Shown: positions 1 to 64,000 of the stretch, piece by piece
Layout of the letters: every line of letters starts with the position of its first letter
Position numbering within the stretch: position 1 is the first letter of the stretch
Assembly: GCA_947073545.1 (NCBI GenBank)
Contig: CAMTMP010000001.1
Location: 62,001 to 126,000 of the forward strand
Source of the DNA: an uncultured bacterium
Lineage (GTDB): Bacteria > Bacillota > Clostridia > Lachnospirales > Lachnospiraceae
DNA: 64,000 nucleotides
Direction: 5' to 3'
The notes under the pieces: generated by a model
Databases searched by the model: none
Told to the model about the DNA's origin: nothing
What the model saw: only the letters and a program-made list of their open reading frames with translations
Program-made: the position numbers and the translations under genes

Positions 1-1419
1 CGTATCGTCCTGAAAATCCTTTCTGTCCAGCACCCTGTTGTCATATCCCAGAAGCCGGTAAGCCTCCACCAGTTCCGGGTTAAACTCTACCTGCAGCTTT
101 ACATCCTTGCAGATCGTCAAAAGCGTTGCCGTCATTTCCTCCGAAAGCACTTTTTTTGCCTCCTGCATACAATCTATGTAAGCGTAGTTGCCATTCCCCT
201 TATCCGCCAGCGTTTCCATCTTATTGTCTTTGATATTATCTGTCCCAAAACCAAGCACGGACAGGAAAATCCCGGACTCTTTTTTCCCGGAAATCAGTTT
301 TTCCAGTTCCTCCTCGGTGGTCATGCCGATATTCAGATCACCGTCTGTCGCCAGAATCACACGGTTATTACCGCTTTTGATAAAATTGTCTTCCGCCAGT
401 GCGTAAGCCGTCTCAATTCCCCTGCTGCCCCAGGTGCCGCCGCCTGCTTTCAGACCGTTCAAAGCCTGCTTTATTTTCCGCTTCTCACTGCAGACTGCAC
501 CTTCGAGCACAATCGTATCCTCCGACGCGTAGGTCACAATAGATATCCTGTCCCTACTGCTGAGATGATCTGTGAGTTCCGCAAAAGCCTCCTGCAAAAG
601 AGGCAGCTTGTCAGGCTCGCCCATGGAGCCGGAGACGTCCAGCAGAAACACTAAGTTGGACGCGGGAGCCTGTTCATAACTGATATCCTCCGTCTTAAGG
701 CCGACCATCAGAAGCTCCGCCTCCTCATTCCACGGGCAGCGGCTAATCTGCGTCGTCACCCCAAAGGGTTCCTGTCCCACAGGTTCCTCATAGTCATAGG
801 AAAAATAGTTGAGCATCTCCTCGATCCTGACCGCGCCCTCCGGCAGACTCTCCAGATCATACCCCTCGCGGATCAGACGGCGCAAATTGCTGTAGGATGC
901 CGTATCTACATCTGCGGAAAAGGTGGAGAGCGGCTGCTCCATTACGGAAAAGAAACCCTGCTCTTCCCACTTGCTGTACTCCTCCTGATTGCTCCTGTTG
1001 TCAATCTCCTCGTCAAACTCATAGCAGGAACCGATATAACCGTCCGGCGTGCTGCCTTTGGCATACAAATCCTCCTCATCTGCCTCGGCTTTGCCTCTGC
1101 TATAACTGTTCTGCGGTGTTTTTGCAATGTCCGCGTATTTCTCTTCCTCTGCAGCTCCGGCTGTTGCATCTTCAATTAACGCGCCTTCTGACACATCCGA
1201 CGCACTTTCCCCGGCTGCGCTTTCTGACGGACTTTCCATCCCGCTGTCTGCCACTGCACCTCCTGCATTCCCGTATTCTGCCTCCGGCAGTTCCCACGCT
1301 GCTTCCGCCGGCGCTTCCTGACTCATCGTTCCATCCGTTTCCGCGTGCCCGCCGCACCCTGTGAGCAGAAGAGTTCCCGCCATTCCCAATGCCATCATTT
1401 TCCCCAAATTCTTTTTCAT
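1..1419 (-). CDS. VWA-domain lipoprotein (YfbK-like), 3' end outside window
   Basis: This open frame runs off the left edge, so the ORF track omits it. Translation from ATG 1419 gives a lipoprotein signal (MKKNLGKMMALG, lipobox LLLTGC), then a Ser/Glu/Ala-rich linker, then a conserved N-terminal segment with the SYSNLRRLI motif, and a von Willebrand A domain with an intact MIDAS start (DVSGSMG) and a later TDGDLNIG loop. The layout matches the YfbK-type VWA family with an N-terminal VWF-associated region. It is probably a surface-anchored, metal-dependent binding protein; the ligand is unknown. GGAGGAGAAAGG precedes the ATG. The sigma/anti-sigma pair lies just upstream on the same strand but is separated by a terminator, so regulation by that sigma is possible but unproven. 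Confidence 0.88.
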   Translation of the reverse strand, partial: MKKNLGKMMALGMAGTLLLTGCGGHAETDGTMSQEAPAEAAWELPEAEYGNAGGAVADSGMESPSESAAGESASDVSEGALIEDATAGAAEEEKYADIAKTPQNSYSRGKAEADEEDLYAKGSTPDGYIGSCYEFDEEIDNRSNQEEYSKWEEQGFFSVMEQPLSTFSADVDTASYSNLRRLIREGYDLESLPEGAVRIEEMLNYFSYDYEEPVGQEPFGVTTQISRCPWNEEAELLMVGLKTEDISYEQAPASNLVFLLDVSGSMGEPDKLPLLQEAFAELTDHLSSRDRISIVTYASEDTIVLEGAVCSEKRKIKQALNGLKAGGGTWGSRGIETAYALAEDNFIKSGNNRVILATDGDLNIGMTTEEELEKLISGKKESGIFLSVLGFGTDNIKDNKMETLADKGNGNYAYIDCMQEAKKVLSEEMTATLLTICKDVKLQVEFNPELVEAYRLLGYDNRVLDRKDFQDDT

Positions 1420-1523
1420 ACCTTTCTCCTCCATTCCGGGCAGACTGCCCGCCCTGTTCCTCCCCGGACACTGATTTACTGTCCTTATATACTTAATACC
1501 CCTTATGGAAGAAAAAGGTTGCA

Positions 1524-1554
1524 AAAAATGGGCTGAGAAAAATTTCCTCAGCCC
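1524..1554 (-). terminator. Intrinsic terminator after the anti-sigma gene
   Basis: On the minus strand, GGGCTGAG and CTCAGCCC form an 8-bp stem closed by an A/T-rich loop and followed by ATTTTTTG. It lies immediately downstream of the anti-sigma stop codon and ends the sigma/anti-sigma transcript. Confidence 0.85.
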
Positions 1555-1565
1555 GCCAAACATCA

Positions 1566-2498
1566 TTATTGTTCCAAAAGTTTCTGATACCCCATCTCCA
1601 GAAACATTTCCAAGTCTTCCGCCTCCCCGCGGATCACATATTTACCTCCGTCCCCGGTCTCCGCATATGCCATCCAGCCGCTTCCTTCTTCTGCCACTTG
1701 GAATGTCTGTCCTTCAAAAACATGTTTTCCTGTGTCGGGGCTCCTACAGAAATCCGGCTTTTTCACCACCTTTTCTATGGTGATGCTCTCCGTTTCCGCC
1801 ACACCGCCGCTCTGGACGCCGCTTTCCGCCGGAACCGCGTCCTCCGCCATGTTTTTTTCCGTATCGCTAAATTTCCGCTGTCCTTCGTTTTTCCGGGCGT
1901 CTTCCGACTCCGCCTTCTCTACAGCAGTTTCTTGTACGCTTTCCGAAAATTCTGCCGTTTCAGATGCAGCATTTTCCACTGCTGACGCCGACTCGCTCAT
2001 GTCCTCCATTTGGGCTGCCGGAGCCGCCGCCATTTCCGCCTCTGCCAAAATCATCTCATCCGCGGGCGCATCCTCTGCCGTTTCCGCCGTGCCTTCAAAA
2101 TCCATCGCCGCCCCGGCTGCCATCATGCCGCCGTCCAGATCCGCGCCGCCGGACGTTTCCGAAGCCCCCATATCCATCGTCATATCCCCGGATTTCAGTC
2201 CTTTCATCATCAAGGACACAGACACCAGAATGAACAGCGCCGCTGCCGCCGTCAGCGGATAAGCCCATTTTCGGACGTTAAAGCCCTTCCCATAGTTCCT
2301 GCCACCGGCAGGAACCATCGCCGGACCGGCAACTGCTGATATCCCCCGGCTTTCCGTTCCCGCTCCCTGCAGCGCGGACTCCCGGCGGATTCGCGCCTCT
2401 TCTTCGCGCATCGCCGCCTTGGTTCTCGCAATCAGCTCTGCGGGCGCATGTATTTGTTCTGTTTCTTTTCTGTACTGCTCTTTATATTGATCCATCAT
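1566..2498 (-). CDS. Membrane-anchored anti-sigma factor (probable)
   Basis: 310 residues. A charged N-terminal region (about 1–40, with PAELIARTKAAMREEEARI) resembles the cytoplasmic helix that anti-sigma factors use to hold an ECF sigma. One membrane segment lies at about residues 88–107 (PLTAAAALFILVSVSLMM). After it comes a long Ala/Glu/Ser/Met-rich, low-complexity outer region and a small C-terminal domain (about 250–310). It sits 49 bases downstream of the ECF sigma gene on the same strand, the usual arrangement. Family assignment rests on topology and context, because no zinc-binding HxxxCxxC motif is present. The C-terminal domain is probably the signal-sensing part, which is inference. 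Confidence 0.7.
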   Translation of the reverse strand: MMDQYKEQYRKETEQIHAPAELIARTKAAMREEEARIRRESALQGAGTESRGISAVAGPAMVPAGGRNYGKGFNVRKWAYPLTAAAALFILVSVSLMMKGLKSGDMTMDMGASETSGGADLDGGMMAAGAAMDFEGTAETAEDAPADEMILAEAEMAAAPAAQMEDMSESASAVENAASETAEFSESVQETAVEKAESEDARKNEGQRKFSDTEKNMAEDAVPAESGVQSGGVAETESITIEKVVKKPDFCRSPDTGKHVFEGQTFQVAEEGSGWMAYAETGDGGKYVIRGEAEDLEMFLEMGYQKLLEQ

Positions 2499-2547
2499 AT
2501 ATAAATTTCCTTTTTTGACGCTGTCCCGGTATTGCCGACAATTCTTT

Positions 2548-3039
2548 TTATCCCGAATCTTCCAACATTTCCCTCAGCATCTCTCTTGCCCGGTGGAGCT
2601 GTGATTTGACGGTGCCTTCTTTCTGCCCGGTCTGCTCGGCAATCTCCGCTACAGAGAGTTCTTCATAATAAAACAGGTGCACCGCCAGACGATACTTGGG
2701 CGGAAGCTTCGCCACCGCTTCTCTGACCGGCCCATCCTCCGGCGGCTCATAAGCCTCTTCTCCCCCGATCCGTTCTTCATCCTCTATATAGTCTACATTT
2801 TTGTTCCAATACAAGTCAAAATGTTTCTTCGCACAGTTGATCGTCACCCGGATCAGCCACGCCTTCACATGTTCCCATGATTCCAGTTTCTCCACATTGC
2901 TGACCAGACGGATAAAAACCTCCTGAAAGAGATCGTCCGCATCGGTTTTATTTTTCATCTGTGACAACGCCAGTCGATATACCATGTCTGCATAGCGGTC
3001 TATCGCAGCCTCCGCCGTTATCTGTCCCTCTTTTGTCAT
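2548..3039 (-). CDS. ECF-type RNA polymerase sigma factor
   Basis: 163 residues from ATG 3039, which is preceded by AAAGAGGT; the track's earlier start adds 14 unlikely residues. Sigma region 2 is clear (DRYADMVYRLALSQM, then DADDLFQEVFIRL). Region 4 follows a short acidic linker and ends with a helix-turn-helix (LSVAEIAEQTGQKEGTVKSQ, LHRAREML). Length and two-domain layout are those of RpoE/SigW-like ECF factors. It should direct polymerase to stress or envelope promoters when released by the adjacent anti-sigma. Target promoters cannot be read from the window. Confidence 0.92.
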   Translation of the reverse strand: MTKEGQITAEAAIDRYADMVYRLALSQMKNKTDADDLFQEVFIRLVSNVEKLESWEHVKAWLIRVTINCAKKHFDLYWNKNVDYIEDEERIGGEEAYEPPEDGPVREAVAKLPPKYRLAVHLFYYEELSVAEIAEQTGQKEGTVKSQLHRAREMLREMLEDSG

Positions 3040-3166
3040 ATATGACCTCTTTGCATCAACCTGCCTGCATGGAGCAGACAAAGTCCTCTACTCTTAATAC
3101 CTCTCATCTGCTGAATCGGTTTCACTGCATCCACGCAATTCTCTGTTCTTGCCGCAGCTAAAGGAT

Positions 3167-3924
3167 TTAAATCGTTTCCCCCTCTACCATCCGATATGGC
3201 AGTATCTTACAGGACGCAGGCTCCTCCCAGTTTTTACCCTCCTGCTTTCGCATGATCAATTCAAATAAAAGGGCAACTGCCGTCTCTGCTACTTCTGCCA
3301 CGGAATTTGAGATAGTCGTCAGACGCGGCGTCACATAATCGAGAATATCAATATTATCAAATCCGATGATTCCGTAATCCCTTCCCGCCCTTTTCCCGGA
3401 TTTTTTCAGCCGTTTCATAACCTCCAACGCAAATTCATCTGCAGAACATACAAAAGCCGTTTTCCGCGACTCGTCCAACACACTTTCGACATGCTCCCGA
3501 TAATTCCAATCCAGCAGATACGATATTTCTATTCCGCTATATTTTCTACGGTTTCTTTAAATCCTTTTAACCTCTCCCTATGTACATAAATATTTCGCTT
3601 TCCCGTATCTTCCATCGGCGGGCACACAAAAATCAGCTTTTCATACTTCTTCTCGATCACTTTCGCGGCCGCGTCCGTCATCGCCCGCCTCTGGTCAATT
3701 CCCACAAACGGAATCCCGTCAGCAATCTTATTGTCCACCGATACAATCGGAATATCCAGACCGCGCGCCAAAAGATCCGGCCGATAATCATTTTCTTTGG
3801 CAACCCTCAATATCATCTCCCTCGTATCCGGGTGAATGCGCCCGGCTCCGTCATGCAAAGCCCGATGCACCGTGGTTCCTGAGACGCCGCATATCTGCGC
3901 CAGATCTTTTGTCGTAATTCCCAT
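3167..3924 (-). pseudogene. Decayed LacI-family regulator (frameshift and internal deletion)
   Basis: The start at ATG 3924 has GGGGAG upstream. The N-terminal LacI helix-turn-helix is intact (TTKDLAQICGVSGTTVHRAL to RPDLLARGL). The protein then jumps directly to the middle of the periplasmic-binding-like core (DIPIVSVDN...), so roughly 75 residues of the N-subdomain are missing in frame. That frame stops at 3529. The rest of the core continues in another frame (SGIEISYLLDWNYREHVESV, then AFVCSADEFALEVM and YGIIGFDNIDI) down to 3167. The hinge-to-core deletion plus the frameshift should abolish sugar sensing. It lies right after the GH51 gene, so it was probably the regulator of the arabinoside operon. 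A sequencing error could explain the frameshift but not the deletion. Confidence 0.85.
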
Positions 3925-4001
3925 AGCAATGCTCCCCTGTATCCGTAATCTGATAAAATTTATCATATACAGTGTAGCATTATTTATGGAAAACATCTAT
4001 T

Positions 4002-5516
4002 TTATTTTTCTACTGCTATCCGGATCACCACAAAAGACAGAGGCGGAAGCTGAGCCGTCACACAATCATCCCGTAACAATACCGCTTCAAACTTCTCTGG
4101 TCTCACCGCATTATGGTCTATGTAATTCGTCATTTTTTTATCCTTTGCAAACAGACTGACCGCCCCGGCCACAGAAACGGGTGCCATCCCCTGCAGTTCT
4201 GTTTTTACCTCCTGACTGTCAGCCTCGCTCCTGTTGACCAAAAAAATCTCAACCTCTCTCCGCTCTGTGTTCCAGACAACAAGCTGATCCAGATAGGGAA
4301 CTTCGTTAAATCCCTCACATTCATACGATTCACACCGGCACTTACTCTGCATTACCACTCCTCTAGCATAGTTTGCAAAGTAATAAAAAGGATAATATAT
4401 CGTCTGCAGCCACATTTCCCCGTTTGTATCCGTCATAATGCAGGCACTTACATTTGTCAAAAGGGACTGACAGGCAATCTTAACCACATCCGCATTCCTG
4501 AGCATCGCCATCTGCATTCCCGCAAAAAGCAGGGCATCCTCCATCGTGTAGATCTGCTCGCTGATCGGTGCCGCCATCTGCCATGGATTGTTTTCTATTT
4601 CCCTATTCACAGAATTTCCGGGTACTGCCCAGACGCCCCACTCATCTATGCTGAGCCGGACATGTCTTGCGGAGCGCTTTTTTTGTCTGATTACCTGCAC
4701 CGCTGCACGAATTGTCCTGATATACTCTTCCATATCCAGTGTCTGTGCAAGGAATGCCGCCGTTCCCTTTTCCTGACCGCCGTAATACTGGTGTAACGCC
4801 AGATAATCTATCACATCGTAAGCCTGTTCCAGCACCTCCAGATCCCACGCCGGATAGGTCTCCATCGTGGAGAGAGAACTTCCACAGGCTATCAGCTCGA
4901 TTCCCGGATCTAACAGCTTCATTATTTTTCCTGTCTCCGCCGCCAGTCTTCCATACTCTCCGGCGCCCTTATGTCCCACCTGCCAGCTCCCGTCCATCTC
5001 ATTGCCAAGACACCAGAGCCGGACGCCGTAGGGATCCTCCACCCCGTGGCTTCTTCGCAGGTCGCTGTACATCGTCCCCGACGGGAAATTGCAGTATTCC
5101 AGATACTGCAGGGCTTCCTCCATCCCTCTGGTTCCCAGATTCACAGTAAAAATGGGCCGCACCTGCGCCTTCTTTGCCCAATGCATAAATTCGTCCGTCC
5201 CAAACTCATTTGTCTCAATTGCTTTCCATGCAAGGTCAATTTTTCGGGGACGCTTCCCGCGTGGTCCCACACCGTCCTCCCAATGGTAAGCCGACACAAA
5301 ATTTCCGCCCGGGTAACGCACCGCCGTAACGCCCATATTTCTGACCGCCTGCAGCACATCCGTCCTGAATCCCTCCTCGTCTGCGCAGACATGCCCCGGC
5401 TCATATACGCCGTGATAGATCACTCTCCCCATATGTTCCAAAAATGATCCGTACAGCCTTTCGTCGATTTTTCCCACTATAAAGTCTTTATTACATACAA
5501 TTTGTGACTCTAACAT
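4002..5516 (-). CDS. abfA: GH51 alpha-L-arabinofuranosidase
   Basis: 504 residues, full length for intracellular GH51 enzymes. It has the family N-terminus (LYGSFLEHMGRVIYHGVYEP), the RYPGGNF motif, the acid/base Glu173 in CLGNEMDG and the nucleophile Glu292 in LSIDEWGVW. There is no signal peptide, so it acts in the cytoplasm on imported arabino-oligosaccharides, releasing terminal arabinofuranose. Two sugar ABC permeases lie upstream on the same strand and a broken LacI regulator lies downstream. The enzyme looks intact, but its operon has lost its binding protein and probably its promoter. Confidence 0.95.
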   Translation of the reverse strand: MLESQIVCNKDFIVGKIDERLYGSFLEHMGRVIYHGVYEPGHVCADEEGFRTDVLQAVRNMGVTAVRYPGGNFVSAYHWEDGVGPRGKRPRKIDLAWKAIETNEFGTDEFMHWAKKAQVRPIFTVNLGTRGMEEALQYLEYCNFPSGTMYSDLRRSHGVEDPYGVRLWCLGNEMDGSWQVGHKGAGEYGRLAAETGKIMKLLDPGIELIACGSSLSTMETYPAWDLEVLEQAYDVIDYLALHQYYGGQEKGTAAFLAQTLDMEEYIRTIRAAVQVIRQKKRSARHVRLSIDEWGVWAVPGNSVNREIENNPWQMAAPISEQIYTMEDALLFAGMQMAMLRNADVVKIACQSLLTNVSACIMTDTNGEMWLQTIYYPFYYFANYARGVVMQSKCRCESYECEGFNEVPYLDQLVVWNTERREVEIFLVNRSEADSQEVKTELQGMAPVSVAGAVSLFAKDKKMTNYIDHNAVRPEKFEAVLLRDDCVTAQLPPLSFVVIRIAVEK

Positions 5517-5594
5517 AAATCCAGTCCTCTCTCAGCCATATTTGTTCGATGCCTCCGCTTATGCTTCTCAATCCGCCATGCTGAACGGTTATTC

Positions 5595-6440
5595 TCAACC
5601 CTTCAAACCCGAGCTTGCCATTCCTTCCACAAAATATTTCTGTCCGAAAATATAAAGAAGGAACATTGGCAATAACGAGATCAGCGCTCCTGCAAATGCC
5701 GCCCCGTACTCGATTGTGTTCTGCCCTATAAACAGTGCAAGCCCGTTAGCTAACGTCCTCATTTCCGTACTGCTGGTCACAATCATAGGCCACAGCAGAT
5801 CGTTCCATGAGCCGTTGACACTCAGTATCGTCAGCGTGATAATGGCGGGCTTTACCTGCGGCAGCATGATTTTCCTGAAAATCCCAAATTCCGACAGCCC
5901 GTCAATCCGCGCCGCCTCCGCAAGTTCCTTTGGCAGTCCTGTAAACGCTGCCCGCATCATAAAAATGGAGCCCGCGACTACGACCCGGGGAATGATAAGC
6001 CCCCAATAGGAATCATACATTCCCAGCTTGAACACCACCAGAAAAAGCGGCACCATAATAACCTGAAAGGGAACCATCATTGTGGCAAGCGTCAGCAAAA
6101 ATAATCCCGATTTCCCCTTAAAGTCATAAAAAGCGTATGCATAGCCAGCCATACTGTTGACAATTACTGCGAGCGCGGTTGTTCCTCCCGCATAAATCGC
6201 GGAGTTTAACATATAACGTAAAATATTGATCCTCTTTTGCACATCAACAAAATTCTGTCCCGTCAATACATGTGGAAAAAATGTGGGCGGCCATGAAATA
6301 ATTTCTTTTTCGGGTTTAAAGGCACTGAATGTCATCCAAATTACCGGTACGATAACAAGCAGCGCAAGTATGAGTAAAATAACAAAAACAGGAATCTCAC
6401 ATACTTTTTCTTTTATCCTTTTTTCTCTTTTAGACGACAA
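5595..6440 (-). CDS. Sugar ABC transporter permease, MalG/AraQ type
   Basis: 281 residues with about six membrane segments and the binding-protein-dependent permease loop EAARIDGLSEFGIFRKIMLP, which docks on the ATPase. The start codon is TTG at 6440 with AGGAGG nine bases upstream. It follows the partner permease by four bases, so the two are translationally linked. No ATPase is encoded nearby; carbohydrate transporters of this class often use a shared MsmK-type ATPase encoded elsewhere. The substrate is probably arabinose-containing oligosaccharides, judged from the GH51 neighbour. Confidence 0.92.
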   Translation of the reverse strand: MSSKREKRIKEKVCEIPVFVILLILALLVIVPVIWMTFSAFKPEKEIISWPPTFFPHVLTGQNFVDVQKRINILRYMLNSAIYAGGTTALAVIVNSMAGYAYAFYDFKGKSGLFLLTLATMMVPFQVIMVPLFLVVFKLGMYDSYWGLIIPRVVVAGSIFMMRAAFTGLPKELAEAARIDGLSEFGIFRKIMLPQVKPAIITLTILSVNGSWNDLLWPMIVTSSTEMRTLANGLALFIGQNTIEYGAAFAGALISLLPMFLLYIFGQKYFVEGMASSGLKG

Positions 6441-6444
6441 TCTT

Positions 6445-7329
6445 TTAGTCCTCCTTATTCATTTTGCGGTACATAAACACCGTGACAGCCATAATAATCG
6501 CAAACAAAATTACCGACATCGCGGAGGCGTATCCCATGCTCGACGCGGAGGAAAAGGCGCGCGAATAAATGTAAGTAACCGTGGATTCCGTCGTGTAATT
6601 CGGTCCACCGTTGGTGGTGATGTAAATGATATCAAAAATCTGCAGCGCTCCGGCAAACCTCGTCATCAGAATATACCAGAACGTAGGACGTATCGACGGT
6701 ACCGTAATATGAAAAAACTGCTTTATTTTTCCCGCCCCGTCCATCTCTGCCGCTTCATATAAAGAAGCCGACACCTGCTGAATCGCCGTCACATAAATAA
6801 TTGCCGAAATACCGAAGCTTCTCCACAGGGAAATAAAGGAGACCACAAAAATTGTAAGACCGGGCGTGTTTAAAAAATTTATCTTTCCAAGCCCCATAGT
6901 CTGTAAAACCGCTGTGATAAATCCGATATTGGGATGCAGAATCATTTTCCACATAATACCTACCGCTGTCGCGGAACAGATCACAGGAAGAAAATAAATT
7001 GCCCGAAAAAGTTTGTTCCTGAAATTATTTTTGGTAAGTAACGCTGCGATTACCAACGCCCCAAAAACCTGAAGCGGCACTTCCAGGAGCGTAAACACAG
7101 CTGTCACTTTCAGGCTGTTAAGAAATCTTTCGTCATGGAATGCCTCTATGAAATTGGCAAGCCCGACAAAACTTGCGGTATTCATTGTGATCGGTACGTC
7201 AAACGGGCTCAGTCCGAACGCCGCCGCCAGCGGAATCACACTGAACAGTATCAAAAGAATTACGGATGGAGCCAAAAATAAGTAGGCGCATCTCGACGGC
7301 TTATTCCAATATTTTATGAATGCTTTCAT
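6445..7329 (-). CDS. Sugar ABC transporter permease, MalF/AraP type
   Basis: 294 residues from ATG 7329 (GGGAGATGTGGAA precedes it); the track start is ten codons upstream without a site. The short cytoplasmic N-terminus and first membrane helix (CAYLFLAPSVILLILFSVIP) are typical of the LacF/AraP class. The ATPase-contact loop is present (YEAAEMDGAGKIKQFFHITV). It pairs with the MalG-type permease four bases downstream. The binding-protein gene that should lie upstream is truncated, so this transporter probably cannot capture its substrate unless another binding protein substitutes. Confidence 0.92.
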   Translation of the reverse strand: MKAFIKYWNKPSRCAYLFLAPSVILLILFSVIPLAAAFGLSPFDVPITMNTASFVGLANFIEAFHDERFLNSLKVTAVFTLLEVPLQVFGALVIAALLTKNNFRNKLFRAIYFLPVICSATAVGIMWKMILHPNIGFITAVLQTMGLGKINFLNTPGLTIFVVSFISLWRSFGISAIIYVTAIQQVSASLYEAAEMDGAGKIKQFFHITVPSIRPTFWYILMTRFAGALQIFDIIYITTNGGPNYTTESTVTYIYSRAFSSASSMGYASAMSVILFAIIMAVTVFMYRKMNKED

Positions 7330-7385
7330 TTCCACATCTCCCAATTTTCCACTTGTCAAAAAACCGTTATTATAATAGGGTGAAA

Positions 7386-7432
7386 AGAAGTTCTAGCCGC
7401 TCACAGCAATGGCTGTTTCGCGGAGAACTTCT
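7386..7432 (-). promoter_or_regulatory. Long stem-loop between binding-protein remnant and permease
   Basis: AGAAGTTCT pairs with AGAACTTCT, CCGC with GCGG, and an inner ACAGC/GCTGT hairpin is nested inside. There is no T-run. Stem-loops between binding-protein and permease genes commonly stabilise the upstream mRNA or reduce read-through, which is the likely role here. Confidence 0.6.
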
Positions 7433-7461
7433 AGATTTCTTTGCAAATCACTTTCACCAAA

Positions 7462-7488
7462 GAGAATGCCCAAAATACGGGCATTCTC
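7462..7488 (-). promoter_or_regulatory. Perfect 10-bp hairpin after the binding-protein remnant
   Basis: GAGAATGCCC and GGGCATTCTC pair perfectly around a 7-base loop just past the stop codon of the truncated binding-protein gene. On the minus strand only TTT follows, so it is a weak terminator or an mRNA 3'-end stabiliser. Confidence 0.6.
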
Positions 7489-7501
7489 CGCCAAATACCA
7501 T

Positions 7502-7780
7502 TTAATAGTTCGCCGTAATCTTGTCCGCAGCCGCCTGCACCTTTGCCAGCGCCTCCTCCACGGAACTGCTGCCAAATGCCACCGAGTTGATCATTTCGGG
7601 GATTACATCCGTAATAATCGCATTGGTTCCCGGGAAACTGGAGTCCACGATAAAGTCTGTCGGCGCGTCAGGATTTGCCGCTGACATGGCACTCAGTTTC
7701 GCGTTTGCCTTATAAGCGTCCTTTTCCTGCACGGAATATGTATACGCCGGGAAGCCGTTTGCTACGGACCATTCCAAATT
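7502..7780 (-). pseudogene. Remnant of sugar ABC solute-binding protein (C-terminus only)
   Basis: About 92 codons remain (LEWSVANGFPAYTYSV, then SSFPGTNAIITDVIPEMINS, ending AAADKITANY). This matches the C-terminal part of family 1 sugar-binding lipoproteins, which are normally 420–450 residues. Directly upstream in the same frame is a TAA stop, and the sequence to the neighbouring MGMT gene has no binding-protein character. The signal peptide, lipobox and most of both lobes are gone. The track's start is a TTG with no ribosome site. The deletion also removed the place where the operon promoter should have been. Confidence 0.85.
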
Positions 7781-7861
7781 TTATGTTCACGGTTTTGTAT
7801 ATAGTGCACGAACATGCCGCCTGCCTCTGCCGCTTTCTGGCTCCGCTTATACGCACAAAAT

Positions 7862-7883
7862 GGGAGTGCCTTTCAGCACTCCC
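7862..7883 (-). terminator. Terminator overlapping the MGMT stop codon
   Basis: GGGAGTGC/GCACTCCC, 8 bp with a 6-base loop, overlaps the last codons of the MGMT-family gene; ATTTTG follows on the minus strand. Confidence 0.7.
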
Positions 7884-8229
7884 ACTGACATTTTCTCATA
7901 TCCACACACCCGTTCTCTTTAAAAATAACGCCTTCTTCCTCCAACAGCTCCCGCTGCCCCGACCAGTGCGGCGCTGTCCTTCCCGCATGATTGACTACTC
8001 TGTGGCACGGATAATTCCCGAAATACTCCGCGCGGCTTAAAATTTTCCCCACCAGCCTCGCGTTCCTCTCCCTGCCTGCCAGTCTGGCGATCTGCCCGTA
8101 AGAAGCCACTTTTCCCGGCGGAATTTCCTCTACCACGGAAAGGACTTCGTAAGCAAGCAGTCTCCGTTCCTCTTCGCTCTGCGCGAAACTGACGTCCCCT
8201 CGCCATACTGCGCCATCACTGAACCGCAT
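7873..8229 (-). CDS. Short MGMT-family protein (O6-alkylguanine-DNA alkyltransferase domain)
   Basis: 118 residues containing only the C-terminal DNA-binding/active-site domain of MGMT. The helix-turn-helix region (PPGKVASYGQIARLAG) is followed by the acceptor motif YPCHRVV with Cys75. Because the cysteine is kept, this differs from the alkyltransferase-like (ATL) proteins, which carry Trp there. It could still transfer alkyl groups from O6-alkylguanine to itself, or flag lesions for excision repair. Full-length Ogt/Ada enzymes have an extra N-terminal domain absent here. AGGGG lies seven bases before ATG 8229, and the start overlaps the end of the transglutaminase-like gene by 14 bases. Confidence 0.85.
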   Translation of the reverse strand: MRFSDGAVWRGDVSFAQSEEERRLLAYEVLSVVEEIPPGKVASYGQIARLAGRERNARLVGKILSRAEYFGNYPCHRVVNHAGRTAPHWSGQRELLEEEGVIFKENGCVDMRKCQWEC

Positions 8230-9481
8230 ACCTTTGCCCCTCGCACTTCGGCAGATTCACCGACAGCTCCCGCCGCACATGGGTGTCCGCATAGGCCTCA
8301 TCTGTCTTATTAAAGTAGTCATACTGACCGCCTTCCGTGTCGTCCCATGTCACATCGACATTGTAATAGCCGTCATCCAGTCCGACGATGTTCCACGCAT
8401 GATCCGTCCCCGCATAGCCCGTGCAGTAAAAACACGGAATCCCCGTCCGCTGCATCAAATACTGATAAGCTCTGGCATATCCCGCGCACACGCTCTTTCC
8501 GTCCACCAGCGCACTGTAAGCGCTCTGGTTCTTATCCACGCCCTTGTCGTACTCCACCCGCTCGATCAGGATGTCATGCAGCCGTCTCTCTTTTTCATTC
8601 ACGCTCAGACCCTGTACCTGTGACAAGATCTCGTTTGTGATATTATAGAACGTCTTTGAGGAGACGGTAAGCTCTTCCAGCGTCATATTGAACTCCAACT
8701 CCAGCTCGGCGCATATTTTATTCTGGTCATATCTGCAGGTAAAAACTGTGTTGAGCCAGAAAAGCTCGGGGTGATCGTTATACACCGCCATGATCACATC
8801 TTTGAGTTCCGATACGGGTACCGCCTCAATGGGCACAAAAGCCGCGTTGTACGCGGCTGCATTGGCATATATCTGCCGATAGAGATGCTGACCTTTCGGA
8901 TCCAGCATCTGGTAATACGGGTAAAAAATGGAATCAAATGACAGGTTGTCGCCCGTCTCGCCATAGCCCAAATCGCTCGTATACTCGCCGCCCTCCGCAT
9001 CGGGCAGTTCTTCGGATTTCTCCGTAATGGGCTGATAGCCGGATTTACCGCTGACTGCCTCAGGGACGCTCACACCCGACTCTGACGGCGGCTCATAGCC
9101 GTTCATGCCCCTGACGCGCTCTCCGCTGCTCTCCGATCTGGAATAGTTTCTGTCCGGTTCCTCAGGCTGGCGCTGCACGGTCTGTCCGGAGCCCATCTCC
9201 TCGTCCTCCTCCGGCAACGTGGAATCGTCCGTCGGTTCTTCCTCTGTCTCAGACGGCATATCGGACAGTTCATCGGAAAATACCGGCTCTTCCTCATAAA
9301 AAGGTTCCACCTGCTCCTGCGCTGCCCCGGATTCTTCTTCCTGCGAAGGAAAACCCTCGCCTGAAAGCAGAGAGGAAAGCGTCTCCGTAATTCCCGGATT
9401 TACGGCAGAAAATATAATAAGCGCACACAATAACGCCGCCAAAATTCCTATGCCCGTTATGATATTCTTCAGTATCTTCAT
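8216..9481 (-). CDS. Membrane-anchored transglutaminase-like protein
   Basis: 421 residues. An N-terminal membrane anchor (IITGIGILAALLCALIIF) is followed by a long acidic Glu/Ser/Pro-rich linker to about residue 180, then a transglutaminase-like domain. The papain-type triad is visible: Cys in GKSVCAGYARAYQ, His in GTDHAWNIVGL and Asp in YYNVDVTWDD. Such proteins in Clostridia are extracytoplasmic and may act as proteases or cross-linkers at the wall; the substrate is unknown. It overlaps the downstream MGMT gene, so the two are co-transcribed. Confidence 0.88.
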   Translation of the reverse strand: MKILKNIITGIGILAALLCALIIFSAVNPGITETLSSLLSGEGFPSQEEESGAAQEQVEPFYEEEPVFSDELSDMPSETEEEPTDDSTLPEEDEEMGSGQTVQRQPEEPDRNYSRSESSGERVRGMNGYEPPSESGVSVPEAVSGKSGYQPITEKSEELPDAEGGEYTSDLGYGETGDNLSFDSIFYPYYQMLDPKGQHLYRQIYANAAAYNAAFVPIEAVPVSELKDVIMAVYNDHPELFWLNTVFTCRYDQNKICAELELEFNMTLEELTVSSKTFYNITNEILSQVQGLSVNEKERRLHDILIERVEYDKGVDKNQSAYSALVDGKSVCAGYARAYQYLMQRTGIPCFYCTGYAGTDHAWNIVGLDDGYYNVDVTWDDTEGGQYDYFNKTDEAYADTHVRRELSVNLPKCEGQRYAVQ

Positions 9482-9491
9482 ATCGCGCCCC

Positions 9492-11621
9492 TCAGCTAAA
9501 CTTTAAAAAATTCCGCTCCGCACGCATCTCGTACCGCAGGATAATGGCCGACGTTGCCGGCAAAACCACCCGAACCTTTCCGGAAATAACGGGATACTGC
9601 TTCGGCTCTGTGGAATAGCCATCCGCCGACGTAATCATCAGACAATTCAGCGCGCATTCCTTCGGAATACCCAGATACCACACCGACACTTCCTTTGTGA
9701 TCTCGTAATCGTTGTTATTGACAAGAATCACCGACTGCCCCTCTCTGTTAAATCTGCCATAACCGATCACGTTGTAGTCGGCGTCCAGATATTTGAGAGA
9801 ACCCGTCAGAAATTCCTGATGTGTCTTATGGATTCGGATAATCTCCTTGTGAAAGGCGATCAGTTCCTTATCCTCATGTCCCCATGGATAAGTCCGCCTG
9901 TTATCCGGGTCGGTGAACCCGCAGACGCCCGCTTCATCCCCATAATAGATCGTCGGCGCACCGGGCCATGTCATCTGGATCACCACCGCCTCGCGAAGCA
10001 CCGCTTTATTCACACCCTCGTCCGCCGCCTGCGGTCCCAGGGTATTCGTCCTGCCCACTTTGTGATTCGTCCTGGTAAGAAACCGGGAATGGTCATGGTT
10101 GGACAGTTCATTCATCGCCACCAAAATGGATGGCATGGTGAAAGCGGCACAGTGATGCCTCATTGCCCCCCAAAAATTATCGGCGTTACCCCGCATATCC
10201 TCCCTGTAGTCGTCGCTGTGCTTCTGCATCCCTGTCAGAAACCACGTCACCGGCTCCATAAAGGCATCATAGTTCATAACCGTATCCCACTCCTGACCCT
10301 GCAGCCAGTCTACGGGACTGCCGTAATGCTCCGCCAGAATAATCGCGTTCGGATTCGCCATTTTAACCGTCTTGCGAAATTCTTTCCAGAAGCTATGGTT
10401 AAACTCCGGGGTGTGCCCCAAGTCCGCCGCCACGTCCAGACGCCAGCCGTCCGCATTGTAAGGCGGAGATACCCATTTCCTGCCAATATACAGTACATAG
10501 TCCAAAAGCTGTCTGGAATTTTCATAATTCAGCTTCGGCAGCGTATCGTGTCCCCACCAGCCGTCATAGGAACCGTTATATGGAAATTTATGCTCGTCAT
10601 GGAAGCGGAAATAATCGTGGTAAGGACTGTCTTTATCAATATAAGCACCCTTTTCATAACCCGGTGCGTTCTCATAGATGCGCTCCCTGTCCAGCCATTT
10701 GTTGAAAGAACCGCAGTGATTGAACACGCCGTCGAGAATCACCTTCATGCCTCTTCTGTGCGCTTCTTTTACCACTTCCGCAAAAAGCTCGTTGCTTGCC
10801 TCCAGATTCTCCTTGTTGGAAATACGATCAATATACCGGGTGGCAAAACGGTTCTCCGTCTGGTCCGGTCTCAAAAGATCGCCCTCGTCATGCACAATCT
10901 TACCGAAATGAGGGTCAATATAATCATAATCCTGTATGTCGTACTTATGGTTAGAGGGCGACACAAACAGCGGATTGAAATAAATCACGTCCACGCCCAA
11001 ATCCTGCAGATAATCCATCTTATCAAGCACACCCTGCAGGTCGCCGCCGTAAAACTCACGCACGCCCATTGCCGCCGGATACTTATCCCAATCCTCCACT
11101 CTGACCGTCTTATCACCGATATACTGGTACTCGTTGGTCAACACGTCGTTGGTCGAATCGCCGTTGTAAAAGCGGTCTACGTAAATCTGGTAAAATACCG
11201 CTCCCTTCGCCCAGTCAGGCGTCTTAAATCCCGGAATGACATGAAAATGATAGTATTCGTTGGTATCCTTCGTGACACCCCGCCTGTCATAATAACAGGA
11301 GAGCCGTCCTGCATGTACCTCAAAATAATAACTCAGCTTCTCATCCTCCAGCTGAACCGTATGCGTATAGTAATCGAAGTACGCATCCGATTCCGTCCTG
11401 AACATGATATGCTTTTCATTCTTATGCACAAAAAACACTTTATCAATATTATTTTTCGCAGACCGGAAACGCACGGTAACTTCGCCGTAGGCGCTTGGCT
11501 CTGCCGGCGAAACATAGTCTTCAGTCATGTCCGTAAATAAGGCCTTTCTATTAAAAACCGGACGCATACCTGAAAAATACTGCTGATTCTTTTCTGCCTT
11601 TTGAAATTGATTGATATCCAT
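9492..11621 (-). CDS. GH13 alpha-amylase / neopullulanase-like glucanohydrolase
   Basis: 709 residues from ATG 11621 (AAGGAAAGG upstream); the track's earlier start is 12 codons longer. Residues about 20–140 form a CBM34-like N-terminal domain, followed by a (beta/alpha)8 barrel starting at WAKGAVFYQIYVDRFYNGD and a C-terminal beta domain. Catalytic residues are visible: nucleophile Asp396 (WRLDVAADLG), acid/base Glu431 (IILAEHYG) and Asp510 (SNHDHSRF). No signal peptide, so it is cytoplasmic and should act on imported maltodextrins or cyclodextrins. Neopullulanase and cyclomaltodextrinase cannot be told apart by eye. A promoter with an overlapping inverted repeat lies upstream. Confidence 0.92.
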   Translation of the reverse strand: MDINQFQKAEKNQQYFSGMRPVFNRKALFTDMTEDYVSPAEPSAYGEVTVRFRSAKNNIDKVFFVHKNEKHIMFRTESDAYFDYYTHTVQLEDEKLSYYFEVHAGRLSCYYDRRGVTKDTNEYYHFHVIPGFKTPDWAKGAVFYQIYVDRFYNGDSTNDVLTNEYQYIGDKTVRVEDWDKYPAAMGVREFYGGDLQGVLDKMDYLQDLGVDVIYFNPLFVSPSNHKYDIQDYDYIDPHFGKIVHDEGDLLRPDQTENRFATRYIDRISNKENLEASNELFAEVVKEAHRRGMKVILDGVFNHCGSFNKWLDRERIYENAPGYEKGAYIDKDSPYHDYFRFHDEHKFPYNGSYDGWWGHDTLPKLNYENSRQLLDYVLYIGRKWVSPPYNADGWRLDVAADLGHTPEFNHSFWKEFRKTVKMANPNAIILAEHYGSPVDWLQGQEWDTVMNYDAFMEPVTWFLTGMQKHSDDYREDMRGNADNFWGAMRHHCAAFTMPSILVAMNELSNHDHSRFLTRTNHKVGRTNTLGPQAADEGVNKAVLREAVVIQMTWPGAPTIYYGDEAGVCGFTDPDNRRTYPWGHEDKELIAFHKEIIRIHKTHQEFLTGSLKYLDADYNVIGYGRFNREGQSVILVNNNDYEITKEVSVWYLGIPKECALNCLMITSADGYSTEPKQYPVISGKVRVVLPATSAIILRYEMRAERNFLKFS

Positions 11622-11659
11622 AATCAGCCTTTCCTTAAAAATAAGAACAATATACAATT

Positions 11660-11696
11660 ATTTTATCCTATATATTGTGGATGCGCAACCCACAAT
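11660..11696 (-). promoter_or_regulatory. GH13 promoter with overlapping operator-like inverted repeat
   Basis: On the minus strand TTGCGC (11688–11683), a 17-base spacer and TAAAAT (11665–11660) form a plausible sigma-A promoter 38 bases before the start. ATTGTGG (11674–11680) and CCACAAT (11690–11696) form an inverted repeat that brackets the −35 box, the right place for a repressor to block it. The binding protein is unknown; a LacI- or GntR-type sugar regulator is a guess. Confidence 0.5.
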
Positions 11697-11720
11697 TCTT
11701 ACACCAAACCATGACAAAGT

Positions 11721-11750
11721 AAAAAAGACAGCCGTTAAACTGTCTTTTTT
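11721..11750 (-). terminator. Terminator of the ftsH transcript
   Basis: AAAAAAGACAG and CTGTCTTTTTT form an 11-bp stem with an 8-base loop; T-runs are built into both sides, so it may work in both directions. It lies about 160 bases after the ftsH stop and before the GH13 promoter. The rest of this gene-free stretch (11697–11906) shows nothing else convincing. Confidence 0.8.
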
Positions 11751-11906
11751 AGAGAAGGTATTTCTTTCTTATGGGGTATAGCAAAAAACTATATAATGTA
11801 TTGGGGGGTTACAAGTAGTATATTAGCACACCCCCTGTCTGTCTACAATACCAAGGATTCACAAATATTACAATTTTGTATACTCATTTTTGTATATTAT
11901 GCACAA

Positions 11907-13766
11907 TTAATGCTGTCCTCCTACCCGCTCACCCGGTTCTTCTGGCTGGGGATAGTACGTATCAAAGAGGGATTCAAACTCCGTACGGTTGATCTTTTCC
12001 TTTTCCAGAAGGAGCTTCGCGCACTTATGCAGCACATCCTCATGCTCCATAATGATATCCTTCGCCTTCTGATAGCACTCATCGATAATCGTTTTTACTT
12101 CCCTGTCGATCTCCCCGGAGACAAGCTCGCTGTGATTTTTCGCATGAGCCAGATCCCTGCCGATAAACACTTCGTCGTCATCATCATCGTAGTTGATCAC
12201 ACCGATATTATCGGACATACCGTAACGGGTTACCATCCTGCGGGCTACCTTGGTAGCTTTCTTAATATCGCTGGACGCTCCCGTCGTGATATCGTCAAAG
12301 ATAATTTCCTCCGCGATACGGCCGCCCAAAGAAACCATAATATCCTCGAGCATCTTTCCCTTTGTGAGGAACATTTCATCCTTCTCGGGAAGCGGCATGG
12401 TGTAGCCTGCTGCCCCCAGCCCCGTAGGAATGATGGAAACGGTGTAAACCGGTCCCACATCCGGCAGCACATGGAAGAGAATCGCGTGGCCTGCCTCATG
12501 GTAAGCCGTGATCTTCTTTTCCTTCTCCGAAATGATGCGGCTCTTCTTCTCCGCACCGATTCCCACTTTGATAAACGCTCTCTTTATATCCTCCTGCCGC
12601 ACAAAAGCCCGCTTATCCATCGCCGCGTTGATTGCCGCCTCGTTCAACAGGTTCTCCAGATCCGCTCCGGTAAAACCCGCCGTAGTCTGGGCAATCTGCT
12701 GTAAATCCACATCATCGCCGAGAGGTTTATTCTTCGCATGTACCTTTAAGATATCCTCTCTGCCCCGCACATCCGGGGAAACCACGGTAATTTTTCTGTC
12801 AAAACGTCCCGGACGAAGGATTGCCGGATCTAAGATATCCACACGGTTTGTGGCTGCCATCACGATAATTCCCTCATTGACGCCGAAACCGTCCATCTCC
12901 ACCAAAAGCTGATTTAACGTCTGCTCCCTCTCATCATGGCCGCCGCCCATGCCGGTGCCTCGTCGTCTGGCCACCGCATCAATCTCATCGATAAAAATAA
13001 TACAGGGCGCATGGCGTTTCGCCTCCGCAAACATATCGCGCACACGGGACGCGCCCACGCCGACAAACATTTCCACAAAATCCGAACCGGAAATACTGAA
13101 AAAGGGCACATTCGCCTCGCCTGCAATCGCTTTGGCAAGAAGCGTCTTACCTGTACCGGGCGCACCCTCTAAAAGCACACCCTTTGGGATTCTCGCACCG
13201 ACCTTGGTAAATTTCCCCGGCTCTCTGAGAAACTCAACGATCTCCTGCAGTTCCTCCTTCTCTTCCTTTAAACCGGCCACATCTCCCAACGTGATTTTAT
13301 TTTCCGCTCCCACCGTGAGTCTGGCGCGGCTCTTCCCAAAGTTCATCATTTTGCCGCCGCCACCGCCCGCATTCTGGGAATTCATCATCACGAAGAAGAA
13401 AACGCAGACAACGACCACAATCAAAATCGGCAGGACACTGTTTAAAAACCAGCTCTCCTCCGGTACGCTCTCCACGGAACAGTCTATGCCATGCTGCCTG
13501 ACAATACTTTCCATCTCCGTCACGTCCGTCACATGGAGCACCTTCTCCTCGCCGCTCTTTAAAATCACCTTAAGCGACCCCGTAGGCGTATCCCTGTTTG
13601 GGCATACCGTCACGACCGCAACTTCATTCTTCTCCATCTGCCTTTCAAATTCGCCTCTGGTATAACCGCTGTTCGGCACACGCAGCGTACCCACCCACAC
13701 CGTAAACAGCAGCAGGCAGATGATAATTACAAAATACAGATAAAAACTTCTACCACTCTTGTTCAT
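11907..13766 (-). CDS. ftsH: ATP-dependent zinc metalloprotease FtsH
   Basis: 619 residues. Two membrane helices (about 8–27 and 110–128) flank a short extracytoplasmic domain. The AAA module has Walker A GAPGTGKT (201–208), Walker [12 protein letters not shown] and the second region of homology. The zinc protease motif HEAGH begins at His423. It degrades misfolded and regulatory membrane proteins, and in spore-formers it is needed for normal sporulation. It is the last gene of the conserved tilS–hpt–ftsH block. The C-terminal tail is short. Gly-rich residues 134–138 after the second helix are a lineage detail. Confidence 0.98.
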
Positions 13767-13832
13767 GCAGTAATTCCTCTACTCCGTCCTTCCTACAGCC
13801 TCGCAGTAAATGCGCCGGCCTGTGCGAAACAT

Positions 13833-14357
13833 TCAATCGAACTTTACGACTCCGATATAAGGCAGGTTGCGGTATTTCTGATCGTAGTCCAGACCGTATC
13901 CCACCACAAATTCATCCGGAATCTCAAATCCTGTGTAATCCACCTTCACATCTACCACGCGCCTGTCCGGCTTGTCTAAAAGCGTGCAGAGTCTCACATC
14001 CAGAGCCCCTCTGCTCCGCAGCATATCCAGCAGATAACTCAGCGTCCGTCCGGAATCCACAATATCCTCAACCACGATTACATGCTTGTCCTTTAGGGAC
14101 TCGTCCAGATCCTTCACAATCCTGACTACACCGCTTGACTTGGTGTCCCCGCCGTAGCTGGATACTGACATAAAATCAATGGACACAGGCACAGTGATCC
14201 GTTTAGCCAGTTCGCACATAAAAAAGCTGCCGCCCTTTAATACACACACCAAATGCACCTGTTTTCCGGCATAATCTTTGGAAATTTGATCGCCGATTTC
14301 CTGAATACGCCTGTCAACCTCTTCCTCAGTCAACAATACTTCTATCCGTTCCGCCAT
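13833..14357 (-). CDS. hpt: Hypoxanthine phosphoribosyltransferase
   Basis: 174 residues, standard length. It salvages hypoxanthine and guanine to IMP and GMP using PRPP. The KGG loop (41–43) and the PRPP-binding motif VVEDIVDSGRT (95–105) are intact, and the C-terminal DEFVVGYGLDYDQKYRNLPY is typical. The start overlaps the end of tilS by 32 bases, so the two are translationally coupled as in Bacillus. Confidence 0.97.
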   Translation of the reverse strand: MAERIEVLLTEEEVDRRIQEIGDQISKDYAGKQVHLVCVLKGGSFFMCELAKRITVPVSIDFMSVSSYGGDTKSSGVVRIVKDLDESLKDKHVIVVEDIVDSGRTLSYLLDMLRSRGALDVRLCTLLDKPDRRVVDVKVDYTGFEIPDEFVVGYGLDYDQKYRNLPYIGVVKFD

Positions 14358-15927
14358 GGTCTCCTCCTCTTAGGCGTACTTCCAAAATACGCCTTGTACT
14401 TTTTTCCACCTTATACTGTCTGCTTACGCGATGGCCGGGCACCCAGAGAATATGGGCACCGTCCGCCAGCAAATACATGCTGTCCCGTTTCGCCTTCGGG
14501 ATTTTTTCATTGATCATGTACTGTTTTACAGACTGGGTATGAAGCGCGTCGTCTATTGTAAGATAATCTCCCGGCCTTCTGGTCCGCAGGAGTAAAGACG
14601 TAGTTATTTTATCATAATCAAACCATTTCGTATATCTATTTTCTGGAATATTTTGTTCCTTTCTGTAGAAAAAGGACGCTGTCGGAAGAAATGCCGCCTC
14701 CCACAGAATTAAGGTGAAGCTTCCCCCGCCCGGCACATCGAACTGTGCCGCAGCACCCGTCGCCAGCGCAGATCCGGATATACAAATCTCCGTCAGTTCC
14801 CCCGGTGAAAACACCGAACCGTCAATTTCTGCCGCCTGCTGAGCCGAAACATCTTTTTCATCCGCTGCCACCTTTTCCCTCCGCCTCAAAAACAGCGTAT
14901 CGTACTCCTTGACGGCCCGGATTCCATATGGAAGAAAAAGTTCCTTACTGCCCTCTTTCTCTGTAAGTTCTATCAGCCCCGCAATGTGACGCGCGGTAAT
15001 ATCCCTCCGGTGCGGCGTTATTCTCTCCAGCGCCCGCAGCAATATGCGCTTTCGCATCACCACATCTTCTGTCCGGAAACCGGCCAGTCCAATCTCTATT
15101 TTCCCATAAAGACTGCCTGTTTCCCAAACCTTCTCTACAGCCATATGTCCGCCGGATCTTCTTTCCAAATCTTCCTTCACATATCTGTCGTAAAGCCTGT
15201 CCGTCTCCCGCATCAGGTAACTTTCCGTCTCCGCCAGCATATCCGCCAGCTCGCCCATATGGGAGACCGCGCCGCCGCAGATCTTTTGCCGCGCATAGGG
15301 CAGTATATGATGCCTTATTTTGTTGCGGACGTAAATGTCCTCCCTGTTGGTTGCGTCCTCCTTCCAGTCAAATCCTTCCGCCGTAAGCCAGGCTTCGACT
15401 TCTTCCCGGCTTGCACATAGAAGAGGGCGGATAATCGATTCCCTGACCGGACGAATGGACGAAAGGCCTTTTAATCCGCTGCCCCGGAACATATGAAAAA
15501 GCATGGTTTCCGCTCTGTCATCCGCATTGTGCGCCACTGCAATCCTGCCTCTGTCCCCGTCCCGGATTTCGCCAAGCACCTCCCGAAATGCCTGATACCG
15601 GAGCAGACGCCCGGCTTCCTCCGCCGACAGCCTATGGACTGCCGCATAGCCCGCCATATCCACTTTCCGCAAATAGAAAGGAATCCCCCACCGACTGCAC
15701 AGCCTTTCCACAAAAGCGGCGTCCTCCCCGGCTTCCGCACGGATTCCGTGATTTACATGCACCACCGCCAGCCGGAACGGAATCTCCTTTTGCAGCCGGA
15801 TCAGCAAATGCAGCATACAGATAGAATCGGCTCCCCCGGAAACACCGGCCGTGATACAATCTCCGGGTGCAATCATGCCGTGGATATTCATATATTGTTT
15901 TATTTTCTCGTAAAATTTATCCTTCAT
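14326..15927 (-). CDS. tilS: tRNA(Ile)-lysidine synthase
   Basis: 533 residues. The PP-loop SGGADS (30–35) marks the N-type ATP pyrophosphatase that adds lysine to C34 of tRNA-Ile(CAU), changing its decoding from Met to Ile. The second conserved segment VAHNADDRAETMLFHMFRGSG is present. A TilS substrate-binding domain and a C-terminal domain (TRRPGDYLTI, IPKAKRDSMYLL, ILWVPGHRVS) follow. Essential in most bacteria. The gene lies between the SpoIIE-like gene and hpt, as in Bacillus. Confidence 0.97.
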   Translation of the reverse strand: MKDKFYEKIKQYMNIHGMIAPGDCITAGVSGGADSICMLHLLIRLQKEIPFRLAVVHVNHGIRAEAGEDAAFVERLCSRWGIPFYLRKVDMAGYAAVHRLSAEEAGRLLRYQAFREVLGEIRDGDRGRIAVAHNADDRAETMLFHMFRGSGLKGLSSIRPVRESIIRPLLCASREEVEAWLTAEGFDWKEDATNREDIYVRNKIRHHILPYARQKICGGAVSHMGELADMLAETESYLMRETDRLYDRYVKEDLERRSGGHMAVEKVWETGSLYGKIEIGLAGFRTEDVVMRKRILLRALERITPHRRDITARHIAGLIELTEKEGSKELFLPYGIRAVKEYDTLFLRRREKVAADEKDVSAQQAAEIDGSVFSPGELTEICISGSALATGAAAQFDVPGGGSFTLILWEAAFLPTASFFYRKEQNIPENRYTKWFDYDKITTSLLLRTRRPGDYLTIDDALHTQSVKQYMINEKIPKAKRDSMYLLADGAHILWVPGHRVSRQYKVEKSTRRILEVRLRGGDHGGTDRSIVD

Positions 15928-15955
15928 CCTTCGCCTGTCCGTCTGCTTTCCCCGG

Positions 15956-17188
15956 TTACAAAGAACCCTCCTGATCCCAAATTCCCGTTACAAGTACCGT
16001 CATGTCATCACGAATCCTCCCTCGGCTCTGTCCAATCGCACAGGCCAAAATCTGATTCGCGATCTCTCCCGGATTGCTGTATTCCATTCTGCCGATAATT
16101 TCCGGCAGCGCCTCCTCACCGATGCCTTCCGAAAGCGCGTCGAGCACCCCGTCCGAAAGCATGATCACGTAGTCTCCGCTTTGCAGCGTCCGATTCTGTA
16201 TTTCCGGCGTCGTCTGCCAGAAGACCCCCAGCGGCAGATTTCTCGAGGACAGCCTGTCCACCAGACGGCCTCTTTTAATATAAGTGCTGGCCGCTCCCAT
16301 TTTCACAAACGCGCAGTTTCCCGTGTAAAGATCAATGTCACAGACATCCAGCGTAGACATCGCCTGTTCCTGTCCTGCCGCCGCCATCGCCCCGTTTACC
16401 ATCTGCACGGCCGGTTCCTTATTAAATCCCGCTTCCAGAAGACGCTCCATCATGTCAATCACCCGGCACGACTCCCGGCGCGCTTCTTCTCCTGAACCGA
16501 CGCCGTCCGATAACAGGATCAGGAGTCTTCCCGTATCCGATTCGAAAAAGGAATAGCTGTCTCCCGACACTTTTTCCGTCTCCTTCACGGCCTTGGCATA
16601 ACCGGTCAGTAAATGATAAGACGGTTCCTCCAAAAAATAATAAGTATGATACTCCGCCGCAAGAAAGGCCGGCGTGTTTTTCGCTGCGCATAGCCTCCGG
16701 TTCATCGCCACCGATATGTAATCCGCCACATCCTCCGTAGAAATATACTCCGTCTCACCGAACCGTGCACGCCTACCCTCATCCTGTCTCATGACAAGGC
16801 TGATCTCCCTATGACCGTCTTCATACTCCAGCTCCAGCAAATCTTTCAATATAATACCGGATTCCCGAAGCATCGCCGCTATCTGCTTATGCCGCCGTTC
16901 TCCCATAGGACGGCAGCGGCAGGTTTCTCTGGCTGTCACCGCAAGGATATGTGCCATCTCCTTCAAATGTTCTGCCAGAAGTCCCTGACTTTCCTGCAGA
17001 CGCCGCCTGCACAGATACTCTTGTCTGTCCGCAGGCTCGTCACCGGAAGGCTCGTCCTTTGCCTGCATGTCTTCAAACAAATCCGCCAGATCCCGGAAAG
17101 AATCCGCATAAGCTAACAGCTTCTGTCTGCCATACTCCGGTATCATATCTATTCTGTCGTCTACTCCTATGTTTGTCCGTCTTTTCAT
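15956..17188 (-). CDS. Soluble SpoIIE-like PP2C serine phosphatase
   Basis: 410 residues from ATG 17188 (GGAGG seven bases upstream; the track uses the adjacent GTG 17191). The C-terminal half is a SpoIIE/PP2C domain with metal-binding aspartates in VSGDSYSFF, LLSDGVGSGEEA, IMLSDGVLDALS and RDDMTVLV. SpoIIE dephosphorylates SpoIIAA to activate sigma-F in the forespore. The gene holds the SpoIIE position next to tilS, but the ten-helix membrane domain of Bacillus SpoIIE is absent; only a helical, soluble region of about 180 residues precedes the phosphatase. It could be the lineage's SpoIIE or a paralogue; a full-length spoIIE elsewhere would decide. Confidence 0.82.
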   Translation of the reverse strand: MKRRTNIGVDDRIDMIPEYGRQKLLAYADSFRDLADLFEDMQAKDEPSGDEPADRQEYLCRRRLQESQGLLAEHLKEMAHILAVTARETCRCRPMGERRHKQIAAMLRESGIILKDLLELEYEDGHREISLVMRQDEGRRARFGETEYISTEDVADYISVAMNRRLCAAKNTPAFLAAEYHTYYFLEEPSYHLLTGYAKAVKETEKVSGDSYSFFESDTGRLLILLSDGVGSGEEARRESCRVIDMMERLLEAGFNKEPAVQMVNGAMAAAGQEQAMSTLDVCDIDLYTGNCAFVKMGAASTYIKRGRLVDRLSSRNLPLGVFWQTTPEIQNRTLQSGDYVIMLSDGVLDALSEGIGEEALPEIIGRMEYSNPGEIANQILACAIGQSRGRIRDDMTVLVTGIWDQEGSL

Positions 17189-17289
17189 CACACCGCCTCC
17201 ATATACATCAATACCGCCTGTCCGGGTGAAGCAAAAATGCCCGCAAAACCCGTCTTACACATATATATGAAAAGTTGATGCGTTTTATT

Positions 17290-17324
17290 CCAAAAATCGA
17301 GTAGGAGAAAATTTCCCCTACTCG
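17290..17324 (-). terminator. Terminator after divIC
   Basis: CGAGTAGG and CCTACTCG sit at the ends of a 13-bp stem with one mismatch; on the minus strand it is followed by ATTTTTGG. It separates the mazG-to-divIC transcript from the SpoIIE-like gene. Confidence 0.78.
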
Positions 17325-17402
17325 CCGTTTAAAACTAACCTATTTATATCCTATTTTGCTGCCCCGTCGGCCAAAATCTCCACCTGTATGAAACAGCCGA
17401 AT

Positions 17403-17708
17403 TTATTTCTCATCCTTAAATATGATTTCACCCTCATACACCAGACCCAGCTTCTCCTTCGCCACTTCCTCAACGAATTTCTTGGTCTGCGTATACTTTC
17501 CATACTCCTCAATTTCCAAGGATCTCGCCTCTTCCGCTTCTATTTCCTGAATCAGCGCTTCTTCCCTGCTCATATAAAACTGACGTTTCTCCCGCAGCTC
17601 CACACTCTTAAAAGTAACCACAAGCATCATCATTAACACTACGGTGGTAACTAAAAGCATGGCCAGCCTGTTCTGACGTCTTTTACGATATGCTGCTTTT
17701 CTTGCCAT
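17403..17708 (-). CDS. divIC: Septum formation initiator, DivIC/FtsB family
   Basis: 101 residues. A basic N-terminus (ARKAAYRKRRQNR) is followed by one membrane helix (LAMLLVTTVVLMMMLVVTF), a coiled coil (about 40–75) and the conserved tail VEEVAKEKLGLVYEGEIIF. DivIC links FtsL to DivIB in the divisome and is needed for septum formation. Its position directly after yabQ is the Bacillus/Clostridium order. Confidence 0.93.
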   Translation of the reverse strand: MARKAAYRKRRQNRLAMLLVTTVVLMMMLVVTFKSVELREKRQFYMSREEALIQEIEAEEARSLEIEEYGKYTQTKKFVEEVAKEKLGLVYEGEIIFKDEK

Positions 17709-17738
17709 GCCCTTAAACTTTCCCCTCTCCCCCCGCAG

Positions 17739-18227
17739 TTAGCGTTTACATAAAACCATTCTAATGGTTTTTATAAAACCCGTCAACCGTTTTTTAATAA
17801 AATTTTTACACTTTTTCAATTTCTTTCCCATGTAAAGAACAAACGTTTTCCCCGTATAAATCATGTGTTTCAGGGGTTTTAGCACAATTTGTAGGAAACG
17901 AAAAACAGACCACATGATCTTGTGTAGACACGTTGACATAACATTTACAAACACATCCCTGACGATCACCTTATAAAGAAACATACCGATTGTGGCACCG
18001 AGAACCGCAAACCATCGAAGCGTCCCATTGTTCTCTCTGTAAAGCATATAGAAAACACCGATCCCACAGGTCAACCAGAATAAAAAGTCTTCTATTGATA
18101 TGAAAGCTGTCCCGTGCCTGAAAAGCCTGCGAAGTACGCGAATCCAGTCGTAGATAAAGGTAATAACCAGCCCCATAATGACGGAATGTGTAAAAAAAGT
18201 AAGCTCCTGCACAATCTCACGGCTCAT
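17739..18227 (-). CDS. yabQ: Spore cortex biosynthesis protein YabQ
   Basis: 162 residues. Hydrophobic helices in the first half (VIMGLVITFIYDWIRVLRRL, then FLFWLTCGIGVFYMLYREN) match YabQ, a membrane protein of the outer forespore membrane needed for cortex formation. The C-terminal half is unusually basic (GKKLKKCKNFIKKRLTGF). It lies between yabP and divIC. The assignment rests on both sequence pattern and order. Confidence 0.9.
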   Translation of the reverse strand: MSREIVQELTFFTHSVIMGLVITFIYDWIRVLRRLFRHGTAFISIEDFLFWLTCGIGVFYMLYRENNGTLRWFAVLGATIGMFLYKVIVRDVFVNVMSTCLHKIMWSVFRFLQIVLKPLKHMIYTGKTFVLYMGKKLKKCKNFIKKRLTGFIKTIRMVLCKR

Positions 18228-18257
18228 ATTTTAGGCATTTACCCCCTTAATCCCGTG

Positions 18258-18548
18258 CTATTTAAACAGTCTCGCCAACAGGGATTCGCCTTTTGCGCCA
18301 TACCCTGCGGTTTCCGAATACGTAAAGCTGTCAATCCGCCCGTCGATATCCACTTCGCCTTTATCAAGGGAAAGCCTGCTTACATGCAGCTCACCGCCCC
18401 GTATCATCAGCATTCCCTGCTCTGTCTCCAGCAGAATCTCGTTCACGTCAAAGGAAAGCACATCATTTACACCTGTCAGCGCACAGGTTCTTCTGCCCGT
18501 TAGCATCAGTTTATGCGGCCGTTTACCGCCATGATTCAGATCTTCCAT
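18258..18548 (-). CDS. yabP: Sporulation protein YabP
   Basis: 96 residues from ATG 18548 (AGGAGG upstream); the track's start is 19 codons too early. The conserved core RRTCALTGVNDVLSFDVNEI and LETEQGMLMIRGGELHVSRL identifies the YabP/YqfC family, small beta-rich proteins made in the mother cell under sigma-E. It lies between rqcP and yabQ. Confidence 0.93.
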   Translation of the reverse strand: MEDLNHGGKRPHKLMLTGRRTCALTGVNDVLSFDVNEILLETEQGMLMIRGGELHVSRLSLDKGEVDIDGRIDSFTYSETAGYGAKGESLLARLFK

Positions 18549-18625
18549 ACACGCCCTCCTATACCATAAGTATGGTACTGATTCAGTGTATGTCTGCTCT
18601 TTCAAAAATATGTCTCTTTTATCCT

Positions 18626-18868
18626 TTATGTGAGATAGCGGAACAGTTCTTTCGCCTCCTCCTTGCGCACCGTCTCCTGCACGTCGAGAACTTCTACCTT
18701 CACCTCTTTGTTACCGAACTGTATTGTAATCACGTCTCCTGTCTTTACATTGGCGGACGCTTTTGCCGGTTTGTCATTAATAAGAACTCTGCCCGCATCA
18801 CAGGCCTCGTTGGCCACCGTGCGGCGTTTGATTAATCTTGACACTTTCAAATATTTATCCAGTCGCAT
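18626..18868 (-). CDS. rqcP: S4-domain ribosome quality-control protein RqcP
   Basis: 80 residues from ATG 18868 (AGGAGG five bases upstream). It is a single S4 RNA-binding domain (MRLDKYLKVSRLIKRRTVAN, GRVLINDKPAK, GDVITIQFG). RqcP (YabO) works with RqcH on stalled 50S subunits to add C-terminal alanine tails to nascent chains. The gene order next to yabP is conserved. Confidence 0.92.
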   Translation of the reverse strand: MRLDKYLKVSRLIKRRTVANEACDAGRVLINDKPAKASANVKTGDVITIQFGNKEVKVEVLDVQETVRKEEAKELFRYLT

Positions 18869-18918
18869 GTCTACCTCCTGTTTGTTCCGCTTTTTCACCG
18901 CGTTTTTTGTTCATATAG

Positions 18919-18948
18919 AAAGGCCCGTATGCAGAGCATACAGGCCTT
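18919..18948 (-). terminator. Hairpin after the HU gene
   Basis: AAGGCC...GTATGC pairs with GCATAC...GGCCTT over about 13 bp with a 3-base loop. On the minus strand it follows HU and ends in GGGCCTTTCTA, a weak terminator that may attenuate read-through into rqcP. Confidence 0.65.
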
Positions 18949-18969
18949 ATTTGTCTCCGAAAAATTCAA

Positions 18970-19245
18970 TTATGCGTTGAGCATATCCTTTAAAGCCTTA
19001 CCAGCCTTAAACTTAGGAGCCTTGGATGCTGCGATCTTCATAACGGCGCCGCTCTGAGGATTTCTGCCCTCTCTAGCCGCTCTCTTGGAAACTTCAAAAG
19101 TACCGAAGCCAACCAACTGCACCTTTCCGTCCTTCTTCAGTTCATCAGCAACCACATCCGTGAATGCCTTTAAAGCCTTTTCTGCGTCTTTCTTAGATAA
19201 GCCTGCCTGATCAGCCATTGCTGCAACTAACTCTGTCTTGTTCAT
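18970..19245 (-). CDS. hup: HU family DNA-binding protein
   Basis: 91 residues: MNKTELVAAMADQAGLSKKD, the dimer core, the VGFGTFEVSKRAAREGRNPQ DNA-binding arm and the PKFKAGKALKDMLN tail. It is the histone-like protein that bends and compacts the nucleoid. It sits in the mazG–rqcP interval, as in many Clostridia. Confidence 0.97.
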   Translation of the reverse strand: MNKTELVAAMADQAGLSKKDAEKALKAFTDVVADELKKDGKVQLVGFGTFEVSKRAAREGRNPQSGAVMKIAASKAPKFKAGKALKDMLNA

Positions 19246-19439
19246 TTGAACTCCTCCTCTTAAATGAGTTATCGTATTATTTTTAGCTCCCCTCGGAAGC
19301 GTCTATACATATTTATATCTGCTTTTACTCAGCGTGTCAAGAAAAAAATGCCTTTTTTACGGCATTTTTCGGGTTTACAGGCATCAAATTCCGATAGTTA
19401 ATTCTTTATTAATAAAATTATACCCTATTGTCAGAAAAT

Positions 19440-20144
19440 TTACTCGTATTTATCGATTAAATCTTCTATTCGGTCCGTCAATGCCTGTTCTTGTGGGATT
19501 TTCGCGATTCTGGCCACATCGCTTATCCGCAAAAGCAGATCAGATAAAAGCGATCCCACCTCTTTATTATCCGCCTGTGGCTCACAATTTTTTAACGCCT
19601 CCGCCAGTTCACAGATCGCCGCCGTATCCTGTTCAAAAGTGCTTCCCTTCTCATAGTGTTTATCTATTTTCTTCAAAACTTTAACCGCTCTCGTCAGGGA
19701 TGGCAATTCTTTTGGAATATCCTTTAAAGGCGATTCCATCCAATCCTTGTCTTTTTTCTCTTCCTTTTTAATCTCCTCCCAATTCACAAGCACTTCGTCG
19801 GGCGTATCTGCATTTCCCGTACCGAAAACGTGAGGATGCCGCCGCACCATTTTTCGGCTGACTTCATTTACCACGTCCTTCATGGTAAAAAGCCCCTCCT
19901 CGGAAGCAATCTGCGCATGCATAACGACCTGTAAAAGAACGTCTCCAAGCTCTTCTATCATATTTTCGGGGTTACCCGTCTTTTGATAAATGCGGATAGA
20001 GGCAAGCAGCTCAGCCGCCTCCTCCATCATACAGGGTTTTAAGCTGTCGTGTGTCTGCACCTTGTCCCAAGGGCAGCCGTTTTCGCCGCGAAGTGTGGCA
20101 ATGATTTGAAGAAATTCCTCGTATGTGTATTGTTTTTCGGACAT
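19440..20144 (-). CDS. mazG: Nucleoside triphosphate pyrophosphohydrolase MazG
   Basis: 234 residues. The NTP-PPase signature is present: GENGCPWDKVQTHDSLKPC, EEAAELLASI and EELGDVLLQVVMHAQIASEE, with the metal-binding acidic residues. It hydrolyses NTPs and dNTPs to monophosphates, clearing damaged nucleotides. In Bacillus the homologue YabN has an additional N-terminal methylase domain that is absent here. It heads the conserved sporulation/division block. Confidence 0.94.
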   Translation of the reverse strand: MSEKQYTYEEFLQIIATLRGENGCPWDKVQTHDSLKPCMMEEAAELLASIRIYQKTGNPENMIEELGDVLLQVVMHAQIASEEGLFTMKDVVNEVSRKMVRRHPHVFGTGNADTPDEVLVNWEEIKKEEKKDKDWMESPLKDIPKELPSLTRAVKVLKKIDKHYEKGSTFEQDTAAICELAEALKNCEPQADNKEVGSLLSDLLLRISDVARIAKIPQEQALTDRIEDLIDKYE

Positions 20145-20195
20145 GTGCGCTCCTTTATCAAAATGATGGTTTCTATGTGCCGGTACAAAGGTACA

Positions 20196-20215
20196 GCGCT
20201 CTTAAATAAGAGCGC
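20196..20215 (-). repeat. Perfect inverted repeat between PEGA gene and mazG
   Basis: GCGCTCTTA and TAAGAGCGC form a perfect 9-bp inverted repeat around AA. It lies downstream of the PEGA gene and 52 bases before the mazG start. Without a clear T-run it could be a terminator stem or an operator for mazG. Confidence 0.55.
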
Positions 20216-20235
20216 CGGCCGCTTTATGTAATATT

Positions 20236-22314
20236 TTACTTTTTAAACAGCGAGGAAAGCCATTTCCGGATCGGATGGGCTTCCTTGGAAATCACAACCG
20301 TCTCCTCTGTCAGACCATCATCTGTATCGACGTTTTCTTCTCCGGTTCCATCGGTGTTTCCCGTGCCAGTGCCGCCTGTACTGCCACCGCCTCCAGTGTT
20401 GTCACCTGTGCCATCGCCCGGATTTCCGCTTCCTCCGGTATTACCTCCTGTACCGTCGCCCGGATTTCCGCTTCCTCCGGTATTACCTCCTGTGCCGTCG
20501 TCCGGATTTCCGCTTCCTCCGGTGTTATCTCCTGTGCCGTCATCCGGATTCACGGTTCCGCCGGTGTTATCTCCTGTGCCGTCATCTGGGTTCTTGTTAT
20601 CTTCGTCTTCACCTGGCTCCGGTTCCTTGCTCTTTTCCAGCGTAAAGCTGTAATCCGCGCTCTCAGCGGCTATCTCGATCTTCTCCGTTATCGTCTCATA
20701 GCCTTCCGCCGAAATGACCACCTCATATTCGTCGTAATCAAGCTCTACCGGTTCACTGATATCTACTTCCTTTCCGTCTATGCTGACTTTGGCTTCCGCG
20801 GGAGAAACCGAAAAATTCACCTTCCCGGCAGGCTTAGGCGGCGTTCCCAGCGATCCGCTGCCGGAATTATCATCGTCGTCATCGTCTTTATTATTATTGC
20901 TGCCGCTGCTTATTTTTTCCAGCTCGGAGAAGGAATATGTCTCATCCTGTTTGGTGTTTTCAAGATAAATCGTATAAGTCTTTGTCTTATAGCCGCTCTT
21001 TTTCAGGGTGATTTCATGTCTGCCCGTGGTCTTTGTAAACCTGACAGGCGCAATGCCCACATAATTTCCGTCCAGATATACCTCAACGCCCTTCGGAGAA
21101 TCAATGTACACTTTATTATTGCTGGAACTTCCCAGCGCATTTTCGCTTACGCTGGAATCAGTATCGCTGCCGGTGCTTGGTTTATTTTCTATGGAAGTCT
21201 CCAAAGTATCCTCCCATGGAACCCGCTCTGCAGTAGTAGAATTGCCGCTGATGGAATCGCTGCCGTCATCCTTACGGCTTTCCTCCAATTTAAAGGAAAT
21301 GGTCGCATACTCTGAACCTACCTGAATATGTCTGGTCAGGGTATCGTAACCGCTCGCTTCCGCCTGCACTTGATGAATCCCGTACTTTAACTCAACAACC
21401 TGACTGATATCCACAGGTTTGCCGTCCACACTGACCTTTGCGCTCTCCGGCTCCACCGTAAAAAGAATTTTCCCGACGGCGTCTTCCGCGATTTCCAAAT
21501 CGCTCACATCGAGCACGACTTCCTTATCCCGCTCTACCGTCACTTCTTTCACACAACCTATATTGTTGTTGGACAACACTACCTGATAACTGCCCTCGGG
21601 TACTGTTAAAAGCATGTCCTCTTTGATCTGGCGGATCACGCTGTTGCCCACCTCAATCCAGCCGCCTAAAAGGGGCTGGTCATTTTTCAGACGCAGATAT
21701 CCGTGTCCTTTATCCACACTTACACTGTAAATCTTATGATCGATGCCGGAGATCGTAACCACGTCCTGCGACACCACTTCGCCCGCCTCCACACGACGGC
21801 CCTCCGACAAAACAACGGCGCCGTCAGGCAGAGAATACATCTGGGAACCGATGCTGGCCGTTCTGTTCGCGCCCGCCAGATCATAGTTATTTATCTTATC
21901 ATAAACCCAGGCTTGCGGAGACCGCTGGATGCTGGCAATCTTTTTCTTTCCTTTTAAGAAAGTGACATCCACCACATCCCCCGCCTTAATCTGGGAAATG
22001 CTCATGGGGCCGTCGTATTTATCCTTCACATAGGTAGTACCGTCATAATAGAGGGTATACTGCTTGCCCGTATCCATATTGATGAGGGACACCGCTTTGT
22101 TATCCGTATCCGTAGACAGGACAACCGCCGTGTCCGCAGAATCATAACTTCCCACAGTGGAAAGCGTAAATCCGGTGTCAATCACATCCGGTTTTCCGTT
22201 TTTATCCTTGGCCTTTCCTATGTTGCTGGCCTCCGAAGTACAGCCTGTCAGGACAAGCGCCGCCAGTGTCAGCACCGTAACAGCCTTGGAAATTCTTCTG
22301 TGCATCCTAATCAT
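20236..22314 (-). CDS. PEGA-domain lipoprotein with Gly/Asn/Asp repeat linker
   Basis: 692 residues; ATG 22314 has GGAG upstream. A lipoprotein signal (lipobox LVLTGC) is followed by a beta-rich region (about 35–280) and at least three PEGA-type units: FTVEPESAKVSVDGKPVDIS, VYIDSPKGVEVYLDGNYVG and FSVSPAEAKVSIDGKEVDIS. A tract of five 14-residue repeats (NPDDGTGDNTGGSG-like) lies near residues 575–645, and a basic end (WLSSLFKK) closes the protein. PEGA domains are beta-sandwiches on surface proteins, often tied to wall or S-layer binding. It is probably surface-displayed; function unknown. Confidence 0.85.
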   Translation of the reverse strand: MIRMHRRISKAVTVLTLAALVLTGCTSEASNIGKAKDKNGKPDVIDTGFTLSTVGSYDSADTAVVLSTDTDNKAVSLINMDTGKQYTLYYDGTTYVKDKYDGPMSISQIKAGDVVDVTFLKGKKKIASIQRSPQAWVYDKINNYDLAGANRTASIGSQMYSLPDGAVVLSEGRRVEAGEVVSQDVVTISGIDHKIYSVSVDKGHGYLRLKNDQPLLGGWIEVGNSVIRQIKEDMLLTVPEGSYQVVLSNNNIGCVKEVTVERDKEVVLDVSDLEIAEDAVGKILFTVEPESAKVSVDGKPVDISQVVELKYGIHQVQAEASGYDTLTRHIQVGSEYATISFKLEESRKDDGSDSISGNSTTAERVPWEDTLETSIENKPSTGSDTDSSVSENALGSSSNNKVYIDSPKGVEVYLDGNYVGIAPVRFTKTTGRHEITLKKSGYKTKTYTIYLENTKQDETYSFSELEKISSGSNNNKDDDDDDNSGSGSLGTPPKPAGKVNFSVSPAEAKVSIDGKEVDISEPVELDYDEYEVVISAEGYETITEKIEIAAESADYSFTLEKSKEPEPGEDEDNKNPDDGTGDNTGGTVNPDDGTGDNTGGSGNPDDGTGGNTGGSGNPGDGTGGNTGGSGNPGDGTGDNTGGGGSTGGTGTGNTDGTGEENVDTDDGLTEETVVISKEAHPIRKWLSSLFKK
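20383..20592 (-). repeat. Five tandem 42-bp repeats inside the PEGA gene
   Basis: Five in-frame copies of a 42-bp unit encode NP(D/G)DGTG(D/G)NTGG plus two residues. Copies are nearly identical at the DNA level (shared segments such as GGATTTCCGCTTCCTCCGGT on the plus strand), so copy number is likely to vary between strains. Confidence 0.9.
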
Positions 22315-22341
22315 TTTCTACTCCATTTCTACGTCGATTTC

Positions 22342-23328
22342 TTACGACACACAGGACGGAAACGCACTCTTTAAAAAGAGCTGTTTTTCTCTCTCCTGTG
22401 CAAACAATTTCTCTGTTTTTTCCATGTTCCGCCCGGGAATCCATGCCTTGCCGCTGTTATAATAGAAGTTCGCGATTTTCCAGAACTTCTCCGGATAGGC
22501 AAAGCGAAAATAAAGCTGTCTGTAATCCCGTTCACTTAAAGGTCTCACTTCATTATACCCCGAAAGAAGCATATCACCAAGCGGCTGCGACCAGTTATTT
22601 TTTTCCAATAGCTTGCGCATAAACAGATACAGATCCCGAACGGGATAATCCCTGATGCACTTCTCAAAATTGACGAGTACACTACCCCTTTCGGTCTGTA
22701 TGATATTGTGATACTGGTAATCGCCGTGGCACACAACGGAGGCGGTATAAGAATCCTCCTCATAGGCATAATAACTCAAATCCCCTGTAATTTGCAAGGC
22801 AATATCCATAAAATAGTCATAATGTTTCATCAAATAGATCTCAAAATCGGTTTTCTGGCTCTTTTCCCGCAAAAATTTCCGCACCTTTTTCAACTCGCGG
22901 TTATGCTTTTCATACTCATTTTCCACATGAAAGACGGGCTGTTCCTCCAGAATTTCACAACCGGAAAGATCACAGACGCCGTGCAGGCGCGCCAGCGTAT
23001 CCACCGCATGACGGCATTCCTGCGGATTCCTGTGATCGCACTCCCTGCCCTCACAGTAAGTCTTTACAATATAGGCCGTCCTGTCCTGATCGCGGACAAT
23101 CAGCTCGTCTTCTTTTGTCCGCAGGATCGTCTCCGCCCGCACTACGCCGCTTTCCCGGATATGATTCAGCAAATAATCCTGAAAGCCGACCTTCTCCGCC
23201 GGACCGCTATATTCCTTCATAATGAGCAGACCCCGATCCGAATCGCAGAGAATCGCTCCACGGCCTTTCCATGTACGGCGCACCTCTATCTCATAATTCT
23301 CTAATAAACTGACAGCTCTGTCGTTCAC
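22342..23328 (-). CDS. CotS-family spore coat protein kinase-like
   Basis: 328 residues with a kinase-like fold of the CotS/APH type. ILCDSDRGLLIMKEY sits in the N-lobe, and SVVCHGDYQYHNII carries the catalytic-loop HGDxxxxN. The following metal-binding position reads LVNFEKC, with Asn where active kinases have Asp. The C-terminal FRFAYPEKFWKIANFYYNS is characteristic of CotS proteins. CotS proteins are spore coat components; CotH-like coat kinases are a separate family. The Asn substitution suggests weak or no phosphotransfer, though I do not know how common it is in Clostridial CotS. It follows the PEGA gene's start divergence-free on the same strand. Confidence 0.85.
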   Translation of the reverse strand: MNDRAVSLLENYEIEVRRTWKGRGAILCDSDRGLLIMKEYSGPAEKVGFQDYLLNHIRESGVVRAETILRTKEDELIVRDQDRTAYIVKTYCEGRECDHRNPQECRHAVDTLARLHGVCDLSGCEILEEQPVFHVENEYEKHNRELKKVRKFLREKSQKTDFEIYLMKHYDYFMDIALQITGDLSYYAYEEDSYTASVVCHGDYQYHNIIQTERGSVLVNFEKCIRDYPVRDLYLFMRKLLEKNNWSQPLGDMLLSGYNEVRPLSERDYRQLYFRFAYPEKFWKIANFYYNSGKAWIPGRNMEKTEKLFAQEREKQLFLKSAFPSCVS

Positions 23329-23387
23329 AAAAAATACCCCCCGCCTGACTCTGACTGTTACATCTTATGAACGGCAGGGGATTTTCA

Positions 23388-24713
23388 TTACACTTCTTTA
23401 TACAGTTTTAAAAGATTCTCTCTCGTATTGAGAGACGGATCGTCAAGCACCCTTTCTAAAAGCGCGGACAGCGTCTCCCCGATCTGCCTTCCGGGCGGCA
23501 TCCCCTCGGCAATCAGGTCATTTCCGGAAATGGCCAGATCTTTGAGCGTAACCGCATCCTTTCGGGCCGTAATTTCCCTGTACAGCGCTTCTATGTAGGC
23601 TATTTTTTCCAGCTTTTCCTTTCGCATGTAATCGCTCTGGGCCGCGATATCGGCGCGCCGAACAATGAAAATCATAGCGAAAATATCTTCCCCCATGCGG
23701 TTGACGGCCCGTCTGACGCCAGCCTCTGTAGCCACAATATCGTAATCGTGGTATAATACCAGCTTTGTCACCTTGTCAATCGTATCGTTGTCAAACTTTA
23801 AACGCCGCATAACCTTTCTGGTAATTTTTTCTCCCTCGAAGGGATGCCTTTTATTATGGGTTGTCCCGTCCGGGTCAACAGTCAGAGTCTGCGGCTTTCC
23901 GATATCATGAAACAGCATGCCAAGCCGCAGCACTTTTTCCGGCTCCACGCCGAGCATGGAGTGCAGAATATGTTCCCCCACATTGTAGCAGTGATGCTTA
24001 TGTCTCTGCGGGGTTTTCATGCAGAGGTCAAATTCCGGCAAAATCTGTGCTGTAATACCAAGCTCGTAAGCGGTCCGCAGATAATCGGGATGGGGAGAAG
24101 TCACCAATTTCACAAGCTCCACCTGAATCCGTTCCGCGCTGATTTTCTGTAAATTCGGTGCAAGTGCCTTGATCGCCTCACCGGTAGATTCCTCAATCTG
24201 ATATCCGAGCTTTGCGGAAAACCGCACCGCCCTAAGCATACGCAGGGCGTCCTCCTCAAACCGCTCCTTCGCTTCCCCCACACAGCGGATCACCTGCTTT
24301 TCTATGTCCGCCAGTCCGCCGTATAGATCCGCCAGTCCGCTCCTGTCATTGTAAGCCATGGCGTTTATGGTAAAATCACGCCGCCGCAGATCTTCTTTTA
24401 AACTGGCGGTAAAAGTCACTTCCGTGGGATGCCTGCCATCCTCATAGGCGCCGTCGATACGGTAAGTGGTCACCTCAAAGCCTTCTCCTCCCAAAAGAAC
24501 CGTTACGGTCCCGTGCTTAATCCCCGTGTCAACGGTTCTTGTAAAAAGATGTTTTATTTCCTCCGGCTTTGCTGAAGTGGTAATATCCCAATCGTCCGGC
24601 ATCCTGCCGAGTACGCAGTCCCGAATACAACCGCCCACCGCGTACGCCTCATACCCCGCCTCTTCCAGCGTATTTATGATGTTATGCACTTTGGCAGGCA
24701 ATTGTATCCGCAT
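23388..24713 (-). CDS. cca: CCA tRNA nucleotidyltransferase
   Basis: 441 residues. The class II nucleotidyltransferase head has GGCIRD (27–32) and the catalytic pair Asp41/Asp43 in DDWDITT. The flexible loop and DLRRRDFTINAMAY follow, and then an HD domain (MLFHDIGKPQT). It adds or repairs the CCA end of tRNAs. The tRNA-Pro and tRNA-Arg sequences in this window carry no encoded CCA, so this activity is needed. The HD region is typical of Firmicute Cca enzymes. Confidence 0.96.
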   Translation of the reverse strand: MRIQLPAKVHNIINTLEEAGYEAYAVGGCIRDCVLGRMPDDWDITTSAKPEEIKHLFTRTVDTGIKHGTVTVLLGGEGFEVTTYRIDGAYEDGRHPTEVTFTASLKEDLRRRDFTINAMAYNDRSGLADLYGGLADIEKQVIRCVGEAKERFEEDALRMLRAVRFSAKLGYQIEESTGEAIKALAPNLQKISAERIQVELVKLVTSPHPDYLRTAYELGITAQILPEFDLCMKTPQRHKHHCYNVGEHILHSMLGVEPEKVLRLGMLFHDIGKPQTLTVDPDGTTHNKRHPFEGEKITRKVMRRLKFDNDTIDKVTKLVLYHDYDIVATEAGVRRAVNRMGEDIFAMIFIVRRADIAAQSDYMRKEKLEKIAYIEALYREITARKDAVTLKDLAISGNDLIAEGMPPGRQIGETLSALLERVLDDPSLNTRENLLKLYKEV

Positions 24714-24749
24714 AAGAAACTCCTTACTTACTTTTTCAAGGGCCTTGGT

Positions 24750-24986
24750 TTATCCGATACCCGGCCCTTTAAAAATCTGATTTACATCTTCGAGATGGAG
24801 ATCCGGTTCCTCGTCCTTAGCGAGCGAACTCACCAGATTGTCCATCTCTTTTTTCGACATGACGCTCCGGCTTCTCTCCACAAACTCCTTCTTCTCATCA
24901 TCGCTCATATCCGCAAAGCGGTCCATAGCCGCGCGGTTGGTCGCAAATGCTAACCCTAGCCCGACAGGCAACGTATTATAATCCAT
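24750..24986 (-). CDS. Small hypothetical protein
   Basis: 78 residues from ATG 24986 (GGGTGGAAGAA precedes it): MDYNTLPVGLGLAFATNRAA, then an acidic helical region (MSDDEKKEFVERSRSVMSKK) and the tail NQIFKGPGIG. It is soluble with no signal or membrane helix. It lies just upstream of cca on the same strand. Codon use resembles the neighbours, so I treat it as real; I do not recognise its function. Confidence 0.7.
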   Translation of the reverse strand: MDYNTLPVGLGLAFATNRAAMDRFADMSDDEKKEFVERSRSVMSKKEMDNLVSSLAKDEEPDLHLEDVNQIFKGPGIG

Positions 24987-25126
24987 TTCTTCCACCCTTT
25001 CTACCTTTTGATCCAAACCATTTCGCCGAAATACCCTGTACCGGGCAATCTTTTCCGAACGAATCGTTCTACAACCAGCATGTACAGCAGAGTAGAGAAA
25101 TATGCAAATGATAAGCGGTTTTCACG

Positions 25127-27364
25127 TCAGTTAAGCGTCGCGATGCCCCGCAGTCTGATATCTTGGCAGGATGCACCTACCAAAATTTCATAGTCGCCCG
25201 CATCCGCAATAAATTTGTGTAACTGGACGTCGAAATGCATAAACGTTTCCTGCTTCAAAGTCAAAGAAACCTTTTTCAAACGCCCCGCTTCCAATTCTAC
25301 CTTGGCAAAGGCTTTCAATTCCTTATCCGGCCTGTCCACCTGTGCCGCAATGGGTGCAATATAGATCTGTACGATTTCCGCACCTGCCCGCTTTCCGACA
25401 TTTTTGACCGAAAAAGTCAACTTAACATCCTTCCCTTTCTCCGCCTTCAGCGTAAGTCCGCCGTACTCAAAATTCGTGTAGGAAAGCCCGTGTCCGAAGC
25501 AAAAAGCCGGTGTCAGATGCTGCCTGTCATAATGGCGGTAGCCACAGTATAAACCTTCCTCCAGTGTAATTTTATCCCATGCGCCTGACTGCCCGTTCTT
25601 TGCCGTCGCACAGTCTTCGTATTTTTGCGGGAAAGTTTCCGCCAATTTTCCGGACGGATTTACCTCGCCGAAAATAATGTTTGCAAACGCGTTTCCCGTC
25701 TCCATCCCCGCATAATAGCTCCACAAAATTGCCTGCGCTTTATCCCGCCAAGGCATTTCCACAGGGGAACCGCCCACAAAAGTGATAATGGTATCTTTCC
25801 TGACTTTTAAAAGTTCCTCAATCAAAAGATCCTGTTCGTAAGGCAGCTTCATGTCCGATCTGTCAAATCCCTCGCTGTCATAATCGTGATTCAAACCGCC
25901 CACGAAAATCACCGCATCGGCATCCTTAGCCAAAGCGATCGCCTGTTTAAACAGTTCCGGATTCTTTTCGTGAATCTCCGCCTTATCCCGCTCGATCTGC
26001 GTTAGCCTTTCCTGCTCGCCCTTGATATGTTCCTCGTTTTCACCCAATTCATTTCTGACCATCTGTCCCACCGTGTTGTTTTTCAGCTCATCCAGACTTG
26101 CCGCCTGCCAGTTCGTCTCAAACGTCTTCGGTTTTACCGGTACATAGTAGCCCGGCGCATACGCCACCTTTATGTTTCCTCCCAGATACATTTTCAGACC
26201 CGCCAGCGGGGAAATTTCGTAGAGAGCTTTGATCTCCGCACTGCCGCCGCCATCGGAATGCACTTTGGCCGCATTCACGCCAATCACCGCAAGTTTTTTA
26301 ATCTTTTTCGCATCCAAAGGCAGCGCATGATTCTCATTTTTCAGCAAAACCATGGACTCTTCCGCCGTGCGCCGGATCGCCTCACGGTGTTCCGGCAAAT
26401 TGTACGCGCCCTTCTCTCTCGTATCCTTCTTAGCGCCAATCATCTTCAAACGATACATCATGCGCAACAGATTTCTTACTTTGGCATCCACCGCGTCCTC
26501 GGATATCTCACCCTTTTTTATGGATTCCTTTAAAGGATTAGCCAGCTTGTACTCGTCAAAATCCGAGAATATCGACATTTCCAGATCCATGGAACACGCT
26601 GCAGCCTCTTTCGTGCTGTGCACGGCGCCCCAATCGCTGATCACTGTACCGTCAAATCCCCACTCCTCCCGCAAAATCCGATCTAAAAGGGTTTTGCTCT
26701 CACAGCAGTAGGCGCCGTTTATCTTATTGTAAGCGCCCATAACAGAGTAAGCGCAGCCCTCCTGCACCGCAGCCTTGAACGCAGGCAGATAAAGCTCGTA
26801 AAGCGTCCGCTCGTCGATCGTCTCATCCACAAACAGACGGCCCGTCTCCTGTACATTGGCTGCGAAATGTTTCACACATGCCGCCACGTCATTTTTCTGC
26901 ACACTCTGTATAAAAGGCACAACAAGCGCTGCCGTCAGCGCCGGGTCTTCGCTCATGTATTCAAAGTTCCGGCCGCAGAGTGGATCTCTCTTGATATTGA
27001 TGCCCGGCGCCAAAATCACATCCTTGCCACGCCCCCTGGCCTCCGCGCCGAGTACATGTCCCATTTTCCGGGCAAGATCCGTATTCCATGAAGAGGCCAG
27101 CGCGCTGTTGCTTGGAAGATAGGAAACCATATCATCCTGATTGCCCGCGGGAATCCATCTGTCGTCCATAAATTCCGCACGCACACCCATAGGCCCGTCC
27201 GAAGTTTCAATTGCCGGAATCCCCAGCCTCTCTACCGCACCGGAACGGAAAAGAGAAGCGCCGTGGATCATGGTGATTTTTTCATCCAGAGTAAGTTTCT
27301 TCACCAGATTATCGATCTCTTTCTCCCTCTTTTTTTCATTCTTCTTTTCGCTCTTTTTCAACAT
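25127..27364 (-). CDS. GH3 beta-glucosidase / beta-xylosidase family
   Basis: 745 residues. GH3 N-domain motifs ETSDGPMGVRAE, CVKHFAANVQE and VMGAYNKINGAYCCES are present, with nucleophile Asp244 in VISDWGAVHS. The (alpha/beta)6 domain and a C-terminal fibronectin-like domain (LTFSVKNVGKRAGAEIVQIY) complete the enzyme. It lacks a signal peptide and begins with a Lys/Glu-rich stretch (KKSEKKNEKKREKE). It cleaves terminal beta-linked glucose (or xylose) from imported oligosaccharides; specificity cannot be read by eye. AGGAGG lies upstream. It is monocistronic in appearance. Confidence 0.94.
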   Translation of the reverse strand: MLKKSEKKNEKKREKEIDNLVKKLTLDEKITMIHGASLFRSGAVERLGIPAIETSDGPMGVRAEFMDDRWIPAGNQDDMVSYLPSNSALASSWNTDLARKMGHVLGAEARGRGKDVILAPGINIKRDPLCGRNFEYMSEDPALTAALVVPFIQSVQKNDVAACVKHFAANVQETGRLFVDETIDERTLYELYLPAFKAAVQEGCAYSVMGAYNKINGAYCCESKTLLDRILREEWGFDGTVISDWGAVHSTKEAAACSMDLEMSIFSDFDEYKLANPLKESIKKGEISEDAVDAKVRNLLRMMYRLKMIGAKKDTREKGAYNLPEHREAIRRTAEESMVLLKNENHALPLDAKKIKKLAVIGVNAAKVHSDGGGSAEIKALYEISPLAGLKMYLGGNIKVAYAPGYYVPVKPKTFETNWQAASLDELKNNTVGQMVRNELGENEEHIKGEQERLTQIERDKAEIHEKNPELFKQAIALAKDADAVIFVGGLNHDYDSEGFDRSDMKLPYEQDLLIEELLKVRKDTIITFVGGSPVEMPWRDKAQAILWSYYAGMETGNAFANIIFGEVNPSGKLAETFPQKYEDCATAKNGQSGAWDKITLEEGLYCGYRHYDRQHLTPAFCFGHGLSYTNFEYGGLTLKAEKGKDVKLTFSVKNVGKRAGAEIVQIYIAPIAAQVDRPDKELKAFAKVELEAGRLKKVSLTLKQETFMHFDVQLHKFIADAGDYEILVGASCQDIRLRGIATLN

Positions 27365-27531
27365 ACCGTGGTATCCTCCTGTCTGTTTGCGCTAAAACAT
27401 CTACAAAAGCGGCGGCACATCCATATGGACATACCGCCTGTCTGCTCAACTTCCATATTAAGGTAAGTATAACGGGAAATTCCCCGAGTTACAATTCCCT
27501 TTTTGTACTTTATAACGCATTTCGGAACAAG

Positions 27532-28329
27532 TCATAAAATTCTATCTATCAGCCCATGCTCGACACAATAATGGTAAACTCCGTCTTCTGCCGCGTGACC
27601 GCATATATCATCCGCCACCGCTTTTAACTCCTCTGACCCGTTTGCCATCGCAACACCGGTTCCCACTGTCTGCAGCATATCTATATCGTTGTTGCCATCC
27701 CCGAAAGCCAGCGCCTCCTCCTTTTTCAGGTGATAATACGCAAGCACATGTTCAATTCCGACACCTTTTCCGCTGTCCGCCGGAATAATATCTACCGCCC
27801 GGTCCCACCAAGCCGCTATTTTCGCGTTTTTCACATCTTGCAGAAATGCCGGATACTCAATCTCAAGCCCTCCTGACATAATTTGGTATATCTCATTATT
27901 CTCTATCATTTCATCAAAATCATCGGATACTTCCACTTCCAGTTTCGCAAGAGAAAAATAATTCACCAAATCCGCATCTCTCCCGTTTGCCGCCAGTTTT
28001 TCCGGCGTAGCAGCAGACACGGGTCTGTTGATCGAAGCAGCATTTTTTACAATCCGCTTTGCGTCCTCCGTCGAGAGAGGATTTTTATAGATCACCTGCT
28101 GCCTGTTATAACAATACGAGCCGTTAAAAGTGAGATACACATCCGGCTCCCACCCCTCAAAACGAGGTACAGTCATCGGCGACCTTCCCGTAGACAGGCA
28201 GAGAATAAAATTTCGCTCCTTCAACCGGATCAGTGTCTTACGTGTTCTCTCCGATATCTTTCTGCTGTGAATATCGATCAGTGTACCGTCGATATCGAAA
28301 AAGATAATTTTAATCTTGTCCGGATTCAT
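27532..28329 (-). CDS. Cof-type HAD-IIB family sugar-phosphate phosphatase
   Basis: 265 residues from ATG 28329 (GGAGGAAGTTAGGT before it). HAD motif I is IIFFDIDGTL, motif II is CLSTGRS, and motif III/IV is ALAFGDGNNDIDML. The C2B cap is the Cof type, which dephosphorylates sugar phosphates, PLP or FMN-like substrates. The start overlaps the acetyltransferase gene by 20 bases, so the two are co-translated. Confidence 0.92.
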   Translation of the reverse strand: MNPDKIKIIFFDIDGTLIDIHSRKISERTRKTLIRLKERNFILCLSTGRSPMTVPRFEGWEPDVYLTFNGSYCYNRQQVIYKNPLSTEDAKRIVKNAASINRPVSAATPEKLAANGRDADLVNYFSLAKLEVEVSDDFDEMIENNEIYQIMSGGLEIEYPAFLQDVKNAKIAAWWDRAVDIIPADSGKGVGIEHVLAYYHLKKEEALAFGDGNNDIDMLQTVGTGVAMANGSEELKAVADDICGHAAEDGVYHYCVEHGLIDRIL

Positions 28330-28915
28330 ACCTAACTTCCTCCTCCAATGTACGGATAACTCTGCAAGGATTTCCCACCGCCACACAATTTGCGGGAATA
28401 GAATGATTCACAATACTTCCGGCCCCGATCACACTGTTCTCCCCGATCGTCACGCCCGGCAGAATGATACTGCCGCCGCCAATCCAGACGTTATCTTTGA
28501 TTTCTATTGGTCGTGCGTACGTTCTGAAAAATGTCGTCCCTTTTTCTTTCCGGTCCGGCACCAGACGCTCCTGCGGCAGAACCGGGTGTGAGCTCGTGTA
28601 AAACTGCACGTTTGACGCGATCAATACCCGATCGCCGATACGGATTTCGGCATTGTCAACAAAGGTACAGTTCATACCGATAATCACATCATTTCCCAGA
28701 AAGATATTGTTCCCGTGATCACAGTGAAACGGCGTGTCAATTTCCACATTATCACCTATACCGCCCAGCAGTTCCCGTAAAATAGCATCTCTCTTTTCCG
28801 TATCTTCATAATCCGAAAGATAATATTCCCGTGTCAGTTGTCTTGTACGGGCAATCAGCTTTAATATGTCGCTCCCTGCGGTTTCCAAAAAATCACTGTC
28901 TTTATACTCTGCCAT
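28310..28915 (-). CDS. Sugar O-acetyltransferase (maltose/galactoside acetyltransferase family)
   Basis: 201 residues from ATG 28915 (GGAGGTTCGAT before it). An N-terminal helical domain is followed by a left-handed beta-helix of hexapeptide repeats (NNIFLGNDVIIGMNCTFVDN, VWIGGGSIILPGVTIGENSV). The catalytic His is in the YTSSHPV motif. It transfers acetyl from acetyl-CoA to free sugars, often viewed as detoxification of non-metabolised sugars. Coupled to the HAD phosphatase gene downstream. Confidence 0.92.
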   Translation of the reverse strand: MAEYKDSDFLETAGSDILKLIARTRQLTREYYLSDYEDTEKRDAILRELLGGIGDNVEIDTPFHCDHGNNIFLGNDVIIGMNCTFVDNAEIRIGDRVLIASNVQFYTSSHPVLPQERLVPDRKEKGTTFFRTYARPIEIKDNVWIGGGSIILPGVTIGENSVIGAGSIVNHSIPANCVAVGNPCRVIRTLEEEVRYESGQD

Positions 28916-29000
28916 ATCGAACCTCCTCCATGAATGCATTTTGCTTTTACGATTATCATTTTAGTGCAGTTCGAATGGCAAAAATATTTAATTTCCGCCT

Positions 29001-29912
29001 CTATATATCACTATCCCGCCATTTTCTCCGGTATTCTAATGGAGTACACCCCGCATATTCCCGGAACACCTTTCCGAAATAACTGCTGCTCCCCAGACCG
29101 CAGGCATGACTGATCTCTGTTATTGGTTCCTCCCTCTTTGACAACATCTGACAAGCTTTCTGCAGCCGGTAGCTTTTGATGTATTCCACAGGAGTCATAT
29201 GCAGATAATCGTGGAACACCCGGAAGCACTCCCGCTCGCTGAGATATGCCGCTGCCGCCAGTTCCCGAATGGAAATTTTTTCCGAATAATGCTCGTGAAT
29301 ATAAACCATCATCAGCTTAATCTTATCATTATTCCTATTCGTCTCCCCTCCCTGATCCAGCATAGGCTGCGCCAGTTCAAACAATAACAGCCATATCTCA
29401 GATAAGGCATTGCGCATTTTCATTTCATATCCAAACCCGTCAATCGACAATTGAAAGGCTTTCAGAATAAGCTCTAAAATATGATCCTGCAGCGCATTTC
29501 CCGGAAAAACAGGGATAATTTCTATCCGTGAAGAGGTCACAACCGGAGCAATATACTGCCTGTCTATCTTGTTTCCCTGTTCTCCGGCAAGCAGAGAAGT
29601 GTCGAAAATATGAAGAACCTGATTGGTCTTTTGCGTCCGCGACATTACTTTTGTCATGTGGAGCACATTTGCGTTTACCATACCGCCGCTGCCGGCAGGA
29701 AACTCTATTTTTCCATGTGGCGTATGATATTCCAGACTGCCGCTCTCCATATAAAACAATTCCACCGCCCTATGCCAGTGCCATGGCACAAAGCGCCCTA
29801 TATATTTGTTAAGCTCGGCTCTGGTAGCAATATAAGGAAAGTCATCCGCAAAATCGGGAAGCAGTTCTTCCTTGCTGCCGGTATGAAATTCAATGTGCTG
29901 CACAGTTTTCAT
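29001..29912 (-). CDS. AraC-family regulator with N-terminal cupin
   Basis: 303 residues. A cupin-like sensor domain (about 35–110, FVPWHWHRAVELFYMESGSL) is followed by a two-HTH AraC DNA-binding domain (KISIRELAAAAYLSERECFR, then AKACQ... ITEISHACGLGSSSYFGKVF). Typically such proteins activate carbohydrate genes on sugar binding. It lies upstream of the acetyltransferase/HAD pair on the same strand, which makes those the likeliest targets. Confidence 0.93.
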   Translation of the reverse strand: MKTVQHIEFHTGSKEELLPDFADDFPYIATRAELNKYIGRFVPWHWHRAVELFYMESGSLEYHTPHGKIEFPAGSGGMVNANVLHMTKVMSRTQKTNQVLHIFDTSLLAGEQGNKIDRQYIAPVVTSSRIEIIPVFPGNALQDHILELILKAFQLSIDGFGYEMKMRNALSEIWLLLFELAQPMLDQGGETNRNNDKIKLMMVYIHEHYSEKISIRELAAAAYLSERECFRVFHDYLHMTPVEYIKSYRLQKACQMLSKREEPITEISHACGLGSSSYFGKVFREYAGCTPLEYRRKWRDSDI

Positions 29913-29973
29913 AATTTTTTCCTATTCACGCAAATAATTTTAAACCATCTTTCCAGGGCATTGATCTTATCTG

Positions 29974-30831
29974 TTATATCCCCGGAATATACGTTCTGCG
30001 GTACTCACCGGGCGGGCATCCCTGCTGCACGCGAAACACCTTGCTGAAATAGAACACATCCGAAAACCCTGTAAGCTGCGCGATCTCCGCGATTGGTTTA
30101 TCCGTCTCCTTCAACAACTGCTTCGCTTTCCGCAGTCGCAGCGTCCGCTGGTACTCCCGGATTGTCTGTCCCGTTTCTTCCTTAAAAAGCGTACCTGCGT
30201 ACTTATAGGAAAGACCACATATCGTTTCCACTTCCTTTGCCTCAAAACTCTCTATATAGTGCGCCTGAATATATTCCTGCAGCTTTTTGACATAACCGTT
30301 TTCTACAGCATCGCCCGATGCGTATTTTGCGCATTCCAGAAAAATCTGCCACAATCTGATCGAAGCCTGCGGAATGTTCCCGTGAACATGCGCCTCTATC
30401 ATTTTCTCAAAATCCTTCTGTATCTGCCTCATCTGTTCACAATTTGTCATCTTTGGCAACGTAATGTACTTTTCATTATCTTGTGGATTTAAGCAAACCT
30501 TCGTATCATAATACACATCACCGGGAAGCTCACCCATCCGGACATCCGGCTCCTTGCAGTAAAAATGCGCATAATACCAAGCCGATCCCTCCTCAAAAGG
30601 CTTCTCCCCCCAATGGTGAATCCCGCTCTTTAAGAAAAAGAGCCGATGCGGCAAAAGACTATGGTGTACGCCGTCCTCTACGATTTCCATGGAACCCCTG
30701 AGCAGATAGATCGCCACATGAAACGGCGCAGTCCGGTCTGCATGAATCGGTTTCCCAAGCGAAACACTGTAATCGGCTTCACAGATAAAAGGCATGGCGT
30801 TGCATGGAATTTTAAGCGCGTGTCTGTCCAC
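29974..30831 (-). CDS. AraC-family regulator, second copy
   Basis: 285 residues with GTG start at 30831 (GGGAG nine bases upstream). The N-terminal cupin (APFHVAIYLLRGSMEIVEDG) and C-terminal HTH pair (AKEVETICGLSYKYAGTLFK, then KPIAEIAQLTGFSDVFYFSK) are clear. It is only distantly similar to the neighbouring AraC protein, so it is not a recent duplicate. Its target is unknown. An A/T-rich stretch of about 150 bases separates it from the tRNA promoter. Confidence 0.92.
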   Translation of the reverse strand: MDRHALKIPCNAMPFICEADYSVSLGKPIHADRTAPFHVAIYLLRGSMEIVEDGVHHSLLPHRLFFLKSGIHHWGEKPFEEGSAWYYAHFYCKEPDVRMGELPGDVYYDTKVCLNPQDNEKYITLPKMTNCEQMRQIQKDFEKMIEAHVHGNIPQASIRLWQIFLECAKYASGDAVENGYVKKLQEYIQAHYIESFEAKEVETICGLSYKYAGTLFKEETGQTIREYQRTLRLRKAKQLLKETDKPIAEIAQLTGFSDVFYFSKVFRVQQGCPPGEYRRTYIPGI

Positions 30832-30982
30832 CGGTTTTTTCTCCCTAAAAACTCAAATTTGCTGCAATCATAAAAGCGCTGATCTTGCCGCTTATCATAG
30901 AAAAAAGTGATTTTATACAGTCTATCATAACATAAATCATTAAAAATGGGGGAATTTAGAAAAATTATTCGCCAAGAAACAT

Positions 30983-31012
30983 TGACAATACCCTTAAGAA
31001 TGTTGTATTATC
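30983..31012 (+). promoter_or_regulatory. Promoter of the tRNA-Pro gene
   Basis: TTGACA (30983–30988), an 18-base spacer and TATTAT (31007–31012) lie 17 bases before the tRNA 5' end, a strong sigma-A promoter at the expected distance. Confidence 0.8.
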
Positions 31013-31028
31013 ATAGTTGTTCACAAAG

Positions 31029-31102
31029 CGAAGCGTGGCTCAGTTTGGTAGAGCGCTGCGTTCGGGACGCAGAGGTCGCAGGTTCAAATCCTGTCGCTTC
31101 GA
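31029..31102 (+). tRNA. tRNA-Pro, anticodon CGG
   Basis: A complete cloverleaf: acceptor CGAAGCG/CGCTTCG, D-stem GCTC/GAGC, anticodon stem CTGCG/CGCAG around the loop TTCGGGA (anticodon CGG, reads CCG), T-arm loop TTCAAAT. The discriminator is A and no CCA is encoded, so the Cca enzyme must add it. Confidence 0.95.
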
Positions 31103-31114
31103 CTGAAAAAGGAT

Positions 31115-31154
31115 GAAAACACCGGATTTTTGAAAAGTCAGGTGTTTTCTTTTT
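31115..31154 (+). terminator. Terminator after tRNA-Pro
   Basis: GAAAACACC pairs with GGTGTTTTC and is followed by TTTTT. The remainder of the gap to the antiporter start at 31412 contains only short imperfect repeats (TTTCTAACA-like, 31172–31200) and no convincing gene. Confidence 0.85.
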
Positions 31155-31411
31155 GCCTTGTAGGTATTGTTTTCTAACACTTTTCTAACATTTTCTATGT
31201 TCTCCTCATTTTATCATCTTTTCTTTTAGCTGGTGTTAATCACAGACGGCGTCAGATGCGCTATGTACCCGAACACAGGAACCGGAATTTTTTATTCATC
31301 GGGCTGTTCTGCCCTTTTTCGTCAAAATGTTGAAATGCTGCTTTCTTATCTCTTGTTTTTTCCTCATAAAAGGTGTATTCTTATGTAGCAAATTTTTGTT
31401 GGAGGTTTATT

Positions 31412-32584
31412 ATGGAAGCTTATGAAGTATTACGAGACTTGGCAATTATTATTTTTGCCGCAAAATTTTTTGGCATATTTGCCAGAAAATGCAAAGCGCC
31501 CCAGGTAGTCGGCCAGATTGTGGCCGGATTGTTAATCGGCCCCTGTGTGCTAGGCTGGGTTGCCCCATCCGACTTTATCACGCATATGGCGGAGATCGGT
31601 GTTGTCCTTTTAATGTTTGAGGTGGGGCTCGAAACGGATTTGAAAGAACTGGTCAAGACAGGACCGATCGCCCTTCTGATCGCCTGTGCGGGTGTGTTTG
31701 TACCGTTGGTGCTTGGCGCTCTTTTATATATGGGCTTTTACGGTGTTGCACCCTGGGGAAGCGAAGAATTTTTCAAAGCGGTCTTTATCGGTACGATTAT
31801 GACAGCCACCAGCGTGAGTATCACCGTGGCCGCCCTGCAGGAATTAGGCAAAATTAAAAGCAAGGTAGGTACAACGATTGTCAGCGCCGCCATCATAGAC
31901 GATGTGATCGGCATTATCGTGCTAACTTTTGTGATCGGATTTAAGTCCCCTGATTCTCACCCCGGCATGGTCATTTTAAAAACCATCATCTTCTTTGTTA
32001 TTGCAGTGACAGGCGGTTTCGTCGTGTTTAAGGTTTTTCTGGCTCTGGACAAACGCTATCCGCACACGAGGCGTATTCCTATTGTGGCCATGGCATTCTG
32101 CTTCGCCCTTTCCTATGTGGCGGAAAAATATTTTGGTATCGCTGATATCACAGGAGCGTACATAGCCGGTATTGTACTCTGTAACTTAGGCGACAATACA
32201 TATATAGAGCGAAAAGTGGACGTAAGTTCCTACATGCTTTTTGGTCCGTTGTTCTTCGCAAGTATCGGCCTGAAAACAAATTTCGACGCAATGGACTCCA
32301 CGCTGTTTATTTTCTGTATCTGTTTCGTGATCGTTGCGCTGATCGCCAAAATCATTGGCTGCGGGCTGGCCGCCAAACTCTGCCGCTACACCTTCTCCGA
32401 TTCCATAAAAATCGGCGTCGGTATGATGACCCGCGGAGAAGTGGCTCTGATTGTGGCACAGAAAGGACTGGCAGCGGATCTTTTGACATCAGACTATTTT
32501 ATGGCTGTGATTTTGCTGATCCTGTTCTCTTCGATTGCGACGCCGATTATATTGAAATTCCTGTATAATATAGAGGACAAATAA
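31412..32584 (+). CDS. CPA2-type cation:proton antiporter
   Basis: 390 residues from ATG 31412 (GGAGG upstream); the track start is 13 codons early. It has about twelve membrane helices with the Kef/NapA-type repeat signatures (GQIVAGLLIGPCVLGW, GVVLLMFEVGLETDL, SAAIIDDVIGIIVLTF, GMMTRGEVALIVAQKGL). The paired Asp in IIDDV is the cation/proton site. It probably exchanges Na+ or K+ for H+. No C-terminal TrkA domain is present. A small membrane-protein gene follows immediately. Confidence 0.93.
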   Translation: MEAYEVLRDLAIIIFAAKFFGIFARKCKAPQVVGQIVAGLLIGPCVLGWVAPSDFITHMAEIGVVLLMFEVGLETDLKELVKTGPIALLIACAGVFVPLVLGALLYMGFYGVAPWGSEEFFKAVFIGTIMTATSVSITVAALQELGKIKSKVGTTIVSAAIIDDVIGIIVLTFVIGFKSPDSHPGMVILKTIIFFVIAVTGGFVVFKVFLALDKRYPHTRRIPIVAMAFCFALSYVAEKYFGIADITGAYIAGIVLCNLGDNTYIERKVDVSSYMLFGPLFFASIGLKTNFDAMDSTLFIFCICFVIVALIAKIIGCGLAAKLCRYTFSDSIKIGVGMMTRGEVALIVAQKGLAADLLTSDYFMAVILLILFSSIATPIILKFLYNIEDK

Positions 32585-32585
32585 T

Positions 32586-32777
32586 ATGGGAGCTTTTGGC
32601 ACATTCAATCCGAACCGTGACCCAATGCGTAATGCCGCTTTCAGCGCACAGTTTACGGATTATGAAAATAAGAGAAGCAATACGCCCGTATCACCCATAA
32701 AACGCAGGATTGCCTACGTTGTAATGTTCCTGTTGGCTGCTTTTCTGATTACTGTCATAGCGCTTTTTTTAATATGA
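32586..32777 (+). CDS. Small single-pass membrane protein
   Basis: 63 residues: a polar N-terminus (FNPNRDPMRNAAFSAQFTDY) and one C-terminal membrane helix (IAYVVMFLLAAFLITVIALF). It starts one base after the antiporter stop codon, so it is probably translated by reinitiation and may be a partner or regulator of that antiporter. I do not recognise a family. Confidence 0.65.
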   Translation: MGAFGTFNPNRDPMRNAAFSAQFTDYENKRSNTPVSPIKRRIAYVVMFLLAAFLITVIALFLI

Positions 32778-32811
32778 AAAACGCAGACCCGGCAGTCTGA
32801 TTTAAAAAATT

Positions 32812-32848
32812 ATGTGCTGCAAAACACATGAAAAGTTTTGCAGCACAT
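32812..32848. terminator. Bidirectional terminator between the antiporter pair and trxA
   Basis: A perfect 14-bp stem (ATGTGCTGCAAAAC / GTTTTGCAGCACAT) with a 9-base loop lies between converging genes. A/T-rich flanks on both sides fit termination from either direction. Confidence 0.85.
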
Positions 32849-32853
32849 TTATA

Positions 32854-33171
32854 TTACAGCACCTTCGCCAGTTCCGCCTCCAACGCCTCCGGCGGTACCG
32901 CTCCCACAATATTTCCGACAGGCTCTCCCTTGACAAAAATTTTCATATTGGGAATGTTCATCACACGGTACATTCTGGCAAGACCGTCATCCTCATCTAT
33001 ATTGCATTTTCCGATCTTTACCTTTCCGTCATACTTCTCTGCAAGCTGGGCAATGATGGGTGCCATCATCTTACAGGGGCCGCACCAGTCCGCATAGAAG
33101 TCCACCAATACAGGAACCTCCGATTCCAATACCTCACTCTCAAAATTTTCACTTGTAAATTTGTACTCCAT
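32854..33171 (-). CDS. trxA: Thioredoxin
   Basis: 105 residues, standard size. The active-site motif WCGPC (Cys30, Cys33) sits in DFYADWCGPCKMM, and the cis-Pro loop is VMNIPNMKIFVKG. It reduces protein disulfides using thioredoxin reductase, which is not encoded nearby. Confidence 0.97.
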   Translation of the reverse strand: MEYKFTSENFESEVLESEVPVLVDFYADWCGPCKMMAPIIAQLAEKYDGKVKIGKCNIDEDDGLARMYRVMNIPNMKIFVKGEPVGNIVGAVPPEALEAELAKVL

Positions 33172-33231
33172 CTGTTTTCCTCCTTATTCTTATGCTTTTA
33201 TCGTTTTATTTCAATAAACACGCGCCTTCAA

Positions 33232-33888
33232 TCAATCTGCCTCATCACGCGATCTTGCAATCACATATTTACAGATCGGATTCCCTTTCGAGGAAAACCG
33301 TTCCTCATACTCAGTCATCACGTTTCCTTCCATCATCTGCGAATTGTGGTGAAGATCCTCCGTCATCTGAAGAATTTTCCATCCCGCCGGTTCCAGTTCC
33401 TCCAGTGCAAACTGAAACAGATCATGGTTGTCCGTCTTAAATTCGATCACACCGTCTGGTACTAGTATCTCATCATACCGGCGCAAAAATTCACGCGAAG
33501 GAAGTCTGCGCTTCGCATGTCTGTCTTTCGGCCAGGGATCAGAAAAATTTAAATAAATACGGTCTGCCTCTCCCTGTGCAAAAACAGATGTAATCTCCTC
33601 CGCCTCCATTCGGATAAAGTAAAGATTTGGCAGAGGATCAGCCTCCAGTTTCTGTATGCCCCGGATCAGCACACTGGAATACTTCTCAATCCCTACATAG
33701 TTGATCTGTGGATTCATCCTTGCCAGATCCATAATAAAGCGCCCTTTTCCCATACCGATTTCAATGCGGATGGGACAATCATTCCCGAAAACTTTATGCC
33801 ATTTTCCCCGGCACTCCTGTGGATTATGTATCACATAATCACAGGCTGCAATCACTTCTCTTGATCCTGTAACGTTTCTTAATCTCAT
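33232..33888 (-). CDS. trmB: tRNA (guanine-N7)-methyltransferase
   Basis: 218 residues. SAM-binding EIGMGKGRFI and the family-specific NFSDPWPKDRHAKRRLPSREF are present, as is the C-terminal TEYEERF motif. It forms m7G46 in tRNAs. Single gene on the minus strand. Confidence 0.97.
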   Translation of the reverse strand: MRLRNVTGSREVIAACDYVIHNPQECRGKWHKVFGNDCPIRIEIGMGKGRFIMDLARMNPQINYVGIEKYSSVLIRGIQKLEADPLPNLYFIRMEAEEITSVFAQGEADRIYLNFSDPWPKDRHAKRRLPSREFLRRYDEILVPDGVIEFKTDNHDLFQFALEELEPAGWKILQMTEDLHHNSQMMEGNVMTEYEERFSSKGNPICKYVIARSRDEAD

Positions 33889-34111
33889 GCTTTTACCTTA
33901 TTTTCATTGTTTTTGTGTCGCCTGTCTTTCTTACGCGCTGGATATATTTTAACTCATTTTGGATTTTTTGTGAATACACTACAGTTTTTCTTTCAAATAG
34001 TGTATGATAAGTAAAGGCTGACATAACTATTATTAGTATAGAACAGTTATGGACATACTCATAATTTATAGCATTTATCATATATTTGTTATCATAGAAA
34101 GGTTTTACTAC

Positions 34112-35623
34112 ATGTCATATATGAAAAAAAACAGGTTATTGCAGTCCGAACGGATCGCGGCTTTGTTTGTCGTTTTTCCGCTTGTCTTTGGCATTATATT
34201 TCCCGGTCGCGCGGTTATGGCCGCCGAACCTGCCACTTTTGAAGAGCTTCAGGAAGAAGCCGAGGCCCGGAAAGCCCTTCCCATCCAGTCAAATGAAATC
34301 GATAATTGGCCTGTAGGACCACAGGTGAGCGCACAAGCTGCTATCCTGATGGACGCAAATACAGGTGTTATTCTCTATTCTAAAAATATCCATGAGCGTC
34401 TCTACCCCGCCAGCACCACAAAAATTATGACTACACTTCTCGCTATGGAAAACGGAAATTTGGATGATATGGTGGAATTTAGCCACGATGCGGTTTTCAG
34501 CGTGCCCGCAGACGGTTCCAAAATGGGTATGGACGAAGGCGAATCGCTTTCTCTGGAAGATTGTCTCTATGGAATTATGGTAGCCTCCGCCAATGAAGCG
34601 GCCAATGCCGCAGGCGAATATGTTTCCGGTTCTATCGAAAATTTTGTGGCATTGATGAACGAGCGGGCGCAGGAAATTGGCTGCACCGATACGCATTTTA
34701 CCAATACCAACGGTCTCCATGATCCTGAGCATTATACAAGCGTCTATGATCTCGCCTTGATTTCAAGCCTGTTTTTCCGCAATGAAATGCTGTGTAAAAT
34801 AAGCAATACGCCGCGCTACCACTTTGAAGCTACCGCCACGCAGCCTGATGATTTTTATGTAAATAATAAACACAGACTGATCAACGGAGAAATTCCTTAT
34901 GAAGGTATTTTAGGCGGTAAAACAGGATATACAGACAGTTCCAGACAAACTCTTGTGACCTGTGCAGAACAAAATGGTATGCGTCTTGTCTGCATTGTCT
35001 TTAAGGAGGAAAAACCGGATCAGTTTACAGATACCGTAGAACTGTTTGACTATGGTTTCCACAATTTCCAAGTACTGAATATTTCAGAAAATGAAGAAAA
35101 ATATAATATTGAATCTACAGGCTTTTTACAGATCGGAAATGACGTTTTCGGCAGTTCAAAGCCCATTCTCTCCATAGATACCGAAAGTTATGTTATTATA
35201 CCCAACACCGTTTCTTTTCAAGATCTGGATTCGGAAATCGATTACAGCCAGTCGGATGAAAACCGTGTAGCCGGCATCGAGTACTTCTACAATGATATGT
35301 ATGTGGGAAACGCATATCTGAATCTTGTTACCAATAACGCTTCTTCTTATGAGTTTGACACGAAAATGACTTCTACTGACGTCAGTGTGGAAAAGATAGA
35401 AAACAAATCGGAAACAGAAGTTGAAACAAAGGATACCATCTTTATCAATATCAAAAAAGTATTGGTTATTATTCTGGTTGCTGCCGCCATCGTCATTACC
35501 ATTTTTATGATTCACGCATTAATTACGAACGGAAGAACAGCCAAGCGCAGAAACAACCGCATCAAGCGCAAGCAAAGAAGACGGTCGCGTATGCGCTCCG
35601 ATTTTGATGACTTTGATTTCTGA
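34112..35623 (+). CDS. D-alanyl-D-alanine carboxypeptidase (peptidase S11)
   Basis: 503 residues from ATG 34112 (AGAAAGG nine bases upstream). A signal peptide (LFVVFPLVFGIIFPGRAVMA) is followed by the penicillin-binding catalytic domain: SxxK Ser101–Lys104 (PASTTKIMT), SxN Ser157–Asn159 and KTG 268–270. A beta-rich C-terminal domain and a terminal membrane helix (VLVIILVAAAIVITIFMIHA) with a very basic tail anchor it. It trims the terminal D-Ala from peptidoglycan stem peptides. The terminal basic stretch (KRKQRRRSRMR) is unusually long. Confidence 0.94.
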   Translation: MSYMKKNRLLQSERIAALFVVFPLVFGIIFPGRAVMAAEPATFEELQEEAEARKALPIQSNEIDNWPVGPQVSAQAAILMDANTGVILYSKNIHERLYPASTTKIMTTLLAMENGNLDDMVEFSHDAVFSVPADGSKMGMDEGESLSLEDCLYGIMVASANEAANAAGEYVSGSIENFVALMNERAQEIGCTDTHFTNTNGLHDPEHYTSVYDLALISSLFFRNEMLCKISNTPRYHFEATATQPDDFYVNNKHRLINGEIPYEGILGGKTGYTDSSRQTLVTCAEQNGMRLVCIVFKEEKPDQFTDTVELFDYGFHNFQVLNISENEEKYNIESTGFLQIGNDVFGSSKPILSIDTESYVIIPNTVSFQDLDSEIDYSQSDENRVAGIEYFYNDMYVGNAYLNLVTNNASSYEFDTKMTSTDVSVEKIENKSETEVETKDTIFINIKKVLVIILVAAAIVITIFMIHALITNGRTAKRRNNRIKRKQRRRSRMRSDFDDFDF

Positions 35624-35659
35624 AAAGTGCAAAAAATTATGAAAAACAAATAGAAACCC

Positions 35660-35690
35660 TTGACCTTATACTAACTATACCCCTTACACT
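35660..35690 (+). promoter_or_regulatory. MerR-type promoter with 19-bp spacer
   Basis: TTGACC (35660–35665) and TACACT (35685–35690) are separated by 19 bp. That is longer than the usual 17 and typical of promoters that MerR regulators untwist. It lies 35 bases before the merR-like gene, so autoregulation is likely. Confidence 0.55.
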
Positions 35691-35725
35691 TAATGTAACG
35701 AACAGGGAAAGGAGGCACATTTTTA

Positions 35726-36565
35726 TTGAACATCAATGAATTGGAACGTCTGACCGGAATCACCAAACAGAATATCCGTTTCTATGAGAAGAAGACGTTA
35801 CTTCACCCGAACAGAAATCCTGAAAACAATTATCGGGAATATTCGGAAGAGGACGTAGCTACGCTCAAAACGATCAAACTTTTACGGAAACTGGATTTCT
35901 CAATTGAAGACATCCACAGCGTCCTGTCGGCTGAGATACCGCTTCACACATTGTTAGAGCAGCATCTCGGTGAATTGCAGTCACGTAAGCAAAAGCTGCA
36001 ATCCTGTATTGATGTTTGTCATGATCTGCTTCTAACGGACGTTTCGAAAATAGACGTGGAAAAGACATTGGAAAAAATGGATCGAATTGAACAAAATGGG
36101 GGTATGTTTATGTCAATTATCAAAGATTATAAAAAATATGCTGCTGCTCAGCATAAACGAGGTTTTTCTTTCCAGCCGGATACGATGGTAATGAATTCCG
36201 GAGAATTTTTGGAAGCTCTGTTCTTATACGCCAATGAAAATCATCAAAATCTGGAAATCATCAAAGAGGGGATGTATCCTGTTTTCTTGCTTGACGGCGT
36301 GGAATACAAGGCTCAACGCATCTTTGGACGCTTTGGCGCAACGATACAGTGTACGATGACCCATCCCGAAGAAAGCGGAGACGCAGATATCTCCGAGAAA
36401 AGAAAAATGTTTTACCGGCTAGTCAACGGGCCTTATATGCTGATTCTCATTGTCTTTCTCTTTATGGCAATCGACAGGCAGAGCATTGTCTGGGCGTCTG
36501 TGGCGGCACTCTATATCTTCCCGTATCTGATCTGGCTCGTCCGGATGCTTCCGAAAAACAGATAG
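35726..36565 (+). CDS. MerR-family transcriptional regulator with membrane C-terminus
   Basis: 279 residues with TTG start (GGAGG ten bases upstream). The MerR winged helix occupies residues 1–70 (LERLTGITKQNIRFYEKKTL). A coiled coil follows (about 75–115). Instead of a small-molecule pocket the protein continues with a mixed domain and ends with two hydrophobic segments (GPYMLILIVFLFMAID, IVWASVAALYIFPYLIWLV). A membrane-tethered MerR protein is unusual and may sense membrane or envelope state; this is inference. It is the last chromosomal gene before the ICE junction. Confidence 0.85.
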   Translation: MNINELERLTGITKQNIRFYEKKTLLHPNRNPENNYREYSEEDVATLKTIKLLRKLDFSIEDIHSVLSAEIPLHTLLEQHLGELQSRKQKLQSCIDVCHDLLLTDVSKIDVEKTLEKMDRIEQNGGMFMSIIKDYKKYAAAQHKRGFSFQPDTMVMNSGEFLEALFLYANENHQNLEIIKEGMYPVFLLDGVEYKAQRIFGRFGATIQCTMTHPEESGDADISEKRKMFYRLVNGPYMLILIVFLFMAIDRQSIVWASVAALYIFPYLIWLVRMLPKNR

Positions 36566-36590
36566 ACAATCGCATAAATTTCCTGACAAA

Positions 36591-36625
36591 GAAAGCATTG
36601 AAAATACCAAGTTTTCAATGCTTTC
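36591..36625. terminator. Terminator hairpin at the ICE junction
   Basis: A perfect 14-bp stem (GAAAGCATTGAAAA / TTTTCAATGCTTTC) with a 7-base loop lies between the merR-like gene and the tRNA-Arg fragment. On the minus strand CTTTGT follows, so it is probably the native terminator of tRNA-Arg and also serves the merR gene from the other side. Confidence 0.75.
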
Positions 36626-36628
36626 TAA

Positions 36629-36669
36629 CGTTCCCTGCGGGAATCGAACCCACAACTGGGGCTTAGGAG
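36629..36669 (-). other. 3' half of tRNA-Arg(CCU): putative ICE attachment site
   Basis: Read on the minus strand, CTCCTAAGCCCC (anticodon loop with CCT plus the 3' anticodon stem) is followed by an intact T-arm (TGGGTTCGATTCCCGCA) and a 3' acceptor strand GGGAACG. The bases 5' of the loop (CCCTTTTAA) cannot pair with GCCCC, and no D-arm or 5' acceptor strand is present, so the tRNA is a 3' half only. Integrases that use tRNA genes leave exactly this duplication at the far end of the element. The intact tRNA-Arg should lie at the other ICE end beyond the window. A degenerate pseudo-tRNA is the alternative. Confidence 0.75.
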
Positions 36670-36807
36670 TTAAAAGGGCTACTTCCACGCAGATTTAGCT
36701 TAATCCTTGTGGTATCTCCAGGTCCAGTAAAATCAACACTTTTGAACCTTTCATTTCCACCTGAGAGCACCTGCGTCCACCTCAAAGCGGTATGATTTTC
36801 ATAGTCG

Positions 36808-36826
36808 TATTAGCAAAATATTAGCA
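36808..36826 (+). repeat. Paired TATTAGCA repeats inside the ICE end
   Basis: Two direct copies of TATTAGCA are spaced 11 bases start to start, one helical turn. They lie within 200 bases of the attachment site and could be integrase arm-type sites or an operator for the first ICE gene. The rest of the gap 36670–36917 shows no gene. Confidence 0.4.
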
Positions 36827-36917
36827 GTTTTTCAATAAAGGTACAAGTGAAATTTTTACGTTCACTTTGCATTTTCGAACCTACCTGCTTATTTTGCCAT
36901 TTTAAAGGAGAAAAAAT

Positions 36918-38075
36918 ATGCAATCATACCAGTTAGAAATCAAACAGATCGTGGATTATCCACGCTGCCGGATCTACCGGCAATTTATTCAGAACTTAAT
37001 GGCAGACCGAAGCATCCGCACAAATGGAGGCTCCGGCCTTTTTTATTATACAGTGCTCTGCAACTATGCAAACTTCCGCACCTCTTATCTCCGCATAGAC
37101 GGTATTGGCTATACGGTATATCCCGGTGAGTGGATCTGTACCGTAAAGGAACTGTCTGCATGGTTCCGCACCTGTTTCCAGTACCAGGCAGTCTCTATCC
37201 TGGACGAGCTGCAGAAACGTCACCTGATCTCCTATCTCTTCCTTGACCGTGGGAAGGTAATCAAATATAAGATCCGTGACTGGAAAAAACAGAATACGGT
37301 ACTGGATTACAACTGCCCCTGTCAGAAAGATACGGGCTTTTTCTTTATGCCGGCTGTTGTTGCAACCGAACTGGTCAGCGCTGGCCGCTGTTCCGAAATG
37401 GATATCCTGCTGGATCTGTGGATGTCTGCTGTCTACAATGACAGCCAGGTGCAGGGTTCGGAGATTGGCCCGGTTGCCTACTTCCGCAATGGCACCGGCT
37501 CCCCGTTAGTAGCTTACAGTGAGATGGCTGTCCGCTGGGGTATCTCCAAAGCCACCACCGGGCGTGTGCTGAAAAAACTTGCTGACATGGATTATATTTC
37601 TCTCATGTCATTTCCGGGAAAGACAGGCAGCGTGATCTATCTGCGCAGCTATCTTTCCACCATGTTCCAGATATCAGATGTCCTTGTGGATAAAGAGGAG
37701 GTTGCCATGAGCCTGAAGATCAAGATCACTCTGCCGGATGAAAGAGAACCGCAGGAAGATTCTGCCCTCACAGAGCATGAAGTATGCGTTTCAGAAGAAT
37801 TATCCTGCGTTTCAAAATCGGATATTGATACAGTCATCAGAAAAATGGCGCAAGTCCTTGATGCACAGGGGATTTCCTGCTTCCGGTGTCCGAAATCCGT
37901 ATATAAGTTATATCCTTTATCAGACGCCTGCAGAGAAGAGTATATATGCCACATACCGAAGGCTGTCTCACGTTTTGGAATGGCGGTATGCTGCGGGGAG
38001 GATAAGCCGGTCTACACCTTTGAGCTGACCCTCTCCCCCGCTGAAAACGACAGGGAAGGAGAATGCAGGGCATGA
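36918..38075 (+). CDS. ICE early gene: double winged-helix protein
   Basis: 385 residues, first gene inside the element. Two winged-helix-like segments are visible (about 60–115, WICTVKELSAWFRTCFQYQA and VSILDELQKRHLISYLFLD; and about 200–245, YSEMAVRWGISKATTGRVLK, KLADMDYISLMSF), separated by a conserved-looking core. Such proteins at ICE ends are often regulators or replication-initiation accessories. I do not recognise a specific family. Its stop overlaps the next gene's start (ATGA), so it leads a small operon. Confidence 0.8.
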   Translation: MQSYQLEIKQIVDYPRCRIYRQFIQNLMADRSIRTNGGSGLFYYTVLCNYANFRTSYLRIDGIGYTVYPGEWICTVKELSAWFRTCFQYQAVSILDELQKRHLISYLFLDRGKVIKYKIRDWKKQNTVLDYNCPCQKDTGFFFMPAVVATELVSAGRCSEMDILLDLWMSAVYNDSQVQGSEIGPVAYFRNGTGSPLVAYSEMAVRWGISKATTGRVLKKLADMDYISLMSFPGKTGSVIYLRSYLSTMFQISDVLVDKEEVAMSLKIKITLPDEREPQEDSALTEHEVCVSEELSCVSKSDIDTVIRKMAQVLDAQGISCFRCPKSVYKLYPLSDACREEYICHIPKAVSRFGMAVCCGEDKPVYTFELTLSPAENDREGECRA

Positions 38076-38617
38076 AAAAGAATCAGGAAGAAATGAACAT
38101 TGCTGACAACCCGCTGTACCATGACACCTGGAAACTGCTGAAGAAATACAGGGATGTGGTGTGGAGCCTGGAGCTGTCCGTCCAGCAGGTACGGAGCCGG
38201 TTCGAGATTGAGTACGGCAGTTCTATTGAGGATTTTCTGGAGTCCGTCTATGTTGCCGGGATCGATCTGTCAGACCGCAGTATCGAGCATCATGCCAAAT
38301 GCATTGAACGGAGCCACCGGATGCTGAAGCTCCTGGACACTTCCATTGACCTGCTCCGCACCAAACACAAGAATGGGGAGAGCTATTACTGGCTGCTGTA
38401 TTACTCTTTCCTTTCTCCACAGCAGCTGCGGAATGTGGAGGAAATCATAGAGAAGCTGCGTCCCCATATCCGGGATATCAGTTTCCGCACCTATTACCGC
38501 AGAAGGCGGGAGGCGATTGACGCACTCAGTTCTATCCTGTGGGGATATACCTCTAAGGACAGTATTGATATCCTGGAGCAGTTCTTTCCGGAGAATAAGA
38601 ATGCTGGAGAGCAATAA
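38072..38617 (+). CDS. ICE protein resembling sigma-like/ArpU-type regulators
   Basis: 181 residues from ATG 38072 (AAGGAG ten bases upstream, ATGA overlap with the previous stop). It is all-helical: MYHDTWKLL-like N-terminus, central CIERSHRMLKLLDTSIDLLR, and a C-terminal helix-turn-helix-like stretch (DISFRTYYRRRREAIDALSS). This layout recalls phage ArpU/sigma-like late regulators, but similarity by eye is weak. It could control the ICE transfer promoters. Confidence 0.7.
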   Translation: MKKNQEEMNIADNPLYHDTWKLLKKYRDVVWSLELSVQQVRSRFEIEYGSSIEDFLESVYVAGIDLSDRSIEHHAKCIERSHRMLKLLDTSIDLLRTKHKNGESYYWLLYYSFLSPQQLRNVEEIIEKLRPHIRDISFRTYYRRRREAIDALSSILWGYTSKDSIDILEQFFPENKNAGEQ

Positions 38618-38664
38618 CAGGCAGTTACATGGCATTTATGAGAAATAAAGATTGGAGGCAATAT

Positions 38665-38991
38665 ATGATAGCATTGACTGAGGATGAGAAAAGGATGGTC
38701 TTTCAGCTGGAGGGCTGCCGCCGATATGATGTGATACAGGAGATTGCTGTGTTGTGTCGGTATACCCGTGACCATGACAAAAAGGATGTGGCAGAAAATC
38801 TCTTAAAGAAGCTGCGTGAACTTTCGGAGGATGACTGCAGAGAGCTGATCTGTGATGTTCAGAGAAATTATCACTCGCCATGGAAAGCAAGAACCGTTGG
38901 GGAGATGATCGCTGTGGCCCGGCAGGAATCGGCGCCCGGAAACTGGAAGGGCATGATATTATGGCACTGGAACGCTTTGATCCGGAAGTAA
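38665..38991 (+). CDS. ICE small accessory protein
   Basis: 108 residues from ATG 38665 (GGAGG seven bases upstream); the track's start is 12 codons early. It is acidic, helical and cytoplasmic: MIALTEDEKRMVFQLEGCRR, YTRDHDKKDVAENLLKKLRE, ending WKGMILWHWNALIRK. The general pattern resembles small transposon-transfer-assisting proteins of Firmicute ICEs, but I cannot confirm it. The gene's 3' end overlaps the next gene. Confidence 0.7.
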   Translation: MIALTEDEKRMVFQLEGCRRYDVIQEIAVLCRYTRDHDKKDVAENLLKKLRELSEDDCRELICDVQRNYHSPWKARTVGEMIAVARQESAPGNWKGMILWHWNALIRK

Positions 38992-39188
38992 AGCATATGA
39001 TTGTGTTTGATGTACTCTCAGGAGAATCCCCGATAGGGGATAAAGGGAGCCGGATGAGGCTGTTTCTGACAGATGAAGGTTATCGAAAGGCATTGGAAAA
39101 TCAAAAACAGCAATATATACATATCAGGAACCATGCCAAAGTAATATCAGGAAATCTTCAATATGATTATCCTGCTGAGGATTTATAA
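38961..39188 (+). CDS. ICE small hypothetical protein
   Basis: 75 residues from ATG 38961, which has AAGGG nine bases upstream and lies inside the end of the preceding gene (31-base overlap, different frame). MALERFDPEVKHMIVFDVLS begins a soluble, mixed alpha/beta protein. Function unknown. The track's longer start lacks a ribosome site. Confidence 0.6.
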   Translation: MALERFDPEVKHMIVFDVLSGESPIGDKGSRMRLFLTDEGYRKALENQKQQYIHIRNHAKVISGNLQYDYPAEDL

Positions 39189-39368
39189 CCATTACCTGTT
39201 TTCTGCAAAGAGGCAGCTATAATTATATGGCTGCTTCTTTGACTTTCCAAACAAGTATGTTATGGGCAATAGTAACTCACAAAAATCACGAATTTCACAT
39301 AAAAATATGGTAAAATGCAGGGAAATAGATTATACTGTATATAGCTTTACAATTAGGAGGAAGCACCG

Positions 39369-40484
39369 ATGAGATCCCCAATGGATGAAAACACGTTTAT
39401 GAATTTTTACAAAAACACCGTTCTTGGATATTCTAATAACCTGCAACGGCACATATGCAGGTCATTAGAGGAGCAGCACCGCATTACTTTTGAGGAACAA
39501 AGAAACTTACTGGATCCTGATAAAATCATATATTTTGAATCAAAAAAAGACTTACGGGGTATCCTTTCCCAGACAACTACAAACAAAGATTTCATCGGTT
39601 TTTATGAACACTGGGAATTTGTAAAGCTGTATAAATATTCCGTACCTTTGTTTTATCAGACAGATTCTTCTGAGAGTTTGATAGATATCCTTACAAAATG
39701 CGGAATTACTGAATTTAAGGAGGTATCGTTTGCACCCGAATTTATACTTAATACTTCCCTTCAAGATGCAAAACCTATTTATTTAGCAGAGCAGGATCGG
39801 ATATTTATTAAATTTATACTGCAGAAGACTTATTTTACATCTGATGCGTTTGAACAGACTGATTATCGGTATCCTATTGTATTATATTTTGATCTTCCGA
39901 ACCACTGCCTGGAGATACGCTATGATGCTATTAAATATACAGAGGCGTTTGATAGTGAAATTTACGAAAAGCTAGTGGCCAGCTGTATTGATTGGATAAA
40001 AAAGGAATTAGGTCTTTCTTTATATACATGTGAACATACAGATGCTATAAAAATTGTCAATGATAAACAAAATGAAGATGTAAAAATGTATAAGCAGATG
40101 ATGCAGATGAGTTCCGGAGGTGCCGCAGAACTGACTGCGGCAGAAGGTTCTGATTATGTATTACCTTTCATCGGTGAAATTCGAGAGCTTATTGATGAAA
40201 ACGAGGACTTATTTAATGAGGCTACAGAAATCAAACAATTATTAACGCAATACTTAAATGATAAAGAAGCGACAGCCAGTTATCCTTACATATATGTAAA
40301 ATGGGTAAAACCTGTAGAATCACAAAGTTACATAGTTAAAATAACTTTTGATTACCTGAGCCGTAGATACACTTTATTGCAACACATCACTGGAGGTTGT
40401 AAAGATTTAGGAATGGAGCGAATGAATGATGCAATCAAATATCTTTGCGAAAGCGGTTCCTTTGTTAAAGGAGAAAAAATTTAA
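39369..40484 (+). CDS. Unknown protein, first gene of a putative defence cassette
   Basis: 371 residues; TTAGGAGGAAGC gives a strong ribosome site. The gene is clearly more A/T-rich than the flanking ICE backbone. No signal, membrane helix or motif I recognise: the N-terminal half is mixed alpha/beta (HWEFVKLYKYSVPLFYQTD) and the C-terminal half has an acidic helical stretch (GEIRELIDENEDLFNEATEI) and a final beta/alpha unit. Its end overlaps the next gene by 59 bases, so the two are tightly coupled. In this context it may be a sensor or toxin partner for the nuclease gene; that is inference. Confidence 0.75.
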   Translation: MRSPMDENTFMNFYKNTVLGYSNNLQRHICRSLEEQHRITFEEQRNLLDPDKIIYFESKKDLRGILSQTTTNKDFIGFYEHWEFVKLYKYSVPLFYQTDSSESLIDILTKCGITEFKEVSFAPEFILNTSLQDAKPIYLAEQDRIFIKFILQKTYFTSDAFEQTDYRYPIVLYFDLPNHCLEIRYDAIKYTEAFDSEIYEKLVASCIDWIKKELGLSLYTCEHTDAIKIVNDKQNEDVKMYKQMMQMSSGGAAELTAAEGSDYVLPFIGEIRELIDENEDLFNEATEIKQLLTQYLNDKEATASYPYIYVKWVKPVESQSYIVKITFDYLSRRYTLLQHITGGCKDLGMERMNDAIKYLCESGSFVKGEKI

Positions 40485-40788
40485 TATAGATTATGATGCA
40501 TTAGCTGAATTTCTTGAACGTTACAAGCAAAATGATTGGTTGTATCCAGATGCAATGCACCGTAATCTAAAAATCAGCATAAAAACCATTTATGAGATTT
40601 TAGAATTATGCGTCGAAATCGGGGTGTTGGATCAGTATCTACAGATATACTGTCCACATTGCCAAAAGTATACTGGCCAATATTATAAGACCATTGCAGA
40701 AATACCAGAAGAAATCAGCTGTCTGCATTGTGATTATGAAATACTGAACCCCTTAAACCACGCAATAATCATCTATAAGGTTTTATAA
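40426..40788 (+). CDS. Winged-helix plus zinc-ribbon protein, second cassette gene
   Basis: 120 residues, ATG 40426 with GGAG seven bases upstream and inside the preceding gene. Residues about 22–72 look like a winged helix (ALAEFLERYKQNDWLYPDAM, then ISIKTIYEILELCVEIGVLD). A four-cysteine zinc ribbon follows: CPHC at 76–79 and CLHC at 99–102. The ending NPLNHAIIIYKVL is hydrophobic. The combination suggests a DNA-binding adaptor or regulator for the two flanking genes. The stop TAA is followed directly by the ATG of the nuclease gene. Confidence 0.75.
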   Translation: MMQSNIFAKAVPLLKEKKFNIDYDALAEFLERYKQNDWLYPDAMHRNLKISIKTIYEILELCVEIGVLDQYLQIYCPHCQKYTGQYYKTIAEIPEEISCLHCDYEILNPLNHAIIIYKVL

Positions 40789-41499
40789 ATGGTAAACGAA
40801 TCTGAATTTGTAAAGAAATCAGAAGCCTTTCTGAATGATATCGGGATGACACCAACAGAATGGCTGCTGGCAATGGGAAAATATAATTCTCGCATTTTGC
40901 AGCTTGATAATACAGGCTATAAGAAATTCGCTGAGCTTTATGAAAAAATAGTCAGCAAAGACTTCAAGCTGAGCGATAAGGGAAAATTATTAGAGGACTT
41001 GTCAGCGATACTATTTTATCAAGGCTATCCAGGAATATTAGAGTGCCGGAGAAATCTTCGTACCAGCAGTAATGAGATTGATTTACAACTCTGCTGGACG
41101 GAAAATGCAAAAATGGCGGGAATAGATCGTGCTTTTCCGTTTTTGGAAGAATCTTTTTTGTGTGAATGCAAAAATTATAAAAAAAGCGTTGATGTAACAT
41201 ATGTTGGGAAGTTTTTTTCATTGCTCCATGTTGCTCGCTGTAAAACCGGTATCATGATTGCCTGGAACGGCATAGCAGGGCGTTCTAAATGGAGTGATGC
41301 AAATGGCCTGATCCGAAAAATTGCTTTAAGGGATAACACATATATTATTCCTATTGGAAAAGACGATTTTAAATCAATTTATGAGCAAAAAACTAATATT
41401 TTTTCTATTATACGGGATAAATATTTAGCATTACAAAACGAAATTGATTATTCTGAATATGTCCAGCATCATGAACTTGAATCAGATTTCAAAAAATAA
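40789..41499 (+). CDS. PD-(D/E)XK restriction-endonuclease-like protein, third cassette gene
   Basis: 236 residues, starting immediately after the previous stop. The nuclease core reads KGKLLEDLSAILFYQGY (Glu69 helix), NLRTSSNEIDLQL (Asp98) and FLCECKNYKKSV (Glu126-x-Lys128), a full D-(E)xK active site of the Mrr-like class. A following helix and strand (LLHVARCKTGIMIAWNGI) fit the fold. It probably cuts DNA. The N-terminal 60 residues and C-terminal 50 residues have no recognised domain. Together with the two coupled genes upstream it forms a three-gene module typical in shape of antiphage systems, but I do not recognise a described system with this composition. Confidence 0.8.
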   Translation: MVNESEFVKKSEAFLNDIGMTPTEWLLAMGKYNSRILQLDNTGYKKFAELYEKIVSKDFKLSDKGKLLEDLSAILFYQGYPGILECRRNLRTSSNEIDLQLCWTENAKMAGIDRAFPFLEESFLCECKNYKKSVDVTYVGKFFSLLHVARCKTGIMIAWNGIAGRSKWSDANGLIRKIALRDNTYIIPIGKDDFKSIYEQKTNIFSIIRDKYLALQNEIDYSEYVQHHELESDFKK

Positions 41500-41672
41500 T
41501 ATAGTTTTTTTAACCTTACCAGTTTATTGATTTACAGTGTAGTTAAATAGATACTGTCTAAGGATATGGGAGACTCGTTTAATGACAGACAGAGCTAATA
41601 AGCCGGGTCATTTTACCTGTCTCTTTTTTTGCTTTTATTTTCTGGCACAAAATTGGCACAATCCCGCACGAA

Positions 41673-41719
41673 ATTGGCACGGTTCTGCTCTTTCCCCGTA
41701 AATAGAGATATGCTACACT
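41673..41719 (+). promoter_or_regulatory. ICE transfer promoter A with repeated 30-bp element
   Basis: The 30 bases 41673–41702 (beginning ATTGGCACGGTTCTGCTC) occur again, unchanged, at 59791–59820. Eleven bases later an extended −10, TGCTACACT, is present without a good −35, so an activator at the shared element is likely. Three TTGGCAC/TGGCACA-type copies lie in 41643–41680. It sits about 190 bases before the first conjugation gene. Confidence 0.65.
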
Positions 41720-41763
41720 AAATATGCTTAAAACTGTATCCAGAAGCAATCCGGGCTGGCACG

Positions 41764-41790
41764 GCACCTTTCCTGAGAGGTGCTTTTTTT
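41764..41790 (+). terminator. Attenuator-like terminator in the leader of the conjugation operon
   Basis: GCACCT and AGGTGC form a 6-bp stem with an 8-base loop followed by seven T's, 45 bases after promoter A and 120 bases before the first gene. In this position it would stop transcription unless antitermination occurs. The remaining gap (41500–41911) holds only the promoter and this hairpin. Confidence 0.75.
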
Positions 41791-41911
41791 GCGCCTTTCA
41801 CCGCAATCCAGATTTTCTCACCCCTTCAGCCCGGAGGAAAGACAGCCATGCCCATCTGCGGCATGGCCTTTTCTTTCCACCACCAAATCTTATTTAAAGG
41901 AGGTCCAAACA

Positions 41912-42304
41912 TTGAGACTGAAAAACAAACTGCAGACGCCTGCCACGGCAGGAAAGAAACCAAAACCCAGGTTCTCCCCCACAAAGGCAGCTTATTATGC
42001 CTTCCTCAGTTCCATGATGTTCCTGATGTTTACCCAGCCGGCCTATGCCGCAGATGTATGGACAAAAGCCACGGAGATCATGAAGGATGTCTATAACCAG
42101 ATCGTGCTTATCTCTACCGTTGCCGCTATTGTCACAGCTTCCGTTGCCCTGCTGATGATGAACTTCTCCCGCTCCGGCCGCACGGTGGATGAGAGCCGCG
42201 CATGGCTGAAGCGTATCTGCATCACCTGGGCGATCTTAAATGGGCTTGGCTTCATCATGGCCTACATCACCCCGTTCTTTGCGGACGGCAAGTGGAACGG
42301 CTGA
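41912..42304 (+). CDS. VirB2/TrbC-like conjugation protein
   Basis: 130 residues, TTG start at 41912 with AAGGAGG eight bases upstream; the track's earlier start includes leader sequence. A basic N-terminus, a signal-like helix (AAYYAFLSSMMFLMFTQPAYA with an AYA/A cleavage site) and two further hydrophobic helices (IVLISTVAAIVTASVALLMM, ICITWAILNGLGFIMAYITPFF) separated by a short polar loop match VirB2/TrbC pilins and their Gram-positive analogues. First gene of the transfer operon, as in many Firmicute ICEs. Confidence 0.75.
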   Translation: MRLKNKLQTPATAGKKPKPRFSPTKAAYYAFLSSMMFLMFTQPAYAADVWTKATEIMKDVYNQIVLISTVAAIVTASVALLMMNFSRSGRTVDESRAWLKRICITWAILNGLGFIMAYITPFFADGKWNG

Positions 42305-42326
42305 CACCGGAAAGGAGTGATCATTT

Positions 42327-43037
42327 ATGGGTATCTTAGACGGCATTGTGGAATGGATCGCCGAACAGGTGATGCACGGCCTTGACCTTATCACCACTTC
42401 AGTCCTGGGGGCGCTGGGCTGCGACATGACCGTGTTTCTCCGCTACTTTCCTGCTGCGGAGACCATGTATAAAGTCTTTGTGGCGCTGGCCATCGGCCTC
42501 ATCCTTTTAAACTGGGTATGGCAGCTGTTCAAAAACTTCGGGCTGGGAGCCGGCATTGAAGCAGAGGACCCGGTGCGCCTGAGCATCCGCTCCGTCCTCT
42601 TCATTTTGCTGGCCTACTTCTCGGACGGCATCGTGGACACGGTCTTAAAGATCGGCGGCACCCCATACCACTGGATCATGGATTCCGACCTGCCGGCATT
42701 AAGCTTTGCCGATTTCAATTCGGTCATGCTGGCCATCATCGGCGTCTGCGCCAACGGGGCTGTGGCCCTGATCGCCCTGATCGTTGTGCTGGTGCTGGCA
42801 TGGAACTACTTAAAGCTCCTTTTTGAAGCAGCAGAGCGGTATGTCCTCCTGGGGGTGCTGGTCTACACGGCACCCGTGGCTTTTTCCATGGGAGCCTCCC
42901 AGTCCACCTCGAACATCTTCAGGTCCTGGTGCCGGATGTTCGGCGGGCAGGTGTTCCTCCTGCTCATGAATGCCTGGTGCCTGCGCCTGTTCACAAGCAT
43001 GGTCGGGGCTTTCATTGCGAACCCGCTTTCATTATGA
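42327..43037 (+). CDS. VirB6/TrbL-like conjugal transfer membrane protein
   Basis: 236 residues with five or six membrane helices (MYKVFVALAIGLILLNWVWQ, LFILLAYFSDGIVDT, AIIGVCANGAVALIALIVVL) and the conserved-looking motif FEAAERYVLLGVLVYTAPVA. VirB6/TrbL forms the inner membrane channel of type IV secretion. Its place between the VirB2-like and VirB4 genes supports this. Confidence 0.85.
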   Translation: MGILDGIVEWIAEQVMHGLDLITTSVLGALGCDMTVFLRYFPAAETMYKVFVALAIGLILLNWVWQLFKNFGLGAGIEAEDPVRLSIRSVLFILLAYFSDGIVDTVLKIGGTPYHWIMDSDLPALSFADFNSVMLAIIGVCANGAVALIALIVVLVLAWNYLKLLFEAAERYVLLGVLVYTAPVAFSMGASQSTSNIFRSWCRMFGGQVFLLLMNAWCLRLFTSMVGAFIANPLSL

Positions 43038-43077
43038 AAAACGTGCGGAACTGAAATAGAAAGGAAAGATGATAACC

Positions 43078-44079
43078 ATGAAACGATATAAAAAAATATT
43101 GACTGCGGCCTTTCTGATGGCGCTCCTTTTCTGCCTGTCCTGCCAGACCGCCTTTGCCTTTTCGGAGAGCGATGCACAGGCCCAGGTAGATGCGGCAGGC
43201 CGGGAGGCGGTATCGGGGAATGTCCTGGTATGGTTCCTGTGTGCCATCGCATTTTTAAAGGTGTCCCAAAAGATCGACTCTTTCATGTCCAGCATGGGCG
43301 TCAACGTAGGGCATACGGGTGGTTCCATGATCGCGGAAGCCATGATCGCCGCAAGGGGTGTAGGCACAGTCCGGAACTTTTCCCGCCAGCATTTCAGTGG
43401 CGGCCACAGCAGCTCCTCCCATGTGAATACAGGCTCCGGCTCACCCGGCAGTCCGGGAGGATTCATGGCAGGCGGCCTTGCCGGGGTGGTCAGCCGCCAG
43501 GTCACAGACAGCGCCATCCGCACCGCCACTGCCCACACGGAAACCAACCGGCAGAGTGAACGGACTTCCAAAACCGGGATCGGCGGTCTCGCATCCGCCG
43601 TATCTGCCGGCATCGGCGGAAACATGTATGCGTCTTCCGTCGTGAAAGGCGGCGATTTTGCCAACAGCGTCATCGGCACGGTAGCAACGGGAAGCATGGC
43701 GTCTGTTGGTTCCATGACCGGAGAAAAGGCCGCCCAGGCCCTCCATTCCTACCTGGGCTATGCCGCCCTGGAAGAGGGCGCACAGCACGTACCGACCTTT
43801 ACCAATGTAGAGATCGGGGGCGGGCGCATCACCGGCACGGAGATCTCGGAGGAACATCCGGAGGGCATTTCCTTCGGCATGTACCATGCAGACCAGTACA
43901 CCCCGCCGGAAGGGGCATACGCTGCCGTGCAGGCCGTGGACGGCACTTCCTGGTATAAGCAGTACGCACAGGACGCTGTGGAGAAGTCACCTTATATGGC
44001 GGCAGACGGCTCTATCGCCTATAAAGAATCCATCGTAAAAAAGATGCCCCCGGCACCAAAGAGAAAGGACAGGTTATAA
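43078..44079 (+). CDS. ICE secreted or membrane protein, Gly/Ser-rich
   Basis: 333 residues from ATG 43078; an ATG at 43069 is equally possible, since GGAAAG lies between the two. The signal peptide (MKRYKKILTAAFLMALLFCL, SCQTAFAF) is followed by a second hydrophobic segment (GNVLVWFLCAIAFLKVSQKI) and then a long Gly/Ser/Ala-rich region with many short repeats (SGGHSSSSHVNTGSGSPGSP). Its position after VirB6 and directly adjacent to the peptidase gene suggests a channel or envelope role. I do not recognise a named family. Confidence 0.75.
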   Translation: MKRYKKILTAAFLMALLFCLSCQTAFAFSESDAQAQVDAAGREAVSGNVLVWFLCAIAFLKVSQKIDSFMSSMGVNVGHTGGSMIAEAMIAARGVGTVRNFSRQHFSGGHSSSSHVNTGSGSPGSPGGFMAGGLAGVVSRQVTDSAIRTATAHTETNRQSERTSKTGIGGLASAVSAGIGGNMYASSVVKGGDFANSVIGTVATGSMASVGSMTGEKAAQALHSYLGYAALEEGAQHVPTFTNVEIGGGRITGTEISEEHPEGISFGMYHADQYTPPEGAYAAVQAVDGTSWYKQYAQDAVEKSPYMAADGSIAYKESIVKKMPPAPKRKDRL

Positions 44080-45456
44080 ATGGCAGAACAACAGAAAAAC
44101 GGGCTGGAGGAAGCCCTGGAGACCGGCGCATCCGCGGCACACCTCGCCAGGGGCGCCGTAAAAGCGGGAAAGGCAGTGTCCGGCGCGGCAAAAGGCGCGG
44201 CGGCAGGCGGTCCCTATGGCGCGGCAGCCGGGGCTTTATGGGAAGGACGCAGGTTTATTGGAAAGTTTGTGGCGGCGGCCGCTGTGTTACTGCTGCTTCC
44301 AGTGCTGTTTCTGCTTATGCTTCCCGGCCTGCTCTTTGACGGCTTTTCCTCCGCCTTCTCTCCGGCGGACCCGGAAACACCCATCCTGAACAGTGAAAAT
44401 ACTCTTATAGAGAATGCCAATACCATCACCTATACCATCAGCGCCATCCTGGGGGAAGGCATGGAGGATGTCATGAACCGGATCGAACGGGATTTTGCCG
44501 CCTCGGGCGGAGACGGAATGGAGGTCATCAACCCTTATGAGGCAGTCCCCGTATACAATGCAAATCTCTTTGTTTCCCAGTACTGTGCGGCGAAGGAAAA
44601 GGACTTTGCGGATATCTCCATTGCTGACATGGCGGCTGTCATGCGCCGGGGGAAATCCCACCTCTATTCCTACCAGCGGACAGAGGAAATACGGGAAAAA
44701 ACAGTAGAAGACCCGGATACCGGAGAAGAAACGACCATATCAGAGAAATGGATGATCTATACCATTTCCTATAATGGGGAAGCCTATTTTGCCGACCAGG
44801 TATTTGCCCTTACGGATGAGCAGAAAAGCCTTGCCTCGGATTATGCACAAAATTTAAGCCTTTTTCTGGGGGACGGGCTGATACAGAACCTGGAGGACTG
44901 GGAAGGAAACAGCATCCCTTCCCTGGGCGATGTCCGTTTCACGGACGGAGCCACGGAGGTTGTCTACTTCAACCAGCTGGATGAACGCTACGCCGGTAAG
45001 CCCTACGGCACCGACCATATCGGCGGCTACGGCTGCGGTCCAACATCCATGGCGATTGTGGTATCCTCCCTGGCGGGTGAGACCGTTGACCCGGAGCAGA
45101 TGGCCCGGTGGGCTTATGAGAACGGCTACTGGTGCAAAGGCAGCGGTTCCTACCATGCCCTGATCCCAGGGGCCGCTGCACACTGGGGACTTGCCGTTTC
45201 CGGCTGCTCCCCCTCGGAACCCCAGCGGATACTGGATGCCCTGGCAGACGGGAAACTGGTGGTGGCTATCATGTCAAAGGGACACTTTACAAGCGGCGGC
45301 CATTTTATCGTGCTGCGGGGCGTAAAGGACGGGAAGATCCTGGTGGCGGACCCCGCCAGCTACAGACGGAGCGGACAGCTCTGGGATCTTTCCATTATTT
45401 TAAACGAAGCCAGCAGGCGTGCCGGTGCGGGCGGCCCCTTCTGGATCATCGGCTGA
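44080..45456 (+). CDS. Conjugal C39-like cysteine peptidase (putative wall hydrolase)
   Basis: 458 residues beginning immediately after the previous stop. A Gly/Ala-rich cytoplasmic region (about 1–65) precedes one membrane helix (AAAVLLLLPVLFLLMLPGLL). A middle domain follows (about 100–280), then a papain-fold domain of the C39 type: Cys in GGYGCGPTSMAIV, His in SGGHFIVLRGV and Asp in ILVADPASY. In Firmicute ICEs this slot usually holds a VirB1-like lysozyme/NlpC-P60 hydrolase that opens the wall for the conjugation channel, so this is probably its functional replacement. A C39 activity on peptide bridges is inferred. Confidence 0.82.
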   Translation: MAEQQKNGLEEALETGASAAHLARGAVKAGKAVSGAAKGAAAGGPYGAAAGALWEGRRFIGKFVAAAAVLLLLPVLFLLMLPGLLFDGFSSAFSPADPETPILNSENTLIENANTITYTISAILGEGMEDVMNRIERDFAASGGDGMEVINPYEAVPVYNANLFVSQYCAAKEKDFADISIADMAAVMRRGKSHLYSYQRTEEIREKTVEDPDTGEETTISEKWMIYTISYNGEAYFADQVFALTDEQKSLASDYAQNLSLFLGDGLIQNLEDWEGNSIPSLGDVRFTDGATEVVYFNQLDERYAGKPYGTDHIGGYGCGPTSMAIVVSSLAGETVDPEQMARWAYENGYWCKGSGSYHALIPGAAAHWGLAVSGCSPSEPQRILDALADGKLVVAIMSKGHFTSGGHFIVLRGVKDGKILVADPASYRRSGQLWDLSIILNEASRRAGAGGPFWIIG

Positions 45457-45559
45457 ACCGCCCTGCCGGAGTCCGGCCATGAAACCTGTTTACGGACGGT
45501 TCCGCTCTGCATCTGCCCATGGCCGGAACTGACACACTGCGAAAGAGAGGTACTACTAC

Positions 45560-48500
45560 ATGAACCATCAAAATGACCATGATACCTATATCATCCCGCC
45601 GAACTTTGTAGACACGGGCACATTTTTCGGCGGCATGTTCCGGGCAAGGAACGTGATCGAGGCCGGCATCCTTGCCGCCGTGACCGGGCTGCCGGTATTT
45701 TTATTCCTTCCCCTGAGCCTGACCGCGCGGATCATCGTGCTGTGCCTGACCACCTTGCCCCTTGTGCTGTTTGCCCTGATCGGCATATCGGGGGAAAGCC
45801 TGTCGTCTTTCCTAGTCATCTTCTTAAAGTATATGAAGAACCGCCGCATCGTGGGCGGCGAAGGACAGGAAGCCATACGGAAAGCCCCCCGTTCAAAAAA
45901 AGAGAGAAAAAAGCACCGGAAAGGAAAACACAGTAATGAGGAAATTACGGCATCAGAAGATGCCGCCCAAAGTACAAAGCCCGCCGGAAAAAACACTTCC
46001 GGTAAAAATGACAGGATTGGCGGCATATCCGGCTGGAAGCGCAAAGGGGAAGACGATTTTCCCGCAGAGTTCGACCAGGTGAAAGGATATGAGATACGGC
46101 AGAAGCTCCGGCCCAGCCAGACACAGAAAAAACAGCAGGCCGGAACGAAAGCGAAAAAATCTTCCAAAGGAAGTAAGAGGGCATCAGAAAAGATTTCCGG
46201 AAAAAGGACTTCACAAAAAACAGGCCGTCCGGATCGCAGGAACAGCCAGCATAAAAAGAACCGCTCCCCCAGAAAACCTCTGCACACGCCGGAACCCCAG
46301 TTTACCCACTTAAACCCGGTGTCGGACTACCTGCCCATCCGTAAGATAGAAAACGGCGTCATCTATACAAAAGACCACCGGTATGTCAAGGTGGTGGAGG
46401 TGATCCCCATCAACTTCCTGCTCCGGAGCGCCCGGGAACAGAGGAGCATTATCTATTCCTTTGTTTCCTATTTAAAAATAAGCCCCGTAAAGCTCCAGTT
46501 CAAGGTGCTGACCCGCCGGGCGGATATCGGGCGCCACATGGACACGGTGCGCCGGGAGATGGCACAGGAGACCAATGAGCAGTGCCGGCTCATGCAGGAG
46601 GATTACCTGCAGTTCATCCAGCAGATCTGCTCCCGTGAAGCGGTGACGCGCCGGTTTTTCCTGATCTTTGAATATGAACCCTGGGGGAACGCAAGGCGCA
46701 CGGACGAGGAAGGGGAGGCCATCGGTTCTTTGCAGTCCACCGTCCATACTGCATCCAATTATCTCCGCCAGTGCGGGAATGAAGTGGTTCTGCCGGATAA
46801 CGAGGACGAGTTTACCATAGATGTTCTCTATAATCTCCTGTGCCGGAAGGAAAGCGCCGCAAAGCCCCTCCCTGTCCGGGCAAAAGAAGTAGTGGCCCAG
46901 TACATGGCAAATGGAAGGGAGGCGGAAATCGACCATATCCCGGCCGGGGAATTTATCGCCCCCGCAGGCATTGACTTTACCCACGGAAGGTATCTGTGCA
47001 TTGACGGGCTTTATTATGCCTACCTGCTGATCCCCTCCGACGGCTATAAGACCCATGTGCCGGCCGGCTGGCTCAGCCTGATGGTCAACGCCGGGGACGG
47101 GATCGACCTGGACATGTTCCTCTCCCGCCAGCCCAAAGAGCGCATCATCCAGAAGGTGGGCCAGCAGCTCCGCATCAACCGTTCCCGGATCAAGGACGCC
47201 AGCGACACCAACACGGACTTTGACGATATCGACAGCGCCATCCGGAGCGGCTATTTCCTGAAGGACGGGCTGGCAAACAATGAAGACTTTTACTTTATGA
47301 ACCTGCTGATCACCATCACGGCTCCCAATGAAGAGGATCTGGAATGGAAGGTGAGCGAGATGAAGAAACTCCTGCTCTCCCAGGACATGCGGGTATCCTC
47401 CTGCCACTTCCGGGAAGAACAGGCATTCCTCACCGCCCTGCCCCTGGTGTCCGTAGATAAAGGGCTGTATGAGCGCAGCAAACGAAACCTCCTGACCGGG
47501 GGCGCGGCAAGCTGCTACCCTTTCACCAGCTATGAGATGTGCGATGACAACGGCATCCTTCTGGGGGTGAACAAATACAACAGCTCCCTGATCATCGTGG
47601 ATATCTTCAATTCCACCGTCTACAAAAACGCAAACATGGCGATCCTTGGGACCTCCGGTGCAGGCAAGACCTTTACCATGCAGCTTATGGCCTTACGGAT
47701 GAGAAGAAAAGGCATTCCCATTTTTATCATCGCACCGTTAAAAGGGCATGAGTTCCACCGGGCCTGCGCCAACGTGGGAGGCGAATTTATCCAGGTCTCA
47801 CCGGCAAGCCCCCACTGCATCAATGTAATGGAGATCCGGCAGGTGGACCGCACTGTGAACGAACTGCTGGACGGTCCCGGCATCCAGCTCTCGGAACTGG
47901 CAGAGAAGATCCAGCGGCTCCATATCTTTTTCAGCCTGCTGATCCCGGACATGAACCATGAGGAGCGCCAGCTTCTGGACGAAGCCCTGATCCATACCTA
48001 CAACAAAAAGGGCATCACCCATGACAACGCTTCCCTGGCAGATCCAAAAAATCCGGAACAATACCGTGAAATGCCGGTGCTGGGCGACCTTTATGAGATT
48101 TTAAAGAAATCCGCCGCCACCAGAAGGCTTGCAAATATCTTAAACCGCCTGGTGAACGGCTCCGCCAGCACCTTCAACCAGCAGACCAACGTATCTTTAG
48201 ACAATAAATATACCGTACTGGATATCTCTTCCCTGACCGGGGACCTGCTCACCGTGGGGATGTTTGTCGCACTGGATTTCGTCTGGGACCGTGCCAAGGA
48301 AGACCGTACCGAGGAAAAGACCATCTTTATTGACGAATGCTGGCAGCTCCTGTCCGGCGCCGGCGCCACGGGCACACGCCTTGCCGGGGATTTTGTCCTG
48401 GAGATCTTCAAGACCATCCGGGGATACGGCGGCTCTGCGGTCTGCGCCAGCCAGGACTTAAACGACTTTTTCAATCTGGATGAAGGCCGGTTTGGGAAAG

Positions 48501-48766
48501 GCATCATCAACAACTCCAAGACCAAGATCATCCTGAACCTGGAGGATGACGAGGCCATGCGCGTGCAGAGCGCCCTCCACCTCTCCGATGCGGAGATCAT
48601 GGAAGTCACCCACTTTGAACGGGGCAGCGGCCTGATCAGCACCAACAACAATAACATCATGGTGGAATTTAAGGCAAGCCCAGTGGAAAAAGACCTGATC
48701 ACCACGGACCGGAGGGAGCTGAAAGACATTGTGGAGCGGATGCGCCGGCAGAATGAAGCCGGATAG
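45560..48766 (+). CDS. PrgI–VirB4 fusion conjugation ATPase
   Basis: 1068 residues. Residues about 1–100 look like PrgI, a small two-helix transfer protein (NFVDTGTFFGGMFRARNVIE, AAVTGLPVFLFLPLSL). A long Lys/Ser/Arg-rich linker follows (about 108–245), then a VirB4 ATPase (about 250–1060) with Walker A GTSGAGKT (697–704) and Walker B TIFIDECWQL (Asp925, Glu926). PrgI and VirB4 are usually separate adjacent genes in Firmicute ICEs, so this is a fusion. VirB4 powers assembly of the type IV secretion channel. The poly-basic linker may contact DNA or membranes. Confidence 0.9.
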   Translation: MNHQNDHDTYIIPPNFVDTGTFFGGMFRARNVIEAGILAAVTGLPVFLFLPLSLTARIIVLCLTTLPLVLFALIGISGESLSSFLVIFLKYMKNRRIVGGEGQEAIRKAPRSKKERKKHRKGKHSNEEITASEDAAQSTKPAGKNTSGKNDRIGGISGWKRKGEDDFPAEFDQVKGYEIRQKLRPSQTQKKQQAGTKAKKSSKGSKRASEKISGKRTSQKTGRPDRRNSQHKKNRSPRKPLHTPEPQFTHLNPVSDYLPIRKIENGVIYTKDHRYVKVVEVIPINFLLRSAREQRSIIYSFVSYLKISPVKLQFKVLTRRADIGRHMDTVRREMAQETNEQCRLMQEDYLQFIQQICSREAVTRRFFLIFEYEPWGNARRTDEEGEAIGSLQSTVHTASNYLRQCGNEVVLPDNEDEFTIDVLYNLLCRKESAAKPLPVRAKEVVAQYMANGREAEIDHIPAGEFIAPAGIDFTHGRYLCIDGLYYAYLLIPSDGYKTHVPAGWLSLMVNAGDGIDLDMFLSRQPKERIIQKVGQQLRINRSRIKDASDTNTDFDDIDSAIRSGYFLKDGLANNEDFYFMNLLITITAPNEEDLEWKVSEMKKLLLSQDMRVSSCHFREEQAFLTALPLVSVDKGLYERSKRNLLTGGAASCYPFTSYEMCDDNGILLGVNKYNSSLIIVDIFNSTVYKNANMAILGTSGAGKTFTMQLMALRMRRKGIPIFIIAPLKGHEFHRACANVGGEFIQVSPASPHCINVMEIRQVDRTVNELLDGPGIQLSELAEKIQRLHIFFSLLIPDMNHEERQLLDEALIHTYNKKGITHDNASLADPKNPEQYREMPVLGDLYEILKKSAATRRLANILNRLVNGSASTFNQQTNVSLDNKYTVLDISSLTGDLLTVGMFVALDFVWDRAKEDRTEEKTIFIDECWQLLSGAGATGTRLAGDFVLEIFKTIRGYGGSAVCASQDLNDFFNLDEGRFGKGIINNSKTKIILNLEDDEAMRVQSALHLSDAEIMEVTHFERGSGLISTNNNNIMVEFKASPVEKDLITTDRRELKDIVERMRRQNEAG

Positions 48767-48769
48767 CAT

Positions 48770-48845
48770 ACAGGATTACGCACCGTATACGCACGGATTA
48801 CGCAATATGATTTTCATTACGTCCGTTATACGCACAGATTACGCA
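48770..48845 (+). repeat. Iteron-like direct repeats after virB4
   Basis: Three near copies: ACAGGATTACGCA (48770–48782), GTATACGCACGGATTACGCA (48785–48804) and TTATACGCACAGATTACGCA (48826–48845). The core (A/G)GATTACGCA is repeated with about one or two helical turns between copies and also resembles CATTACGTCC between copies 2 and 3. It is non-coding, between virB4 and the next gene. It could be a replication origin iteron cluster, oriT-associated binding sites or an operator. Confidence 0.6.
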
Positions 48846-48878
48846 TTTACAGAAAAACCAGAAAGGAAGGTGGCGCCA

Positions 48879-49406
48879 GTGAAGACAAGGGCAGACCTGT
48901 ACGGCCATGAGGCCACGGAGCTGCTCCGGATCATATCCATGTATCCGGGGCTTTCAGAAAAACAGTTATGCCGGTTCTACCCGGATAAGGAGGATGTCAC
49001 GAAAAACCTGCTCTCCCACTTATCCAGACAGGGACGCACCCGGCAGGCAGACACCGGGGGATATTTCCCATATGGGAACTGCCGGGCAGAAACGGATTCC
49101 GGCATGGTGCGGGCGGCATGGGTGCTGCTGGACTTTATCGACAGGGCGGAATACCACTCATCCAGTGAGTTCCCTGTGAAGATCGCTTTTTTCTCCGGCG
49201 GCGAGCTGTATGAGATCATCCATGCCGCTGCCGGACAGGAAGCCCTTGTCGCCCATGCCCTGCGCCAGAGCCGTGACAGCGGGAGCCGCCGCATCGTGCT
49301 GGTGGACAATCCGGAACAGATCCCTTTGCTGGAATTTCCGGGAATTACCGGGTTCTGTACGGCGGATGCCAGCGGAAACATAAACTACTATAAAAAAACA
49401 ACATAA
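48879..49406 (+). CDS. ICE hypothetical protein with winged-helix-like N-terminus
   Basis: 175 residues from GTG 48879, preceded by AAGGAAGG; the track's start, 50 codons upstream, would read through the repeat array. The N-terminal third (ATELLRIISMYPGLSEKQLC, RFYPDKEDVTKNLLSHLSRQ) looks like a winged helix. The rest is alpha/beta (FFSGGELYEIIHAAAGQEAL, IVLVDNPEQIPLLEFPG). It is placed between virB4 and virD4 with two other unknown genes, so it may belong to relaxosome or replication functions. No family recognised with confidence. Confidence 0.7.
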   Translation: MKTRADLYGHEATELLRIISMYPGLSEKQLCRFYPDKEDVTKNLLSHLSRQGRTRQADTGGYFPYGNCRAETDSGMVRAAWVLLDFIDRAEYHSSSEFPVKIAFFSGGELYEIIHAAAGQEALVAHALRQSRDSGSRRIVLVDNPEQIPLLEFPGITGFCTADASGNINYYKKTT

Positions 49407-49425
49407 GAAGATTGGAGGGATGTAG

Positions 49426-50088
49426 GTGAACCGAAAAATCATCTCACGCCGGATCGCGGATATCCAGAACAGCCTTTCACGGCTGAACAGCCATATCTGC
49501 GCCATGGATTCCCTGGATATCCAGCGTTATCCGGAAAACTATGAAACCATGTCAACCGAAGCCGCCCTGCGGGCCGAAGAGACCGCCTGCCAGCTCAGGA
49601 ATCTCCTCTACGCTTCCACCTCTGTCCCAAAAGCAGAGTACCTTGTGAAAGCCGGGGAAGTACACGGCATTAAGATCAGCTATGAAAACGGCATCCTGGA
49701 GGTATCCCTTCCACGGCTGCTTCCAAAGAAAAAAATGCGGCAGAGCAGCCTGTTCCTGCTTGATCCTCTCCATGCAACTCTGGGACAGTATGCAAAAGAA
49801 CATCCCATGCCCCACTTCCGGGAATGCGTGGTATGCATCTCTCACGTATACGACCATGAACTGCCGGACTGGTGCCTTCTGGACTATGACAACCTGCAGC
49901 AGAAACAGATCCTGGATGCTATCGCCCTGTATGTGATGGCGGACGACAGCGGGCTTTTATGTGATGCCTACAATACCACGGAGCTTGGGGATCAGAACGG
50001 CACCCATATCTACATCATGGAAAAAAGCCGCTTTGCCGGATGGCTCTCCGGCAGGAAAAAGGAGCTGAAATCCATATCGGATTTTTAA
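49426..50088 (+). CDS. ICE hypothetical protein
   Basis: 220 residues with GTG start (GGAGGGATGTAG before it). The N-terminal half is helical (RRIADIQNSLSRLNSHICAM, AALRAEETACQLRNLLYAS). The C-terminal half is alpha/beta (GIKISYENGILEVSLPRLLP, ATLGQYAKEHPMPHFRECVV). Soluble and without catalytic motifs visible by eye. Co-directional with the transfer operon. I recognise the type as recurrent in Lachnospiraceae ICEs but cannot name it. Confidence 0.7.
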   Translation: MNRKIISRRIADIQNSLSRLNSHICAMDSLDIQRYPENYETMSTEAALRAEETACQLRNLLYASTSVPKAEYLVKAGEVHGIKISYENGILEVSLPRLLPKKKMRQSSLFLLDPLHATLGQYAKEHPMPHFRECVVCISHVYDHELPDWCLLDYDNLQQKQILDAIALYVMADDSGLLCDAYNTTELGDQNGTHIYIMEKSRFAGWLSGRKKELKSISDF

Positions 50089-50230
50089 TGGTTTTTGGGC
50101 TTTCCTCACCCCATACAGCCAGAACCAGAAAAATATTGCATTTATTGGACTTTATCTGCGGCTGACGGAATTCTGTTTACCGAAGTCTTTAGCCGCCCCG
50201 GTAAAGAACCGGAAAAGGAGGTGATTTTTT

Positions 50231-51352
50231 ATGTCCCATAAGGACACATTTCCCAGGCAGGACACACTGGGCCGTTACCTGCTTGAACTGGCCGCTGTCT
50301 GCGGCGAGTTCCCGTCCAGCCTTCTCCCCCGCATCCCCGGCAGTCCCAGTTATAAGGAGGCGGTCATAACTTCACTGAAAAAAGAGGGGCTGCTGCGGGT
50401 ATTCTACAAAGACAGGCTGCGAGGTTTCCGCCTGGGACGGCGGACAAAGGGCATGCTTCTGGCAGAGAACCCCGAACGGTTTTCCTTTTACCTGACCGGG
50501 GATACGGACACCAACCGGATCAGGAGCGAAGTGACGAGAAGGATGAGGCTGCACCGGACAGCGGAGACTTATGCCGCCATGCTGAACGCAGGTGCGGCTG
50601 TCTTCCGGGACGAAAAGCCCCCTGTCTTTTTACCGGAGGCTGTTCCCATCCCCGTCCTGAAAACCCCTGCCTTTTACAGTTCCCGCGAGGTTAAGGAAAT
50701 GGGGATTGAGATGGTAAAGATCAGAAGTTCCCGTATGACCGGCGTGCTCCTTGCGCCGTCCGGCATCTTCCTTACCTATAACAGCGGCCCGTATATGGCC
50801 AAATGGGACTACCGGGCAGAACAGCGGGCACAGGTTTTATTAAGGATGGTCCTCTGCCACCAGCGGATGTCCTTCCAATATGCCAGGACGGAAGTTTCCG
50901 GCCTGCTGTTTTGCGACACCCTGGAACCTTTTTATCAGATTCTGGAAGAAAGCGACAGCCATACCCGCTGTTTCTTCCTTCTGGACGGGAACTATGAGCA
51001 TTTTTACTACCTGACCAACGACCATTACGGGGATACGCTGCTGAAACTCTTATGCGACCCGGTAAAAACAGTGGAACTTGACCACATGCTGATGCAGGGC
51101 CTTTGCCCAAAGGACGCGGGACTTCCCATAGAGCATGACGCCCTGGACGGGAACGGAAATCCGGTCCTGTTCGGCTATTTTCTGGATATCCCCCGCATCA
51201 ACCGTTTCCATACGGCGCTCCAGCTGCAGGAACGGACAGGAACCCTTATCTGCTTTGACTTCCAAAAGGAAGTTCTCCACCGCTCCTGCGGCGGGCAGGC
51301 AGAGTTTTCCACCATCAGCTTTGCAAAATTTGAAAGGAGGTTTTTCCCATAG
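50231..51352 (+). CDS. ICE protein upstream of VirD4, winged-helix-like
   Basis: 373 residues, ATG 50231 with AAAGGAGG upstream. An N-terminal winged-helix region (YLLELAAVCGEFPSSLLPRI, KEAVITSLKKEGLLRVFYKD) precedes a mixed domain (FFLLDGNYEHFYYLTNDHYG, LFGYFLDIPRINRFH). The size and location directly before the coupling protein resemble replication-relaxation-type proteins, which aid processing of transferred DNA. That is a pattern guess. Its stop codon overlaps the presumed AUA start of virD4. Confidence 0.7.
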   Translation: MSHKDTFPRQDTLGRYLLELAAVCGEFPSSLLPRIPGSPSYKEAVITSLKKEGLLRVFYKDRLRGFRLGRRTKGMLLAENPERFSFYLTGDTDTNRIRSEVTRRMRLHRTAETYAAMLNAGAAVFRDEKPPVFLPEAVPIPVLKTPAFYSSREVKEMGIEMVKIRSSRMTGVLLAPSGIFLTYNSGPYMAKWDYRAEQRAQVLLRMVLCHQRMSFQYARTEVSGLLFCDTLEPFYQILEESDSHTRCFFLLDGNYEHFYYLTNDHYGDTLLKLLCDPVKTVELDHMLMQGLCPKDAGLPIEHDALDGNGNPVLFGYFLDIPRINRFHTALQLQERTGTLICFDFQKEVLHRSCGGQAEFSTISFAKFERRFFP

Positions 51353-53370
51353 ACAAGAAAAAATTACTGAAAGGGCTGATCACTGCCCCCATCGCCGTCC
51401 TTGCCATCCTGTATGCGGGCGGCTATCTGGGGCAGTTCATCGGCAACTACGCCCTCTGGAAACAGGGCGGCGGCTATCCGGGGGACGGCACTTCCCCCCT
51501 GTCTCCCTCTCCCGTCCTGTCTGTCTGCCTCCGTGCGGCGGTGCATCCGCCATACGGGATCTACGGGATATTTATCTGCATCGGGCTTCTTGCGGTACTT
51601 CTGCTCCTTATCATGCGGATCGGATACAGCGATACCGGGGAATATGACGAAGACCGGAATTTCACCTATTCCGCCAAAGGCACCTACGGCACGTCCGGAT
51701 GGATGAGCCGTAAGGAAATGGCCGGCGTGCTGGAGCTGGTGTCCGATTTACACAAGTATCAGGGAATTGTTCTGGGCATGCTGGACCGGAAAGCAGTCTG
51801 TGTGCCGGAGAAAACAAGACTCAACAGCAACCTGGCAGTCTACGGCGCCAGCGGCTCCATGAAGACCCGTTCCTTCTGTATGAACCGCATCCTGCAGGGG
51901 GTATCCCGCGGGGAATCCCTGGTGATCTGTGATCCCAAATCGGAGTTATACGAAAAGTCCAGCGAATACCTGCGTGACAAAGGCTATACCGTCCGTGTGT
52001 TCAATCTGGTCAATCCCGAAAACTCGGATTCCTGGAACTGTCTTTCAGAAGTGGAGGGGCAGGAACTGATGGCACAGCTCTTTGTGGATGTCATCATCAG
52101 GAATACCACTGGCGGCGGCAAGGGAGACCATTTCTGGGATTCCGCAGAAATGAACCTGTTAAAAGCACTGGTGCTGTATGTGGACAAGGGCTACCCGCCG
52201 GAGAACCGGAACATGGGCCAGGTTTACCAGCTCATTACCCTCAATTCCGAAACAGCGCTGAACAGCCTGTTTGAAGTCCTGCCCATCAACCACCCGGCAA
52301 AAGCCCCTTACAGCCTTTTCAAGCAGGCATCCGATTCTGTGCGGAGCGGTGTTATCATCGGGCTGGGGAGCCGCCTGCAGGTATTCCAGTCGGAACTGAT
52401 CAAAAAGATCACGGCAAGGGATGAAATCGACCTGGAACTGCTGGGACAGAAACCCTGTGCCTATTTCCTTGTGACCAGCGACCAGGACAGCACCTTTGAT
52501 TTTCTGGCATCCCTGTTTTTATCCTTTGTGTTCATCAAGCTGGTGCGGTATGCGGATAAAAACTGTGAGGGCGGAAGGCTTCCTGTGCCCGTCCATGTAT
52601 TAGGGGAGGAGCTGACCGCCTGCGGAACCATCCCCGACCTCTCCCGGCGCCTGAGCGTGATCCGCTCCCGGAACATCTCCATGTCCTGCGTGTTCCAGAA
52701 CCTTGCGGGACTGCAGAACCGGTATCCGCTGAACCTCTGGCAGGAGATCTTAGGGAATTGTGATGTCCAGCTCTTTCTGGGATGCACTGACCCCCTGACT
52801 GCGGAATTTGTCTCCTCCCGTACCGGACTGGCAAGCGTGGCAGTCTCCAGCAAGTCCAAGCAGTTAGGAACCTGGCGGATCTCCAACTACACGCCGGAGT
52901 ACCGGGAGACCAGCGGTGTGGGAAAGCGGCCTGTGCTGACGCCTGATGAAGTGCTGCGCCTGTCCATTGATGAAGCTCTGGTCATCATCCGTGGAAAGAA
53001 GACCTTAAAGGTGGATAAGATGGATTATTCCAAACATCCGGAATATCCCCTGCTGCGCTCCTGCAAGGCATCCGCTCATATCCCGGAATGGAGACGGCTG
53101 GAAATGGAAACGGCTGCCCCACCGGAACCGGCCATAAAGCCCGCTCCACAAAAAGGAGTTACAACGCAGGCAGGAAAAACAGCTTCCAGACCCACCCCAA
53201 AGGCAGGGACGAAGCCCGTCACAAAAGGGAATGCAAAGACACCGGCACCGGATGCACAGCAGAAAGCATCCTCTTCTTCGGCAGCCATGCCGAAAAAGGA
53301 TTCCCCTGCCGCATCTTCCGGCACGCCTGCCGGGATCGTATCCACGGACAGGGATTCCATCATGTCCTGA
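51349..53370 (+). CDS. VirD4/TraG-like type IV coupling protein (AUA start)
   Basis: 673 residues if read from ATA 51349, eight bases after a perfect AAAGGAGG. An in-frame TGA lies at 51331, and no ATG, GTG or TTG occurs in frame until GTG 51541, so the track's 609-residue version would lose the first membrane helix (LITAPIAVLAILYAGGYLG). A second helix (IYGIFICIGLLAVLLLLIMR) precedes the ATPase: Walker A GASGSMKT (166–173) and a Walker B region VHVLGEELTACGTIPDL, where the usual DE pair reads GEE. It links the relaxosome to the type IV channel. The Pro/Lys/Ala-rich tail after about 580 is probably an unstructured docking segment. Confidence 0.9.
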   Translation: MDKKKLLKGLITAPIAVLAILYAGGYLGQFIGNYALWKQGGGYPGDGTSPLSPSPVLSVCLRAAVHPPYGIYGIFICIGLLAVLLLLIMRIGYSDTGEYDEDRNFTYSAKGTYGTSGWMSRKEMAGVLELVSDLHKYQGIVLGMLDRKAVCVPEKTRLNSNLAVYGASGSMKTRSFCMNRILQGVSRGESLVICDPKSELYEKSSEYLRDKGYTVRVFNLVNPENSDSWNCLSEVEGQELMAQLFVDVIIRNTTGGGKGDHFWDSAEMNLLKALVLYVDKGYPPENRNMGQVYQLITLNSETALNSLFEVLPINHPAKAPYSLFKQASDSVRSGVIIGLGSRLQVFQSELIKKITARDEIDLELLGQKPCAYFLVTSDQDSTFDFLASLFLSFVFIKLVRYADKNCEGGRLPVPVHVLGEELTACGTIPDLSRRLSVIRSRNISMSCVFQNLAGLQNRYPLNLWQEILGNCDVQLFLGCTDPLTAEFVSSRTGLASVAVSSKSKQLGTWRISNYTPEYRETSGVGKRPVLTPDEVLRLSIDEALVIIRGKKTLKVDKMDYSKHPEYPLLRSCKASAHIPEWRRLEMETAAPPEPAIKPAPQKGVTTQAGKTASRPTPKAGTKPVTKGNAKTPAPDAQQKASSSSAAMPKKDSPAASSGTPAGIVSTDRDSIMS

Positions 53371-53440
53371 AACCAAAATGCTATGGAACAGCCCATTTCC
53401 GGGCTGTTATATAGAATAACAACACAATGGAGGTAAACAT

Positions 53441-55051
53441 ATGACAAGAAAAAAAGAAGTTATGGAACTGGAAAACCCTGCTATGGAAGGGAATACCCCT
53501 TTGGACGGAACGGACACAGAGGCCGGGGCTTCTCCCGCTGAAGGAGACAGCGCCCTGACGGAAACAGACGGGGACGGCATGGACTTAAATGAACTGCTGG
53601 GCAGCATGGACCAGGAAGCGTCTGCCGAGCCGGAGACAGAGTCCGGAATGCTCCCGGAGCTTACGGAGGATGAGATATTTGGGGAAATGCCGGAAGATAT
53701 GGATGGCTCTGATGCTGTACACGGCACGGACGAAGATGCCGGCGGCTCCGATGAAGCACAGCCGGGATCAGTATCCGCTCCTGAAACAGAAATTCCTGCT
53801 GCAAAAGGAAGACGCGCCACACGCAGAAAAAAAGAGGAATCCCCTGAAAAAGCTGACGGAGAAACACAAAAAATGGAAACCGAAATGCCGGGCCCCTCTG
53901 AAACGGTTTCTGACGATGTACCCCATTCCCCGGATGCTTCTGTCATTCCCGATACAGACGGGCCGGCAGAGCATGCCGCAGATGAAGCGGCAGAAACCGT
54001 TCCCCCGGAAGATATGGAACCCGCCAGGGCAGAGCCGGGAGAAACGGATCTCCCCTCCGGGGAAAACACAGCCACAGCTGTGGCCACACCCAGTCCCGCA
54101 TCTCCTCCCTCCCGGCGTTCCGCAGGCAGGGGAAGAACAGAGGATGTCCCTGTGCTGACATTGGAAGTACGGGGAGAAGTGGAAACGGAGGAGTCCCGTG
54201 AGGATACCATCTGGCATGAGATCCACAATGCCTACCGCACCAGGCGCATCCTTACCGGGCAGCTTGGCGGGATTGAGCAGACAGACAATGGCAAGACCAT
54301 TTCCATCGTAGACTATAAGGGATTCCGCATTGTGATTCCCTTAAAGGAAATGATGATCAATATCGGCCGCAGCCCCTCCGGACAGGAATATACGGAGCTG
54401 ATGCTGCGCCAGAACAAGATCCTCGGCAACATGCTTGGGGCAGAGATCGACTTTATCGTAAAAGGCATTGACTCCAAATCCCGCAGCGTGGTGGCAAGCC
54501 GGAAAGAGGCCATGCTCCGGAAACGGCAGATCTTCTATCTGGATACGGATGCTGCAGGGATGTACCGGATCTATGAAGGACGTATCGCCCAGGCCCGTGT
54601 GATCGCTGTGGCAGAGAAAGTCATCCGGGTGGAAGTTTTCGGAGTGGAATGCTCCATCATGGCCCGCGACCTTGCCTGGGAGTGGATCGGGGATGCCCAT
54701 GAACGTTTTTCTGTGGGTGACCAGGTGCTTGTACGCATCCTGAACGTGCGCCGTGACAGCCTGGAGGATATGGGGATCAAAGCTGATATCAAGAGCGTAT
54801 CCCAGAACACCAGCCACGACAACCTGAAAAAATGCCGCATCCAGAGCAAGTATGCCGGCAAGGTCACGGACGTACATAAAGGTGTGGTCTATATCCGGCT
54901 CTCCAACGGCGTCAATGCGGTGGCCCACTCCTGCTATGACTATCGGACTCCCGGCAAGAAGGATGATGTGAGCTTTGCCGTGACACGGCTGGATGAAGAA
55001 CGGGGCGTGGCCGTGGGGATTATTACACGGATTATTCGGCAGAACTTATAA
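53441..55051 (+). CDS. ICE acidic protein with C-terminal S1-like RNA-binding domain
   Basis: 536 residues. The first ~240 residues are acidic and Pro/Glu/Asp/Thr-rich with little structure. After a middle domain (IWHEIHNAYRTRRILTGQLG, FRIVIPLKEMMINIG) come two OB-fold-like regions. The last (CRIQSKYAGKVTDVHKGVVY, IRLSNGVNAVAHSCYDYRTP) is a good S1 domain. An S1-domain protein in a transfer operon could bind RNA and thereby affect translation, or antitermination at the leader hairpins seen in this element. The role is inferred. It is the last gene before the antisense cargo gene. Confidence 0.8.
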   Translation: MTRKKEVMELENPAMEGNTPLDGTDTEAGASPAEGDSALTETDGDGMDLNELLGSMDQEASAEPETESGMLPELTEDEIFGEMPEDMDGSDAVHGTDEDAGGSDEAQPGSVSAPETEIPAAKGRRATRRKKEESPEKADGETQKMETEMPGPSETVSDDVPHSPDASVIPDTDGPAEHAADEAAETVPPEDMEPARAEPGETDLPSGENTATAVATPSPASPPSRRSAGRGRTEDVPVLTLEVRGEVETEESREDTIWHEIHNAYRTRRILTGQLGGIEQTDNGKTISIVDYKGFRIVIPLKEMMINIGRSPSGQEYTELMLRQNKILGNMLGAEIDFIVKGIDSKSRSVVASRKEAMLRKRQIFYLDTDAAGMYRIYEGRIAQARVIAVAEKVIRVEVFGVECSIMARDLAWEWIGDAHERFSVGDQVLVRILNVRRDSLEDMGIKADIKSVSQNTSHDNLKKCRIQSKYAGKVTDVHKGVVYIRLSNGVNAVAHSCYDYRTPGKKDDVSFAVTRLDEERGVAVGIITRIIRQNL

Positions 55052-55106
55052 CTTTCTGAGAATAAAGCGGAGCCGCTATAGAATGGCGGCTCCATTTTAT
55101 CTTGAA

Positions 55107-58100
55107 TCATTCTTGATTATCAATCATATTAAATATAAATCGAATATCTTGATGATTCGCTTTATATAGACTATCCCATATATCAAGGCACATGTTTTTA
55201 ATATTAGAATTATTTTGCCCTTTATCAAATAAACGTATTATACAATGAATAAAATTATTCATATTTAAACTTTTCATTTGCTCTGGCTCCAGCAAGGGAA
55301 TTTTATCTCCAACAGTTTTTAAGATATCTGCAAATTGTACAATGTCCATAACCTTTTCATCCAGATATTTTAAAAAATCATTTATCAAGTATCCTCCTTG
55401 GTTGGAATTCATCAAACAAATTAAAAAACCTTTATCTCTTGGTAATTCAATTTCAGAAAAAATCCGTCTAAGGTCATTTATCTCATCTTTAAACTTATCA
55501 ATAAAATGTATTATGATCTTTTCACTCAGATTATGAAATTCCTCCTTATTAAATGAAGATATTGCTTGTTGACAGACTTTACTTACTTGCTCTATTGTAT
55601 ACTGATATGACATAACAAAATTCTGCATCTGAGTATCGTTAAAATATATTGCAATAGCACAGCTCTGTTTAGCTGCCTCATCTGCAAGTTCTTCAAAGTT
55701 TGACTTGCAAGCAGAAATTATCCTTTCTCGGTAGAACTCAGAATCATGAGAATAATCTCTACTTATGATATTCCATGTGGCAGGTATACCAAGAATACGT
55801 GAATCTTTCGAAACAATCTTCTTAAATATTCTAACAGAAAAATCGGAATCAATATCATAATAAACCAAAGCGCTCTGCATAACAGCCATGCGAATTAAAT
55901 CATGTGAACTTTCACTTGCACTTATAATAATCTGTTTAAATTTATTCCCAAATTCTGGATGATTTGAAATTATTGCAGCAATAGCCCATAACGCACAACC
56001 ATTTACATTGCTTATTGAAGCATTATATAAGTCTTGTGGTGAATAATTAAACGACTCCTTTTTATTTCTACTTTCATAAAGATTATATTCTGAATCAGAA
56101 AATTCTAATGCAAACCCATTTAAAATATCAAAAATATCCTGTGGCCATTCTTGATCTGCATATTTCTCTATTAAATTTGTAATTGCAATACCCACACTAT
56201 GGCTTGATGTGTGTTTATAATAACGTATCACTTCCATGACTAATTCCATATCAATGATACATTCTTCATTTGAATATTCCATAAGTGCATTTAATACACC
56301 ACAAATATACCCACTATAACACTCCTTAGGAAAAGATAATGAAAGTTTTGCAAAATGTAAAGGTTTCTTTTTAGCTTGCCTGGAAAATGTATTAGCAAAT
56401 GTAAAATGGGAGGCTTCTATATAACATTCATCAGTTTCTTTTCCTCTTGAAAAATCTTTCATTTTTTCATTTGGTGTTTTAATAATATTTAACCATGTCT
56501 TGTCACTCAATCTATCAGCATACATGCTAACTGGAGAAGAGACTGCCTTTATAGGACCTGATAAGATCCCAGAGCAATAATTTGCTGTTTGTATACAGTG
56601 GTTTCTATTCAAAACATTTAACAAGTTTTGTGCATATGAAGACAAACGTGCATTATCCATATAAGGGAGTAATTCCTTTTGAAAACGTCCCCAATATGTA
56701 TAATACATGGCATCGAGAGGATGTTCTTTATTCATTCTTAACCGACACCTATAAATTTCTACCGTTCTTTTGACATCATCTTTCCAAGAACATATCCTTT
56801 CTTCCAATTCTTGAAATAATTCCGTTCTACATACAGATGAAAATTTTTGAATGATATGTTTTGTATATTTTAAATTGTCTTTTTCGGATGTATACACAAA
56901 AACCCTATACCTGAAATCAGACAAAAGCCATTCAATAGCATCATCACTATACGTTATTGGAAGTTCACCTATAGCATACATAATTATTTCATTGCCAACT
57001 ACAGATTTAGGATAATCCTTATTCTTCAAAAATAACAGCATTCCTACAGGCTCTTTTTTTGCAAATTCTGCAAATGCCATTTTCATCAATTCCACAATTG
57101 TTCTGACACATGACTCTTGATGAAGCCTCGGAAACCAAGCCTTGTACTTATTCCAATATTCCAAACTTAGACGTTCAGCAGAAAATGCTGGCGTCTCTTT
57201 ACAAATTTCTATAAATAATTCATTGACAAATAGCATGTAATTAGAAGTAACAAAGAATTTTGTATCATTTTCATCTCGAAAGATGACATCTTGAAATTTG
57301 TGCGCTATTTTGTTTTGTATGATTATTTTCATAAGTTGAACTGCCCGAAGGGCAGGACAATTTTTTAGAAAGACAAGAGATTTAAAATCTCTAAATATTT
57401 CAGGTGAATGTTTAAGCAATTTTATTCGAAATTCAAACATTTTCTCGGAATCACCCTTTAAATCTCCACATAAAGTATTGAAGATTTTTTTATCATCATG
57501 CAAATTACTACATCCGTATGGATATAGTTTTTCTGTCACAAAATCGGGGTCTTGATATTGTATTGATTTCAGTAAAAATAATCCTTCGCTTCCAAACCAA
57601 TTATATGATGGTATCATATCTAACTGCTTGATAAATACAGGATGTCCATAATAAACGGTTTGGATAATATAATTGTGCCATTCTGCCTTTTCAAGATAGG
57701 ATTCTGTAAATACATGAATAGCTTTATTTGGTGCTTCACATTGACCAATCGTTTCAAAGATTGCACATTTAAAATAATGTCTTATAGTATCTGAAACAAG
57801 CATGGTTTCACATTGCTTTAAAAACATATTTTTATCAGAATCAAGCAATGTTTGTAATATAATTAAAAACTGATAACGCAATTTAGGAGTTTGATTATCT
57901 CTAACACCCAAAATATCTGTCAATTCTACTCCTGAATATATATCCCTCATAGCTTTATATGCAATAAAATAATCCAGAAAGCTTTGATGAGTAAATGCTA
58001 TTGTATTTTCATTCCTAACTAACAATCCCTCCGAAATCAATAAATTTATTACTTTCTGCTTATTTTCAAACAGCATATATGGAAGTACAAATACAGCATT

Positions 58101-59660
58101 ATCATTCATTTTTGTCACAATATCATTTTTGCATTCAGTTACTTCCGCTTCTGATAAATGATTATCTATAGTGCAATTTTCCAGTATCTGTTTCCACCAT
58201 GTTTGCATCAACTGGTTCACAGACGTAATCGAATTTTTTCTTTCCTGTTTATTTAAGTGCGACCATACATACAATGAAGACGGTGTTCGTAATAATACCT
58301 TTAACCTTGTTGATAATGTACTATAATCAGACCCAACTGCTGTTTTAACATCACTATCACAAAGCAGGCCAACTTCTACTTTTTTCCAAAAGTAATTGCT
58401 GTCATTTTTTATATTAGAAAATAGCGATTGCAAACCTCTATCAGTTTCAAGATCAAAAGTTCGTGATACAAATACCACTGATATTTTTCCATTTTCATAT
58501 TTGTTAATATCATTGGCCTGGGATATCATTTCTTTGCATACATCTAACGCTACTGCAGAATGCCTCCCTATCCAACGCAGAGCATCAAGTTGATCCAAAA
58601 TCAACACACAGTTTTTTCCTGCTGATAATGTATGCAGACAATATATTGGCGACTCTGGCAAACCCAGTTTTTGTCCAAATTCATCTGCAGATGTATCTGG
58701 TACAAATTTATCTAATTTTATCCCCAGATATAATATCTGCGACTTTTGTAAAAACTCCATAATTTCCTGAATACATCCACTTTTTCCAACGCCGGCCTTC
58801 CCATGTATAATAAGAGAATTGCCCTGCATAATCTGATTTATTGTAAAATCTGTTTCCTTTCTATGAATGAGTTGATTATTGATAGCTTTGAATGTTCCCC
58901 AATATATTTCATTTAAAGTAGTAATCCTGTTTAGCACTCTATTGTCATGATGATAATTACGAACAGATATACCATGTCTTTCAGTAATGTATGCAATAAC
59001 ATCATTTGCCGTTATTTTAATTCCAAAACTTCCAGTATCATTTGCGTATTGTTCAAGTAGATTTCTTATGGTAGATGTCTTACCTGTAAAAATTGTTCCT
59101 ATACGTCCTTCTAAATCTCGCCTTTCCTCTTCTCCAATCGAATAATGTTCAAAATAACAATGAGCAAGTATATAGATAAGATTCTTTAATTCCTGTGGAT
59201 TATTTCTGTCGAGGCTATAGTGTTTTTCGCATTTACTAAATACTGTTTCAATTTTAGGATTATTTATTTGATACGCCAAAAAGTCTTGTGCTGACGAATT
59301 TGTTCTTGCTCGTTTACAAAGTTCATCTAATTCACCATATTGCAATGGGGAAATAAAGTAATAATACTTTTTGTCTCCGCTTTCAATATGCCTCTTAGAT
59401 CGTTTAAAAACATCATGGCGTTGAAGATCAGACATTGTCCATGAACCGTGTGTTGTATTACTTGCTTTACATTGATAGTAATTTTGATTTCCATGTGCAT
59501 CTGTGCTTATAAACTCAACACCTTCCCCTTCAACACCTAACGGTTCTACTTCCACAGAAACAATTTCTTCGTTTATAAGTCTAAGTAAAAGTTTCGCCAA
59601 ATAGCGATTTTCATATTGATTTCCATACTTATCTGCTCGTCCTCCGCTTTCTAAACTCAT
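55107..59660 (-). CDS. Avs-like STAND NTPase with N-terminal PD-(D/E)XK nuclease
   Basis: 1517 residues on the opposite strand to the ICE operon and much richer in A/T. Residues about 1–180 form a Cap4/Mrr-like nuclease: GRADKYGNQYENRYLAKLLL, then Glu49 in VEF and Gln63-x-Lys65 in YYQCKAS. The STAND NTPase core has Walker A GKAGVGKS (287–294) and Walker B CVLILDQLDAL (Asp356), followed by a STAND-type helical segment. The remaining ~1000 residues are helical repeats, the presumed ligand-sensing arm. Size and order match Avs (AVAST) antiphage proteins, which recognise conserved phage proteins and then cut DNA. The exact Avs class is not assignable by eye. Confidence 0.85.
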   Translation of the reverse strand: MSLESGGRADKYGNQYENRYLAKLLLRLINEEIVSVEVEPLGVEGEGVEFISTDAHGNQNYYQCKASNTTHGSWTMSDLQRHDVFKRSKRHIESGDKKYYYFISPLQYGELDELCKRARTNSSAQDFLAYQINNPKIETVFSKCEKHYSLDRNNPQELKNLIYILAHCYFEHYSIGEEERRDLEGRIGTIFTGKTSTIRNLLEQYANDTGSFGIKITANDVIAYITERHGISVRNYHHDNRVLNRITTLNEIYWGTFKAINNQLIHRKETDFTINQIMQGNSLIIHGKAGVGKSGCIQEIMEFLQKSQILYLGIKLDKFVPDTSADEFGQKLGLPESPIYCLHTLSAGKNCVLILDQLDALRWIGRHSAVALDVCKEMISQANDINKYENGKISVVFVSRTFDLETDRGLQSLFSNIKNDSNYFWKKVEVGLLCDSDVKTAVGSDYSTLSTRLKVLLRTPSSLYVWSHLNKQERKNSITSVNQLMQTWWKQILENCTIDNHLSEAEVTECKNDIVTKMNDNAVFVLPYMLFENKQKVINLLISEGLLVRNENTIAFTHQSFLDYFIAYKAMRDIYSGVELTDILGVRDNQTPKLRYQFLIILQTLLDSDKNMFLKQCETMLVSDTIRHYFKCAIFETIGQCEAPNKAIHVFTESYLEKAEWHNYIIQTVYYGHPVFIKQLDMIPSYNWFGSEGLFLLKSIQYQDPDFVTEKLYPYGCSNLHDDKKIFNTLCGDLKGDSEKMFEFRIKLLKHSPEIFRDFKSLVFLKNCPALRAVQLMKIIIQNKIAHKFQDVIFRDENDTKFFVTSNYMLFVNELFIEICKETPAFSAERLSLEYWNKYKAWFPRLHQESCVRTIVELMKMAFAEFAKKEPVGMLLFLKNKDYPKSVVGNEIIMYAIGELPITYSDDAIEWLLSDFRYRVFVYTSEKDNLKYTKHIIQKFSSVCRTELFQELEERICSWKDDVKRTVEIYRCRLRMNKEHPLDAMYYTYWGRFQKELLPYMDNARLSSYAQNLLNVLNRNHCIQTANYCSGILSGPIKAVSSPVSMYADRLSDKTWLNIIKTPNEKMKDFSRGKETDECYIEASHFTFANTFSRQAKKKPLHFAKLSLSFPKECYSGYICGVLNALMEYSNEECIIDMELVMEVIRYYKHTSSHSVGIAITNLIEKYADQEWPQDIFDILNGFALEFSDSEYNLYESRNKKESFNYSPQDLYNASISNVNGCALWAIAAIISNHPEFGNKFKQIIISASESSHDLIRMAVMQSALVYYDIDSDFSVRIFKKIVSKDSRILGIPATWNIISRDYSHDSEFYRERIISACKSNFEELADEAAKQSCAIAIYFNDTQMQNFVMSYQYTIEQVSKVCQQAISSFNKEEFHNLSEKIIIHFIDKFKDEINDLRRIFSEIELPRDKGFLICLMNSNQGGYLINDFLKYLDEKVMDIVQFADILKTVGDKIPLLEPEQMKSLNMNNFIHCIIRLFDKGQNNSNIKNMCLDIWDSLYKANHQDIRFIFNMIDNQE

Positions 59661-59790
59661 TGCTATCTCCTCTTATATAAATAATATCTTTAATGCAATT
59701 TCCAATATAATTGAATTTTATCACACGAACATTGATATTTCTACAAGGTTATCATGCTAAAAATATTTCATAAAAATAAATTGGCACAAC

Positions 59791-59837
59791 ATTGGCACGG
59801 TTCTGCTCTTTCCCCGTAAAGGCATCCATGCTATACT
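59791..59837 (+). promoter_or_regulatory. ICE transfer promoter B, repeat of promoter A
   Basis: Bases 59791–59820 are identical to 41673–41702. Eleven bases on, an extended −10 ATGCTATACT matches ATGCTACACT of promoter A. TTGGCACA repeats precede it, as at A. It lies between the Avs-like gene (transcribed away) and the Tad-like genes and drives the latter. Confidence 0.65.
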
Positions 59838-59861
59838 TGGTACAGTCAAAAATATGTAAAG

Positions 59862-59895
59862 CAGCCGTTTTCCATCCGGGGAGACGGCTGTTTTT
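59862..59895 (+). terminator. Attenuator-like terminator in leader B
   Basis: CAGCCGT pairs with ACGGCTG around a 15-base loop and is followed by TTTTTATC. As at promoter A, the hairpin sits between promoter and first gene, about 25 bases before the TTG start, so transcription must pass it to express the pilus-like genes. Confidence 0.75.
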
Positions 59896-59918
59896 ATCAG
59901 AAAGGCGGTGGTTTTACT

Positions 59919-60419
59919 TTGTCCCAAACAATGTCCAAAGCTCCCGGCAGAGCCTCTCCCTGTAAAGGCAGATCCTGCAGGAGTCCGACAGCCATACTGA
60001 AAAATGAGCGCGGGGATGTCAACTACTTCAGTACCGTGGTATTCATCTTCATTGCGGTGCTCCTGCTGGCTTTCATCCTGAACCTGTTCAGCATCATCTC
60101 CACCAAACAGGAGCTGGATCACTGTGCAGACCAGATGGTGAAACAGATCCAGCTCTCCGGAGGGATCAACGGGGAAACAGATCAGCTTTTTCAGTTCCTC
60201 TGTTCTCAGATCGAGGGGGCTGAAAATATCTCCTATACCATTGACACCTCCTACAAGTCGCCCACCCCGTCCGGCATGAGCCGGGCCATCCAGCTGGGCA
60301 CCCCTTTTTACATCACCATCACGGGCAGGGCAAAGCTGGGAGGCTTCTGGAACTTCAACCTGGTGAACATCACGGTTGTCTCCAGAGGGGCAGGCGTCAG
60401 TGAGCATTACTGGAAGTGA
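59919..60419 (+). CDS. TadE/DUF4320-like pilus-assembly protein
   Basis: 166 residues, TTG start (GGCGGTGG ten bases upstream). After a basic, Cys-containing N-terminus comes a pilin-like segment (ILKNERGDVNYFSTVVFIFI) with one membrane helix (FIAVLLLAFILNLFSII) and a soluble beta-rich domain. The G/D at the helix start and the length fit TadE-like minor pilins and DUF4320 proteins in Firmicute ICEs. It overlaps nothing and leads the second transfer operon segment. Confidence 0.75.
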   Translation: MSQTMSKAPGRASPCKGRSCRSPTAILKNERGDVNYFSTVVFIFIAVLLLAFILNLFSIISTKQELDHCADQMVKQIQLSGGINGETDQLFQFLCSQIEGAENISYTIDTSYKSPTPSGMSRAIQLGTPFYITITGRAKLGGFWNFNLVNITVVSRGAGVSEHYWK

Positions 60420-60427
60420 GGTGGCCC

Positions 60428-60943
60428 ATGAAGAAACCGTTCCAATGGATGAAAAGAGGCACAGGCCGGAATCCCCTCGGAAATGACCGCGGGGATATTT
60501 CTGTCTTTACCTGCTTTTTTGTAGTGGGGATCGTGATGCTGGTCTCCTTCCTGCTGCTGTACGCCTCCATCCGCATCACCTGCATCAACATCCGTAACGG
60601 CGCAAAGATGGAGCTGAACAACCTGAGCGCCAGCATCTATGCAGATACCTACCGTTCCCAGAGGGAGACCAATTTCAGCGAATACTTAAATACCCTCTAC
60701 TCCAGCAGCGATTATACCGCCATGCTGGAAGACATGGTGACAGACGGCCTTGCAAACAAGATCCCTCTCTCCACGGATGACTACCGGGTAAGGGATATCC
60801 GACTTTCGTTCCATGTGACAGGCGACCGGGTGGAGTATGTGTTCACCTGCAATGTCGAGTTCTATGTCTACATGTTCGGCCACTCCTATCCTGCCATTAT
60901 CCGGCCCGTGGAGCTGACCGGCTACCACAACACCAAATTTTAG
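60428..60943 (+). CDS. TadE/DUF4320-like pilus protein, second copy
   Basis: 171 residues from ATG 60428 (GAGGTGG just upstream). GNDRGDISVFTCFFVVGIVM is the pilin-like start, followed by a membrane helix and a soluble domain (DYRVRDIRLSFHVTGDRVEY). The same RGD-hydrophobic pattern as the previous gene suggests a paralogous minor-pilin pair. Confidence 0.75.
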   Translation: MKKPFQWMKRGTGRNPLGNDRGDISVFTCFFVVGIVMLVSFLLLYASIRITCINIRNGAKMELNNLSASIYADTYRSQRETNFSEYLNTLYSSSDYTAMLEDMVTDGLANKIPLSTDDYRVRDIRLSFHVTGDRVEYVFTCNVEFYVYMFGHSYPAIIRPVELTGYHNTKF

Positions 60944-60985
60944 GCTGCGAAAGACAGCCGCCAGACATGAAAGGAGCTTATGCTT

Positions 60986-61102
60986 ATGAAAAAACTGTTT
61001 ACATCCAAAAAATTCATCCTTACCACCCTGTTCACCGCCCTTGCCGGTTTCCTGGCATTCCGCTTCATCGGACGCCGCAGGGCAGCAGGCAGCAGTTTAT
61101 GA
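60986..61102 (+). CDS. Very small membrane protein (38 aa)
   Basis: Too short for the track. ATG 60986 has GGAG nine bases upstream. It encodes a basic N-terminus (MKKLFTSKKF), one hydrophobic helix (ILTTLFTALAGFLAFRFI) and a basic end (GRRRAAGSSL). The reading frame, site and location in a tight operon suggest it is real. Function unknown; small membrane proteins are common in pilus and transfer operons. Confidence 0.6.
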   Translation: MKKLFTSKKFILTTLFTALAGFLAFRFIGRRRAAGSSL

Positions 61103-61204
61103 CGGCCGGACTGACAATGCCTCATAAAATTTCATCTTCTGTTGAAAAACCTTACTTTAAAACCGTAAGGGATATACAGAAAGAAAAAAGGAGATGACTG
61201 CCAT

Positions 61205-61783
61205 ATGAAGAAAATTTTAAGATCCAGAGGATTCCTTGTCACAGTCCTTTCTGTTTCCTGTATCGCCATCCTCGCCGTCTGCTGGCTGGTGAGCCGGGAT
61301 ACAAAGACCGGCTTCCTGCCGGATGAACAGCCCCCGGAGACCGTCCAGGAGGAATGGAAGGATACCCCGGATGTCACGGATTCCGCTGGAGGTTCCCAGA
61401 ACCGTACAGATGCCGGGATCCCCGGCCAGAACAGCGCAGAGGAAAAGCTGGAGGGATACCCGAAGGTGGCGGAGGAATCCGGACAGGAGATCGTGATCGA
61501 CTTTGTTCCCGAAGAAACAAAGGATGAAACGCCTCCCCCGCCCCCGGAAGGCAGGACTGTCACGGCAGACCCTGGCGGGGAGCATCCTGTAAACCCGGCC
61601 CCGGAGACAGCCTCCGCACCTGCAGAGACCGGAAAAGAAGATCCCCCTGCCCCCGGCTCCACCAATGAAAACGGCGCCGTATACGATCCCGTATTCGGCT
61701 GGGTAGTTCCCGGACAGGTCAACCAGTCTTCCATAGACAGCAGCGGAGACCCCAGCAAGATGGTCGGGAACATGGGGAACTGA
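61205..61783 (+). CDS. ICE membrane-anchored Pro/Glu-rich protein
   Basis: 192 residues. One N-terminal membrane helix (FLVTVLSVSCIAILAVCWLV) and a Pro/Glu/Asp/Gly-rich extracytoplasmic part with a poly-proline patch (ETPPPPPEGRT). The tail FGWVVPGQVNQSSIDSSGDP is the only well-ordered-looking stretch. Recurrent type in Lachnospiraceae ICE transfer operons; role unknown, possibly wall spacing for the pilus. Confidence 0.7.
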   Translation: MKKILRSRGFLVTVLSVSCIAILAVCWLVSRDTKTGFLPDEQPPETVQEEWKDTPDVTDSAGGSQNRTDAGIPGQNSAEEKLEGYPKVAEESGQEIVIDFVPEETKDETPPPPPEGRTVTADPGGEHPVNPAPETASAPAETGKEDPPAPGSTNENGAVYDPVFGWVVPGQVNQSSIDSSGDPSKMVGNMGN

Positions 61784-61831
61784 TGATGCTCTGCAGAGTA
61801 TCACAGATACACAACTGAATACTGAAACCGG

Positions 61832-61861
61832 AAAACCGCCTCCCGATGGCGGTTTTCTTTT
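61832..61861 (+). terminator. Terminator inside the pilus-like operon
   Basis: AAAACCGCC and GGCGGTTTT form a 9-bp stem with a 7-base loop, followed by CTTTTG. It separates the first four genes of this segment from the secreted-protein gene, which may be expressed less or from its own promoter. Confidence 0.78.
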
Positions 61862-61934
61862 GTGCATCAATCCACAGAAAACACATCGGCAATACGTTTT
61901 TCTGTCACATAAAAAGATTGGAGTGTGATACTGT

Positions 61935-63662
61935 TTGAAACGCTTTTATGCCCTCCTCAGCACTGCCGCCCTTCTGCTCTGCCTGTGTTCCTCACAGGCT
62001 CTTGCTTCCGGACAGGGCAACCTTGATGGAGGAGGCGGCAACATGAACCAGGGCACTTCCACCAACTTCTGGTCTCCCGGAAATGACGGGGTAAGGGTAA
62101 CGGTGGTGGATGCCCAGTCCGGAGCTGCCGTGAGTACGCCGGTGGATTTCGCCAACCGAAGCCAGTCCTCCGCAATGCTTCATTTTGGCAAGGTGAACAA
62201 GATCCAGTACCGGGATGGGGCTTCGCTCTCCTTACAGTCCGGCGTACCCTATAACTGCCGCCAGCCCGCCTATTCCATGCCGGCCATCATAACCAGCAAC
62301 AGCCGGCCTGCCACCATTGAAGCCATCAAGCGCTATTTCTGTTCGGAGTATGCCTGCATGATGGTGGCGGATGCCGCAGGTGTCAGCTATGAGCGTATGC
62401 TGTCAGGAGAATATAAGATCCTTTTAGAACCCATTGCCTACGTCACTTTTAACGGGGCAAAATACGCCTTTACGGCAACGGAGGCGGCACTCTATGACCA
62501 GCTCTCCGGCGGCTCCCTGCGGAGTAAGCTGCCCTCGGTAGCGTTCCAGAATCTCCCCCTGGCCCTGTTCCTGGAATACAGCGACCTTGGATTTCCGGCC
62601 TGGGGCGGAAGCAGGCGGGGAATACAGTCCAATGCGGATATCATAAACGCCCTGGGAGTCGGCATTGTCTGGTTTGAAGAAACGGAAGAACCCGGCGGGG
62701 AGATCGAAGCGCCGGATGTGGAATACCGGGTGGATACAGATGTGATCACTGCCATCCGTCTGCAGACGAACGGGCGGCTGACTCCGGACAACCCGGCAAC
62801 GGTCACCTTCCATATCATGGGAAGGAGCTACACCGTCCGGAACATTGTCATACCAGCCCACGACTCTCAGCTGGTATGGGTGAAATGGCACACGCCCCCT
62901 GCACCCCAGACCATTACCATCACGGTGACGTTAAGCAGCGGCTTTACCGCCCAGGATACCTTTGTGGCGAAAATTGTGGACTTAAATGAAAAGATACCGC
63001 CTGACCCTTTGGCTACGGACATCAATCCCGGTTATTCTGTCCCTGCCCTCCCGGTGAACCCACAGAAACTCAGTGCAGGCTGGGGCGTCTGGAGCTGTCA
63101 CTGGGTTCCAAACTGGCAGTGGCATTCCCACGGATGCAGCAGCTCCTGTTCAGATGACTGCTCCGGAGGACATGGCGAATGGGTGGATGAAGGAGACTGG
63201 GAATATGACTATACCAGCTATTCTGCCTCCATCAGCGGCACCATGACTTTAATGCCGGATGATATCGTGCCGACAGCAAACGGGAAAGACATGAAGAGCG
63301 GGTACGGCGTCAAAACGGAAGTACGGGCCACACTGTCCACAAACTCGCCGGATGGGCACCACAGCAACCCGCAGACTGCCTTTTCCGTATTTCCGGAGTT
63401 TCAGTATAATACCTACCTGCGGCTCCTGCAGCGCGTTTCCAGCGGACGCAGTGCAAAATTTGCCTTCCAGCCCAATGAGTTTTCCACCTATGGGCGCACC
63501 GTGCATTTCACACCGGTATGGTTTCCGGACAGCACAAGCTATGTGGTATATACCCAGGTATGGGACGCATGGACACCGGACGGAATGCTCTCGGTCAACC
63601 TGAATGACTACATCACCATCCACCAGAGCGTGTTTGATGACTGGTATACCAACCGTGAATAG
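61935..63662 (+). CDS. Large secreted protein of the pilus-like operon
   Basis: 575 residues, TTG start with GGAG upstream. Signal peptide MKRFYALLSTAALLLCLCSS ending ALA/SG. Mature part: a Gly/Asn-rich segment, a domain with conserved Trp and Tyr (ALFLEYSDLGFPAWGGSRRG), a beta-sandwich-like middle (PATVTFHIMGRSYTVRNIVI), and a Cys/His/Trp cluster (SCHWVPNWQWHSHGCSSSCS) that could bind a metal or form disulfides. It may be a pilus tip, adhesin or mating-pair factor. I recognise no named family. Confidence 0.75.
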   Translation: MKRFYALLSTAALLLCLCSSQALASGQGNLDGGGGNMNQGTSTNFWSPGNDGVRVTVVDAQSGAAVSTPVDFANRSQSSAMLHFGKVNKIQYRDGASLSLQSGVPYNCRQPAYSMPAIITSNSRPATIEAIKRYFCSEYACMMVADAAGVSYERMLSGEYKILLEPIAYVTFNGAKYAFTATEAALYDQLSGGSLRSKLPSVAFQNLPLALFLEYSDLGFPAWGGSRRGIQSNADIINALGVGIVWFEETEEPGGEIEAPDVEYRVDTDVITAIRLQTNGRLTPDNPATVTFHIMGRSYTVRNIVIPAHDSQLVWVKWHTPPAPQTITITVTLSSGFTAQDTFVAKIVDLNEKIPPDPLATDINPGYSVPALPVNPQKLSAGWGVWSCHWVPNWQWHSHGCSSSCSDDCSGGHGEWVDEGDWEYDYTSYSASISGTMTLMPDDIVPTANGKDMKSGYGVKTEVRATLSTNSPDGHHSNPQTAFSVFPEFQYNTYLRLLQRVSSGRSAKFAFQPNEFSTYGRTVHFTPVWFPDSTSYVVYTQVWDAWTPDGMLSVNLNDYITIHQSVFDDWYTNRE

Positions 63663-64000
63663 CCATATTCTTTTTGTTTATGAGCTGCTGGCCTTTGCGT
63701 GCATCGCTGGATTTGCCGCATACGACCTGAAAAAGAAGCGGGTGTCCGACCGGGTGCTCCTGCTTTTCCTTCCCTTTGCCCTTGCTGCGCCCATGATCCG
63801 CACAGGTGCATTCGGAACCGCCCTTCTGCCGCTTTTATTTTTATACTCTTTTATGGGGGCGGCAGCAGGCTTTGTGATCTTACTGACCGCCGCAATGCTG
63901 TCAAGGGAGGGCGCCGGCATCGGGGGCGGGGATATCAAGCTGGCAGCAGTCATGGGATTTATCTACGGCCCTGCCCGTATGCTGACTGTCCTGCTTATTG
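63655..64000 (+). CDS. Prepilin peptidase (A24 family), 3' end outside window
   Basis: GTG 63655 overlaps the previous stop by eight bases. The visible 115 residues have membrane helices and the two aspartates of type IV prepilin peptidases: AAYDLKKKRV and GIGGGDIKLA (GxGD motif). Such TadV/CpaA enzymes cleave pilin leaders, so real pilins should be encoded nearby, beyond the window or as the TadE-like genes. The end is cut by the window. Confidence 0.85.
   Translation, partial: MNSHILFVYELLAFACIAGFAAYDLKKKRVSDRVLLLFLPFALAAPMIRTGAFGTALLPLLFLYSFMGAAAGFVILLTAAMLSREGAGIGGGDIKLAAVMGFIYGPARMLTVLLI

Follow-up and report, generated by a model that had tools for sequence, protein, structure and literature searches.

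The gene at positions 55107-59660 (minus strand) of the window, by which we mean the whole 64,000-nucleotide stretch of Lachnospiraceae DNA that was analysed, very probably (roughly 80%) encodes an NLR-like immune receptor that works as a single protein and travels as cargo on a conjugative element, between two of its transfer units, with a mechanism proposed below. This reading draws on an intact 1517-codon frame with all motifs in place and residues conserved across phyla; on a profile match to a solved structure (PDB 9n00), a PDC-M54A match in every homologue tested and a low dN/dS; and on empty sites, the presence of CBASS, AbiL, AbiE, Hachiman, Septu-like and PDC-S50 genes in the corresponding slots of relatives, and the defence-like neighbours of some homologues.

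A STAND protein with an N-terminal nuclease-type region

The reading frame starts with ATG and runs through 1517 codons without an internal stop; a stop-free run of as many composition-matched codons would arise by chance with a probability of ~8e-60. The first-pass annotation had described a gene of 1517 residues that is transcribed opposite to the transfer genes and differs strongly from them in base composition. Both descriptions are borne out in this exact frame, with a GC content of 0.316 and a GC3 of 0.23 in the STAND gene versus 0.53-0.56 and 0.60-0.73, respectively, in the transfer genes alongside. The motif positions named earlier (E49, Q63-C-K65, G287 to K293-S294, D356) are likewise all found on the translation.

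Three regions can be delineated, all on the minus strand: a PD-(D/E)XK-like nuclease region (residues 1-250, 58911..59660), a STAND NTPase core (residues 251-650, 57711..58910) and a C-terminal region, predicted to be all-helical and a putative sensor (residues 651-1517, 55110..57710). The first of these is supported by an alignment of the N-termini of 11 homologues, together with a profile match to the PDB 9n00 chain (E 2.1e-4) and a Cap4_nuclease match in one member. E17, E39, Q63 and K65 are invariant in the alignment, and every sequence has either D or E at position 49, so that the homologues have in common the motifs GGxADKxGNxYE, D or E at 49, and QxK. In the core of 10 aligned homologues, A289, G290, G292, K293, D356, Q357, D359, R400 and H558 are invariant, giving a signature of Walker A (287-294), DQxD (D356-Q-L-D359 in the window protein), R400 and F-x-H (F556-x-H558). 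Together these residues are what one would expect to see if a PD-(D/E)XK nuclease preceded a STAND NTPase.

Pfam recognized only AAA_22 in the protein (residues 279-399, E 7.7e-7, above cut-off), with weak matches to nSTAND models and nothing stronger. With this match, the conserved G287-S294 and D356-Q-x-D359 and the tripartite layout, profiles and motifs keep the core among the STAND-type P-loop NTPases rather than outside them, and the previously proposed nuclease-STAND-helical sensor architecture stands. AlphaFold2, given two close sequences, returned only helices at low confidence for residues 641-1517 (877 residues, pLDDT 46) and reached a pLDDT of 36 for residues 1-640; both predictions are too poor to build on. 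HEAT-like weak matches were seen in the C-terminal region of one homologue. The gene thus encodes a real STAND nuclease-type protein, the nuclease being called from residue conservation and weak profile matches.

Proteins of ~1500 residues with this order of PD-(D/E)XK-like nuclease, STAND NTPase and helical C-terminus have representatives among the Clostridia, Rhizobiaceae, Planctomycetota and Chloroflexota. One relative (87%) is in L003, another Lachnospiraceae genome bin. Among 393 Clostridia genomes searched, seven besides the window's own match at E <1e-15; five of these seven are at or below 1e-240, and in three the full length is covered by one open frame. Homologues are also present on chromosomes and on plasmids (Isosphaeraceae, Rhizobium, Sinorhizobium, Herpetosiphon), away from conjugative elements of this kind, and some adjoin defence-like genes, as judged by reading the sequence of the neighbours. 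Inspection by eye of the genes next to the homologues revealed no conserved partner, and a search of viral contigs and phage records found no relatives. Between the window and L003 copies, dN/dS is 0.16, with its minimum in the nuclease region (0.10); values this low indicate purifying selection and hence selection on function.

Some copies are interrupted or damaged. In G297 (contig 37; L051:2203-8080 and L052:3087-3647) the homologue is split after the nuclease region by a ~17 kb insertion holding a serine-recombinase-like gene, transfer-like genes and ABC/two-component genes, and the homologue on contig 22 of G899 (L099:6619-10955), with an in-frame TGA and further frame breaks, is likely a decayed copy. 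Downstream of the sister gene in L003 lies a 138-aa ORF (L003:4884-5300) that has no counterpart at the window copy.

A slot for exchangeable cargo between two transfer units

The STAND gene is flanked on both sides by co-oriented plus-strand transfer genes. To its left, an S1-domain gene (53441..55051; Pfam S1, E 6e-12) closes a type IV secretion (T4SS) unit that includes a VirB4/TraG-type ATPase (45560..48766; Pfam P-loop_TraG) and a VirD4-type coupling protein (51541..53370; Pfam T4SS-DNA_transf, E 1.3e-48). To its right, a DUF4320/TadE-like gene (59919..60419; Pfam DUF4320, E 6.7e-19) opens a Tad/Flp pilus locus with a prepilin peptidase, RcpC and a T2SSE ATPase. Both neighbours keep their positions in relatives. 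The VirB4-like ATPase and VirD4-like coupling protein are those looked for in an integrative and conjugative element, and from these transfer genes we infer that the element is one; no relaxase, integrase or attachment site was recognized among the window and downstream genes scanned.

Searching with the flanking genes recovered 10 further element copies that have both neighbours on the stretch read and five that have one. The slot is empty in three sampled relatives (G544, G566 and G490), where the flanking units lie 188-314 bp apart; the gap between the S1-domain gene and the TadE-like gene is 314 bp in G544 and 188 bp in both G566 and G490, which look like carriers of one and the same element. 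Elsewhere the gap holds AbiL with CBASS (G023 C49, where two frames share the Cap4 gene between them), Hachiman (G466), a PDC-S50 gene accompanied by DUF4365 and RelBE-like genes (G038, the RelBE name being read from sequence), AbiL-like pairs (G701 and G724) or a RES gene together with Xre-like and Rpn-like genes (G023 C1, the latter two named from sequence), so that toxin-antitoxin genes are among the contents as well. The stretches with one neighbour carry AbiE (G007 and G665), AbiL with a Cap4 remnant (G034) and a Septu-like PtuA/PDC-M01 pair (G650). Cargo is mostly antisense to the transfer genes, the exceptions being G701 and G724 (sense) and G023 C1 (mixed). The slot thus has the marks of a defence hotspot, the same flanking genes enclosing either nothing or diverse defence genes. 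The proposal that the STAND gene was inserted between two transfer segments is upheld by the empty sites: there the two segments do adjoin, contrary to the case that would have counted against it.

Two further observations concern the occupants. The slot of G716 holds a lone 363-aa gene (L069:2626-3717) that matches no Pfam or PADLOC family and is a candidate new defence gene. Four relatives (L044, L047, L048 and L068) have Rpn-like PD-(D/E)XK genes, named from sequence, in the slot, and these might promote recombination there.

That the STAND gene is transferred cargo, as suggested at the outset, is well supported by the empty sites, the unrelated genes in the same gap elsewhere and a GC content far from that of the flanks. 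Alternatively, the element could have had the gene from the beginning, with deletions giving rise to the empty sites, and the small number of empty states sampled, three with two of them seemingly one element, leaves some room for this; it is nevertheless very improbable given the unrelated genes that fill the same gap in different relatives, the GC content far from that of the flanks and the fact that, among the sampled relatives, L003 alone has the STAND gene as well. Synonymous divergence between the window and L003 is lower for the STAND gene (dS 0.37) than for VirD4, VirB4 and the S1 gene (0.61-0.67), which would fit an exchange of cargo between elements after their flanks had diverged, but is only suggestive, as the strongly deviating base composition of the gene also affects dS.

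The occupants of the slot also bear on what the STAND protein might act against. Its gene rides on a conjugative element, beside the transfer genes, and it could therefore defend the element and not the cell, through exclusion of a competing plasmid or conjugative element. We regard this as unlikely, since for most of the genes that fill the slot in relatives the known or proposed target is phage, and since chromosomes and plasmids encode homologues of the STAND protein at sites unconnected with such elements.

Borders of the cargo and a second slot

The left border of the cargo lies just past the stop codon of the S1-domain gene and is followed in the window by a terminator-like hairpin (55069..55093, plus strand, z -5.5). 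On the right, an alignment of 13 loci, empty sites included, showed that conservation starts at TTGGCAC repeats and continues through a promoter-like stretch, a leader and the start of the TadE-like gene, with little shared upstream. In the window this region (59781..59895, plus strand) contains a stable leader hairpin with a T-run (dG -24.1, z -5.2) ahead of the pilus unit. With the hairpin on one side and the promoter-like region on the other, the STAND gene appears to separate two units and not to interrupt a single operon, and the flanking units are predicted to be transcribable without the cargo. The earlier placement of the gene inside the conjugation operon therefore holds in that it sits between transfer segments, but the location is between two separately promoted units, and the sequence features at both borders suggest that no operon is broken.

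Because the gene adjoins the promoter-like region of the pilus unit, it might also be taken for a regulator of conjugation or pilus expression and as such a part of the element's machinery, a role made scarcely credible by its absence from nearly all relatives of the element and by homologues far from conjugation genes. The promoter-like region was also considered for a sigma-54 promoter, TTGGCACGG-TTCTGCT, and this was rejected, as the GG-GC spacing is one base short (sites read by hand) and -10-like TATACT/TAAAAT lie downstream. The element encodes an S1-domain, RNA-binding protein (53441-55051) and has hairpin leaders before transfer units (59781-59895), and a link between the two through antitermination is possible.

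The repeat at 59784 is found again at 41666, upstream of the T4SS unit, where the TTGGCAC promoter-like region occurs a second time together with a leader (41653..41790, plus strand); the hairpin of this copy is unexceptional against shuffles (z -1.2). A second cargo slot (39369..41499, plus strand) holds low-GC genes including an Mrr_cat nuclease (40789-41499; Pfam E 1.7e-5). The corresponding gap is empty and 202-373 bp long in G566, G701, G724, G038 and G544, and is filled with Xre-like, ImmA/IrrE-like (names read from sequence) and 635-aa genes in G716. The claim of two nuclease-bearing loci in one element is thus sound, and both look like cargo slots. Ahead of the Mrr-like gene, a 371-aa low-GC gene (39369-40484) matched no Pfam or PADLOC family.

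Proposed mode of action and relation to known systems

The window protein probably works like the Avs proteins, and its biochemical function is proposed by analogy to them. In such a scheme the helical arm would bind a phage protein, ATP-dependent oligomerization would then bring the nuclease domains together, and the assembled complex would cut DNA and abort the infection. The element, for its part, would keep cargo at two sites that separate its transcription units. Each would lie immediately ahead of a promoter that is complete in itself, and insertions there should leave the transfer genes undisturbed.

If the immune-receptor reading is right, a wide-ranging and little-studied family of STAND nucleases joins the bacterial NLR-like receptors, and the slot is a fixed address at which conjugative elements of gut Lachnospiraceae may store and exchange anti-phage systems. 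A survey of the slot across genomes could turn up more defence systems through guilt by association; the 371-aa gene at 39369 and the 363-aa gene in L069 are cases in point. The layout of the slot also illustrates how transfer genes can tolerate cargo. Going further, the ~1500-residue family may be an AVAST-like type that has yet to be described and that answers to a phage trigger of its own, and the element family may offer two built-in docks for cargo. Each dock would precede an attenuator-like transfer promoter with TTGGCAC repeats, and would perhaps be filled with the help of the Rpn-like PD-(D/E)XK genes of the slot; we offer all of this tentatively, with the odds against it.

The nearest known entries are the PADLOC candidate PDC-M54A and one solved structure. 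PADLOC matched the window protein to PDC-M54A at E 2.4e-14 (residues 238-567, the ATPase region only), and 10 of 10 homologues tested match it in the NTPase region as well. The candidate (PDLC04702, PDLC04700) is alike in total length and NTPase region, but only ~330 of 1621 profile positions are matched by the window protein, all in that region, and its name implies a multi-gene system whereas no partner gene was seen within the window. The 'AAA family ATPase' of 1523 aa in PDB 9n00/9n01/9yix shows a profile match over residues 6-669 (E 4.6e-49), with an additional weak matching stretch near the C-terminus.

Avs1-Avs4 are distinguished by activation through a phage terminase or portal protein. 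Avs (AVAST) proteins recognize phage proteins, the effector being a nuclease in Avs1-Avs4 and Sir2 in Avs5, and their order of effector, STAND NTPase and C-terminal sensor is that of the window protein (PMC12931631). The description of the gene as Avs-like is apt for this layout and does not extend to placement in Avs1-Avs4, for which PADLOC gives only PDC-M54A: its Avs models did not match the window protein at E up to 1, and two homologues gave weak Avs2 matches (E 0.025-0.038). By profile and domain content the protein differs from Avs1-5; a Sir2 effector of the Avs5 type was not matched, and the N-terminus has nuclease-type motifs instead. A relation to Cap4, also raised in the first-pass annotation, found little backing, with Pfam Cap4_nuclease (PF14130) matching just one of 11 homologues (E 0.0043) and not the window protein, and a direct profile comparison (hhalign) with the Cap4 N-terminus from the CBASS cargo of L046 giving no match.

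The slot resembles the defence hotspots of P2-like phages and P4-like satellites, in which fixed flanks enclose interchangeable anti-phage systems (PMC9122126). What sets it apart is its place in a conjugative element of Lachnospiraceae, with the T4SS unit on one side and the Tad pilus unit on the other, as well as a mostly antisense cargo that borders on a TTGGCAC promoter-like region with a leader hairpin. An earlier description of the slot or of the two-slot arrangement was not found in the literature searched, which had most subscription papers outside its reach. Of the findings, this layout with two slots in one conjugative element of Lachnospiraceae is more of a surprise than the protein itself.
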